Shown here in pieces: positions 1 through 48,992 of a stretch of DNA of 48,992 nt; position 1 is the first letter of the stretch, and each line of letters opens with the position of its first letter. The position numbers and the translations under genes are program-made. The DNA comes from Prochlorothrix hollandica PCC 9006 = CALU 1027 (GTDB lineage: Bacteria; Cyanobacteriota; Cyanobacteriia; Prochlorotrichales; Prochlorotrichaceae), in NCBI RefSeq assembly GCF_000332315.1, contig NZ_KB235937.1, positions 1 through 48,992 on the forward strand, read 5' to 3'. Under the pieces are notes generated by a model. It was given only the letters and a program-made list of their open reading frames with translations, did not search any database and had not been told where the DNA came from.

Positions 1-35
1 GAGGAGGAGCAGAGATGAATGATGGGCTATCAATT

Positions 36-107
36 TAAGCCGGGACAGTGGGGCGCGGAGCGCCCCACTGTCCCGTTAATCTTGTCCCGCTTTAAGCGGA
101 AACCCGA
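36..107. repeat. Repeat D, copy 1 (strong hairpin repeat)
   Basis: A perfect 15-bp inverted repeat (42-56 with 60-74, loop GGA) is followed by a second small stem CCGC/GCGG near 87-99. A diverged copy with the same order of parts lies at 30566-30626. No gene is visible in it. It is a dispersed intergenic hairpin repeat of unknown origin. Confidence 0.75.
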
Positions 108-170
108 ATGGTGATAATGACCCATCATCAAACACTTACTTCTTGTCAAGTACAATTTATACTAAATTAG

Positions 171-386
171 ATGCGATTACCCTGGCGGGGTTACCGAGTT
201 CAAAGTGAAATTAACCGAGAAATTTCCTGGCACCTGCGCCGCAATTTCTTGGTTCACTAGGTCACGCTTGCTAAGTTCACCAGATCACAACTCCAGGGTC
301 CCAAGGCTTATACAACTGCATCCCATCAATCTGTAGGCCTGCGGGCCATTTGACCGATCCCTTGCCATGCCGGGGATCTTTTTTTT
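171..386 (+). ncRNA. Candidate structured small RNA with own terminator
   Basis: No protein gene is visible in this stretch, yet it has the marks of a transcription unit. A perfect-looking -10 box TATACT lies at 158-163, so a start near 170 is expected, although no good -35 is seen. The RNA would fold on itself: CCCTGG 180-185 with CCAGGG 293-298, AGTT with AACT just inside, and a 12-bp arm 213-224 with 243-254 containing one G-U pair. It ends in a hairpin followed by eight T at 379-386. A long rod with one large asymmetric bubble resembles the general plan of 6S RNA, but I do not recognise the sequence and the family is not established. The downstream gene ubiA is convergent, so the terminator does not serve it. 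Confidence 0.45.
356..386 (+). terminator. Rho-independent terminator of the candidate small RNA
   Basis: GATCCC (356-361) pairs with GGGATC (373-378), followed directly by eight T. The T tract is on the plus strand only, so it terminates plus-strand transcription arriving from the left. Confidence 0.7.
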
Positions 387-387
387 A

Positions 388-412
388 GCCCGCCACAATT
401 AATCGAGGTGCC
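388..412. repeat. Repeat A, half copy (one terminus only)
   Basis: Matches about 25 bp of one end of repeat A (inner part plus the TIR TCGAGGTGCC) and abuts the ubiA stop codon. The other end is missing, so this is a remnant. Confidence 0.6.
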
Positions 413-1315
413 CTATACTGATGAACCCAAAGCATCAACAATGATGCCTGCCAGAAGGACAAAACCAATGAGGACATTTTGGCTAAAGAGTTGACCGTAA
501 ATAGCCCGCGATCGCGGTTGGCGCAGTTGTCCATATTGCCAAATCCAAAGAGCCGTGGCTAGCCCCAACGTTAGCCAGTAGCTGCCGTTAAACCCTTGAT
601 CCATCCCCAACCCTCCCAGCAGGGCCACTGTACCCAAGAAAAAGAGACCCACGGCTTCCGGAGCACGATCGCCAAAAAAGAGGGCGCTGGAGTGAATGCC
701 AATTTTGCGATCGTCTTCGCGATCGCTAAGGGCATAGATGGTATCAAATCCCAAGGTCCACAGCACTACCGCTCCCCAAAGCCACCAGGTTCCTGGCTCT
801 AACCGGCCCGTTACTGCGGTCCAACTAATCAGCACCGCAAACCCCCAGGCCAAGGACAGCACTAACTGGGGCACCGGGAAGACCCGCTTAGCTCCCGGAT
901 AGAGAACAATGAAGGGAAAAGCGCCCACCGATAGCCAAAAGGTGAGGCTGTTATGGGTTTGGTAGAGATAAAGAGCCAGGGCTAGGGCGCAACCAAAGGC
1001 GATCGCCATCACCATCGCTCCCACTTGCACCGACAGGGTTCGAGCGGCTAGGGGCCGATCGCGGGTTCGATCCACCTGGGTATCAATGTTGCGATCCCAG
1101 AGATCATTGGCCACGCACCCCGCCGCACTGGTGGCCAAGGTGCCCACAATAATCACCCCAATCAGGGCTAGGGGCGGTTGACCCTGACCCGCCACAAAAA
1201 TAGCCCACAGGGCCGGAATCAGCAAAATCAGACGGCCAGCGGGCTTATGCCAGCGCAATAGGCGAATAATAATCAACCACGGGGTTTCGGGGGTGGGGGA
1301 GTGGGTGGGAGCCAT
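413..1315 (-). CDS. ubiA: 4-hydroxybenzoate polyprenyltransferase (UbiA family)
   Basis: UbiA-type membrane prenyltransferase of 300 aa. In cyanobacteria this enzyme attaches the solanesyl chain to 4-hydroxybenzoate on the route to plastoquinone, in the membrane. The first prenyl-diphosphate/Mg motif is visible as NDLWDRNID near residues 70-78, and the second Asp-rich region as SDREDDRKIG near residues 197-206. About eight hydrophobic segments follow one another, and the length is typical of the family. The start is the first ATG after the 54-bp repeat array, which fills its upstream region. The gene stands alone, with ygfZ-like upstream on the same strand at 480 bp distance. Substrate choice among UbiA relatives is inferred from family and organism type. 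Confidence 0.9.
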   Translation of the reverse strand: MAPTHSPTPETPWLIIIRLLRWHKPAGRLILLIPALWAIFVAGQGQPPLALIGVIIVGTLATSAAGCVANDLWDRNIDTQVDRTRDRPLAARTLSVQVGAMVMAIAFGCALALALYLYQTHNSLTFWLSVGAFPFIVLYPGAKRVFPVPQLVLSLAWGFAVLISWTAVTGRLEPGTWWLWGAVVLWTLGFDTIYALSDREDDRKIGIHSSALFFGDRAPEAVGLFFLGTVALLGGLGMDQGFNGSYWLTLGLATALWIWQYGQLRQPRSRAIYGQLFSQNVLIGFVLLAGIIVDALGSSV

Positions 1316-1375
1316 GGGCAGCAGCCAGGGTTAACGCTTTGTAACAATCATAAGTTGTCATCAGTTTACCGCCCT

Positions 1376-1728
1376 GCAGTCGGCTGCGGGTCGAGTACAA
1401 CTCGACGATCCTCCTGGGAGAGCCGACTTGTAGTCGGCTTTGGGTCGAGTACAACTCGACCATCCTCCTGGGAGAGCCGCCTTGTAGTCGGCTTTGGGTC
1501 GAGTACAACTCGACGATCCTCCTGGGAGAGCCGACTTGTAGTCGGCTTTGGGTCGAGTACAACTCGACCATCTGGGAGAGCCGACTTGTAGTCGGCTTTG
1601 GGTCGAGTACAACTCGACCATCCTCCTGGGGGAGCCGCCTTGTAGTCGGCTTTGGGTCGAGTACAACTCGACCATCCTCCTGGGAGAGCCGCCTTGTAGT
1701 CGGCTTTGGGTCGAGTACAACTCGACCA
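1376..1728. repeat. 54-bp tandem array with two hairpins per unit (7 copies)
   Basis: The 17-mer GTCGAGTACAACTCGAC begins at 1390, 1444, 1498, 1552, 1602, 1656 and 1710, so the period is 54 bp, with one 50-bp unit. It is a 7-bp inverted repeat around ACA. Between copies lies a second inverted repeat, GCCGACTTGTAGTCGGC, sometimes with one changed base in the left arm. The array fills the gap between the ygfZ-like gene and ubiA. Open frames across it are repeat artefacts. Confidence 0.95.
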
Positions 1729-1795
1729 TCCCAATCATCCCACCCATCCCAATCGATCTGCTCCATGGGATTCAACTTGCGGAATTGAGGCAGAT

Positions 1796-2917
1796 TTAGG
1801 TAGATTCTACCGCTGAATCGGGATCCAGGGCAGGATGGCTGACATAGGCCAGGGGTACCACCTCCCCCATCACTTCCCCTGCCTGAACCTGGAGTCCCAG
1901 CCCCCCCGCCTTGGTGCGGATATACCCTAACCCCAGGGAACCCTCCGCCGTGGGGACGACACTGGTGACCTTACCCACCCGCTGGTCAGCAACAGTGAGC
2001 AGGGTTCCCGGTTCCGGCTGACCTTGGAAGCGCAGACCCCAGAGGCGCTGCTTGACCCCTTTATAGGTATTAAGGCGGGCGATCGTTTCCTGGCCAATGT
2101 AGCAGCCCTTGTCAAAGGAAACCGTTTGCCACAGTCCCGCCTCCAGGGGGTTATAGTCCTCCGTCAGTTCCCGATCGGGCTGGGGTCGCCCTTGCTGAAT
2201 GCGCAACTGTTCCCAGCCTTGGCGACCCAGGGGCAGGGCTGGGGTCCCTGGGGTTTCCGTGAGACTGTGCCACGCTGCCGCCGCCTGTTCCCCCGGCACC
2301 AGGAGGGTATAGCCCTCGGTGGCGAGGCCGCTACCCTGGGCCAGATGAACCGTGGAACCCTGGAACTCTGTGGTTAAGTGGCTGTGGGGGGCACTGGGTA
2401 GATCAGGGATGCCCAGTTGCTGTAACCAGGCTCCACAGTGGGATCCCAGCAGACTGAAAATCCCCACCTCACCGCTGCAATCCACCAATTTGACCTTATC
2501 AAAGGGAAAAATATAGCGATCGAGCCAGTCATGAATCTGTTGTCGCCGGTTGGGAGACAGCAGCAGCCGCACCCGATCGGCCAACACATAGGCGGTAGCT
2601 AAATCGAGGGTACGGGCCGTGGCGGTCACAAAGACGGTTTCGCAGCCTTGGCCCGGTTGCAAGGTTTGGAAATTATTGGTGCTTTGGTTATGTAAAAAGC
2701 GCAGGCGATCGCGATCCAAAACATCCAAACAGCCCCAATGGCTGCGATCGCACAGCACCACCCCCTGATCCTGATGGACAGCAGCGATCGCCTCGGCCTC
2801 TCGGCCAAAGGTTTGGGGGACAGCACCAGCTTCAGCGGCATCGATCACGGCTCCCTGGCGAGCCTGAAGTTCACGGAGTGTTAGAAGGGTCATAGGGTTA
2901 AATCTTGCCGTTTTCAA
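1796..2917 (-). CDS. ygfZ: YgfZ/GcvT-like folate-binding protein
   Basis: Folate-binding protein of the YgfZ/IBA57 family (373 aa), related to the aminomethyltransferase GcvT and implicated in tetrahydrofolate-dependent maintenance of some Fe-S enzymes. The family signature KGCYIGQE is present near residues 270-277, followed by the C-terminal beta-barrel part containing RLWGLRF and GYIRTKAG. The N-terminal part contains a GcvT-like DRSHWG segment and the FLHNQSTN segment typical of YgfZ. An internal ATG eight codons in (2893) is an equally possible start. The gene stands alone on the minus strand. The exact target enzymes cannot be told from the sequence. Confidence 0.85.
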   Translation of the reverse strand: MKTARFNPMTLLTLRELQARQGAVIDAAEAGAVPQTFGREAEAIAAVHQDQGVVLCDRSHWGCLDVLDRDRLRFLHNQSTNNFQTLQPGQGCETVFVTATARTLDLATAYVLADRVRLLLSPNRRQQIHDWLDRYIFPFDKVKLVDCSGEVGIFSLLGSHCGAWLQQLGIPDLPSAPHSHLTTEFQGSTVHLAQGSGLATEGYTLLVPGEQAAAAWHSLTETPGTPALPLGRQGWEQLRIQQGRPQPDRELTEDYNPLEAGLWQTVSFDKGCYIGQETIARLNTYKGVKQRLWGLRFQGQPEPGTLLTVADQRVGKVTSVVPTAEGSLGLGYIRTKAGGLGLQVQAGEVMGEVVPLAYVSHPALDPDSAVEST

Positions 2918-2981
2918 TCATCACAGGCCATGGGATCAGGAACCTGACGGGAGCATCCCAGTTTAGCAACTTGCTCTTCAT

Positions 2982-3077
2982 CCCTCATCCCCCAGCCCCT
3001 TCTCCCAGGGCGGGAGACGGGGAGCCAGAACGTTCAAAGTCCCTCTCCCGTTCTGGGAGAGGGATTTAGGGTGAGGG
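2982..3077. repeat. Palindromic intergenic repeat (CCCTCATCCC...GGGTGAGGG type)
   Basis: The ends are roughly complementary (CCCTCATCCC at the left, a diverged GGGATTTAGGGTGAGGG at the right), and the inside has complementary GGGAGA/TCTCCC blocks. The sequence resembles a palindromic repeat common between genes in many cyanobacteria. No coding capacity is seen. Confidence 0.6.
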
Positions 3078-3086
3078 CAGCCAAAG

Positions 3087-3126
3087 CGTTTAAGTCTGGC
3101 AACGTTTAAGTCTGGCAACGTTTTAA
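3087..3126. repeat. Short direct repeat, 16-bp period
   Basis: CGTTTAAGTCTGGCAA is repeated head to tail twice and begins a third time. This is one of the many short tandem duplications in this window. Confidence 0.8.
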
Positions 3127-3296
3127 GAAACCCCCCCAGGATACGGAGGGGTTGCTCTCGTTTTCATTGCGAAAGGTATGGCAGTATTACGAACCATTGC
3201 ATGTAGATATTTGGTGACAAAATACAGGAAATATTGAATTAGTGATCCCCATAGCGGGGTCTAATGTCATGAATCCACAGCATAACAGGGGTGGGC

Positions 3297-3338
3297 AAGG
3301 GTCTGGGATCAATCCACCCCCCTCGATCCCAGACCCTT
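3297..3338 (+). promoter_or_regulatory. 14-bp perfect inverted repeat in the leader of a small gene
   Basis: AAGGGTCTGGGATC (3297-3310) pairs perfectly with GATCCCAGACCCTT (3325-3338) across a 14-nt loop and is followed by a T-rich stretch. It sits about 70 bp before the start of the small gene at 3407. It could be a terminator, an attenuator or an RNA-stabilising stem; the sequence alone does not decide. Confidence 0.5.
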
Positions 3339-3406
3339 GATTTCCTTTTATCCCTGTCGATTTGGCCCAGGATTACCCCCATCCCTTATCAAGGAGTCCC
3401 AAAATC

Positions 3407-3601
3407 ATGAAAGGCCACTGGCAACTCCCCGACACCGCCGATCTCTACACCACAGCCTCCGTCACGGGTGAATTGTCCCAGACCGATTTCCGGACGGTGC
3501 AACTTACCCTCCGGTCTCCCAGTCTCCAGGATGAGGAGCGCCGTTGTATGCAGCGCCTGGTGTACGCGGTGCGTCGGGGTCATGTGCGCGTCGTGAGCTA
3601 G
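3407..3601 (+). CDS. Small conserved-looking hypothetical protein (64 aa)
   Basis: I do not recognise this protein. The start at 3407 is chosen because AAGGAG at 3391-3396 lies ten bases before this ATG. An upstream TTG at 3362 in the same frame has no such site. The product is small and soluble, without signal or membrane segment. It ends in an Arg-rich stretch (residues about 45-60: DEERRCMQRLVYAVRRGHVR) that could form a basic helix. The unusual inverted repeat just upstream suggests that expression may be controlled in the leader. The gene is convergent with gyrA, 109 bp away. Function unknown. Confidence 0.6.
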   Translation: MKGHWQLPDTADLYTTASVTGELSQTDFRTVQLTLRSPSLQDEERRCMQRLVYAVRRGHVRVVS

Positions 3602-3710
3602 TCGTTGCCAGCCGTTTTCCCCGGGAAGCAGGTCAAAACCCCCAGAACTAGCACGACCCCCACCGCAGCGGTAGGGATCCCAAAGCCATGGTCTAGGCTC
3701 GATCGCAAGT

Positions 3711-6455
3711 CTAGACCCGATCCACCTCAGAGTCTTCCTCTAGATCGGCATCATCAGCCTCAGCATCATCAGCCTCAGCATCATCAGTCTCAGCATCATC
3801 AGTCTCAGCCTCCAGATCAGCTAGATCGGGATCGGTGGGTTCCTCCCCGGGGGCGATCGCCAGCACATCAACCCCCTCCTCCAGATCGGTATCATCACTG
3901 TGCAAGGGCAAGGGCACCAGAGCCACCGCCGCTAAAGCATCCTCCACATCCAAGCGCTGCACCCTTACTCCCGTGGCCGATCGGGACTGTTGGGGAATAT
4001 CATCAGCAGCTTGGCGAATGATAATGCCCCGGTTCGTAATCATCATCAGTTCCTGGGCCGTATTGACCACCCACAGGGCCACCATTTCATCTCCCCCCTG
4101 GCGGAACTTAATGGCCCGCAGCCCCAAACCAGCCCGCTTTTGGAGGCGGAACTGTTTCACCGGGACCCGTTTCCCCAACCCCTTAGCCGTCACCACCAAG
4201 GCCCAAGGACCAGCACTTTGCACCGGAGCCTCGTCGGGTACTAGAGCGTCAACGTCGTTCCCTAACTCCTCGTCATCGAGACCATCGTCATCCTGATCCT
4301 CCTGGGCCGTAACTTGGTTACTGAGCACATCCATGGAAATCAGAGAATCCTGGTTCCGCAGAGCCATGGCCCGCACTCCACGGGTGGCACGACCGAGGGG
4401 GCGCAACTGTTCATGGCTGGCTTGGAAATGAATGGTCATGCCCTGGCGGGAGCCGATCAGCACTGTGTCTTCAGGATGCACTCGCCGTACCCAGCGCAGT
4501 TCATCTCCCTCTTCTAGGCAAATGGCAATGAGACCATTGGAACGAATGCTGCGAAAGGCAGAGAGGGCCGTTTTTTTGATATAGCCCCCCTGGGTCAACA
4601 TTAAAAGGTATTGATCTTCGGAAAACTCCGACACCGACACCAGAGACGTGATGCGTTCTTCCCGGGGGATCGGCAACAGTTGAACAATGGGAACCCCACG
4701 GGCATTGCGGGAACCGCTGGCAATTTGATAGGCGGGAATGCTATAGGCCACACCGCGATCGCTGAAAAACACAACCGTATCATGGTCGCAACAGGTCAAA
4801 AAGTGTTTGATGCCATCGTCATCCTTCATGCGAGTTCCCGCTTTGCCACGGGTTGCTCGGTTTTGGGCATCAAAGGTATCCACGGGCATCCGTTTGATAT
4901 ACCCCTGCTCCGTCAACAGAATCACCGCCCGTTCATTGGCAATGAGATCAATGGTATCTAGGGATCCGTCGGACTCAATCAATCGGGTAATGCGGGGGCT
5001 ATTGAAGCGCTGCCCCTGCAAGGCTCCCACCTCCGTTTGGATAATCTCCAGCACCCGTTCCCGGCGGGCTAAAATATCCTCATAGTCAACAATCCGCGCA
5101 TTCAGTTCCTGGTGTTCCTGCTCGATTTTTTCTGCTTCTAAAGCCGTCAAGCGACGTAGTTGCATCTGTAAAATGGCATCAGCTTGGGTTTCCGATAACT
5201 CATAGGAAGTCATCAGTTCCTGTTTGGCGGTGGGAGTGTCGGCAGCACTGCGAATCAGGGCAATAATGGCATCTAGAAACGACAATGCCCGCAGTAACCC
5301 CTGCAATAAATGGTCTCGTTCTTGGGCTTTACGGAGGAAGAAACGGGTACGGCGGTTGATGGTTTCAATGCGGAAATCGAGGAACACCTGGAGAAATTGT
5401 CGCAGGGTCAAAAGCTGAGGTTCCCCATTGACCAAGGCCAACATATTGGCACTGAAATTAGACTGAATGGGGGTTTGTTTGAAGAGGTTGTTGAGCACCA
5501 CTTGGGGGTAAGCATCCCGCTTCAGTTCAATGACGATGCGCATTCCATCCCGATCGCTTTCGTCTCGAATATCAGAAATACCCTCTAATTTCTTATCATT
5601 AACCAACTCAGCAATTTTTTCGATTAACGCCGCTTTGTTGGTCTGGAAGGGCAGTTCCGTCACCACAATGGCATCCCGATCGGGGCGACCGGTGTATTCC
5701 AGGGTCTCGATCGTGGCCACGCCCCGCATCGTAATGGAACCTCGCCCCGTGGTATAGACTTCCCGAATGCCTGAGGTGCCCAAGATCTGGCCCCCCGTCG
5801 GAAAGTCGGGGGCGGGGATATGCTCCATCAACTCCAGATCCGTAATCTCTGGGTTGGCGATCAACGCATTCAAACCATTAATTAATTCCCCTAAATTATG
5901 GGGGGGAATATTGGTGGCCATGCCCACGGCAATGCCAGAAGACCCATTGAGCAACAGTTGGGGGACCCGAGCCGGCAACACCACCGGTTCCTGTTGGGAT
6001 CCATCAAAGTTGTCGATGTAGCCGACGGTATCCGCTTCAATGTCCTGGAGCAACGCATCCATGGCCAAGGACTGCAACCGACACTCGGTGTAACGCATGG
6101 CAGCGGGGGGATCGTTGTCGATGGATCCAAAGTTACCGTGGCCATTGATCAGCGGCGATCGCATGGAAAAATCCTGGGCCATGCGCACGAGGGCATCATA
6201 AACCGCTGTATCCCCATGGGGATGATATTTCCCCAGCACTTCCCCCACCACCCGCGCACATTTTCGAAACGGGCGATCGGGGGTCAGCCCCAGTTCATAC
6301 ATCGCATAGAGAATGCGGCGGTGAACGGGTTTGAGACCATCCCGCGCATCGGGCAACGCCCGCCCCACAATCACGCTCATGGCGTATTCTAAGTAGGAAC
6401 GGGACATTTCGTTGCGCAAATCAGTGAGGATAATCCGCTCAGGGGAAGTACTCAT
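3711..6455 (-). CDS. gyrA: DNA gyrase subunit A
   Basis: Type IIA topoisomerase subunit that cuts and passes DNA; with GyrB it introduces negative supercoils. About 914 aa from the ATG at 6455, which begins MSTSPERI; an in-frame upstream start would add ten unlikely residues. The catalytic tyrosine lies in [10 protein letters not shown]. The quinolone-determining segment reads [10 protein letters not shown], with Thr where E. coli has Ser83. The C-terminal six-blade domain starts after about residue 500. The GyrA box appears as [10 protein letters not shown] instead of the enterobacterial QRRGGKG form. Two extra acidic stretches occur: one inside the C-terminal domain ([13 protein letters not shown]) and a long tail of repeated DDAE/DDAD units encoded by a 15-bp DNA repeat (about 3750-3808). 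A ParC role cannot be fully excluded, but gyrase is the usual enzyme in cyanobacteria. Confidence 0.93.
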
Positions 6456-6522
6456 AATCAGTAAAAACTCCAAACCAGCGAACAACGACTACCAACAGAA
6501 TTCCCTGGCACCTGAGCCAAAG

Positions 6523-6616
6523 GGCACCTCGATTAATTGGGTTGGGCGGAGCCGCCCGCCACAACCCCTATTCTTGCGTTGGCACAGGGGCGAGAATTTG
6601 GATTTTTCGAGGTGCC
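6523..6616. mobile_element. MITE-like repeat A, copy 1
   Basis: Terminal inverted repeats GGCACCTCGA / TCGAGGTGCC bound a 94-bp non-coding element. It is flanked by the direct repeat CCAAAG at 6517-6522 and 6617-6622, a 6-bp target duplication. It lies upstream of gyrA, between its start and an otherwise gene-free stretch. Confidence 0.88.
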
Positions 6617-7022
6617 CCAAAGAGGTATCAAATCCAGGGAAGTGCCACGGCTTCAAACCATAGCCCAAAGCCATCCGAAAACGGTCAGACCTGGGGAAGA
6701 AAACCAAAGGACTAAAACAAGGCCGAATTTCCGCCTTAAGACATTTTTTGATTTTCCATAGATACGAAAAGCGGCGCAAAATGCCGCTCTCTTTTAAGTT
6801 TTTTCTCTGGATTTTTTTAAGAATCGGTAAGTATATTTTACCATACAGAAGTCCTTCTCCCTCTCAACTAGGTTAACCGTCCCAGAACTCCGATCGAGGT
6901 TGGTAACGAACAAATTTCAAGGGTTTCAGCTTGAAACGATCCATCTTCGTTAAATGCCAGGTACGGTTACCAATCAGGTTTGTAGCAAGGACTTCAGTCC
7001 TTCTCCCTCTCAACTAAGTTGC
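6617..7022. other. Gene-free stretch upstream of gyrA
   Basis: No credible gene. A direct repeat of about 21 bp (AGTCCTTCTCCCTCTCAACTA) occurs near 6850 and again near 6997. Around 6770-6810 is an A/T-rich segment next to GCGGCAAAATGCCGC, a small hairpin. The leader and promoter of gyrA must lie in its right-hand neighbourhood, but no clear promoter was identified. Confidence 0.5.
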
Positions 7023-7099
7023 TGTAGGTTTGGTTGAGCTTTGCAAAACCCAACAGCCACAATGGTTATGTTGGGTTTCGTTCCTCTACCCAACCTACA
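7023..7099. repeat. GTAGGTTGGGT-type cyanobacterial palindromic repeat
   Basis: The ends TGTAGGTTTGG and CCAACCTACA are inverted, and the inner blocks AACCCAACA / TGTTGGGTT are also complementary. The element is about 77 bp, non-coding, and of a type I recognise as widespread between cyanobacterial genes. It is followed by a short direct repeat (ACAGACAGCGAC). Confidence 0.75.
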
Positions 7100-7139
7100 G
7101 ACAGCGACTACAGACAGCGACCATCTTTGATCAGTTAAC

Positions 7140-7330
7140 CCGTTCGTAACGGGCGCATGTCAGGGTTGGGGGGGGTGCATCGTAGGGGCGAAGCATGGGC
7201 GGCAAAACTTGGGGCGATCACCCAGAGAATACCTGCGCCCATGCTTCGCCCGTACCCAAAATGGGGGCATTGACCTCCCCTGGTTTCAATCCGATGCTGC
7301 CCCCCCAATAACGAGATGCGCCCGTTCGTA
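7140..7330. repeat. Palindromic repeat with inner 18-20 bp hairpin
   Basis: Outer blocks ACGGGCGCAT and ATGCGCCCGT are inverted. Inside, GTAGGGGCGAAGCATGGGC near 7182 pairs almost perfectly with GCCCATGCTTCGCCCGTAC near 7236-7254. Non-coding and directly downstream of the CPBP protease gene. Resembles a MITE; no target duplication was identified. Confidence 0.65.
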
Positions 7331-7333
7331 ACC

Positions 7334-8194
7334 TTACCTCGCCGGTAGGCGCTGACTAAATCCCAAGGCCAAGGTTCCCAGCCCTAATAATCCCAGCAGG
7401 CCAGCCAGGGGATTTTGATCGATGCCGGTCACCCACGGTGGCACAGTGCCAAGACTGTGGGTCAGTTCCCCCACCACCACTAAATAGTAGCTCCACACTA
7501 AACCGCCATGGAGACCCACATTAATACCCAAGCGACCCTGACAGGAACGCTTACCTAAAACTAGAGTTAATCCTAATAGAAACAAGCCTGGAAATTGGGG
7601 AAATGTTCTAATTACCTCCGACCAGGGTTTAATAAAGTGCAACAGGGCAAAGAGTAGACTGCTACCGACCATTGCCCCCCACCAACCCCAGTCCCGTTGT
7701 AGTTCATCCAATAACCAACCCCGAAACAGTAATTCCTCGGCAAATCCCACCCCCAACGCCACCCCAAACCCTTCCAAGGCTATGCGTCCAAAGGCTAAAC
7801 CTGGGTTCTGCCATTGGAGCCAGCCTAAGCCCCCTTGAATCGCAAATAACACCAGGATCATGAGACTACCCAGCCCCCACCCCAGCAATAGTTCCCTCAA
7901 GGTTTGACCCGTCCAACACAAACCATAGTCTTGCAAAATCTGGGGCCGTCCATGGAAACGTCGCCCCCAACGCCGCACTAACCAAATAAATTGACCATAG
8001 AGCAACCCTAAAGCTGCAATGGTTTCTAAGGTTGGGTTGGGAACGAAGAGTACGATCGGCAATCCTAGCGGTAACCACACTAGGGCTAAGCTAGCGATGA
8101 ACAGACCCAGGCGAAACTGCAAAGGCGCTGGGGAAAAATGTTCAAATTTAAGGGTCAAAAACTTATTATTTAGACGTTTAGGGATAGAAGTCAT
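7334..8194 (-). CDS. CPBP family intramembrane metalloprotease
   Basis: Membrane protein of 286 aa from the CAAX protease / bacteriocin-processing (CPBP, Abi) family. The three conserved motifs are visible: EELLFRGWLLDEL (EExxxR, about residue 155), the FALLHF segment with the second-motif histidine, and NVGLHGGLVWS with the third. About seven to eight hydrophobic segments cover most of the chain, so it acts in a membrane. In cyanobacteria many such proteins occur and their substrates are mostly unknown. The gene stands alone. A MITE (repeat C) lies immediately upstream, 30 bp from the start codon, so its promoter may be altered by that insertion. Confidence 0.85.
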   Translation of the reverse strand: MTSIPKRLNNKFLTLKFEHFSPAPLQFRLGLFIASLALVWLPLGLPIVLFVPNPTLETIAALGLLYGQFIWLVRRWGRRFHGRPQILQDYGLCWTGQTLRELLLGWGLGSLMILVLFAIQGGLGWLQWQNPGLAFGRIALEGFGVALGVGFAEELLFRGWLLDELQRDWGWWGAMVGSSLLFALLHFIKPWSEVIRTFPQFPGLFLLGLTLVLGKRSCQGRLGINVGLHGGLVWSYYLVVVGELTHSLGTVPPWVTGIDQNPLAGLLGLLGLGTLALGFSQRLPAR

Positions 8195-8223
8195 ACGCTA
8201 TCAATGAGTGCATCAATATAAGG

Positions 8224-8519
8224 GTAATTATTCAGGGGTCCACAGGAGAATGAGGGTTTTATTTGGTAGGGGCAATCCCCCCGTGGTTGCCCCTACCGAT
8301 TTTGGTAGGGGTAATCCCCCCGTGGTTGCCCCGACCGATTTTGGTAGGGGCAATCCCCCCGTGGTTGCTCCGGCTGTGGGTCACCAAGAGGGTCGGCACG
8401 GGGGCAAGAACCCTACCCGAAGTCGAGGGTTCCCAGGTGCAATGCATCCCGTTGATCCAGATCTGACCGGCGATCGTGGGGCTGAAACCCTACTAACTTC
8501 GTCCCCCCTGAATAGTTAC
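8224..8519. mobile_element. MITE-like repeat C, copy 1, with 9-bp target duplication
   Basis: A 296-bp non-coding element with inverted ends GTAATTATTCAGGGG / CCCCCCTGAATAGTTAC. It is flanked by AATATAAGG at 8215-8223 and again at 8520-8528, a perfect 9-bp target duplication. It contains a 39-bp tandem unit repeated three times (GGTAGGGG starts at 8265, 8304 and 8343). A second copy lies at 22437-22802. Open frames across the repeats are not genes. Confidence 0.9.
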
Positions 8520-8524
8520 AATAT

Positions 8525-8563
8525 AAGGGCAGCTTAACAAGGGCAGCTTAACAAGGGCAGCTT
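8525..8563. repeat. Short tandem repeat, 16-bp period
   Basis: AAGGGCAGCTTAAC-type units occur three times directly after the target duplication of repeat C. Confidence 0.8.
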
Positions 8564-8822
8564 GAGTTATTCCCAATATTGTCCAGATGCCAACCTGAGC
8601 ATCAGAGTTGTAGCGGGCGGCGGTGCCCCATCCCCCCTAGAATTTCAGTCATGCCCCACTTGTAAGATCTAAAAAACAGCATAAAATATGGCTAGCCTCT
8701 AACCCGATGGCATGGATAGATTCTAGCCATATCAAAAACCACAATGACGGTTGAAAAATAAAACGTTTGCCCCACCTTGGGAAGGATCTAAGGGTTGAGA
8801 AGCAATTGCGATCGGGCGGCTT
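8564..8822. other. Gene-free stretch downstream of clpS, with an inverted repeat
   Basis: No gene seen. ATATGGCTAG (8686-8695) and CTAGCCATAT (8723-8732) form a perfect 10-bp inverted repeat with a 27-nt spacer, which could be a transcript end for clpS although it has no long T tract. Confidence 0.4.
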
Positions 8823-9104
8823 CTACTCATCCGGTTCGATCGAACTACTGAGACCATGACCCTTCAAGGTTTCGCAATAAAACTCCGCCGGTTCCAAAGC
8901 ACAGGTAATCACTAAGGCCAACCCATTAGTGTGGGCCTCCATCATGATGTTGACCGCCTGGGGCTGCGTTAAGCTGGGCACAGTTTGCATGAGCGATTGA
9001 ACCACATGCTCCATGGGATTAAAGTCATCATTATGGAGCAAAACCCGATAACGGGGTGCAAGTTTACGAACGGTAGATGTTTTTTCGATCGTTTGAACAG
9101 ACAC
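8823..9104 (-). CDS. clpS: ATP-dependent Clp protease adaptor ClpS
   Basis: Small adaptor (93 aa) that docks on the N-domain of the ClpA/ClpC unfoldase and delivers N-degron substrates to ClpP. The family core is visible: YRVLLHNDDFNPMEHVV near residues 19-35, with the Asn-Asp of the N-degron pocket region, and later MMEAHTNGLALV. The length is typical. The N-terminal 15 residues form the flexible extension. Cyanobacteria often have two ClpS forms; which one this is cannot be told. It follows the ATP synthase operon on the same strand with a 160-bp gap containing a hairpin, so it is probably transcribed separately. Confidence 0.92.
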   Translation of the reverse strand: MSVQTIEKTSTVRKLAPRYRVLLHNDDFNPMEHVVQSLMQTVPSLTQPQAVNIMMEAHTNGLALVITCALEPAEFYCETLKGHGLSSSIEPDE

Positions 9105-9149
9105 GGATGTTTCCCCTTCGCGATGAAATTGACTAATAATTATTTAATA

Positions 9150-9168
9150 TAGCAGCCCTAAATCGGTT
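9150..9168. repeat. Possible remnant of repeat B terminus
   Basis: ATAGCAGCCCTAAATCGGTT resembles the left end of repeat B (TACAGCAACCCTAAATCAGTT), but no second end is found. Weak. Confidence 0.3.
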
Positions 9169-9176
9169 CCAAAACC

Positions 9177-9202
9177 GAAGGCGCACCCTGGGGTACGCCT
9201 TC
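9177..9202 (-). terminator. Strong hairpin after atpG (probable operon end)
   Basis: GAAGGCG pairs with CGCCTTC, and the inner ACC/GGT pairs extend the stem. It lies 62 bp downstream of the gamma-subunit stop codon. On the minus strand it is followed by only a short T-rich stretch (GGTTTTGG), so termination may be partial. Confidence 0.45.
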
Positions 9203-9263
9203 CATGCAACGGTTTAATGACAATCTTGCGATCGCGGCAACAGCCTAAGATCGAGGCACCAAC

Positions 9264-10211
9264 CTAAGACAAAGCGGCAGCGCCACCGGCCACTTCCAGA
9301 ATTTGCTGGGTAATGGCCGATTGACGGGCCTTGTTATAGGACAAGGTCAGGGACTTAATCAGGTCACTGGCGTTATCGCTAGCGTTATTCATGGCCGTCA
9401 TTCGCGCTGCCAGTTCGCTGGCGGCTGATTCTTGCAGCGCCCGCAGTAACTGGTTATTGAGATAGAGGGGCAGCAAAGCATTGAGAATCTGCACCGGATC
9501 CTGTTCAAAGATCATATCCCGAGGCAGGGGACGATCTTCAAGCTCCACCTTTTTACGCTCCACATCAAACCGCCCATCGCGGCTGGTGAGGCGGAACATT
9601 TCATCGTCGCTCACCTCTAACCCCTGGGGCGTTAAAGGCAACAGGGTTTGCACCACGGGGCGGGAACTGACCAACGATACAAACTTGGTGTAAATCAGCT
9701 CAACGCGATCGACCCCATTGGACAAAAACAGGGATAACAACTCGTCAGAAATTTGAGACGCTTCCGCTGCGGTGGGCACCTGCTCCAAATTGGTGTAGTT
9801 GGAGAGGATCGGCTGTTCCCGACGGCTAAAATATTGCAGACCCTTACGGCCCACCAAAATAAATTTATAGTCGATGCCTTCCGCCTTCAGTTCTGCGGCG
9901 CGGTTTTCGGCCCGACGGATGACGTTACTGTTGTAAGCCCCACAGAGACCCCGATCGCCCGCCACCACCAGCAGACCAACGGTTTGCACCGGTTGGGTTT
10001 TCAGCAGGGGTAAGTCGGTTTCATCAAACCGGAGGCGAGCTTGGAGACCATGCAAGACCTGGGCGAGGCGATCGGCAAAGGGACGGGTGTTCAGCACCTG
10101 CTCCTGGGCACGACGCACACGGGCAGCAGCCACCAGGCGCATGGCCTCCGTGATCTTGCGGGTATTTTTAACGGACTGAATCCGATTACGGATTGCTTTT
10201 AGGTTTGCCAT
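9264..10211 (-). CDS. atpG: ATP synthase F1 gamma subunit
   Basis: Central rotor shaft of the ATP synthase (315 aa), called atpC in cyanobacterial naming. The N-terminal helix [20 protein letters not shown] and the C-terminal helix ending [15 protein letters not shown] are typical. Compared with E. coli gamma it carries the 30-40 residue insertion of cyanobacteria and plastids around residues 195-235 (segment [16 protein letters not shown]), but without the plastid redox cysteine pair there. In cyanobacteria this insertion limits ATP hydrolysis in the dark. Last gene of the minus-strand operon, 158 bp after atpA. Beta and epsilon are encoded elsewhere, as is usual in cyanobacteria. Confidence 0.96.
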
Positions 10212-10369
10212 GATTGATTTCCTTTCAGGATGGGCTGTCTAAACGTGCCAAAGGGCAAGCAGGGGAGTACAGACAAACCCCGGAAAACCAGGGAAAGGGG
10301 CTGCTGCAAGGTAGCAAGCAACGGGCCTTCCCCAGGGCGATTCCGGTCCTGAACTCCTAGGACTAGGGG

Positions 10370-12019
<1,650 letters not shown>

Positions 12020-12072
12020 TTATTAAATCAAAGGCTGGCTCTGGTTCCAAACCCCATCCGATCCATATAAAC

Positions 12073-12630
12073 CTAGACAGAAGCGCGATTGAGGGAAACC
12101 CCAATGCGACGCAGTTGGCCCCGAATGCTAGCATCCAGTACCTGGGAACCCACCTTAATGATGATCCCGCCAATGATGGTGGGATCCAGGGTGATGGACA
12201 GTTCCACCGACTCTGCACCGGTCATGGCCTTGACTTGATCCTTAACGGAGCGCTGTTGATCGGACGACAACTCTACGGCTGCAGTCACTTCGGCCAGTTC
12301 AATTTTCTTTAAGGCTCGAAACAACACCTTATAACTGTGGCCAATGCCAGCTAAAAATTCGATGCGCTTACGATCCACCAACAGCAACAGGAAGTTAGAC
12401 AGTAGGGGGTGTACACTATTGCCAAAAATCTGGCTCAGCAGTAATTTCTTGTGCTGACTGGAATAGACCGGACTGACTAAGACTTGCTGTAGGTCGGCGG
12501 AATCTTCCAAAGTCTTCAAGATATCGGATATTTCCTCACCGAAGCGATCCACCAGATCTTTAGACTGAGCCAAGGACATCAAAGCCTCAGCGTAGGGATC
12601 TAAAATCTCTGCGGCAACTGCACGTCCCAT
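12073..12630 (-). CDS. atpH: ATP synthase F1 delta subunit
   Basis: Peripheral-stalk subunit (185 aa, atpD in cyanobacterial naming) that connects the top of F1 to the b/b' stalk; homolog of mitochondrial OSCP. The N-terminal helical domain contains ILDPYAEALMSLAQ, and the C-terminal part contains the signature TLDPTIIGGIIIKVGSQVLDASIRGQL, quoted here as TIIGGIIIKVG and DASIRGQL. Its ATG overlaps the stop of the b gene by one base (TAATG), which implies translational coupling. Confidence 0.95.
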   Translation of the reverse strand: MGRAVAAEILDPYAEALMSLAQSKDLVDRFGEEISDILKTLEDSADLQQVLVSPVYSSQHKKLLLSQIFGNSVHPLLSNFLLLLVDRKRIEFLAGIGHSYKVLFRALKKIELAEVTAAVELSSDQQRSVKDQVKAMTGAESVELSITLDPTIIGGIIIKVGSQVLDASIRGQLRRIGVSLNRASV

Positions 12631-13163
12631 TAGCGACCTCCGAGCATGGCAAGACTACGATCGATGAGTTTCTGCTGGGCAGATCCGTCTAACTGTTGGA
12701 TAGCGGTAGTTTCGGCTTGCTGAAGCGCTAGGGCAACCACCCGCTGACGCAATTGCAGGATGACCCGCTCACGATCGGCTTCCAAGTCCTGAGCCGCAGA
12801 AGCCTTCATGCGCTCCACATCGCGAACCGCTTGGGCCACGATCGAGTCTCGAACCGTCTTAGCGTTGTCCTGAGCCGTCGCCAACAGAGCCGCTGCCTCC
12901 GCTTCAGCCTGAGATAACTTCTCCTGCTGGGTGGCTAGGGCAACCTTCGCCGCTTCATTGTTTTGCTCAACCTCCCGCAACTCCTCCTCAATGGCAGTCT
13001 TGCGTTCCGACAAAATATTGCCGAGGAAGTTACGACCGCCATACACCAATAAAGCAACAATAATCGCTAAATTGATGACATTGGTTTCTAAGATGTCGGC
13101 GTTAAGACCAAATCCCCGTTCTTCAACCTCTGCTGCTGTTGCCAGCAATCCCAAAATATCCAT
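12630..13163 (-). CDS. atpF: ATP synthase F0 b subunit
   Basis: Stalk subunit of F0 (177 aa). One N-terminal membrane helix (around VINLAIIVALLVYGGRNF, residues about 30-46) is followed by a long charged coiled-coil helix rich in Ala, Glu, Gln and Arg up to residue 150. In cyanobacteria b and b' form a heterodimer. The gene overlaps the delta gene by one base at its end and follows b' at a 165-bp distance. Confidence 0.95.
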   Translation of the reverse strand: MDILGLLATAAEVEERGFGLNADILETNVINLAIIVALLVYGGRNFLGNILSERKTAIEEELREVEQNNEAAKVALATQQEKLSQAEAEAAALLATAQDNAKTVRDSIVAQAVRDVERMKASAAQDLEADRERVILQLRQRVVALALQQAETTAIQQLDGSAQQKLIDRSLAMLGGR

Positions 13164-13328
13164 GACACTTGTCCAAAACCTGTCAATGACACCAATGCAC
13201 TGGTTTTAGGGGCTAATCTGACGGTGAACTAAACACGGTGAATGGAACAGAGTGCTAAGCCGCCGCTAGACCCCATATTTTCAACGTGCAGGCGATTGAA
13301 CCCTAAGACCCCCAGTCCTTGGAAACCC

Positions 13329-13823
13329 CTAGGCAGCCCCTATCAATTTTTCTAAGATTTGACGACTCAAGCCATCAACTTCCTGTTCTAAAGATTGCAA
13401 GGCAGCATACCGTTGCTCCGCAATCTCAGCCTGGGCAGTATTCCGCTGTTGCTGGGCTTCCCGCTGGGCTTCAGCCAGTTGCTCGGCAGCAAGGCGCTGG
13501 GCTTCAGCTTGGGCCTCTAGAAAAATCACCTGGGCCTGCTTTCGGGTCGCAGAAAGGGTTTGCTCATACTCCTGGGACAACTGCTTCGCTTGACTCAGTT
13601 GCTCCTTAGCGGAGAGACGAGTGCTGCGGCAATAATCATTGCGATCGTCGATGGTCTTGCTGAATGGCTCATAAAAGACCTTATTGAGAATGGCCACCAG
13701 CACAACCGTTTGCAGTGCCATTAACGGCAAGGTTGCATTGAGATCAAACAAGCCACCCTCTGGCCCTTCAGCAACTTCGGCAGCGGCTTCCACTGCTAGC
13801 AAGAATGCTGTTTGCAAAATCAT
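13329..13823 (-). CDS. atpF2: ATP synthase F0 b' subunit
   Basis: Second b-type stalk subunit (164 aa), typical of photosynthetic organisms and named atpG in cyanobacterial nomenclature. The motif [14 protein letters not shown] introduces the single membrane helix (residues about 27-50), and a long Gln/Ala/Glu-rich coiled coil follows to near residue 155. It precedes atpF and probably arose with it by duplication. The spacing to the c-subunit gene upstream is 264 bp. Confidence 0.94.
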
Positions 13824-14087
13824 GTTTTTAACGAGTTGAAAATCAGGTCAACGATGGAGAGCCGTTAAGGGTATTAATGGCCCACGCAAGGGTGTAGCTA
13901 CCAAAATCGCCAGCATTGATGAAACGGAGAAGAGTAGGTGTGGGCAAAACTGCAATAAATTACAGGGCTTTACCGTACATACCTCCCCTGGTTAGCCTCT
14001 GACTCCCCCAGAAACAGGGGTATGAGTCAGGTCTCGACAATTTGGTAGCTACAAGCTGCACTGTCAACGAACTACAGCAAAAGCTGA

Positions 14088-14396
<309 letters not shown>

Positions 14397-14439
14397 CTAC
14401 CCAACCTAGAGTACCAGTAAAACCCATCAAAACGATGGA

Positions 14440-15198
14440 TTAGTCGTGGTGAGCTTCTTCTCCATGCTCTTCCATCGCTTCCCCAATATAGGCAGCCGCT
14501 AGAGTCGCAAAGATTAAAGCCTGAATTGCACTGGTAAACAAGCCCAGTACCATGGCAGGGAGTGGCACAAAAATAGGAACCAACAGGACGAGAACGGCAA
14601 CCACCAGCTCATCCGCTAAAATGTTACCAAACAGACGAAAGCTCAACGAAAGGGGCTTCGTGAAATCTTCCAAAATCTTGAAGGGCAACATAATCGGAGT
14701 GGGGTGGATGTAGTTGCTAAAATAACCGAGTCCTTTGCGACTAAACCCTGCATAGAAGTAGGCCAGGGAGGTTAATAGCGCTAAGGCAACGGTGGTGTTG
14801 ATATCACTGGTAGGGGCGGCTAGTTCTCCCTCCGGCAACTGAATCAGTTTCCAGGGAATCAGGGCACCAGCCCAATTTGAGAAAAAGATAAACAAAAATA
14901 AGGTACCAATAAATGGCACCCAAGGACGATACTCTTTCTCACCAATTTGGGTCTTGGCCAGATCGCGAATAAAGTCTAGAACATACTCCATCACGTTCTG
15001 AAGCCCACTGGGCACCCGTTGCAGGTTCCGACCCGCCAAGACGGAGAGAAGCACCAGGGCAATGATCACAAACCAAGAGGTTAAAAACACTTGGCCATGG
15101 AGCCTTAGACTGCCAATTTGCCAGTAGAAGTGTTCACCCACCTCTAGCTCGGCTAAGGGCAAAAGAAAATTAGTGTGCAAGAGCGTTGGGATGGTCAT
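14440..15198 (-). CDS. atpB: ATP synthase F0 a subunit
   Basis: Stator channel subunit (252 aa; atpI in cyanobacterial naming). The essential arginine lies in [14 protein letters not shown] near residue 185. Five to six membrane helices are visible, and the C-terminus ends in a His/Glu-rich tail ([10 protein letters not shown]). It is second in the operon after atp1. The 218-bp gap before it contains a complete copy of MITE B, an unusual interruption. Confidence 0.96.
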
Positions 15199-15313
15199 GA
15201 AAGGGTTACTCCACCGCCATCGGGCTGGTTGAAAACAAAGTATCAGGATCTGCTGTTAGGGCGATCGAAACCGCAATCTTGTAGCAACCTTTACCCCGGT
15301 TTCCTAACAAATC

Positions 15314-15416
15314 TACAGCAGTCCGAAATGGGTCGTGTGGTGTGCCCCCGGAGGGGGCAGACCACACCAAGGGTTTCAGCCATCGAGATGCCTACAACTG
15401 ATTTAGGGTTGCTGTA
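15314..15416 (-). mobile_element. MITE-like repeat B, copy 1, inside the ATP synthase operon
   Basis: A 103-bp element with TA at both ends and inverted termini CAGCAGTCCGAAAT... / ...ATTTAGGGTTGCTG. It contains a strong inner hairpin (GTGTGGTGTGCCCCC with the complementary GGGGGCAGACCACAC). It abuts the atp1 stop codon (TGA at 15417-15419) and is oriented opposite to the other three copies. Confidence 0.88.
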
Positions 15417-15890
15417 TCAAGGTATGAAGGAGATCCGAAGGGTATAAACAATCAAAGCAGCCTTATAGGTCAGGAATCCCAAGAAAACAGGTAGAAATTG
15501 CAATTGATCCCACTGGGTTGCAACAATTACAATCCCCGCAATCAGGGCTAAACGGGATTGACCACCGGAGGGTTTACCTTGACTGCCGAGTCGCTCGACG
15601 CTCCGAGCCAACATCCTTAGGTAGATAATCCCTGTACAGGCTCCCAATAGGTAGCCTAGGGCAGTTTGAAGGCTATAAAACCACCAGGTACTACCAAAGA
15701 TGACAATGGCCATGGCAAGGGTGGTCAGAAAAATTTCCCGCTGTAGGGCATAGTAATCATCCATGGGGGAAGAAAACTGGGCACCGGGGGAAGTTGATGC
15801 AGACTCCTCAACAAGCCCTTGCTGGTTGTCTTGGGAAGGTGGCAAAGAGCTATCAGTCAAGCTCGGAAACTCCGAAACACCGGTCAACAT
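15417..15890 (-). CDS. atp1: ATP synthase subunit I-like protein Atp1
   Basis: Small membrane protein (157 aa) that begins the cyanobacterial atp1 operon. It resembles the UncI/AtpI group, thought to assist assembly of the c ring. A soluble N-terminal part of about 55 residues is followed by four hydrophobic segments. The sequence is weakly conserved, and the call rests mainly on position directly before atpB plus the membrane profile. The reading frame ends immediately before MITE B; the stop codon is host sequence, so the insertion does not truncate it. Confidence 0.85.
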   Translation of the reverse strand: MLTGVSEFPSLTDSSLPPSQDNQQGLVEESASTSPGAQFSSPMDDYYALQREIFLTTLAMAIVIFGSTWWFYSLQTALGYLLGACTGIIYLRMLARSVERLGSQGKPSGGQSRLALIAGIVIVATQWDQLQFLPVFLGFLTYKAALIVYTLRISFIP

Positions 15891-16169
15891 TGATGGCCTA
15901 TGTCTTGCGGAACGATCGCACCTCTGCTAGGGCTAGAGACTACTATCAACCCAAACTTCCAAAAGTTTTAAGATCCTAGGCCAATGGCAATCATATCATG
16001 GTGGGGTAACAATACTTAACCGAACCCCAGCAGATCTGAAGACAGCCCTGAAAACGTTGCAAGGCTTAAAAATTATGGCAGTAACCAGTGTTGAGTAGGG
16101 CTGGGATCCCCCAGGAATCTCGGTCGCTGGGGCGAGCTTATGCTGGGGCGAGCTTATGCTGGGGCGAAC
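15891..16169. other. Upstream region of the ATP synthase operon
   Basis: No gene. It should hold the minus-strand operon promoter, but no convincing -35/-10 pair was found. At 16125-16170 a 16-bp unit (GGGGCGAGCTTATGCT) is repeated about three times just after the comEC stop. Confidence 0.5.
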
Positions 16170-18713
16170 TTAGATCTCTGCCTCGATCGGATCTAAGGCG
16201 GGTTGGATACCATGGCGGGGATCCCAATAGACAGCCGTCTGGCGATCGCCGCCATAGACGGGGATCCCCTGCTGTTGGAACTGTTCGAGGGTAGCCAGGG
16301 GGGGTTCCTTGACCGTGGCGATCGCCCCCTGCCAGGGAAAACCGGTGATCACCTCAGGCAGTAGGGGTTCCCCAGTCCACCACAACCAAGCCGTGGGCGG
16401 TAAGTCTAACGCCCTCAGCAGGGGTAACAGGTTCTCTTGTTCCGGCTCCGAGAGGGAGAAAAAAGCGAGCCAATGGTGTTGCCCCCAGGTCCAGTGCCAC
16501 AGTTGCCCTGGGGTGGAGTCAGCCGTGGAGTTTGCCGTGGAATCTGCCGTGGAATCTGCCACATTTGCCACAAACGACGTTGGCCACAACCGTTGCAGGG
16601 TTAGAGGGTTCAGGGTTTGGGCTTGGGCCGGGAGACGATCATAGTGGCCCTGAACCTGGGCTAAACGCTCCTGAAGGGCAGATTGTAACCATAGGTTTTC
16701 GATTTGTTGGCGATCGGCAGGTTGGCGATCGGCAGGTTGGCGGTCTACTGGTTGGCGATCGGCGGGTTGAGGATCCACGGGTTGGCCAGCAGCCCCCCCA
16801 TCACCCGGTTCGGTTCCCAGGGGGGGAACCCCATCCACAAATCGCTGCACGGGTAACTGGTCTAAAACCTGGCTCCAGCCCTGGTAAGTATCCAGAGATC
16901 GGTCCGTACTCAACACCCATTGCAACCGGTTCACCCCTTCCTGGCGCAAAAAGGGCACTAGGCTATAGGTCGCCCCAGCTTCGCCACCGCTGTTAATCAA
17001 ACCGGTCTGACCCTGGAACTGCACAATGGCCGTGGGGATGGGGTTACCCTGCAAAAAGGTCAGGCGGGCTAAGGTTTGTTGCTGGTACCAGCCCGGTAGG
17101 AGGGCGATCGCCACCCATACCGAAACCATGACCCACCAGCCTAGACGAACCCAACGCCACAGCCAAATCACCACCATGAGACCATAGAGCAAAACCACCT
17201 GCCCTAGGGCCACCTGCCCCACAGCCAGGGCGGATCCCGGCAATTGATTACAGCCCGCCACGAGGGCCAACAATAATTGGGCTGGATAATGGGCGAGGTG
17301 GGCCAGCATCATGCCGCCCCAGGACCACAGGGCCGCGACGATCGCGCTGACAATACCCCCCAAACTCAACACAAACACCAGGGGCAAGGTCACCACATTC
17401 ATGGGGATGCTGTAGGGGGAAAAGACCCCGAAATGGAACAATTGCAGGGGCAAGGTCCAGAGGGTGGCGGCGAGGGGGACGGCCACGGCGCTGGCGAGGG
17501 TGGGGGGCCAGCGATCGAGACGATCCGCTAAGGGTGCAGCGGTGGTTAAAAGGCCAAAAGTGGCTGAAAAACTGAGTTGAAACCCCAAATCGAAGATCCA
17601 AAGGGGTTGCACCAGCAGCAAGACAAAAGCCGTCACCAACAGTAATCCCAAAGACTTGACCTGCTGATCCCAGGCCATGCCCCCCAGGGCCGCTGCCCCC
17701 ATAATCACAGCCCGCAGCACGGAAGGTTGTGCCCCCGTCAGCCCCAAAAAGAGCAACAGGGCCGTTAAGCCCAAGCCAAAGCGCACTTGAGGAGATTGGG
17801 ATCGGGCCAACGCCAGGATCACCCCCAGCACCAGGGACACATGGAAACCGGAGGCGGCAATGGTGTGGGCTAACCCCACTCGCGCAAAGGCATCCTGGAT
17901 ATCAAAGGGTAAGTCCACCGCTTTACGACCGAGGGCCATGGCGCTGAGGAGGGGAGCCGCCGGACTGCCCAAGGCTTGGGCTTGGGCCTGGATAATGCGC
18001 TGGCGAAGGTGCCAACCCCAGGTCAACCCAGGGGACGCAGGGGCGATCCCTTGCACTCGCCATGCCTTGAGACCGGCAAAAGTTCCCTGCCGCCGCAAAT
18101 AGGATTGGAAGTCGAAGCTACCGGGATTCCTGGGGGATTGGGGTTGGTAGAGATTGCCCCATAAGGTCAACCGTTGGCCGGGGTGGAGACCGGTGCCCTT
18201 GAGGAGGGGAACCGTAACATATAGGGAACCGCTGACCGTGAGGCGATCGCCGGGGGGCGCACCCTGGGCTACTAAAGCCTGGGCAGACTGGGGTCGCAAC
18301 AAAAAACGAACCCGCTGACTGCGGGTCAAGCTGGGCGAGTCGAGAATAGTGCCCGTGACGGTGATGGGCAAGCTGGGGCGATCGCCAGACTCCACCCCCA
18401 ACAGGCGACTAATATCCTGGGGACCCACTTGGGGGAGGCGCAGATGCCCATAGACCAGGGCCAAGGCCAACATCACCCCCATCAAGATCCAACCCCACGA
18501 TCGGGGACCCGTCACCCACAAACGGGGCAGGATCAGGGCGGCGATCGTTGCCACCACCAGGGCCACCCCAGCCGACAAAACCCAAGCCTGGGCTACCTCA
18601 GATAACCCCAGGAGCAACAGACCCAAGCCATAGGCCAACAACAACAGCGCCACCACATTAACGGGGTGCTGATTCCCTGGTCGGTTCAGACCCACTGTTT
18701 CCCCCCCATGCAC
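16170..18713 (-). CDS. comEC: ComEC/Rec2 family DNA uptake channel protein
   Basis: Integral membrane protein (847 aa) expected to carry single-stranded DNA across the cytoplasmic membrane in natural transformation. The N-terminal DUF4131-type part contains NPGSFDFQSYLRRQG (about residue 195). The competence domain contains GLAHTIAASGFHVSLVLG (about residue 280) and many membrane helices through residue 530. The C-terminal metallo-beta-lactamase-like part (about 550-840) looks degenerate: where relatives have LIDTG and LSHPDADH, this protein has LINSGGE and LSTDRSLD, so the metal-binding His/Asp residues are absent. Two low-complexity insertions, QPADRQ repeats near residue 640 and STADSTANSTADST near residue 710, are encoded by 12-15 bp DNA repeats. 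Confidence 0.88.
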   Translation of the reverse strand: MHGGETVGLNRPGNQHPVNVVALLLLAYGLGLLLLGLSEVAQAWVLSAGVALVVATIAALILPRLWVTGPRSWGWILMGVMLALALVYGHLRLPQVGPQDISRLLGVESGDRPSLPITVTGTILDSPSLTRSQRVRFLLRPQSAQALVAQGAPPGDRLTVSGSLYVTVPLLKGTGLHPGQRLTLWGNLYQPQSPRNPGSFDFQSYLRRQGTFAGLKAWRVQGIAPASPGLTWGWHLRQRIIQAQAQALGSPAAPLLSAMALGRKAVDLPFDIQDAFARVGLAHTIAASGFHVSLVLGVILALARSQSPQVRFGLGLTALLLFLGLTGAQPSVLRAVIMGAAALGGMAWDQQVKSLGLLLVTAFVLLLVQPLWIFDLGFQLSFSATFGLLTTAAPLADRLDRWPPTLASAVAVPLAATLWTLPLQLFHFGVFSPYSIPMNVVTLPLVFVLSLGGIVSAIVAALWSWGGMMLAHLAHYPAQLLLALVAGCNQLPGSALAVGQVALGQVVLLYGLMVVIWLWRWVRLGWWVMVSVWVAIALLPGWYQQQTLARLTFLQGNPIPTAIVQFQGQTGLINSGGEAGATYSLVPFLRQEGVNRLQWVLSTDRSLDTYQGWSQVLDQLPVQRFVDGVPPLGTEPGDGGAAGQPVDPQPADRQPVDRQPADRQPADRQQIENLWLQSALQERLAQVQGHYDRLPAQAQTLNPLTLQRLWPTSFVANVADSTADSTANSTADSTPGQLWHWTWGQHHWLAFFSLSEPEQENLLPLLRALDLPPTAWLWWTGEPLLPEVITGFPWQGAIATVKEPPLATLEQFQQQGIPVYGGDRQTAVYWDPRHGIQPALDPIEAEI

Positions 18714-18720
18714 CTCAAGT

Positions 18721-18797
18721 TAGGACCACTATAATCTAGGACCACTATAATCTAGGGCCAGAATCTAGGGCCAGAATCTAGGGCCAGAATCTAGAGC
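18721..18797. repeat. Two short tandem repeats upstream of comEC
   Basis: A unit of about 19 bp (TAGGACCACTATAATC) occurs twice, and the 14-bp unit AGGGCCAGAATCTA occurs three times, the last diverged. Confidence 0.85.
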
Positions 18798-18802
18798 CAC
18801 CA

Positions 18803-18842
18803 TAAAAAAATCCCCGACCTTAAAAACTTAAAGCCGGGGATC
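18803..18842 (-). terminator. Rho-independent terminator of hpf/lrtA
   Basis: On the minus strand, ATCCCCGGC pairs with GTCGGGGAT across an A/T-rich loop and is followed by seven T. It lies 38 bp after the hpf stop codon and also separates hpf from comEC. Confidence 0.88.
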
Positions 18843-18879
18843 TGAACAATTCCACCTAACCTGAGATTCAGGCTACAAA

Positions 18880-19509
18880 TTAGCCAACCACAGCCTTAGC
18901 CAATGCTTCATCTGTCTGGCCAGAGCCATTGGGTTGACGGGGCTGAATCACACCGTAACCGCCGTGATTCCGCTCATAAAGAACATTGATTTGTCCAGTC
19001 TCACTGTTACAGAAAACATAGAAATCATGATCCACCAGTTCCAGTTGATCAAGGGCATCTTCAACCGTCATGGGATGCATTGCAAAATACTTACTGCGCA
19101 CCACATTCTTGGGAAGTTCTGGTTGGCGATCGCCCACCAAGTCCTCAACCAAGCCCGGATCACGATTGCCATTCAGCAGTCCTTCTTTAACAGGCTGAGA
19201 CCCTTTTTTGTCAAACCGTCGTTCCTTATATTTACGGAGTTGACGAGCAATTTTGTTGGCAACTAAGTCAATACTGGCATAAAGGTTTTCACTACTTTCT
19301 TCCGCCCGAATCACAGTTCCGTTAGCGTAGATTGTAACCTCTGCAGTTTGCTTAGGGTTTATCCTGGGGTTCTTGGCGACGGAAAGATGTACATCCACCT
19401 CAGTAGTCCAGGTCTGGAAGTGACTAACAGCCTTCTCAATTTTCTGGTTTACGTAACTGCGGATACCATCGGTAATGTCGATATTCTTACCCTGGATAAC
19501 AAGCTTCAT
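18880..19509 (-). CDS. hpf: Long-form ribosome hibernation promoting factor (LrtA)
   Basis: Ribosome-binding hibernation factor of the long HPF/YfiA type (209 aa from the ATG at 19509), known in cyanobacteria as LrtA, the light-repressed transcript product. The N-terminal domain (residues 1-100: [16 protein letters not shown], and [18 protein letters not shown] at its end) binds between the subunits. The C-terminal domain (about 145-200: [32 protein letters not shown]) dimerises 70S into 100S ribosomes. The start is supported by GGAGGAAG just upstream. The more upstream in-frame ATG at 19560 is not supported. A clear terminator follows. Confidence 0.93.
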
Positions 19510-19953
19510 ATAAGCTTCCTCCCCTACGGTAGATAGAGCTAAGACTCGGCAGGAGATCATACTAACTTAAAGTGTGACCACTCACCCAGGTCTTTAACCC
19601 TAAGGTTTTAACTTGGATGATCCCAACCTAGCACTTTGTATTTCAGGCAACGCAGCCCTTTAGAATCCTTCGCATCCCTTGATATTTCTTGATGGTCAAA
19701 GCCGAGAAACGTATTAACATCCCAAAAAATACCTAAGGAACGAGAGATAAGGGGGTAAAATGGGGGTTTGGGGATCAGGACTAGGGAAACCTTTAGAACA
19801 GGGCCAACGTCCCAGACTGCAAGAACAGGACTCAGCTCAGCCCTGCCTCCCTGTCGCCTCAATCCTGAACCTGGCTCCCCATGCCTCCCCTCTCCATCAA
19901 TCCGCACTGTCCCGGCTTAAGTTGATACCCTTATTACCTAGCCCTACCGTCCT
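19510..19953. other. Gene-free stretch between hpf and the M48 protease
   Basis: Divergent promoters are expected here. The lrtA family often has a long leader. No clear box, repeat or small gene was found. Confidence 0.4.
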
Positions 19954-20856
19954 ATGTTCAACTCCCTGACTCACCCTGCAAGCCCAGCAACCCGGACCTG
20001 TAACCACCGTCATCGGTGGCCCTTAAACCGCTGGTTCCGCCGTTTATCCTACCTACTCCTTGCCAGTATTACTGCCATCAGCATCAGCCTAGGCAGCGTC
20101 AGTCCCGCCCAGGCTTGGAGTTGGCGTAATATCCTCCGGGGTGGGGTGCAGGTGATGCAAGGGATCCAACTCACCAGCATGTCCGACAGCCAAGAGATGG
20201 AAATTGGGGCGGACATCAACCAAAACCTGATGAAAACCGAGTTTAGCCGCTTCAACAACAATCAAGTCCAAAGCTATGTCAATGCCGTAGGTCAGCGCCT
20301 GGTGCCCCACAACAACCGTCCTGGGCTAACCTATATCTTCCAAGTGGTGGACTCCGATGAAATCAACGCCTTTGCCACCATGGGGGGCTATGTTTATGTC
20401 ACGAAAGGGTTGCTGGCCCTCGCCGACAACGAGGCGGAGTTGGCAGGGGTCATTGGCCATGAGATTGGCCACATCGAAGGCAAACACTTGTTACAACAAA
20501 TCCGCAGCACCAGCATTCAGAGGGGAGTTTTAACGGCGGCGGGCCTCGATCGCAGCACCATCGCCCAGTTGGGTGTGGAACTGGCGCTGCGCCGCCCCCA
20601 TAGTCGGCAAGATGAACATGATGCCGATCAGCGGGGTCTGCGGATCATGGGCAGTGCCAACTATGGCCAAATTGCCATGGCTACGTTTATGCAAAAACTA
20701 GCCAATATGGGGGGATCCTCCCCCGCCTTCCTCAGCACCCACCCCAGCAGCAGTAGCCGAGTGGTGGATATTGAACGGAGCATTGATCCCAACCGCCGCT
20801 ATGGAGATGGTCTGGATGCCAATGCCTATCGCCAGCAAACCTTAGCAGTGCGTTAA
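19954..20856 (+). CDS. M48 family zinc metalloprotease, exported
   Basis: Periplasmic M48 peptidase (300 aa) of the BepA/LoiP-like group. A signal peptide is visible: Arg-rich start to about residue 30, hydrophobic core LSYLLLASITAISISLG, then SPAQAWS as the cleavage region. The zinc site is HEIGH (about residue 169), with the third ligand in RQDEHDADQRG. The segment MSDSQEMEIGADIN precedes the catalytic part, as in BepA relatives. It probably acts in quality control of envelope proteins; no TPR region follows. It is convergent with the VOC gene, only 21 bp apart. Confidence 0.88.
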   Translation: MFNSLTHPASPATRTCNHRHRWPLNRWFRRLSYLLLASITAISISLGSVSPAQAWSWRNILRGGVQVMQGIQLTSMSDSQEMEIGADINQNLMKTEFSRFNNNQVQSYVNAVGQRLVPHNNRPGLTYIFQVVDSDEINAFATMGGYVYVTKGLLALADNEAELAGVIGHEIGHIEGKHLLQQIRSTSIQRGVLTAAGLDRSTIAQLGVELALRRPHSRQDEHDADQRGLRIMGSANYGQIAMATFMQKLANMGGSSPAFLSTHPSSSSRVVDIERSIDPNRRYGDGLDANAYRQQTLAVR

Positions 20857-20877
20857 AGAATCGGGTAGACCGACACC

Positions 20878-21309
20878 CTAGGCCGACCCATCCCCCACTA
20901 ACGGCTGATCCTGTGCCCCAAACACGGCTTCGGGATCCCGATAGAACTTAAATTCCAGCAAATTATGGAAGGGGTCTTCCAGGAAAAAAGTTCGATGCTC
21001 CAGGGGGGTCTGGGCAAACCGTAAGCGGGGTTCCTGATAAAAGGAAAGACCATGGATTTTAGCCCGCTGCACCAAGGCTTCCCAGTCCGCTTCCTGATCG
21101 AAAATCAGACCAAAATGGCGGGGATAGATGCTGCCTTGGGGTTCCAGGGGAGTCTGGCTCACATGGGCCACAATTTGATGACCGTGGAGGTTCAAAATCA
21201 GGGAACTGGGGCTTTCTCGACCTGCTAGACAGCCCAGACCATCCACATAGAAGGCTTTGGTTTGGGACAGATCGGTAACGGGAAAAGCGAGGTGAAAGTG
21301 CAGGGTCAT
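20878..21309 (-). CDS. VOC family protein (glyoxalase/dioxygenase fold)
   Basis: Single-domain protein (143 aa) of the vicinal oxygen chelate superfamily. The two beta-alpha-beta-beta-beta modules are recognisable: LHFHLAFPVTDLSQTKAFY at the start, then IYPRHFGLIF and HNLLEFKFYRDPE in the second half. Candidate metal ligands are the early His, His in YPRHFG and Glu in LLEFKFY. Proteins of this kind in cyanobacteria are annotated as glyoxalase-like, but substrate and activity cannot be assigned. It stands alone, downstream of the trmD region and separated from it by a MITE A copy. Confidence 0.8.
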   Translation of the reverse strand: MTLHFHLAFPVTDLSQTKAFYVDGLGCLAGRESPSSLILNLHGHQIVAHVSQTPLEPQGSIYPRHFGLIFDQEADWEALVQRAKIHGLSFYQEPRLRFAQTPLEHRTFFLEDPFHNLLEFKFYRDPEAVFGAQDQPLVGDGSA

Positions 21310-21390
21310 AGGACTGGGTACGGTAGGTAATCAGAGGGAAACCAAAGGGAAACCAAGATGCCCCCCATTAAACCTCAGGCTCAGCGTTAG

Positions 21391-21487
21391 GGCACCTCGA
21401 TTAATTGTGGCGGGAAGCTTCGCCGTCCGCCACAACCCCTATTTTTACGTGGAACACTGGGCGAAAATTTGGATTTTTCGAGGTGCC
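21391..21487. mobile_element. MITE-like repeat A, copy 2
   Basis: 97 bp between GGCACCTCGA and TCGAGGTGCC, flanked by CGTTAG at 21385-21390 and 21488-21493. The neighbourhood contains further GTTAGGG words, so the duplication is a little less certain than for copy 1. Confidence 0.85.
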
Positions 21488-21514
21488 CGTTAGGGGGTAG
21501 GCGTTAGGGGTGGG

Positions 21515-22279
21515 TTAAGGGGTGCCCTTAGGAAGCGGGGGGGAATTCTGGGACCCTAACCAGGTTTGGTAGAGATCGGGACGGCGGGTTTGAGTGCGGG
21601 CCAGTTGTTGTTCATGTCGCCAGCGATCGATGGCTTGGTGATTGCCCGATCGCAGCACCTCCGGCACCGTCCAGCCCCGAAACTCTGCGGGACGGGTGTA
21701 TTGGGGATAATCCAGCAAGCCCTGTTCAAAACTTTCCAGTTTCAACGACTCCACCTTGCCCACGGTACCGGGCCGCAGCCGCACCACACCATTGACCAAG
21801 GCCAAGGCTGGAATTTCCCCACAAGTCAGGACAAAATCCCCTAAAGATAATTCGCGATCGACCAAATGCTGCCGCACCCGCTCATCGATCCCTTCATAGT
21901 GGCCACAGACCAATACTAACTGATCATAATCAGTGGCCAATTCTTCAAACAAGCGCTGGTGCAGGGTCTCTCCTTGGGGAGACATTAAAATCACACTGCG
22001 ACGAGGCAATAGAGGCAAGGATTCCACCGCTGCAAACAGGGGATCCGGCTTGAGCAACATCCCCACCCCACCCCCATAGGGTTCATCATCGACCCGATGG
22101 TGTTTATCAGTGGTGAAGTCCCTGGGATTAACCAAATTCACCTGGGCAATATCGCGGGCAATGGCTTTTCCCAGAAGGCCAGAAGCCAGGGGAGAGGCAA
22201 AAAATTCGGGAAACAGCGTTACAATATCGAAACGCAGGGGGCTTAAGGGAAAAGGCGCAATGATGGCAGATTCGGTCAT
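21515..22279 (-). CDS. trmD: tRNA (guanine-37-N1)-methyltransferase
   Basis: SPOUT-class enzyme (254 aa) that methylates G37 next to the anticodon and prevents frameshifting. The knotted cofactor site is visible: LFPEFF at the N-terminus, VILMSPQGE near residue 95, LVCGHYEGIDERV near 125 and LSLGDFVLTCGEIPAL near 145. The C-terminal part contains VPEVLRSGNHQAIDRWR, typical of TrmD. The ATG at 22279 is preferred; an in-frame TTG at 22306 is possible. No ribosome-binding site decides. A 14-bp tandem repeat fills its upstream region. Confidence 0.95.
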   Translation of the reverse strand: MTESAIIAPFPLSPLRFDIVTLFPEFFASPLASGLLGKAIARDIAQVNLVNPRDFTTDKHHRVDDEPYGGGVGMLLKPDPLFAAVESLPLLPRRSVILMSPQGETLHQRLFEELATDYDQLVLVCGHYEGIDERVRQHLVDRELSLGDFVLTCGEIPALALVNGVVRLRPGTVGKVESLKLESFEQGLLDYPQYTRPAEFRGWTVPEVLRSGNHQAIDRWRHEQQLARTQTRRPDLYQTWLGSQNSPPLPKGTP

Positions 22280-22314
22280 GAACGTGGGAAATGGGGAATT
22301 GGTCAAGCAGAATT

Positions 22315-22385
22315 GGTCGGGCGAAGCTAGTCGGGCGAAGCTAGTCGGGCGAAACTGGTCAGGCGAAGCTAGTCGGGCGGAATTA
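22315..22385. repeat. 14-bp tandem repeat upstream of trmD
   Basis: GTCGGGCGAAGCTA-type units are repeated about five times with drift, beginning about 36 bp before the preferred trmD start. Confidence 0.85.
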
Positions 22386-22436
22386 GTCAGGAAAACAGGA
22401 TGTCAGCCATAATTCAAGGGATATCATCCTGATACC

Positions 22437-22802
22437 GTAATTATTCAGGAGTCCACAGGAGAATGAGGGTTTCAGGCTCTAGAAAACAGACCTTAGGCGA
22501 TTGGAGAGGGTCCATTGCACTGGGGTGGGTTCACCGATTTTGGTAGGGGCAATCCCCCCGTGGTTGCCCCGGTTGTGGGTCCCCAAGAGGGTCGGCACGG
22601 GGTCGAGAACCCTACCCGAAGTCGATGGTTCCAAGGTGAAATGCATACCGTTGATCCGGCTCTGACCGGCGATCGTGGGGCTGAAACCCTATTCACTTTC
22701 CCCCTGAATACAGCAATCCTAAATCAGTGGTAAGGATCTCGATGGCTGCAACCCTTTGGGTGGTGTGACACCACATGAACCCTTTAGGACTGCAGTAGTT
22801 AC
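22437..22802. mobile_element. MITE-like repeat C, copy 2, interrupted by repeat B
   Basis: Shares ends and most of its inside with copy 1 at 8224-8519, but has only one 39-bp unit and a different segment near 22475-22535. Its right terminus is split: CCCCTGAA, then repeat B (22709-22797), then TAGTTAC, exactly completing the CTGAATAGTTAC end seen in copy 1. No target duplication is visible around this copy. Confidence 0.87.
22709..22797. mobile_element. MITE-like repeat B, copy 2, nested in repeat C
   Basis: 89 bp including TA at each end; termini CAGCAATCCTAAATCAG... / ...CTTTAGGACTGCAG. Shorter than other copies because the inner GC-rich hairpin is reduced to GGTGTGACACC. Inserted at TA inside the right end of repeat C. 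Confidence 0.9.
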
Positions 22803-23304
22803 GTCTTTCGTTAACCTTTGGATAGCCTACCGCCCACCCGACCCACCTTCGCAAGTCTATCAGTGCAGTTCTCCGCCCCAACGGATCGGGTTGCCCTGGA
22901 TCTGGGTACCCAGCCCCAGATCCAGGGGCACGAATCTAGTCGCCCCGTTCGCCCCCTATTGTCTGAAGACGCACCCCAAACCCCCAAGACGTGCAGCGAA
23001 GTCAGGCTAATGTCCCTAGACTGCAAATATCCCTAGACTGCAAATATCCCTAGACTGCAAATATCCCTAGACTTCAATGGTTCGCTGCCATAGCCTGAAG
23101 CACCCCTCCTCAGCGACCTCAGGCAAAAATCATCAATCCTAAATCAGTAACTCCTGCCGCCAAACCCAGACCCCCCATGCAGTTTTGACAGCTTATGGCC
23201 CAGGCTGGGGAAGTTTAGGGATCAACCATAACCCAATAACCTGGAATCCGGAGGGAGCTTAGGCAATCCTTTGGAATCTATCTATTGTTCTTCTTAGCGG
23301 TTTT
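22803..23304. other. Gene-free stretch upstream of cphB
   Basis: No gene. A 12-bp perfect inverted repeat (22895-22906 with 22915-22926) closes over an 8-nt loop. A 17-bp tandem unit CCCTAGACTGCAAATAT starts at 23014, 23031, 23048 and 23065 (the last diverged). A B-like fragment CAATCCTAAATCAG occurs near 23134. Confidence 0.6.
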
Positions 23305-24150
23305 ATGCTGCAATTAGATCCGCAGTCGCAATCTTGTGGTTCAGCTATGCTCCAGCCTACCAAGCCCGCCATCATGATCATCGGCGGAGCTGAAGATAAA
23401 GTCCATGGGCGGGAAATCCTACGCACCTTCTTCAACCGATCTGGGGGGCCGGAGGCACACATCGCTATCATCCCGTCAGCCTCACGAGAACCGAATTTAA
23501 CCGGCGGACGCTATGTGAGTATCTTTGAAGACATGGGGGCTAAATCCGTCCAAATGCTGGATATTCGGGAGCGCGAGCAAACCAATGACCCCTATTGGCA
23601 GCGAGCCACGGAGGAGTGCACTGGTGTCTTCCTGACGGGGGGCGATCAACTCAGGCTCTGCGCACTGCTGGCCGATACCGCTCTGATAGACACCGTGCGA
23701 CTGCGGGCGCAAATGGGCCAAATCACCCTGGCCGGCACTAGCGCAGGAGCAGCCATTATGGGTCACCATATGATTGCCGGAGGGGGCAGTGGTGAGTCTC
23801 CCAATCGCGCTTTGGTGGACATGGCCACTGGCTTGAGCATTGTCCCGGAACTGATTGTAGATCAGCACTTCCATAACCGTAACCGCATGGCTCGGTTGAT
23901 GAGTGCTGTGTCCATGTACGCTGATCTCCTGGGCATCGGTATTGATGAAGATACCTGCGCCATGGTGGAACAGGGGGGAGGGTTGCAGGTTTTGGGCAAA
24001 GGAACAGTGACCGTCATCGATCCCAGTGACATGACCCACACCAATGAACCCATAGTGGGATCCACCGATCCCTTAAGCCTTCACAGTCTGAAAATCCATA
24101 TCCTCTGCCATGGCGATCGCTACCACTTGCACAAGCGAGCCTTACTTTAG
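23305..24150 (+). CDS. cphB: Cyanophycinase
   Basis: Cytoplasmic serine peptidase of family S51 that splits the storage polymer cyanophycin into beta-Asp-Arg dipeptides. 281 aa from the ATG at 23305; a second in-frame ATG at 23347 would place the nucleophile Ser at residue 132, the number used in Synechocystis CphB, and is a real alternative. Visible motifs: IIGGAEDKVHGREIL, FLTGGDQLRL, the nucleophile elbow AGTSAGAA, and DQHFHNRNRMARL. All look intact. It precedes cphA by 477 bp on the same strand, the usual pairing of degradation and synthesis genes. Confidence 0.95.
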   Translation: MLQLDPQSQSCGSAMLQPTKPAIMIIGGAEDKVHGREILRTFFNRSGGPEAHIAIIPSASREPNLTGGRYVSIFEDMGAKSVQMLDIREREQTNDPYWQRATEECTGVFLTGGDQLRLCALLADTALIDTVRLRAQMGQITLAGTSAGAAIMGHHMIAGGGSGESPNRALVDMATGLSIVPELIVDQHFHNRNRMARLMSAVSMYADLLGIGIDEDTCAMVEQGGGLQVLGKGTVTVIDPSDMTHTNEPIVGSTDPLSLHSLKIHILCHGDRYHLHKRALL

Positions 24151-24627
24151 GGCACTACAATAAGCTCTTGAACATCTTCTACTGGCCCTGCCACCTTGGG
24201 AGATTCTGCCAAGGGAACCCCCTAGTCGTGTCTCCCAGCCAGTCTCTGAAGGATGATCCTCACCAACCATGATGGTGTAGCACTGCCGACCCACTCCACC
24301 GCCCACGCAGGTTTAAGCAACTCCCAGGGAGGCTAGGCATCACGGGAATAAGACTAGATAATCCCCAGGGCTAGCTATGCCACCGTGTCTAAACCTAGGT
24401 TGAGGACAGTGCCCAAAATTGTTTGCGGTGAACAGTTCTAGAACCCTGGAAAACTAGAGACTAAAGCCGTGATGCTTAAGCATTAGACCGCTGGGATCAG
24501 GGGTGGGACAGAGGACATCATTAAACTATGGTGTTGCTCCTGATACTTCGCCATTCTGGCAAAGAGTCTAAGGTCTGTCCATGGAACCGCTCGCCTTTTT
24601 CACCTTTACTGTTTGGCAACCAAAACT
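24151..24627 (+). other. cphB-cphA intergenic region
   Basis: No gene. It contains a perfect 12-bp palindrome ATGCTTAAGCAT at 24472-24483, about 145 bp before cphA. No NtcA-type GTA-N8-TAC site was found by eye, although nitrogen control of this locus would be expected. Confidence 0.4.
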
Positions 24628-27285
24628 ATGAAGATTCTGAAGATTCAGACGCTTCGCGGCCCTAATTACTGGAGCATTCGTTATCACAAACTCATTGTTG
24701 TCCGTCTGGATCTAGAGGATCTTGCCGATCGTCCCTCGGATTCCATCACGGGGTTCTATGAGGGATTGGTGACAACCCTGCCCAGCCTAGATGATCATTT
24801 CTGCTCTCCCGGTCACCAGGGGGGCTTCCTCAAACGGGTTCGCAATGGCACCATGATGGGCCATATTGTTGAACATGTGGCCCTGGAACTGCAAACCCTA
24901 GTGGGTCTCGAGTTGGGCTTTGGGCGCACCCGCGAAACCTCTAGTCCAGGCACCTATCAGGTGGTGTTTGAATATAAGGATGAGCGGGCTGGGCGTTATG
25001 CCGCTCGGGCAGCGGTTCGCCTCTGTCGCAGCATTGTGGATACTGGTCACTATCCAGAGGCGGATCTCAAACAAGATCTAGAGGACTTGGCGGAGATTCT
25101 AGGAGAAGCTCCCCTGGGACCTAGCACCGAATCCATCGTTTTGGAAGCAGAGAGCCGGAGAATTCCCTGGTCTGTGGTGCCGGTGCGATCGATGATTCAG
25201 TTTGGCTATGGGATTTACCAGAGACGCATTCAGGCTACCCAAACCGACAGTACAGGAATTCTGGGGGTGGAATTAGCCTGCGATAAAGAGGGAACTAAAA
25301 ATATTCTGGGGAACTTTGGGATTCCTGTGCCGAGGGGCACCGTCATCACTTATTTTGATGAATTGGAAAACGCCATTGCAGAGGTGGGGGGCTATCCCAT
25401 TGTGATCAAACCCCTGGATGGTAACCATGGCCGGGGCATTACCCTGGATATCCGCAATTGGCTGGAAGCAGAAGAAGCCTATGACGCGGCCCAGGAAGCG
25501 GCCAAAAACCGAGGCGTGATCATTGAACACTACTACACGGGACGGGATCATCGGGTCCTAGTGGTGGGCGGTAAAGTCGTGGCCGTGGCGGAACGGGTTC
25601 CCGCCCATGTGGTGGGCAATGGCCAATCGACGATCGAAGAACTGATTGAAGAAACCAACCGGGACCCCCGGCGGGGCGATGGCCACACCAATGTTTTGAC
25701 CAAGATCCACGCCGATCGCACCACCTGGCAACTCTTGGAACGCAAGGGCTATACCCTGCAAACCGTACTCCACGAGGGGGAAATTTGCCATCTGCGGGCC
25801 ACGGCCAACCTCAGCACCGGGGGCATTGCCATCGATCGCACCGATGAGATTCACCCCGAAAATCTCTGGTTAGCCCAGCGCATCGTCAAGATCATTGGTC
25901 TCGATATTGCAGGCATCGACATTGTGACCGATGACATTTCCCGGCCCCTCCGGGAAAACAATGGGGTGGTGGTGGAAGTCAACGCAGCCCCCGGCTTCCG
26001 GATGCATGTCAGTCCCAGTGTGGGGCAAGCCCGCAATGTGGCCGCCCCCGTGATTGATTTGCTCTATCCCCCCGGTTCCCCATCCCGCATCCCCATCATC
26101 AGCATCACCGGAACCAACGGCAAAACCACCACCACCCGCCTCATTGCCCACCTCTTTAAGCAAACGGGTCAGGTCACAGGCTACACCACCACCGACGGCA
26201 CCTATATCGGGGATCATCTGGTGGAGGCGGGGGACAATACAGGACCCCAAAGTGCCAATTTGATTTTGAATGATCCCACCGTGGAAGTGGCGGTATTAGA
26301 AACAGCACGGGGGGGAATTTTACGATCGGGTCTCGCCTTCGATCGCAGCGATGTGGGGGTGGTGCTCAACGTGGCAGCGGATCACCTGGGCCTAGGGGAC
26401 ATCGACACCGTGGAACAGATGGCCCACCTCAAATCCGTGGTTGCAGAGGCCGTGAACCCCAATGGCTATGCCGTGCTCAACGCCGAAGATGATCGGGTTG
26501 TGGCCATGGCTGAGCGGACCCCCGCCCAAGTCGCCTATTTCTCCCTCGACCCCCAAAATCCCATTGTTAAAGCCCATACGGAGAAGGGAGGACTGGCAGC
26601 GGTCTATGAAGATGGGTTTATTACCTTAATCAAGGGCACTTGGATTGCACGGGTGCAGGAAGCTGCCCGCTGCCCCATCACCTTTGGCGGACGCGCCCCC
26701 TTTATGATTGCCAATGCCCTGGCAGCAACGGTGGCCGCCTTTGCCCAGGGGGTGGAGGTGGAAGCCATTCGCCAAGGGTTACTGACCTTTACCAGCTCCA
26801 GCCAACAGACTCCCGGTCGCATGAACCTATTTAACCTGGGTTCCTACCATGCCCTAGTGGACTATGCCCATAACGCCGCCAGCTATGAAGCCTTGGGACA
26901 GTTTGTTCGCAATTGGCCCGGTCAGCGCATTGGAGTCGTCGGGGGTCCTGGGGATCGGCGAGACGAAGACTTTGTTAACCTGGGCAAGCTATCGGTGGAT
27001 ATCTTCGATCGCATTGTGGTCAAGGAAGATGACGACACCCGAGGCCGACCCCGTGGCGATGCAGCCCATCACATTAAAGAGGGCATTCGGGCAGCCAAAC
27101 CTGAGGCTGACTATGACACCATTTTGGATGAATCCACTGCCATTGAGACAACCTTAGATCAGGCTCCGGCAGGGAGTCTCGTGGTGATTCTACCGGAAAG
27201 TGTCAGCCGTGCCATTAGTCTGATTCAGGCCCGCAACCCGATCGACGAAACCCCAGAGACCGCCAAGCCCGTGGCTCAATCCTAA
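24628..27285 (+). CDS. cphA: Cyanophycin synthetase
   Basis: Ribosome-independent ligase that extends the Asp backbone and adds Arg side chains to make the nitrogen reserve cyanophycin, using ATP. 885 aa from the ATG at 24628, which gives the canonical beginning MKILKIQTLRGPNYWSIR; an upstream TTG would add five residues. The N-terminal domain spans residues 1-160. The ATP-grasp domain (about 215-460) runs from KEGTKNILGNFGIPVPRG to VVEVNAAPGFRMH. The C-terminal Mur-ligase-like domain (about 490-870) has the P-loop GTNGKTTTTRL near residue 495. All catalytic landmarks look intact. The pairing with cphB supports an active cyanophycin cycle. Confidence 0.97.
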   Translation: MKILKIQTLRGPNYWSIRYHKLIVVRLDLEDLADRPSDSITGFYEGLVTTLPSLDDHFCSPGHQGGFLKRVRNGTMMGHIVEHVALELQTLVGLELGFGRTRETSSPGTYQVVFEYKDERAGRYAARAAVRLCRSIVDTGHYPEADLKQDLEDLAEILGEAPLGPSTESIVLEAESRRIPWSVVPVRSMIQFGYGIYQRRIQATQTDSTGILGVELACDKEGTKNILGNFGIPVPRGTVITYFDELENAIAEVGGYPIVIKPLDGNHGRGITLDIRNWLEAEEAYDAAQEAAKNRGVIIEHYYTGRDHRVLVVGGKVVAVAERVPAHVVGNGQSTIEELIEETNRDPRRGDGHTNVLTKIHADRTTWQLLERKGYTLQTVLHEGEICHLRATANLSTGGIAIDRTDEIHPENLWLAQRIVKIIGLDIAGIDIVTDDISRPLRENNGVVVEVNAAPGFRMHVSPSVGQARNVAAPVIDLLYPPGSPSRIPIISITGTNGKTTTTRLIAHLFKQTGQVTGYTTTDGTYIGDHLVEAGDNTGPQSANLILNDPTVEVAVLETARGGILRSGLAFDRSDVGVVLNVAADHLGLGDIDTVEQMAHLKSVVAEAVNPNGYAVLNAEDDRVVAMAERTPAQVAYFSLDPQNPIVKAHTEKGGLAAVYEDGFITLIKGTWIARVQEAARCPITFGGRAPFMIANALAATVAAFAQGVEVEAIRQGLLTFTSSSQQTPGRMNLFNLGSYHALVDYAHNAASYEALGQFVRNWPGQRIGVVGGPGDRRDEDFVNLGKLSVDIFDRIVVKEDDDTRGRPRGDAAHHIKEGIRAAKPEADYDTILDESTAIETTLDQAPAGSLVVILPESVSRAISLIQARNPIDETPETAKPVAQS

Positions 27286-27435
27286 GGAAAGATGACCCTG
27301 GGGGTAATCCCCAGGGAACGACTTAGACCCAGCAGGGGACAGGTTGATGGAGGTGTGGGTGGGTTAAACCGCGCGATCGCAGCAGAAGATCAAAAGACTT
27401 CGAGTTATGTGTACACTGTGCGATCGCCGATCTGG

Positions 27436-27542
27436 TGGCGTGCGTTAGCATAGCGTAACGCACCGTCAAATGACTGAAAAAAGGTTTGTGTGACCATAAA
27501 CTACTGGCGATGCGTTACGGCTGTCGCCTAACCCATCCTACG
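27436..27542. repeat. GTGCGTTA/TAACGCAC-type cyanobacterial repeat
   Basis: GTGCGTTA (27440-27447) pairs with TAACGCAC (27456-27463). The element ends with GATGCGTTACGGCTGTCGCC and CCCATCCTACG, a type common between cyanobacterial genes. Confidence 0.7.
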
Positions 27543-27553
27543 AATTGGGGTAT

Positions 27554-27656
27554 TACAGCAACCCTAAATCAGTTGTAGGCATCTCGATGGCTGAAACCCT
27601 TGGTGTGGTGTGCCCCCTTCGGGGGCACACCACACGACCCATTTAGAACTGCTGTA
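27554..27656. mobile_element. MITE-like repeat B, copy 3
   Basis: 103 bp including terminal TA on both sides; ends CAGCAACCCTAAATCAGTT... / ...ATTTAGAACTGCTG. The inner hairpin GTGTGGTGTGCCCCC pairs with GGGGGCACACCACAC across TTC. Best-formed copy. Confidence 0.92.
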
Positions 27657-27845
27657 TTTGCTTGTAAATGCCGTAACTATTCAGAGGCTGACTGACTGAC
27701 AGATCTGTTAAAGATAGTGACAGCCTTGGTTTTAGGCTTCGCAAGCACAACGGTGATGTGGATTTAACGGCTAAAATTACTGTTTTTACCACGTTTTTAC
27801 CACATTTTTACCAGCCTAGCCAGCCTCTTAACCCTGCCCTTGGTG
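27657..27845. other. Gene-free stretch with a repeat C-like end
   Basis: GTAACTATTCAGAGG near 27671 matches one terminus of repeat C, but no second terminus is seen. A tandem of TTTTTACCAC units follows at about 27780-27812. No gene. Confidence 0.45.
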
Positions 27846-28430
27846 CTAAGGATTAGTCACGGGTGGAGTGACGCTGGCATTGCCCTGCCCTAAATCCGGT
27901 TCAATCCCCAGCCCTCGATCGAAAACTTCAATATCCCACTGCCCCCGCCGCGCCGTTTCCACCGTGACATAACGGCCATCGGGACTAATGCTGGGTTTAC
28001 GGATCCAGCCCCGGTAACCTTGACTGAGGCTGCGGGTTTGTTGGCTGGCGCGATCGTAGAGCTTCACCTCTAGCCGTCCTCGATCCTGGGCCAGGTAGAC
28101 CAAATAACGCCCTGTACGGCTCAGACTGGGACTTTCCACCAGTTGATCCCGGCGGTTGAGGCCCGGTAGGGGGACAAACCGGTTGGCTCGCAGATCAAAC
28201 AACACTAACTGGGAACCGCCCCCTCGGTTGGAAACATAGGCCACTAAGCGCCCATCACCACTCAGGGCCGGTTGACTATCGTGATAACGGCTATTCAAGG
28301 TGGAAAAGTTGTCGGAGCTGGGTCCAGTACAAGCTGCCAAAATGACACTACTCACCCCTAAAGCCAGTCCTAGGGCATGGCGGCGGCAACCGGTTAAGGC
28401 ACGCAAAAAGGGGGGCTGTCGTGAAGTCAT
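27846..28430 (-). CDS. TolB-like lipoprotein (partial beta-propeller)
   Basis: Exported protein of 194 aa from the ATG at 28430 (MTSRQPPF), which follows a purine-rich GGGGG stretch. A lipoprotein signal is visible: basic start, hydrophobic ALGLALGVSSVIL, then the lipobox AAC, so a lipid anchor is expected. The mature part has three WD40/TolB-like blades with the motif pattern DSQPALSGDGRLVAYVSNRGG, ESPSLSRTGRYLVYLAQD and RKPSISPDGRYVTVETAR (given here as segments). Three blades are too few to close a propeller alone. Similar short TolB-type proteins occur in cyanobacteria; their role is unknown. Confidence 0.75.
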   Translation of the reverse strand: MTSRQPPFLRALTGCRRHALGLALGVSSVILAACTGPSSDNFSTLNSRYHDSQPALSGDGRLVAYVSNRGGGSQLVLFDLRANRFVPLPGLNRRDQLVESPSLSRTGRYLVYLAQDRGRLEVKLYDRASQQTRSLSQGYRGWIRKPSISPDGRYVTVETARRGQWDIEVFDRGLGIEPDLGQGNASVTPPVTNP

Positions 28431-28531
28431 AGCACCCCCTTTGGTCGTTAATGGCATGAAATTAGCTTTGTTGACCAATGCCGTCACCCTGGTGTTGGCC
28501 AGACCCTGAGGGCTAGAGTCCTGAACACGGC

Positions 28532-29716
28532 CTAGGTTAGGTCAGAGTCATAATCTTGGGACGGGGTTTCCAAAGGCTTATAGTCGGTGTAGGGAGGAGA
28601 ATTTTGGTTCCCATAGTCTCCGGCTAGGGGCGATCGCGACATCACAGAAGAAGGGGGACGGCGACGAGGACGGCGGTTGCTATTGGGGGTAGGCTCCTCT
28701 GGGGAGCGCGGCGCAGGACGACTGTAACCACTGTCTCCTACACTGCCACTGCGATCGCCAGCAACAGATTGATCCAACCCAGACCCATAGGTACCAGCAC
28801 TGTAAGTGCTATCACCATAGGTAGCATCGCCCCCATCACCGTAACCAGCACCATAGACTCCTGCTGCGGTGTCCGGTTGAGCACTGGGTTCGTAATCCCT
28901 GGGTTCGTAATCCCTGGGTTCGTAATCGTACCGGGGCGCAGTGCCATAACCATCCCCATAGCCCTGGGTACTGCTATCCACGGGAGGAGCGCCGTAAGTC
29001 GGGGTCTGATAATCCTGGGTCTCGTTGCCAGACCCATAGCCCTGGGCAGGGCCATAGCCGGACTCTTCATAGCCTGAAGGGGGGCTGTCATAGGAATTGC
29101 CATAGCCAGCAGCGGGCGCATCATCCCAGGCATCCCGATCGTAGCCTGAGCGATCGGGGGGAGCCGTGCGGGAGGGAGCACGACGGGGGCGATCGTTCCC
29201 GCCATCACCGCGATCTAAGGACCGGGGGGCACGACGGGGACCAGGGCGGCGATTGCCCTCAGCCTCGTACTGATCCCCATACTCAGGCGGGCGGCCATCC
29301 CGACTGCCACGAATCCGGCGGGCCATGGGTTGGCGTTCTTCAAAGCTGTTGTAGCCCTGGTCATAGTTGTCCAGTTCGGCTTGATATTGGTAGGAACGGC
29401 TAACAGGGCGATCGTCATCCACCAACGGCGTATTACGCTTGGCTTGCTCGGTGGCAATGTTGCGCAGACGGATGCTATCCACCGCAAAAAAGACCGTGGA
29501 TCCGGCCAGCAAAAACACCCCAAACTGCAAAATAGGATCCAAGCGCCAAGACTGAAAAAATAAAATGCCGCCACACAGTAGGGCAATGGCGGCAAAAAAG
29601 ACATCATAATCCCGAGCCAAATTGGGGCGAAACGATCGCAGGAAATATAATCCTGCCCCCGCCAAGGCCAGGATAATACCCATTAAGCTGCCCGCATTGA
29701 GGGAGAAGTTAACCAT
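28532..29716 (-). CDS. ycf66: Ycf66 family protein with long disordered tail
   Basis: Membrane protein of 394 aa from the ATG at 29716 (MVNFSLNAGS). The N-terminal 90 residues are the Ycf66 domain with three hydrophobic segments (SLMGIILALAGAGLYFL, VFFAAIALLCGGILFF, FGVFLLAGSTVFFAV). Ycf66 is found in cyanobacteria and some plastids; its function is unknown. The remaining 300 residues are low-complexity, rich in Tyr, Gly, Asp, Ser, Pro and Arg, with repeats such as DYEPRDYEPRDYEPS encoded by a 15-bp-type DNA repeat near 28890-28930. The tail is probably disordered. The neighbouring psbX on the same strand, 370 bp upstream, hints at a photosynthetic link. Confidence 0.85.
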   Translation of the reverse strand: MVNFSLNAGSLMGIILALAGAGLYFLRSFRPNLARDYDVFFAAIALLCGGILFFQSWRLDPILQFGVFLLAGSTVFFAVDSIRLRNIATEQAKRNTPLVDDDRPVSRSYQYQAELDNYDQGYNSFEERQPMARRIRGSRDGRPPEYGDQYEAEGNRRPGPRRAPRSLDRGDGGNDRPRRAPSRTAPPDRSGYDRDAWDDAPAAGYGNSYDSPPSGYEESGYGPAQGYGSGNETQDYQTPTYGAPPVDSSTQGYGDGYGTAPRYDYEPRDYEPRDYEPSAQPDTAAGVYGAGYGDGGDATYGDSTYSAGTYGSGLDQSVAGDRSGSVGDSGYSRPAPRSPEEPTPNSNRRPRRRPPSSVMSRSPLAGDYGNQNSPPYTDYKPLETPSQDYDSDLT

Positions 29717-30088
29717 GAGCGCCTGTTGCCTGCCTGTCCTTAAGTCATTCCCCATGGTAACCCCTTCCCTTGCCTTATGGTGAGGTGTACCGATATCTAC
29801 CCCGATCCAGTGGGCCTACCCTAGGGCTGGCATGGGGTGGCGGTTTCATCTAGTACCCCAGGCTAGGGGTGAAGGGGAGGATCCAGGGCCACAGGGAAAA
29901 GGCGGGATCCAACATCCCGTTACCGATCTGGAGTGCCATGACCATAACAAACCCCCAAGCCACCCCGGATTGATGAAACCATCGATCGCGGACAACGGCC
30001 TGAGGGTCTAGCACCTGAGAATCTAGTACCTGAGAATCTAGTACCTGAGAATCTAGTACCTGAGAATCTAGAAACAAAGTCAGGAAAC
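29717..30088. other. psbX-ycf66 intergenic region
   Basis: No gene is supported. The 15-bp unit CTGAGAATCTAGTAC is repeated four times at 30015-30071, directly after the psbX stop. A minus-strand open frame across it has no recognisable product. Confidence 0.6.
30015..30071. repeat. 15-bp tandem repeat downstream of psbX
   Basis: CTGAGAATCTAG begins at 30015, 30030, 30045 and 30060 with almost no drift. Confidence 0.95.
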
Positions 30089-30214
30089 CTAGCGAGTACG
30101 GCGGGTAACCCGATCGGTTTGGCTGACAAAAATCAGGGCGACAGAAACGGGAATAACCACGATCGCGGATCCCCAAATCAAGCTCCAGAGAAAGTTTGCT
30201 AATGATGGTGTCAT
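30089..30214 (-). CDS. psbX: Photosystem II protein PsbX (41 aa)
   Basis: Very small photosystem II subunit with one membrane helix, bound at the periphery near cytochrome b559 and involved in the quinone-exchange side of PSII. It reads [20 protein letters not shown], then a helix ending [15 protein letters not shown]. The start [12 protein letters not shown] and the end FVSQ-x-D-x-V-x-R are typical of PsbX. The length (41 residues) is right. A Shine-Dalgarno-like AAGAGG lies about ten bases upstream. It is followed on the same strand by ycf66. It is short enough to be missed by ordinary gene calling. Confidence 0.92.
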
Positions 30215-30263
30215 TTTTTTTAGACCTCTTTATAAATGGAGGGTGGGCTGTGCTCCCTAAGAT

Positions 30264-30305
30264 TTTATAGTGAAGTGTAGCTCTCAGCTTCTTAACAATT
30301 GTTAA
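30264..30305 (-). promoter_or_regulatory. Probable psbX promoter region with 14-bp palindrome
   Basis: On the minus strand TATAAA (30269 to 30264) is a likely -10 box about 50 bases before the psbX ATG. Upstream of it is the perfect palindrome TTAACAATTGTTAA (30292-30305), at the -35 side, a possible operator. No standard -35 at the right distance is seen. Confidence 0.45.
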
Positions 30306-30565
30306 TAAGGGCCAAAGACTAAACCCGATCAACCCATTTTTATGGGCCTGGGACCGTTTGAGGCTCCAGCACCCCTGCAACCGTAAAATGCTAAGGGTCA
30401 TCGCCAGCCCCAGGAACCCCAACCTTGCACCAGATACCGCTACCCCGATATCCCAGGCTATCCCAGGCTATCCCAGACATTGAAAGCCTCACCCAGCACC
30501 CCACCCCCTGCCCAACGCCGCCCCCCTAGAGGGTAGATCGAGCATCAACTTAAGCCGGAACAGTT

Positions 30566-30626
30566 TAAGCCGGAACAGTGGGGCGCGGAGCGCCCTGGCC
30601 CGTTCATCCTGTCCCGCTTTCAGCGG
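30566..30626. repeat. Repeat D, copy 2
   Basis: Matches the repeat at 36-107 in order and sequence (GGGGCGCGGAGCGCC core, then TGTCCCGCTTTCAGCGG), but its first hairpin is shortened. A duplicated fragment TTAAGCCGGAACAG precedes it. Confidence 0.7.
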
Positions 30627-30683
30627 TCAGCCCCTAGATCCGTTAATCAAGTTACCCTGCACACGCTACCCTTTTTGACCCCT

Positions 30684-30980
30684 ATGTCCCCCCTCAACCT
30701 CACCGCCCTGGCCCTGGGCCTTTTCTTGGCCTTGATGACCTTGCTCTTTATCCTGCGCATTGTCCTCACTTGGTATCCCCAGGTAGAACTCAAGCGTTTT
30801 CCATTTAGTCTGATTTTTCTGCTGACGGAACCCTGCCTAGCCCCTACTCGCCGGTTAATCCAACCCTTGGGAGGGGTAGACATCACTCCCATTATTTGGG
30901 TCGGACTGGTGAGCTTAGTGCGGGAATTTCTCCTCGGTCAGCAAGGGCTATTAACGTTGACCCTTCGCCACATGGTCTAA
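30684..30980 (+). CDS. YggT family membrane protein (Ycf19-like)
   Basis: Small membrane protein (98 aa from the ATG at 30684; the earlier in-frame TTG is less likely). The family pattern is visible: a first hydrophobic helix LALGLFLALMTLLFILRIVLTW, the loop containing FPFSLIFLLTEPCLAPTRR, then GGVDITPIIWVGLVSLVREFL as the second helix. YggT/Ycf19 proteins are conserved in cyanobacteria and plastids and have been linked to thylakoid organisation and cell division-related processes, without a defined biochemical role. The gene stands alone, downstream of repeat D. Confidence 0.85.
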   Translation: MSPLNLTALALGLFLALMTLLFILRIVLTWYPQVELKRFPFSLIFLLTEPCLAPTRRLIQPLGGVDITPIIWVGLVSLVREFLLGQQGLLTLTLRHMV

Positions 30981-31099
30981 AACCAACCCTGGGGCAGGCC
31001 AGAGACACGGCTAGTCTCGGGTAGTGATCCAAACGTAGTGAAGTCGCAACGGTACGACAAGGTTTACAGCCTGTCTTTTCACGACCTAAACAGCACTAG

Positions 31100-31297
31100 G
31101 GCACCTCGAAAAATCCAAATTCTTGCCCCTATACAGCAACTCTAAATCAGTTGTAAGGATCTCGACGGCTGAAACCCTTTGGGTGGTGTGCGCCCTCCGG
31201 GCGCACACCACACGACCCATTTAGGACTGCTGTACCAACGCAAGAATAGGAGTTTTGGCGGGCGGCGAAGCCACTCGCCAAAATTAATCGAGGTGCC
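31100..31297. mobile_element. MITE-like repeat A, copy 3, interrupted by repeat B
   Basis: Outer ends GGCACCTCGA / TCGAGGTGCC with flanks CACTAG (31094-31099) and CACTAC (31298-31303), a 5-of-6 duplication. The inside is split by repeat B at 31132-31234. Removal of B with one TA restores an A element of the normal length (about 97 bp). It ends 18 bp from the accC stop. Confidence 0.9.
31132..31234. mobile_element. MITE-like repeat B, copy 4, nested in repeat A
   Basis: 103 bp including both terminal TA. The A sequence reads ...GCCCCTA before it and CCAACGCAAG after it; in copy 1 of A the same place reads GCCCCTGTGCCAACGCAAG, so one TA of this copy is the target and the other is its duplicate. 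Confidence 0.93.
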
Positions 31298-31315
31298 CAC
31301 TACCCTTTTTCGGGA

Positions 31316-32680
31316 TTACTTCTTCTTTTTGTAGGCCCGATCCATAAACTGCTCCACAAAACTGGTGTGGAGATCCCCGGCAATAAATTGGGGATCCTCC
31401 AGGATTTTTTGGTGGAAACCGATGGTGGTGGGTAAACCGGTAATGGCACACTCCCGCAGGGCACGGCGCATCCGTTGAATGGCCGCGTCACGATCGGCCC
31501 CCCAGACAATAATCTTGCCAATCAGGGAATCGTAATAGGGGGGAATGTCATAGTCCGTATACACATGGGAATCCATGCGCACCCCAGGACCACCGGGGGG
31601 TAAATAGCCACTGATGCGGCCCGGGTGAGGACGGAAATTATGTTCGGGATCCTCAGCATTAACCCGACATTCAATGGAATGGCCCTTAAGCTGAATGTCC
31701 TTTTGTCGCCACCGCAGTTTCTCTCCCTGGGCAATGCGAATTTGCTCGGCAATCAGGTCTAAACCCGTCACCATCTCTGTGACAGGATGTTCCACTTGGA
31801 TCCGGGTGTTCATTTCCATAAAGTAGAAATTACCCCCGCTATCCACCAAGAACTCAATGGTTCCAGCCCCCACATAGTTAATGGACTTGGCCACCTGCAC
31901 CGCTGCATGGCCCATTTTTTGGCGCAACTTCTCCGTCAAAAAAGCGCTGGGAGCTTCCTCCAATAGCTTTTGGTGGCGGCGCTGAAGAGAGCAGTCCCGT
32001 TCCCCCAAATGGATCACATTGCCAAAACTATCCGCCAGAATTTGAAACTCAATGTGGCGGGGTTGTTCAATAAATTTTTCGATATACAGCCCCGGATTGC
32101 CAAAAGCCGCATCAGCTTCCCCTTGGGCCGCTAGAAACAGGCGGTTCAGATCCGATTCCTGACGCACAAGGCGCATTCCTCGGCCTCCACCCCCAGCGGT
32201 GGCTTTGATCATCAGGGGATACCCGATGCGCTTGGCCAGTCCCTGGGCCTCCTCTTCACTTTGCACCAGGCCATCACTGCCCGGTACCGTGGGCACCCCC
32301 ACAGCAGTAACCGTGGCCTTAGCGGTGGACTTGTCCCCCATGGAGCGAATGGCTTCGGGGGTGGGACCAATGAAGGCGATGTGGTGATCGGCGCAGATTT
32401 CTGCAAAGCGGGCATTTTCCGACAGGAACCCATAGCCGGGATGGATGGCACCCGCATGGCGAGTCAGGGCAGCGGCAATGATATTGGGAATGTTTAAATA
32501 GCTTTTGGCGCTGGGGGGATCGCCAATACACACGGCTTCATCGGCCAGTTGGACGTGGAGAGCATGGCGATCGACCGTGGAATGCACCGCAACGGTTGCA
32601 ATCCCCAATTCTTCGCAGGTTCGCAAAATACGCAGGGCGATTTCCCCACGATTGGCCACAAGAATTTTAGAAAAACGCAT
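31316..32680 (-). CDS. accC: Acetyl-CoA carboxylase biotin carboxylase subunit
   Basis: ATP-grasp enzyme (454 aa from the ATG at 32680) that carboxylates biotin on AccB, the first step of fatty-acid synthesis. It begins [18 protein letters not shown], the classical start; an upstream in-frame ATG would add 18 residues. Visible landmarks: [13 protein letters not shown], the Gly-rich loop [12 protein letters not shown] (about residue 160-170), [12 protein letters not shown] (about 230), and the catalytic [14 protein letters not shown] (about 288-301). The length is standard. It stands alone, not next to accB, as is usual in cyanobacteria. Confidence 0.97.
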
Positions 32681-33010
32681 GGTTATTAATAAACCCGACC
32701 ATCGGTTCCCGTTGGGTGCAACCGATCCTATCACGCCAACGGAACCCTGAAAGATCTGCCCCCCTCTGGGGCTGGGTTCAAGGGAAAATCAGGTCTGGTC
32801 TACTCTGCCCTAGGGGAAAATCAGATCAGGGAATTTCCCAGGTGCCGTATGATTTTGATGACCGGCGCAGGGATTGCCTAGGGATTGCCTAGGGATTGCC
32901 AACGGCCTGAACCATAAACCGGGCTTCAGGGCAGTAACGGGCTTCAGCACAGTAACTTCAGCACAGTAACTTCAGCACAGTAACTTCAGCACAGTAACAG
33001 GACAGGACTC
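32681..33010. other. Divergent intergenic region with short repeats
   Basis: Between accC and the glycosyltransferase. AGGGATTGCCT-type 11-bp units occur three times near 32871-32899, and the 14-bp unit CTTCAGCACAGTAA starts at 32942, 32956, 32970 and 32984. No gene. The repeats reach to within a few bases of the glycosyltransferase start. Confidence 0.7.
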
Positions 33011-34132
33011 ATGCGGGTAGCGATGGTTTTACCAGGGTTGCATCGGGTGGTGCGAGGGGCGGAGGTGGCCTTTGAGGCGATCGCCGCTGAACTGGCCAGC
33101 CAAGCTGATACCCAGGTCACCCTATTTGGGTCAGGACCCCGACGATCGGATCGGCCCTACGAATTTCGATCGGTTGCCAATGTCCCGCGAGAACGCTTTG
33201 AAACCGGGTGGCCCTTTGTTCCGATTTTTCGCAGCGAGTATATCTACGAAGAATTTACCTTTGTCTGGAATTTACGCCGCGTTTACCGTGCCCAAGATTT
33301 TGATGTGACGGTGACCTGTAGTTACCCCTTCATCAACTGGTTCCTGCGGTGGGACCAGAAATCCCCGCCCCAGGTCTTTGTCACCCAAAATGGGGATCAC
33401 CCGGCGGTTGAAACTAGCTCTGAATATGGTTGGTTTAACTGTGATGGCCTAGTTTGTACCAATCTGGACTATTTTGAGCGCAACCGAGACCGTTGGTTTT
33501 GCCAGGTCATTACCAATGGCGTTGATCCCCAGCGATTTTCCCCAGCCTCCATGGATCAACGTCCCCAACTTCGTGCCGCCTTTAACCTGCCTCCCCAGGC
33601 TCCCGTGGCCCTGATGGTCAGTGCCTTGATCCCGTCTAAACGGATTGTGGAAGGCATTAAAGCTGCGGCCCAGATCCCGGATTTACAGTTGGTGGTCTGT
33701 GGTGATGGCCCCGATCGCGCCGTAGTTCACCAAGCTGGCCAAGACCTAATGCCGGGGCGCTTTCATCCCAAAACCCTGGCTTATGACCAAATGCCAGATA
33801 TTTATCGCGCTGCGGATGTTTTAGTACACCTCAGCTTAGATGAACCCTTTGGCAATATTTACCTGGAAGCCTTGGCTACGGGACTGCCCATTGTGGCCCA
33901 CGATCGGGAGGTAACCCGGTGGATTGTGGAAGAAACAGCGGTGCTAGTGGATAGCCGAGACTCCGCCGCGATCGTCGCTGGCCTTGGCCATGCCCTCACC
34001 CAGCACAGCCCCAGCCAAAGGGCGGCACGCCAGGAATTGGTGCAGCGGCGGTTCACCTGGCAGGCCATTGGTCAGCAATACCACCAGTTTTTAACAGCAA
34101 CGATCGCCCGTCATCAAGAAAGCCAGCGCTAA
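33011..34132 (+). CDS. GT4 family glycosyltransferase
   Basis: Cytoplasmic or membrane-associated transferase with GT-B fold (373 aa). The N-terminal half begins MRVAMVLPGLHRVVRGAEVA with the glycine-containing loop of the acceptor domain. The C-terminal half shows the GT4 features: TNGVDPQRFSP (about residue 170), ALIPSKRIVEGIKAA (about 205), VVCGDGPDR, and the EX7E-type nucleotide-sugar motif EPFGNIYLEALATGLPIV (about 277-294). Acceptor and sugar cannot be told, and no polysaccharide cluster surrounds it. The ATG at 33011 is the first possible start and lies directly after a 14-bp tandem repeat. Confidence 0.85.
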   Translation: MRVAMVLPGLHRVVRGAEVAFEAIAAELASQADTQVTLFGSGPRRSDRPYEFRSVANVPRERFETGWPFVPIFRSEYIYEEFTFVWNLRRVYRAQDFDVTVTCSYPFINWFLRWDQKSPPQVFVTQNGDHPAVETSSEYGWFNCDGLVCTNLDYFERNRDRWFCQVITNGVDPQRFSPASMDQRPQLRAAFNLPPQAPVALMVSALIPSKRIVEGIKAAAQIPDLQLVVCGDGPDRAVVHQAGQDLMPGRFHPKTLAYDQMPDIYRAADVLVHLSLDEPFGNIYLEALATGLPIVAHDREVTRWIVEETAVLVDSRDSAAIVAGLGHALTQHSPSQRAARQELVQRRFTWQAIGQQYHQFLTATIARHQESQR

Positions 34133-34191
34133 CAGAGAATCTCGGTTCTGAACGATCGCCCGCCCTCAGGACAGCCAGGGTCAACCCGGAT

Positions 34192-36642
34192 CTAGCTCCT
34201 GAGGGTCACCTGGAATTTTTCTGCCAGGGCATCGCGCACTTGCTGGTGAATGGGATCCACATCCCCATCGGTGAGGGTTCGATCGTCGGCCCGATAGACC
34301 AACCGAAACGCCAAACTGCGTTGGCCCTCCGGCACAGAGTCCCCCTGATACTGATCAAATAATTCCACCCCTTGCAGCAGGGGACGGCCCGCCTTGCGCA
34401 TCGATCGCTCCAAATCGGCCACCGCCACTGCCGTAGGCACAAAAAAGGCGAGATCGCGATCGGCAGCGGGAAAGGTGGAAAAAGGTTGAAAATGAATACC
34501 CCCTTCGTCCAGGGTAATCAGAGCATCCAACAGCACATCCAAATCCAATTGGAAAATATAGGCAGTGGCGGTTAAACCCCGTTCTTGAGCCAGTTGGGGA
34601 TGTAACTGGCCAAAAGTCCCCAGGCGATCGCCCTGAAGCCACAGGGAAGCCGTGCGACCGGGGTGCAGCCGTTGATCCCGGCGATCGGGGCGATATTCCA
34701 CCCCTAACCCCAGGCGCTGGAACAGACTATCGAGACAGCCCTTGGCCTCATACCAGGTGAGGGGTTGCTCCCGACCGCTACGCAGCCACCGTCCCTGGCT
34801 CGGATCGCCGCCCAAGATGCCCCCCAAACAGTCGTTTTCCCCCAAACCCTCCTCATCAGTCCAAAACACCCGGCCAATTTCAAATCCCTGAAGCCCACCG
34901 TTGCCCTGTTCCAGGTTGTACTGAAAGGCATCCAACAAACCAGGGATCAGGTCGGATCTCAAGGCAGAATATTCGGCAAAAAGGGGATTACTCAAGGTGA
35001 TTTGACGATCTAAACCCGGTTTTACCAGGGAATAGTGCATTAACTCCGTCAAACCCACCGCGCGGCACGCTTCCCGAATGCGACGGGTCCACACCTGATC
35101 CTCCGGCAAATACCCCAGTTCACCCTGACTAGGCAACGTGTCGCAGAAATTATCATAGCCATAGAGCCGAGCCACCTCTTCAATGAGGTCAATCTCCCGC
35201 TCTAGGTCGCGGTAACGATAGGGGGGCACCGTTACCGTCCAAGTCCCCTCCGGCGACAGGGGACCCAGGTGGCACCCCAGAGCTGTCAACACCCGCTCCA
35301 CATCCGCCGCTTCCAGCAGCCGCCCAATGTCCCCTGACTCCACTGTTCCTAACACCTGTTGTAGGCGATCGAGGCGCAGATCAATCACCGGGCTAGGGGT
35401 CCCAGTGGAGCGCTGATCGGCGATCGACTGGGTGACCACAGTGCCCCCCGTCAACTGCTGAATCAAATCCAAAGCCCGTTGGCAGGCGAGGGGCAACTCC
35501 ACCGCATTCACCCCCCGTTCATAGCGGGTGGAGGCTTCTGTCCGCAAACCCTGGGCACGGGCCGATCGGCGAATGGCCACGGAATCAAACCAGGCCGCTT
35601 CCAACAGGAGGTTTTGGGTTCCATCATGGACTTCTGTGGTTTCTCCCCCCATCACCCCAGCCAAGGCAATGGGATGATCCTGGGCAGTAATCACCAGGTT
35701 TTGGCTGTGGAGCTGGCGTTCTTGGCCATCTAGGGTGGTGAGGGTTTCTTTCTCAGCCGCAAAACGCACCCCTAGGGTCAAATCCTGATGGCCTGTGAGG
35801 CTTTGGAAGCGATCGCGATCGAAGGCATGGAGGGGCTGTCCCCACTCCAGCAACACATAGTTGGTGATATCCACCACATTATTAATGGGACGAATGCCCG
35901 ATGCTTCCAAACGCTGGCGCAACCAGGGGGGAGAAGGGGCAATGGTCACCCCTTCGATCATGGTGCCGATATAGAGGGGACAGGCTGTCTGGGCCGCCAA
36001 GCTTACCGTCAGCGCTGAGGTTTGGGGCAGATCCGCCGCCACGGTCACCGATGGCAGAGTCAGGGCAACACTGGTCAGCGCCTTGACTTCCCGCGCAATG
36101 CCAATGAGGCTGAGGGCATCAGCCCGGTTCGCGGTGGACGACAAGTCGAGCACCACATCATTGAGACCCAACAAGGGCCGCACATCAGCCCCCAAGGTCA
36201 ACGCTGCCACACCATGGACAGCGGCATCAAAGATATGAATACCTTCAGATTCTTTCCGTAAGCCCAACTCCGCCAAGGAGCAAATCATCCCCTCGGATTT
36301 GATGCCCCGGAGTTTGGTTTTCTTGAGCTTCAGGTCAGGGATGGGTAAGTAGGTGCCCAGGGTGGCCACCGCTACAAAAATATCCGCCCGCACATTGGGG
36401 GCACCACAAACAATGGTTAACAGCGCCTCGGCTCCGATGTCCACCTGGCAGACACTGAGGCGATCGGCGTTGGGATGGGGCTGACGATCCACCACTTTCC
36501 CCACCACCACCCCATCCGCCCAGGTGCGGCGATCCTCGATCTCCTCCACTTCAAACCCTGCCATGGTCAAGCGGTGGCCAAGATCGTCAGCCGCCAAATC
36601 CGTCGCCACCAATTCACGGAGCCAATTGAGAGAGATGCGCAT
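34192..36642 (-). CDS. pheT: Phenylalanyl-tRNA synthetase beta subunit
   Basis: Large subunit of the PheRS heterotetramer (816 aa). Domains in order: the N-terminal start [12 protein letters not shown], a tRNA-binding EMAP-like domain (about 40-150, [19 protein letters not shown]), the B3/B4 editing domain (about 210-390), the B5 domain (about 400-480), the catalytic-like core (480-710), and the C-terminal FDX-ACB anticodon-binding domain (about 715-815: [19 protein letters not shown]). The length is usual. pheS is not in this window, as is normal for cyanobacteria in which the subunits are unlinked. Confidence 0.97.
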
Positions 36643-37860
36643 AACAATTAATAGAGATATTGATACAGATCAGTCAACGATCGACCTAACCCTAACCCTT
36701 GCCCCTGGTCCAAACCTGAGCCGCAACACTAGATCCCTGGGAATAGGACAACTAAACCAGGACAGATAAACCAGGACAACTAAACCAGGACAACTAAACC
36801 AGGTCAAACCTAGTCCCTTCAGCCATTCCAGCCTACTACAGCACTGGTACTTCCCAACAGCCGCCCCGTCTGGGCGGACTCATTTAGCGGATCATCTTGC
36901 GGATCATCTCGCGGATCATCTCACGGATCATCTCAAAGAAGCGCTGTAGCGGGGGTCCAGAACCCCAGCCTGGATCTTGCGAGATCACGGACAGGTCAAG
37001 CCATGCCCTCATACAGCCATAGTCTGATCCCTAGGACTGCTTGATGAGCCTGTTCTCTGCCCGACCGCGATCGTCTCCAGGGGATTCCCCAAGAGACCCA
37101 GGATCACCCCCCAGGATCTCCCCCCTGCCTGACCCATGGGTCTCAAAGACTCCTCCGGCTGTAGGATACCCACCCCAACGCTCTACCCACCGTGAACCTG
37201 ATGGGGGGGGAAGCCCCCTGCCCCCGCCTAGGATCCATTGCCCTTAGACTAGGGTTCATAACCTTAGATTCAGCCTTAGATTCAGCCTTAGATTCAGCCT
37301 TAGATTCAGCCTTAGATTCAGCCTTAGATTCAGCCTTAGATTCAGCCTTAGAATCCAGAGCTGACCTGGGTCGTGGCGAACTGGGTCGTGGCAACAGTTT
37401 GCCCACGGTGGGAGGCGTTTAGTCAAGCTGGTGTCGTCAATGTAGCCGACTCAGTTAGCCTAAACCGGTTAGCCCCTATTCCAAAGCCTAAGGAAAAAAG
37501 TCGAGGAAAAGAGGTACCCATAGCTTAAGTTTATGTGCTCATCTAACCCGTTTTCCGAAGGTCTTGTGGCACACTATAGAAAAATATATCGGCTGAAACG
37601 TTTTAATCTGAGTCTTAAGGTGGCATGAACCTTAGAGTTTGACCGTCCTATGGGGTAGGCCCACCCCCATAATCTGGAAAGCCCCCTAATCTAGATAAAA
37701 CGCTCAGGTCAAGTTATATCCAAGCTCAAGGTTTTACCTAGGTGATGGACAGATCTAGCGAAGAAAACGGGAAGGGGCGATGGGACTAGCCTGAATCTCC
37801 CCCATTACCTCCAGTTCTGGAGCCGTCGTTTAAGTTGTCTCGTGTCTAGTGGATGGTTGA
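36643..37860. other. 1.2-kb gene-free region with several minisatellites
   Basis: No gene is supported on either strand. Contents: AAACCAGGACAACT units about 36753-36815; GCGGATCATCT 14-bp units about 36887-36940; the exact 12-bp array at 37262-37345; a small hairpin TATGGGG/CCCCATA near 37653-37676. The last part (37560-37860) should contain the leader and promoter of the kinase gene; TATAGA near 37575 is a possible -10 without a convincing -35. Confidence 0.6.
37262..37357. repeat. 12-bp tandem array, seven exact copies
   Basis: CCTTAGATTCAG starts at 37262, 37274, 37286, 37298, 37310, 37322 and 37334 without a single change; an eighth unit at 37346 is diverged. The period is a multiple of three, so every frame through it stays open and gives artificial SKAE or SALD repeats. 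Confidence 0.97.
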
Positions 37861-39588
37861 ATGCCCTATTGCTTTAATCCAAGCTGTCCAAACCCCGAAA
37901 ACCTAGTCAACACCGAACACTGCCAGACTTGCGGAGCCAAGTTGCTCCTGCGCGATCGCTACCAGGCCATCCGGGGACTAGGACAGGGAGGATTTGGCGC
38001 GACCTTTTTAGCCCTCAACAAGGGTCTACCGGGGGAACCCCAGTGTGTTATTAAACAACTGCGCCCTAGTAATAACGCCCCAAACGTCATCGAGATGGCC
38101 CGAGACTTGTTTAAGCGGGAAGCCAAAACCCTGGGCAAAATCGGTAGCCATCCTGAAATTCCCACCTTGATGGACTACTTTGATGAGGGTTCCGAGTTTT
38201 ACCTCGTCCAGGAATTTGTTAACGGCCTAACCCTGCAACAGGAAGTCAAACAAAACGGACCCTTCACGGAGGTAGGGGTGCGGCAGTTTCTGAGTGAAAT
38301 TTTGCCGTTGATCCAATACATCCACAGTCAGCAAGTGATTCACCGCGATATCAAACCGGCTAACATCATCCGCCGCAACCACGATCGCAAGCTGGTGCTC
38401 ATCGATTTTGGAGCAGTCAAAGATCAGGTCAATCCCGCCGCCGCCAGTGCCTCGGAACAAACGGCCCTGACCTCCTATGCCATCGGTACTCCGGGCTATG
38501 CTCCCCCCGAACAAATGGCCATGCGTCCGGTCTATAGCAGTGATATCTATGCCCTAGGGGTTACCTGTCTTTTTCTCCTCACCGGCAAGGCTCCCAAAGA
38601 CTTTGGCTATGATCCTCGCACCGGGGAAATGCAGTGGCGCAAAAGCATTGATGTGGGGGATAACTTTGCTGAAGTTCTGGCCAAAATGCTGGATGCATCG
38701 GTGAAGCACCGCTATCAAATGTCTAACGATGTGTTGAGAGCCTTGGAGATGGAACCGTACCTGGAAAGTTTGGCCCAAGGCATGATCAAGCCCACAACGG
38801 CAACCGACAAAGCAACCAGCAAACCCACCAAACCGCGCTGGGGTGGAGGAACCACGGGCAGCAGTATGGGCAGCGGCAGTATGGGCAGCAGCAGTGCGCG
38901 GGTTGATCAGGGAGCGTCTGGGGGGCAACCTAATCGATCGGCCAAGGTTTCAGAAATTGCCGAGCGGATTCGCCAGCGCCGCGCCGCTGGCGGCACCGCA
39001 AAGGGTTCAGGCCAGGGCCGACCCGATAGTACCCAAGTTTTTGCGGCCCCGCGATCGCGATCCAACACCAGCGGAGGCCAGCGAGGCTCCAGTGCTAAAT
39101 CTGGGAACGACCTGGGATCATCAGGCCAACCCGTCGAGAACCGCCTAGCCCGTACCCGTTGTACCGCCGAGCAAGTGGTCAGCAATTATGCCAAGGGTGT
39201 GCGGGACTTTGCTTACCATGAACTGAGCAATCTCGATCTTTCTAAAGCCCTCCTGGCGGATGTGAATTTCCATGACAGTCGCCTTTTTAAAACCAACTTA
39301 CAAGGGGCAGATTTAACCAATACAACCCTCAGTCAGGCCAACTTCAGCCAATGCATCCTACGGGATGCCATCTTGGCGCGGGCGTTCATGAATTATACCA
39401 ACCTGCAAAATGCGGATCTACGGGGGGCCGACTTGAGCTATGCCCACCTGAGTAATGCCAATTTACGGGGGGCTAACCTGTCGGGGGCTAACCTAACGGG
39501 GGCCAAAATCAGCGAAGAACAACTGGCCCTAGCCAAAACCAGTTGGAATACGACTATGCCCAACGGCAAAGCTGGGTGGCGGCAATAG
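37861..39588 (+). CDS. spkB: SpkB-type Ser/Thr protein kinase with pentapeptide repeats
   Basis: Eukaryote-type kinase of 575 aa with the three-part layout of cyanobacterial SpkB. Residues 1-28 form a zinc-ribbon-like Cys motif (CFNPSCPNP, then CQTCGAKL). The kinase domain (about 33-300) has the glycine loop GLGQGGFG, the lysine in CVIKQL, the catalytic loop VIHRDIKPANII, DFG in LIDFGAVKD and APE-like APPEQ. Residues 300-430 are a low-complexity Ser/Gly/Arg linker with GSMGS repeats. Residues 440-560 are pentapeptide repeats A(D/N)LXX, for example ADLRGADLSYAHLSNANLRG, forming a right-handed beta helix. All catalytic residues are present. SpkB has been linked to oxidative-stress responses in Synechocystis; the targets here are unknown. 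Monocistronic. Confidence 0.92.
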   Translation: MPYCFNPSCPNPENLVNTEHCQTCGAKLLLRDRYQAIRGLGQGGFGATFLALNKGLPGEPQCVIKQLRPSNNAPNVIEMARDLFKREAKTLGKIGSHPEIPTLMDYFDEGSEFYLVQEFVNGLTLQQEVKQNGPFTEVGVRQFLSEILPLIQYIHSQQVIHRDIKPANIIRRNHDRKLVLIDFGAVKDQVNPAAASASEQTALTSYAIGTPGYAPPEQMAMRPVYSSDIYALGVTCLFLLTGKAPKDFGYDPRTGEMQWRKSIDVGDNFAEVLAKMLDASVKHRYQMSNDVLRALEMEPYLESLAQGMIKPTTATDKATSKPTKPRWGGGTTGSSMGSGSMGSSSARVDQGASGGQPNRSAKVSEIAERIRQRRAAGGTAKGSGQGRPDSTQVFAAPRSRSNTSGGQRGSSAKSGNDLGSSGQPVENRLARTRCTAEQVVSNYAKGVRDFAYHELSNLDLSKALLADVNFHDSRLFKTNLQGADLTNTTLSQANFSQCILRDAILARAFMNYTNLQNADLRGADLSYAHLSNANLRGANLSGANLTGAKISEEQLALAKTSWNTTMPNGKAGWRQ

Positions 39589-39712
39589 AACACTGGCGGG
39601 ACGATAGAACACTGGCGATCTGGGGGAAGACTCACTCAGCTTAAACCTAGACGTAATGGGTCAAATAACCCCGTATGATGGGGAGGCGTGAATTGATTTG
39701 AGTTTTTAGATA

Positions 39713-40468
39713 ATGAAGTCCCTCCTCACCTCTTTTCAAGACTTTATTTCCGCCTCTGTTTTTAGGGTTAAACCGTGGCAAAACCCCTTAAAACAGTTTT
39801 TCTTCACTTCTATTAGCCTGCTAATTGTGGGCTATGGCTTAGCCCAGCCCGCCCTAGCGACCACCCTGTACCAATTGCCCGCCGCCCCCACAGAGTCCAC
39901 CCGCATCGTGGATGAACCTCAGGTGCTGAGTCGTTTAACGGACACCCAACTGCGGGATGATCTCAAAACCATCGCCCAAACCACCGGCATTGATGTGCGC
40001 ATGGTGGTGGTGTCACGGGTGGAGTATGGGGAGAGTATGGAGAGTTTGATGCAAGGGTTACTGGATACCTGGTACCCCACCCCCGAACTCCAAACCAATA
40101 AAATCCTGGTGGGCATTGATAGCCTCAGTAACACCACTGCCATTGTCGCTGGCGATCGGGCCAGCCAACGGGTGGGGGCTGAGACCTTAGTCAGCATCGC
40201 CAACACTACCCTGGCCTATCCCGCCCGGGATGGGGGTCGCTATAACCAAGCCCTCTATGACACCAAAGAGCGCCTAGGCAAAATTTTGGCTGGTGAACCC
40301 GATCCCGGTGAACCCCAATTGGTGGCGGAGACCCTCAATAATGTGGAGCGCACCTTTGCCACTGCGGAAGAAACACAGTCCAGCAATGCCACGACGATCG
40401 TCATTGTGATGCTGGTGATTGCCACTGTGGTGCCCATGGCGACCTATTTGTTCTATGCCCTGCGCTAA
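39713..40468 (+). CDS. psb32: Photosystem II repair protein Psb32 (TPM domain)
   Basis: Membrane-anchored protein of 251 aa of the TLP18.3/Psb32 group, which protects PSII from photodamage and speeds its repair. A signal-like segment FFFTSISLLIVGYGLAQPALA (residues about 29-50) leads to a lumenal or periplasmic TPM domain (about 60-200) with IVDEPQVLSRLTDTQLRDDL at its start. A C-terminal membrane helix (about 225-247, TTIVIVMLVIATVVPMATYLF) anchors it. The start at 39713 is the first ATG. A 14-bp direct repeat (ATAGAACACTGGCG) lies in the gap after the kinase gene. Monocistronic. Confidence 0.87.
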   Translation: MKSLLTSFQDFISASVFRVKPWQNPLKQFFFTSISLLIVGYGLAQPALATTLYQLPAAPTESTRIVDEPQVLSRLTDTQLRDDLKTIAQTTGIDVRMVVVSRVEYGESMESLMQGLLDTWYPTPELQTNKILVGIDSLSNTTAIVAGDRASQRVGAETLVSIANTTLAYPARDGGRYNQALYDTKERLGKILAGEPDPGEPQLVAETLNNVERTFATAEETQSSNATTIVIVMLVIATVVPMATYLFYALR

Positions 40469-40510
40469 CCACTGCCCTGGGCTGTACTGAACTCCATGGG
40501 CAGACTCTAG

Positions 40511-40606
40511 GGCACCTCGATCAATGGGGTTGGGCGGCGAAATTGCCCACCCCAACCCCTATTCCTGCGTCGCTACAGGGGCGATAATTTGGATGTTCAA
40601 GGTGCC
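40511..40606. mobile_element. MITE-like repeat A, copy 4
   Basis: 96 bp starting GGCACCTCGA and ending TTCAAGGTGCC (one diverged TIR). Flanks CTCTAG (40505-40510) and TTCTAG (40607-40612) differ by one base. Located between psb32 and the DUF4079 gene. Confidence 0.82.
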
Positions 40607-40750
40607 TTCTAGGGAAGGATTTAGGGTGAGGGTGTTCGGGAAAATCGCCTATCACGTTACGATGACGGGGCTTCCGGTGATAGATACCGGGTTGCCTGAC
40701 CAGAATTATTAAGTTTTGCAAACCATCTGTTGTAAGGGAGATCTGTCGCG

Positions 40751-41239
40751 ATGAGTCGCCTAGGTGAAACTTTAAGTCAAGCATTAACGCCGATCGCAGA
40801 CCAATTCAGCAGCCTGAACTTCCCCGAACCCATTGTCCACTGGGGCCACCCCCTGATGATGGGGATTGTGGTGGGGGTCATGGGAACCTATGCTGCCGTA
40901 ACCGGTTGGCAGGGCCGCACCGCCACCGATGAAACCATCGCCGCCACCAAGCGGGATCAACACAGTAAGGTGGCTCCCGCCATGCTGCTGTTTATTACCC
41001 TGGGTTATACCGGTGGTATTTTGTCCCTGGTGATGCAGGGTCAACCCCTGTTGGAAAGCCCCCATTTTTGGACGGGTACCCTGGCCATTGCTATTTTGGG
41101 TCTCAATGGCCTGTTATCCCTAGGGGGCTTTGGGGGCCAAGCCTCCCTGCGCACCGTCCACGCCTATGTGGGAACCATGGCCATGGGTCTCTTGCTGCTC
41201 CATCTGGTGTTTGGCGTTAACCTGGGCCTGAGCATCTAA
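40751..41239 (+). CDS. DUF4079 family membrane protein
   Basis: Membrane protein of 162 aa with four hydrophobic segments. It matches my memory of DUF4079 proteins of cyanobacteria and algae, relatives of the cytochrome b561/ferric-reductase type membrane domains. Histidines are placed at or near the helix ends (H30 and H33 in VHWGHPLMMG, later SPHFW, VHAYVG and LLHLVFG) and could bind heme, but this is inference. GGGAG lies 12 bases before the ATG. Convergent with trpS, 11 bp apart. Function unknown. Confidence 0.8.
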   Translation: MSRLGETLSQALTPIADQFSSLNFPEPIVHWGHPLMMGIVVGVMGTYAAVTGWQGRTATDETIAATKRDQHSKVAPAMLLFITLGYTGGILSLVMQGQPLLESPHFWTGTLAIAILGLNGLLSLGGFGGQASLRTVHAYVGTMAMGLLLLHLVFGVNLGLSI

Positions 41240-41250
41240 GGCCAGATCCA

Positions 41251-42303
41251 TTACAGTGGACGGCTGAAACCCATGGCTTCCCTGACCCGTGCCAAGGTTT
41301 GGTTGGCCACGGACTCCGCTGTTTCCCGTCCCTGGCGCAACACCTGTTGCAGATAATCAGGATTGTCCATGACTTCGTTGTAACGCTGTTGGATCGGTTC
41401 GAGGGCGGCGATCGTGGCCTCAGTCAGCAGGGGCTTGAACTGGCCCCAACCCATATCGGCGCATTCCGCCGCCACGGCTGCCTCGGTCTGGCCCGACAGC
41501 AACTTATACAGGGACAGCAGATTCTGACACTCCGGGCGATCGGGGTTATTGAACTCCAGACCCCGCGCCCCATCAGTTTTGCAGCGTTTAATTTTTTTAG
41601 TGATCTCCGCTGGACTATCCAGCAAATTAATCCGGCTCTGCTCCGAAGGGTCAGACTTTGACATCTTCCGGGTCCCATCGGTGAGGCTCATGACCCGCGC
41701 CCCATCAGGACGAATCATGGGTTCTGGAACTTTTAGCACCGACTGATCCCCCGCCTCCCCGGCCTGGGCTGAGGCTTTGCCTTTAGCCGTCTTGGTGCCA
41801 AACAGGTGATTGACCCGCACCGCAATATCCCGCGTTAGTTCTAAGTGCTGCTTTTGGTCTTCCCCGACGGGCACCTTATCGGCATCATAAATCAAAATAT
41901 CCGCAGCCATGAGGACGGGATAATCCAGGAGACCTACCCCCACATTTTGGCCCTGCTTCACGGCTTTTTCTTTGAACTGAATCATGTCCTCCAGCCAGTT
42001 GAGGGGAGTCACACAGTTGAGGAGCCAGGTCAGTTCAGTATGGGCAGGAACATGGGACTGAACGAAAATAGTGGCGTGGTTGAGATCAATGCCACAGGCC
42101 AAATAGAGGGCCGCAATTTTGTAGGTGTTGGCCGCTAAAACCTGAGGGTCATGGGGTACGGTGATGGCATGGAGATCCACCACACAAAAGAAGTTCTCAT
42201 ACTGATCTTGCCCTACGACCCAATTGCGAATGGCTCCTAGGTAGTTCCCTAAGTGGAGGTTGCCAGTGGGTTGTACCCCAGAGAGGACTCGTGGTTTAGC
42301 CAT
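41251..42303 (-). CDS. trpS: Tryptophanyl-tRNA synthetase
   Basis: Class I synthetase (350 aa from the ATG at 42303, MAKPRVLSGVQPTGNLHLGN; an ATG five codons earlier is possible). The HIGH-type motif is GNLHLGNY (about residue 14-21) and the KMSKS motif is TRKMSKSD (about residue 210-217). The Rossmann core contains LNCVTPLNWLEDMIQFKEK. An Ala/Gly-rich stretch of about 15 residues (KGKASAQAGEAGDQS) extends the loop before the KMSKS segment. The gene stands alone. Confidence 0.96.
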   Translation of the reverse strand: MAKPRVLSGVQPTGNLHLGNYLGAIRNWVVGQDQYENFFCVVDLHAITVPHDPQVLAANTYKIAALYLACGIDLNHATIFVQSHVPAHTELTWLLNCVTPLNWLEDMIQFKEKAVKQGQNVGVGLLDYPVLMAADILIYDADKVPVGEDQKQHLELTRDIAVRVNHLFGTKTAKGKASAQAGEAGDQSVLKVPEPMIRPDGARVMSLTDGTRKMSKSDPSEQSRINLLDSPAEITKKIKRCKTDGARGLEFNNPDRPECQNLLSLYKLLSGQTEAAVAAECADMGWGQFKPLLTEATIAALEPIQQRYNEVMDNPDYLQQVLRQGRETAESVANQTLARVREAMGFSRPL

Positions 42304-42557
42304 GATTTTCAAGGACAAGGGTAAGGGGGACTGAGGAGTGCAGCCAGGAACCAGGTGGTTTAGCCCTGATCAGCAACCCTAAAGCAAAGTAGCAGAAAGG
42401 GGGGTGTCCCTACTAGGCTTCAACCCAATCGTCCGGTCTGCCCCCCCCTGCCCATGGAAAAAGTCCCAACACCCTGCCCTCAACCGCTTTACCAGGAGTC
42501 TGGTCATGTCAAACCTTCCCAGCGATGCCTGCCAGCAGTTACCGAAAATCTGGGTCT

Positions 42558-42584
42558 AAAGCCCCGTCCTTCTAGGACGGCTTT
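42558..42584. promoter_or_regulatory. Left-end hairpin of the TnpB element
   Basis: AAAGCC-C-CGTCC pairs with GGACGGCTTT across TTCTA, with one bulged C, 15 bases from the left tip. This is the form expected for the TnpA-binding hairpin of IS200/IS605 elements. The stop codon of the minus-strand small gene lies in its loop. Confidence 0.7.
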
Positions 42585-42712
42585 TCTTCCTGCAACCGAT
42601 CTATCCAGTCTTCCACAAGCTGGGTCATCGTCTTCTCTCTCTGTTCCGCAATCCGCCTAAGCTTTGCCAACCTAGCGCCGGACACCCTTAAATTGAGCCT
42701 TGCTTTCGCCAT
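42572..42712 (-). CDS. Ribbon-helix-helix small protein within the TnpB element (46 aa)
   Basis: A 46-aa frame on the strand opposite tnpB, starting MAKARLNLRVSGARLAKLRR. The pattern is that of Arc/CopG ribbon-helix-helix DNA-binding proteins: a short beta strand RLNLRVS, a first helix ARLAKLRRIAEQREK, and a second helix beginning at TMTQLVEDWIDRLQ. RHH proteins bind operator DNA as dimers and often repress their own promoter. It is divergent from tnpB with only 43 bp between the two start codons, so one operator could control both. Its stop codon falls in the left-end hairpin. The frame is intact although tnpB is decayed. No toxin gene partner is visible. Role as element regulator is inference. 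Confidence 0.72.
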   Translation of the reverse strand: MAKARLNLRVSGARLAKLRRIAEQREKTMTQLVEDWIDRLQEEKPS

Positions 42713-42755
42713 TGTGCCTACCCATCGTCTATCCATCTATGCTATCATGGTTAGC

Positions 42756-43369
42756 ATGAAAGTACGATACCAGTATCGAATTTATCCGACACCGCAACAG
42801 GTCAAAGGGCTGAATCAGCTTTTTGGGTGTTGCCGAGTTGTGTACAACGATGCCCTGGCGATTGTGGGGTCAGTGCCGCAGGGCGAGAAATGGCCTAGCA
42901 ATATCCGAAAAGACTTTCTGCACAAGACCACGACCCAGCTAATCCACGAAAATCAAGTGGTGGTGTTGGAGGATCTGGCGGTGAAGAATATGCTTGGTAA
43001 TCGGAAGTTGGCACGGGCCATCAGTCAGCAGGGTTGGGCACCGCACGAACCATGTGTGAGGCCAAGGCCAACAGGGTTAATGATCGAGAGGTCAGGATCA
43101 TCAGTCGGTGGGAGCCAACCAGTCAGATCTGTTCTGATTGTGGCTTTCGGTGGGGCAAGGTTGCTCTATCGGTTCGTTCCATCCTCTGTGTGAGTTGCGG
43201 AACCGAACATGATAGAGATGGTAATGCCGCCAAAAATATCGAAAAGTCTGGGTTGGGGCTAACCCAAGACTCTAAATGGACAAAGAACGGGCGTAAGACC
43301 AGGATGTCTGGCAATCCGACTGCTTTGTCTAGCCAGCCGTACAGCGAACAGCTTGGACTGTTCGCCTAG
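42756..43369 (+). pseudogene. tnpB: Decayed TnpB (RNA-guided nuclease of IS200/IS605 elements)
   Basis: The N-terminal part MKVRYQYRIYPTPQQVKGLN and the RVVYNDAL segment are typical of TnpB. After about 49 residues (GEKWPSN) the sequence jumps to IRKDFLHKTTTQLIHENQ, so roughly half of the usual 370-400 residues is missing, including the region of the first RuvC aspartate. The second RuvC residue (Glu in VVVLEDLAV) is present. A frameshift near 43035 separates AISQQGW from the rest, which continues in another frame with RIISRWEPTSQICSDCG, the zinc-finger cysteines and HDRDGNAAKNI, the third RuvC region. It ends LGLFA at 43369. Not a functional nuclease as it stands. Confidence 0.9.
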
Positions 43370-43409
43370 CCGGAGAATCCCCGCACCTTTAGGTCGGGGA
43401 GCATGTCAA
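43370..43409 (+). ncRNA. Probable 3' end of an omega-RNA scaffold / right-end hairpin
   Basis: TnpB guide RNAs overlap the tnpB 3' end and run to the right tip. Here the stop codon is followed by a 9-bp stem with one bulged C (TCCCCG-C-ACC with GGT-CGGGGA, 43378-43400) and then GCATGTCAA. The guide part would be the host sequence from 43410 on. The 5' limit of such an RNA is not visible. Confidence 0.5.
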
Positions 43410-43604
43410 TGTGGCAAGAATTAATGCGGGCGCGGCGATCGGCCATTCTCTTGCAAAAGAGCTGTGACCGAGAGCGGGGACTGACCGATCGCATGGCCGA
43501 AAGTCACGTTCAACTGCAACAAAACTATTTGCGGTTAATTCAGGAACAGTAAAGCGGTTCATCGTTGATCACACCCGTTCGACCCACCGCTCTACCGTTC
43601 TGCC

Positions 43605-44288
43605 TTAATCCCGCGAGAGGGACATCAAAATACGCAGCACATACCAAAACAGCAACGCCACCGAGGCAAAGAGTTCCAAGGATGCCGCCACGTGCTGATC
43701 CACGGCATAGTGTTTCATGATGTTGGAGGTGTCGTAGAGGATGGCCCCCGAAGCAAACACCACCATAAAGAAGGAAAAGAAGAGACCGAGGCTAAACCCA
43801 AAAATCACACTACAGATGATTAAGCCTAAGGCTACAAAGCCACCCATGGTGAGAATGCCGCCCAAAAATGAGAAGTCTTTTTGGGTAATGAACACCACCG
43901 CCGTCAGGCCCGCAAACATCATGGCCGTGAGCAGGGCAGCCGTGGGCAACACCTCTGGACTCGTAAAATAAACCGCAATAAAAATCATCGGCGCAAAAAT
44001 CAACGCCTGCATGAACACATACAGACCCAAGCCGATGTATTGCATTTCGGGGGAGGTATTGGCGGCGAGGGTACGGGCCATCCATCCCAACAGGGCAAAG
44101 CCCCCTAGCACCATCAGCCACGCATAGCGACTCCCAGCAATAGCCTGGGCCATGGCTCCTGCAAAACCGGACTGGATAAAGCCATATTCCAGCAGGGCAA
44201 ACGCCCCCACTGCACCAGCTAAATGGGTGTAGGTGCGGCGGATAAAACGGGCACGATCGCTGGGTCTGGCCTGGGCAACTGCAATCAT
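43605..44288 (-). CDS. Bax inhibitor-1/YccA family membrane protein
   Basis: Membrane protein of 227 aa with seven hydrophobic segments, of the BI-1/TMBIM (UPF0005) family. The family signature is visible near the C-terminus (FASGAILYDTSNIMKHYAVD), with the Asp residues of the pH-sensitive calcium leak found in bacterial relatives. The N-terminus contains FIRRTYTHLAGAVGAFAL, the usual conserved beginning. In bacteria these proteins are membrane calcium leak or stress proteins; YccA inhibits FtsH. The role here is unknown. It stands between the split 59-codon gene and modBC, with only 25 bp to the latter on the same strand. Confidence 0.9.
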   Translation of the reverse strand: MIAVAQARPSDRARFIRRTYTHLAGAVGAFALLEYGFIQSGFAGAMAQAIAGSRYAWLMVLGGFALLGWMARTLAANTSPEMQYIGLGLYVFMQALIFAPMIFIAVYFTSPEVLPTAALLTAMMFAGLTAVVFITQKDFSFLGGILTMGGFVALGLIICSVIFGFSLGLFFSFFMVVFASGAILYDTSNIMKHYAVDQHVAASLELFASVALLFWYVLRILMSLSRD

Positions 44289-44313
44289 CGATCAACTCCT
44301 TCCCTAAAGCTTT

Positions 44314-46275
44314 TCAGGGTAAATGGTCCCACGGTTCCCAGTGTAGCGGGTCTACCGAGGACTGCGTTTGCTGGGGGGCGGGCACCATCCAAATTAAGTG
44401 CTGGGGTTCAAAATTAAGGCACCAGGGCTGGGGATGATCCGCGACCTGAGACCATTGCTGGGGAGACAAGGTGACCTGGAGCAGAGCCGTCACGGGATCG
44501 GAACTCAGGCGCACCCAAACCGTAATGTGGTGGGGATGGGGACGGGTGCGATGGAGCCAGCAGGGTAGACCCTGGGGGGTGGGGGTGGCGGACAAGCTGA
44601 GGTGATGGCCATAGATCCCCACATGGCTGGGGTGGGAGCGATCGGACCCAAATTCTCGATCGCGGGACTCCCAAAACGGCCCTAGGTGACAACCCCAATC
44701 CAGGGCATGGTAGGGGGCTGGGGGGGATGATCCGGGCACCAGGGCCAGCCGTGAGAGATTTTGGCAACCCATTAACCGGGCCGTTTCCACATTGGGCGGT
44801 TGCTCAAACAGATGGGCCGTTTCCCCCTGGGCAATGACCCGGCCCCGATCCAAGACCACCACCTGGGGACAGCAGCGGTACAGCTCTTCCAGGCAGTGGG
44901 TCACCCAAATCACCGGGCCGGGATAGGTGGCGCAGGTTGTGCGCAGCAATTCCTCCACCTGGCCCCGCAAATGACTATCCAAGGCGGACAGCGGCTCGTC
45001 CAAAAGCAGGACATCGGGACCAGGAGCCAGGGCGCGGGCCAGGGCCACCCGTTGCTGTTGCCCACCGGACAGTTGCCGGGGATAACGGTTTTCCAGTCCT
45101 GATAACTGGAATTGCTGGAGATAGTGGCGCACCTGTTTGTGGCGATCGCCCCCGGCGCAGTGCTGGAGACCAAAGGCAATATTCTGGGCCACCGATAGAT
45201 GGGGAAAGAGGGCGTAGTTTTGCAGAACTAACCCCACCCGCCGCTGTTGGCTGGGCACATTGAGACCCCGATCGCGGTCCAACAAAACCCGCTGCTTGAC
45301 AACAATCTGACCGCGCTGCGGGGTTTCCAAGCCCGCAAGGCAACGGAGGGTCATGGTTTTGCCAGATCCCGATGCTCCTAAAATGCCCAAGGGCTGGGGC
45401 GGACTCTGGAAGGCAAGGCTTAAGTTAAAGCTGGCGAGGGGATGATCGATCGAGACCTGAAGGGTGGGATCCCAGGCCGAGGGTCGATCCGTTGCAGCAG
45501 TCTGGAGGCAAGAACCAGAAGCATCACCCCTAGAAGATTTCAACCGAGCATTATCTAACCGAGCATCATCTAACCGGGAACCCGTCCAGCGATCGATCAC
45601 GGGATGGGAGCGATTACGATCGGTGGTGTAGTTTAAGAGGGCGATCGTCCCCAACCCCAGGGCCACCATCAGCCCCACCCAGGCCAAGGCCAGGTTGGTT
45701 TTACCCTCCGCCGCCGCTAAATAAATGGCAATGGGCAGGGTTTGGGTCCGGCCCGGAATACTACCCGCCACCATCAACGTGGCCCCAAATTCCCCCAGGG
45801 CACGGGCAAAGGCCAGGATCGTTCCCGCTAAAATCCCCGGCCACGCCAGGGGTAACAGCACTTGCCTAAAAACTCGACCTTCCGATGCCCCCAAGGTGCG
45901 GGCGATGGCCAGGAGATCGGGATCCACTTGATGGAACGCCCCCAGGCTAGCCCGGTAGACCAAGGGGATGGCCACGATCGCCGCCGCAATCACCGTGGCC
46001 CACCAGGAAAAAATAACCGTGATGTCCAGGGATCCCAACAATTGCCCCAAGGGTCCCCGGCGACCCAACAGCCACAACAGCAAAAAGCCCACCACCGTCG
46101 GCGGCAACACCAGGGGCAGGGTCAAAATCCCATCCCACAGCCCTCGACCCCAGCCCCGGTAGTAGAACATCCAACCTGCTAGGACAATGCCTAAAGCCAC
46201 GGCAATGAGGGTGGCGATCGTGGCAGTCTGCATTGAAATCCACAGCGGCGAAAGTGGCGAGACCCCTGGATCCAC
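44314..46275 (-). CDS. modBC: Molybdate ABC transporter permease-ATPase fusion (ModBC)
   Basis: Single protein of 653 aa that joins the ModB permease and the ModC ATPase, an arrangement known in cyanobacteria. Residues 1-225 are the permease, with five to six helices and the coupling segment LAIARTLGASEGRVFRQVLLP. A linker of about 45 residues (225-270), rich in Asp, Arg and Ser, contains an LDDARLDNARL repeat. The ATPase (about 275-500) has Walker A GASGSGKT, signature LSGGQQQRV, Walker B VLLLDEPLSALD and the H-loop in WVTHCLEE. The rest is a TOBE-like molybdate-binding region without clear motifs. The start at 46275 is GTG, with AAGGGA about ten bases upstream; an ATG 14 codons later would cut into the permease. 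modA is not in this window. Confidence 0.9.
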   Translation of the reverse strand: MDPGVSPLSPLWISMQTATIATLIAVALGIVLAGWMFYYRGWGRGLWDGILTLPLVLPPTVVGFLLLWLLGRRGPLGQLLGSLDITVIFSWWATVIAAAIVAIPLVYRASLGAFHQVDPDLLAIARTLGASEGRVFRQVLLPLAWPGILAGTILAFARALGEFGATLMVAGSIPGRTQTLPIAIYLAAAEGKTNLALAWVGLMVALGLGTIALLNYTTDRNRSHPVIDRWTGSRLDDARLDNARLKSSRGDASGSCLQTAATDRPSAWDPTLQVSIDHPLASFNLSLAFQSPPQPLGILGASGSGKTMTLRCLAGLETPQRGQIVVKQRVLLDRDRGLNVPSQQRRVGLVLQNYALFPHLSVAQNIAFGLQHCAGGDRHKQVRHYLQQFQLSGLENRYPRQLSGGQQQRVALARALAPGPDVLLLDEPLSALDSHLRGQVEELLRTTCATYPGPVIWVTHCLEELYRCCPQVVVLDRGRVIAQGETAHLFEQPPNVETARLMGCQNLSRLALVPGSSPPAPYHALDWGCHLGPFWESRDREFGSDRSHPSHVGIYGHHLSLSATPTPQGLPCWLHRTRPHPHHITVWVRLSSDPVTALLQVTLSPQQWSQVADHPQPWCLNFEPQHLIWMVPAPQQTQSSVDPLHWEPWDHLP

Positions 46276-46619
46276 GGTCTAGATTTCCCTTGAGAGTTTG
46301 CCTCGGTCTAAATTCTGCTTGGGTCGCCCTTTTGCGTCGTCCTTTTGCGTCGCCCTGACTCTAGTCGCCCTGACCCTAGTCGCCCTGACCCTAGTCGCCC
46401 TGACTCTAGTCGCCAGACCGATCGGGCAAAATCTGGCTGGCCCTACCTCAGTGCCAGTCGTTCTGGGGATACCCGATCGAAGAGTGCGGCACCTACCAAC
46501 AAGCCAAGGTTGCCTAGGGATCAGAACACGGGGAGTAATGGACAGCGATCGACAGCCATAGGGTAACTTAACGGCCATGGGGTAACTTAATAGAACTGTG
46601 ACTTCCCCAGGAGACGGTC
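46276..46619. other. Divergent modBC-cobI intergenic region with 15-bp repeats
   Basis: No gene. CGCCCTGACTCTAGT-type 15-bp units start at 46351, 46366, 46381 and 46396. No cobalamin riboswitch pattern was recognised before cobI. Confidence 0.6.
46351..46415. repeat. 15-bp tandem repeat
   Basis: Four units of CGCCCTGAC(T/C)CTAGT plus a partial fifth. Confidence 0.92.
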
Positions 46620-47477
46620 TTGCTGCCTGATTTCGCCCCCCCTGCATCCCTCGACACCCCATCGATACCCCCTGACCCAGCAACGGGCACCCTCTATGGC
46701 ATTAGTGCAGGGCCAGGGGATCCAGACTTAATCACGGTGAAAGGGCTGCGATTATTACAACACAGTCCCGTAGTGGCCTTTCCCGCAGGGCGGGGCGATC
46801 GTCCCGGCATCGCTGAAACCATTATCCAGCCGTGGCTCCAACCCCATCAGCAGCGGTTACCCCTTTATTTTCCCTATGTCCAGGATCCCCAGGTATTAGC
46901 CGAGGCTTGGCATACCGCCGCCCAACAGGTGAACAGCCACCTGCACCAGGGCCAAGATGTGGCCTTCGTGGCGGAGGGGGATGTCAGTTTTTACAGCACC
47001 TTTAGTTACCTGGCCGCAGCAGTGCAGCAAACCCGTCCCCAGGGAAAAATCGTCACCGTTCCCGGTGTTTGCTCACCCTTAGCCGCCGCCGCAGTCCAGG
47101 GACAGCCCCTCACCCTCTGGCAGCAAAAACTGGTGGTTTTGCCCACCTGCCACCAAATGCAAGCTCTTGAGGACAGCCTTGATTTCGCCGATGTGGTGGT
47201 GTTGATGAAGGTCAGTTCCCGCTATGGCCAAGTGTGGTCGATCCTGGAACGCCGCAACCTCCTGCACCAGAGTTACATTGTGGAGCGCTGTGGTGCCCCC
47301 AACCAACAGGTTTATCAAGACTTGAGGGGTTTACCCCATCTGGCCTTGTCCTATTTTTCAGTCCTGGTGGTGTCGGTACAGCGAGACCATCCCCCCTTAG
47401 CAACCCTGCGATCGGTGACCCAAGCCCTGGGAGCCTTAGACGATAGGGTGCCCCCGATGGAAACCACTGCCCCTTAA
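46620..47477 (+). CDS. cobI: Precorrin-2 C20-methyltransferase
   Basis: SAM-dependent methyltransferase (285 aa) of the tetrapyrrole methylase fold, acting on precorrin-2 (or its cobalt form) at C20 in corrin-ring synthesis. The SAM-binding start GISAGPGDPDLITVKGLRLL lies at residues 28-47, and the central motif VAEGDVSFYSTF near residue 120 is the form typical of C20-methyltransferases. The start codon is TTG at 46620: AGGAG at 46609-46613 lies six bases before it, and no ATG or GTG occurs in frame before the conserved domain. The N-terminal 25 residues are Pro-rich and poorly conserved. No other cob/cbi gene is adjacent. Confidence 0.92.
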   Translation: MLPDFAPPASLDTPSIPPDPATGTLYGISAGPGDPDLITVKGLRLLQHSPVVAFPAGRGDRPGIAETIIQPWLQPHQQRLPLYFPYVQDPQVLAEAWHTAAQQVNSHLHQGQDVAFVAEGDVSFYSTFSYLAAAVQQTRPQGKIVTVPGVCSPLAAAAVQGQPLTLWQQKLVVLPTCHQMQALEDSLDFADVVVLMKVSSRYGQVWSILERRNLLHQSYIVERCGAPNQQVYQDLRGLPHLALSYFSVLVVSVQRDHPPLATLRSVTQALGALDDRVPPMETTAP

Positions 47478-47536
47478 AAAACTGCCCCTTAAAAAACAGT
47501 GCGGCCACGATCGCGGGATAGCGGTGCCGAGGAAGC

Positions 47537-48637
47537 CTACGCGACCCCCGAAGACTCCGCCGCCAAAGCCGCCAATTGTTCCTGCTGATCCCGACTAATG
47601 CAGGACTGTACTAATTCCTCCAAATCCCCCTCCAGGGTTCCTTCTAGACTGAAATTGCGGCCTAGACGGTGATCGGTAATGCGGTTGTCTTTGTAGTTAT
47701 AGGTGCGGATTTTTTCCGATCGTGCCCCCGTTCCCACCTGGGATCGACGCATGGAGGTCACCGCTTCCTGTTGCTCCCGCAGCTTAATTTCATAGAGCTT
47801 CGCCCGCAAAATTTGCATGGCCCGTTCCCGGTTTTGCAGTTGCGATCGCTCTTCCGTACAAAAGACTCGGATGCCCGTCGGTTTGTGGAATAAATCCACA
47901 GCCGTTTCCACCTTGTTGACGTTTTGGCCCCCGGCCCCCCCCGATCGGGCCGTAGATAGCTCAATATCCTTGGGGTCAATGGCCACTTCCACATCATCCA
48001 CTTCTGGCATGATGGCCACCGTCGCCGTCGAAGTATGTACCCGTCCCCCCGCTTCCGTCACCGGCACCCGCTGTACCCGGTGAACCCCTGCTTCAAACTT
48101 CAGTTGACTGTAAACGCGATCGCCCTGAATTTCTAAAATTGCTTCCTTACAGCCCCCCATATCCGCCAGGGACTCACTCAGCAACTTCACCCGCCAGTGT
48201 TTCCCCTCGGAATACCGGGAATACATCCGAACCAAATCCCCCGCCCAAATACTAGCCTCATCGCCCCCAGTCCCGGCGCGAATTTCCAACATAATATTCT
48301 TGTCATCATTGGGATCCTTGGGCAGCAATAAAATCTTGAGCTGCTGCTCCAACGCCACCGTCTTGTCTTCTAATTCTTCGATTTCCAAGGCCGCCATTTC
48401 CCGCCATTCAGGATCATGGGATTCTTTGTAAACCTGACGGGTTCCCTCCAAATCCTGCTGCACCTTGCGCCAGGTTTCATAGGCTAGCACCACCTCTTCC
48501 AAGGACGATCGGGCCGTCGCAATGCGCTGGAACTCCCTGGGATCACTGGCCACATCCGGATCCCCAAGCTGGCGAGTTAACTCATGGAAGGTCTTTTCAA
48601 CCGAGTTCAATTTTTCCAATAAGTGGGATTCAGCCAT
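47537..48637 (-). CDS. prfA: Peptide chain release factor 1
   Basis: Class I release factor (366 aa) that reads UAA and UAG. The stop-codon recognition motif is PVT in [16 protein letters not shown] (about residue 190), the RF1 form and not the SPF of RF2. The GGQ peptidyl-hydrolysis loop is in [17 protein letters not shown] (about residue 235). The N-terminal helical domain and the C-terminal [14 protein letters not shown] segment are standard. The gene stands alone, 36 bp upstream of which the second TnpB element ends. Confidence 0.97.
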
Positions 48638-48673
48638 GGGGATATCGGGGGACTCTACTGTGGAGTATCAACG

Positions 48674-48992
48674 TTGACATGCTCCCCGACCTAAAGGTGC
48701 GGGGATTCTCCGGCTAGGCGAATAGTCCAAGCTGTTCGCTGTACGGCTGGCTAGACAAAGCAGTCGGATTGCCAGACATCCTGGTCTTACGCCCGTTCTT
48801 TGTCCATTTAGAGTCTTGGGTTAGCCCCAACCCAGACTTTTCGATATTTTTGGCGGCATTACCATCTCTATCATGTTCGGTTCCGCAACTCACACAGAGG
48901 ATGGAACGAACCGATAGAGCAACCTTGCCCCACCGAAAGCCACAATCAGAACAGATCTGACTGGTTGGCTCCCACCGACTGATGATCCTGAC
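48674..48992 (-). mobile_element. TnpB element, copy 2, right end (cut by window border)
   Basis: The 319 bp are the reverse complement of 43091-43409 with a single difference noticed (near 48725, a synonymous change in the Leu of LGLFA). The right tip TCAA falls at 48674-48677 on the minus strand, and the host flank reading outward begins CGTTGATACTCC. The rest of the element lies beyond the window. Confidence 0.93.
48714..48992 (-). CDS. tnpB: TnpB, C-terminal part (partial at window end)
   Basis: The last 92 residues of TnpB in one open frame: VRIISRWEPTSQICSDCG, the four zinc-finger cysteines, and HDRDGNAAKN with the third RuvC aspartate, ending LGLFA. Nothing visible here is broken, so this copy may be the intact parent; the decisive N-terminal part lies outside the window. 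Confidence 0.85.
   Translation of the reverse strand, partial: VRIISRWEPTSQICSDCGFRWGKVALSVRSILCVSCGTEHDRDGNAAKNIEKSGLGLTQDSKWTKNGRKTRMSGNPTALSSQPYSEQLGLFA

Follow-up and report, generated by a model that had tools for sequence, protein, structure and literature searches.

Three nested mobile repeats between two convergent genes of Prochlorothrix hollandica

Overview of the site

Between two genes that converge, the window (the whole stretch of 48,992 nucleotides of Prochlorothrix hollandica PCC 9006 DNA analysed here) carries three stacked mobile repeats, all non-autonomous, which we hold, with a probability of about 95%, to have arrived in the order C, A, B. MITE B (103 bp) sits within MITE A (99 bp), and A in turn lies in the right end of the 81-bp repeat C. 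The genome that carries the window counts 5,646,343 bases on 13 contigs, in an assembly with short gaps (runs of N). The stack itself is non-coding. From 31095 to 31304 the sequence reads, in this order: ACTA; GGGCACCTCGAAAAATCC...TTGCCCCTA; TACAGCA...TGCTGTA, which is B; CCAACGCAAG...ATTAATCGAGGTGCCC; ACTA; and CC. The features of the site, by window position, are the following:

ends at 30980; convergent toward the stack; small membrane-protein-like ORF
31020..31098; + strand; positions 1-79 of repeat C, the outermost layer (nhmmer match to the C model, E=7.4e-26)
31095..31098; strand not applicable; left copy of the 4-bp target duplication of A, ACTA (read directly)
31099..31131; - strand; first part of MITE A, with the end GGGCACCTCGAAAAATCC (the joined 99-bp A aligns without gaps to intact copies)
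31132..31234; + strand; MITE B, 103 bp, counting the duplicated TA at each end (matches other copies)
31235..31298; - strand; second part of MITE A, with the end ATTAATCGAGGTGCCC (gapless alignment; end pair as in an IS5-family element elsewhere)
31299..31302; strand not applicable; right copy of the 4-bp target duplication of A, ACTA (read directly)
31303..31304; + strand; last two bases (CC) of C, past A (comparison with intact C copies)
ends at 31316; convergent toward the stack; biotin-carboxylase-like gene

A repeat search of the window finds both parts of A, as well as the entire B, again at other places in it.

Insertion of B into A

B is nested in A at a TA and is the younger of the two at this site, a reading supported by an excision test, by many empty sites, by a single junction and by a difference in divergence. 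Removal of B together with one TA leaves a 99-bp A that aligns without a gap over 99 of 99 positions to intact A copies. The A restored in this way is up to 89.9% identical to the sampled copies and 92% identical to the best copy genome-wide (C1:822383-822481), and the A profile gives a single full-length nhmmer match that spans the join (E=9.3e-25). The first-pass annotation had described a split A copy whose parts match other A copies, with the TA and B as the sole extra material, and the excision bears out both statements. Its predicted empty site, CCCCT-N-TA/TG-CCAACG, is likewise present in other A copies, which read CCCCTGTACCAACG or CCCCTGTGCCAACG; compared with these, the joined A of the window has gained one TA. 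A genome search returned, among the matches listed, about 100 other places with an uninterrupted CCCCTGTACCAACGCAAGAATAGG or close variants of it. The right junction between B and A (24 nt) has exactly one occurrence in the 5.65-Mb genome, and when up to 3 mismatches are allowed there are 102 matches, the others among those listed being uninterrupted A sites. B is 98% identical to its nearest other copy, as against 92% for A.

MITE A and its IS5-family ends

Chance is excluded as the source of either MITE family by the counts of their ends: the 11-base end of A, GGGCACCTCGA, occurs 291 times in the genome, against once for its reversed control, and the 16-base end of B, ATTTNGGACTGCTGTA, 433 times against none. 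A is 99 bp long, ends in GGGCACC...GGTGCCC, and is present in roughly 150 copies. We counted target duplications in 40 full copies, taken from 1.2 Mb of contig C9 and from the window. The duplication is 4 bp long in 25 of them and 2 bp in two, while 13 have none and not one has 6 bp. The near-perfect 6-bp duplication earlier ascribed to the window copy is a misread boundary; the actual duplication is exactly 4 bp (ACTA). A subgroup of IS5 follows the YTAR target rule, which the duplications of A (TCTT, ACAC, ATTG, etc.) do not fit.

A 19-base A end, used to scan public genomes, yielded 26 stretches from cyanobacteria and some other bacteria. In two cyanobacterial assemblies, GGGCACCTCGA ends enclose an IS5-family transposase (NF033581): L192:3452-4714 (1263 bp) and L171:2-1280 (1279 bp). 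The ends of the L192 element form the same asymmetric pair as those of A. Searches of the window's genome, the assembly of which has gaps, with the L192 transposase protein and with the NF033581 family model gave no match. No autonomous A element was found in the sampled stretches, where the TIR pairs 0.5-4 kb apart enclose ordinary genes or lie in an A copy interrupted by a TnpB-like gene. As the transposase was not found in the window's genome, the assignment of A to the IS5 family rests on ends common to elements of other organisms. A is a MITE with IS5-family ends, and its mover was presumably an IS5-family transposase that this genome no longer has. One other genome holds relatives of A at 71-84% identity, and another a 115-bp element with A's ends.

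The split copy (C9:146237-148222, which is L112 6237-8222) has a TAGA duplication and is interrupted by about 1.9 kb with the TnpB-like gene, assigned by eye from the sequence to the IS200/IS605 type. MITE-like pairs of GGGCACCTCGAAAAATTC ends were also seen at L177 1175-1334, L189 4664-4864 and L181 310-450, in records of Nitrosomonas, Gallionellales and Hydrogenophilales that are far from cyanobacteria.

MITE B and a resident IS630 element

More than 400 copies of B are present in the genome. The window copy is up to 98% identical to others, and 104 of 119 copies have a TA at each end. A DDE_3 search of the window's genome points to four places, each with an element of ca. 1.2-1.3 kb; the two complete copies measure 1177 bp. 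The ends of these elements, TACAGCAGTCCCAAATGGGTCGT and TACAGCAGTCACAAGTCAGTTGTAAGG, are close matches to those of B. An uninterrupted ORF is present in two of the four IS630 copies, those of stretches L074 and L075, so that a transposase to act in trans is present in the genome; the L074 protein matches DDE_3 as well as NF033545, the model of the IS630 family. From these likenesses of sequence, the best reading of B is that of a relative of the resident IS630 element with an internal deletion. It was not found among 38 other genomes of the class, the class being the closest rank at which relatives were searched.

In L074 the intact IS630 (908-2084) is flanked on both sides by B-like copies (324-426 and 2193-2295), each within about 600 bp. 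Another B copy (L087 1141-1272, or C12:170640-170771) has a 13-bp direct repeat, TTCCCAGAAGATA, at its flanks, which is longer than the expected TA.

Repeat C, the outermost layer

C is an 81-bp repeat, GGTAGTG...CACTACC, with intact copies that end in ...AGCACTACC; the 1.25-Mb sample described below holds 15 matches to it. The match covers 31020-31098, right up to the boundary with A, and the window reads AGCACTA / A / ACTACC, which places the insertion point of A 2 bp from the right end of C. The C model was built from four seed sequences, the window copy included; an independent blastn comparison gives up to 94% identity over 71 bp between the window copy and other C copies. The order C, A, B at the window follows from the insertion of A itself in the end of C. 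C, which the first-pass annotation had not noticed, thus appears to be the oldest layer of the site, as judged mainly from the left-hand match, since only 2 bp of C are kept beyond A. Another C copy (C9:215724-215903) has a B in the same terminal TA, followed by CC. An 8-bp duplication, CTTTTCTG, borders the C copy at C9:186456, and the duplications of C may possibly be 8 bp in length.

History of the site and alternative explanations

The stack was most probably built in three steps. The 81-bp C would already have been in place when A (99 bp, with IS5-family ends) inserted near its right end and duplicated ACTA, presumably moved by an IS5-family transposase that the genome has since lost. B (103 bp) would then have entered at a TA inside A by cut-and-paste of the IS630/Tc1-mariner kind, with duplication of the TA, and was probably moved in trans by the transposase (ca. 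377 aa) of the resident IS630. Such a history would call for no host function, the stack lying in non-coding DNA, where repeats accumulate.

Two other explanations deserve weighing against this sequence of independent insertions. A composite of A and B could have formed elsewhere and moved in as one 200-bp unit by the ends of A: the ACTA that flanks the whole composite fits, by itself, an A moving with B inside, and the 1.9-kb split copy with its TAGA flanks demonstrates that long material between A ends exists. However, the exact B/A junction is found once in the genome, and a genome search for a second full-length composite found the window copy alone. A composite that is itself a multi-copy unit, the case that the first-pass annotation had set against its own reading, was looked for genome-wide and did not appear; since the junction is single and the listed near-matches are uninterrupted A sites, the composite is not such a unit. 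Moreover, the two-step history at the site requires no lost donor site, and we reject movement in one piece, which seems extremely improbable, as the likely reading. Scarcely more credible is that the nested repeats are kept because they serve the two convergent genes as a terminator hairpin or an RNA element. Their position between these genes would suit that role, and single A and B copies fold far better than shuffled sequence on either strand (z -4.9 to -7.1), but strong folding is to be expected from the long inverted repeats of any MITE, and the copies are dispersed across the genome. An Rfam search near the site gave no match above the gathering score, all nearby matches being far below it.

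Frequency of nests and relative age of the families

Nests were counted in a sample of 1.25 Mb, made up of 1.2 Mb of contig C9 (as stretches) and the window. It contains four cases of A in B (three of them at the extreme ends of B), one of B in A (that of the window), one of B in B, and one of B in C. About 95% of the A and B matches fall outside long ORFs. If insertion into non-coding DNA were random, ca. 1.8 cases of A in B and 1.3-2.1 of B in A would be expected in the same stretch. The counts might be taken to mean a mutual attraction between A and B, in which one family prefers the other as a target so that nests arise above chance. Insertion limited to non-coding DNA predicts nearly as many, however, which makes the excess small, and the window case was preselected; mutual targeting is therefore unlikely. 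Random insertion into non-coding DNA accounts for roughly the number of nests seen, with no need for preferential targeting. The more general proposition, that the two unrelated families of IS5-like and IS630-like MITEs are preferred landing sites for one another beyond the non-coding effect, with stacks that grow where insertion is harmless, strikes us as more doubtful still.

Insertions of A into B with an exact duplication are found in L045 (CTAA), L049 (AATC) and L050 (GTCA), and at C9:126840 (TACA), C9:384034 (ATCA) and C9:850662 (TGTA); A probably lies in B at C9:268015 as well. In L030 (TATA) and L059 (ATTA), a B lies within the duplication of A. The earlier statement that B is younger than A consequently holds for the window site, on the evidence of excision, empty sites and divergence, but not as a general order, as A inserted into B in at least six other places. 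Evidently, the A and B families were active in overlapping periods.

Relation to known systems

The nearest counterpart of B is RUP, a 107-bp pneumococcal repeat with TA targets that is ascribed to IS630-Spn1 (PMC2229807). B resembles RUP and its IS630-Spn1 in being about as long (103 versus 107 bp), in its high copy number, in having ends like those of a resident IS630, in its TA target, and in inserting into other mobile elements (PMC2229807, PMC3049150); B belongs to another phylum, though, and its ends match a different IS630; the likeness drawn here is one of the way of working. Insertion of one repeat into another has been reported among the BOX, RUP and SPRITE repeats of S. pneumoniae (PMC3049150); compared with those clusters, the present site allows duplications, empty sites and three successive layers to be read in one place. 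MITEs are well known in cyanobacteria (PMC3542288, PMC10969869). Among them are Nezha, for which ISNpu3-like elements are the proposed mover, and the MITEs of Anabaena sp. 90, which are classed as type II, that is, with no matching IS in the genome (PMC3049150, PMC3542288, PMC10969869). A and B share with these a cyanobacterial host and a mostly intergenic location, the likeness to Nezha being one of description. A resembles the type II MITEs of Anabaena sp. 90, whereas B, matching a resident IS, is of type I. ISY100 of Synechocystis belongs to the Tc1/mariner/IS630 family, and its purified transposase promotes transposition in vitro (PMC2170065); this element and the resident IS630 with ends like those of B are both cyanobacterial members of the IS630 family, yet they are different elements, likened here by family.

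Literature searches on nested MITEs, on cyanobacterial IS630 MITEs and on Prochlorothrix returned nothing on the elements described here. Such nesting has been described before and, with hundreds of copies in one genome, is to be expected; the window offers an ordinary, well-preserved example that leaves the understanding of how such elements work unchanged. Its value is that the relative ages of three mobile repeat families can be read cleanly from a single site, where two of them also show their empty sites and target duplications. Nests of A in B and of B in A could help to put bursts of transposition in sequence, in a cyanobacterium that keeps the transposase of B, seemingly without that of A.

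Other repeats of the window

The window contains repeats of other kinds. An inverted repeat (43091-43412 and 48671-48992), 99% identical over at least 322 nt, reaches the window's end; a longer dispersed repeat is present in two copies, at 8224-8499 and 22437-22698 (166 nt at 92%, plus flanking pieces); and short tandem arrays with units of 12-17 bp are located at 37250-37367, 22288-22399 and 36745-36814.
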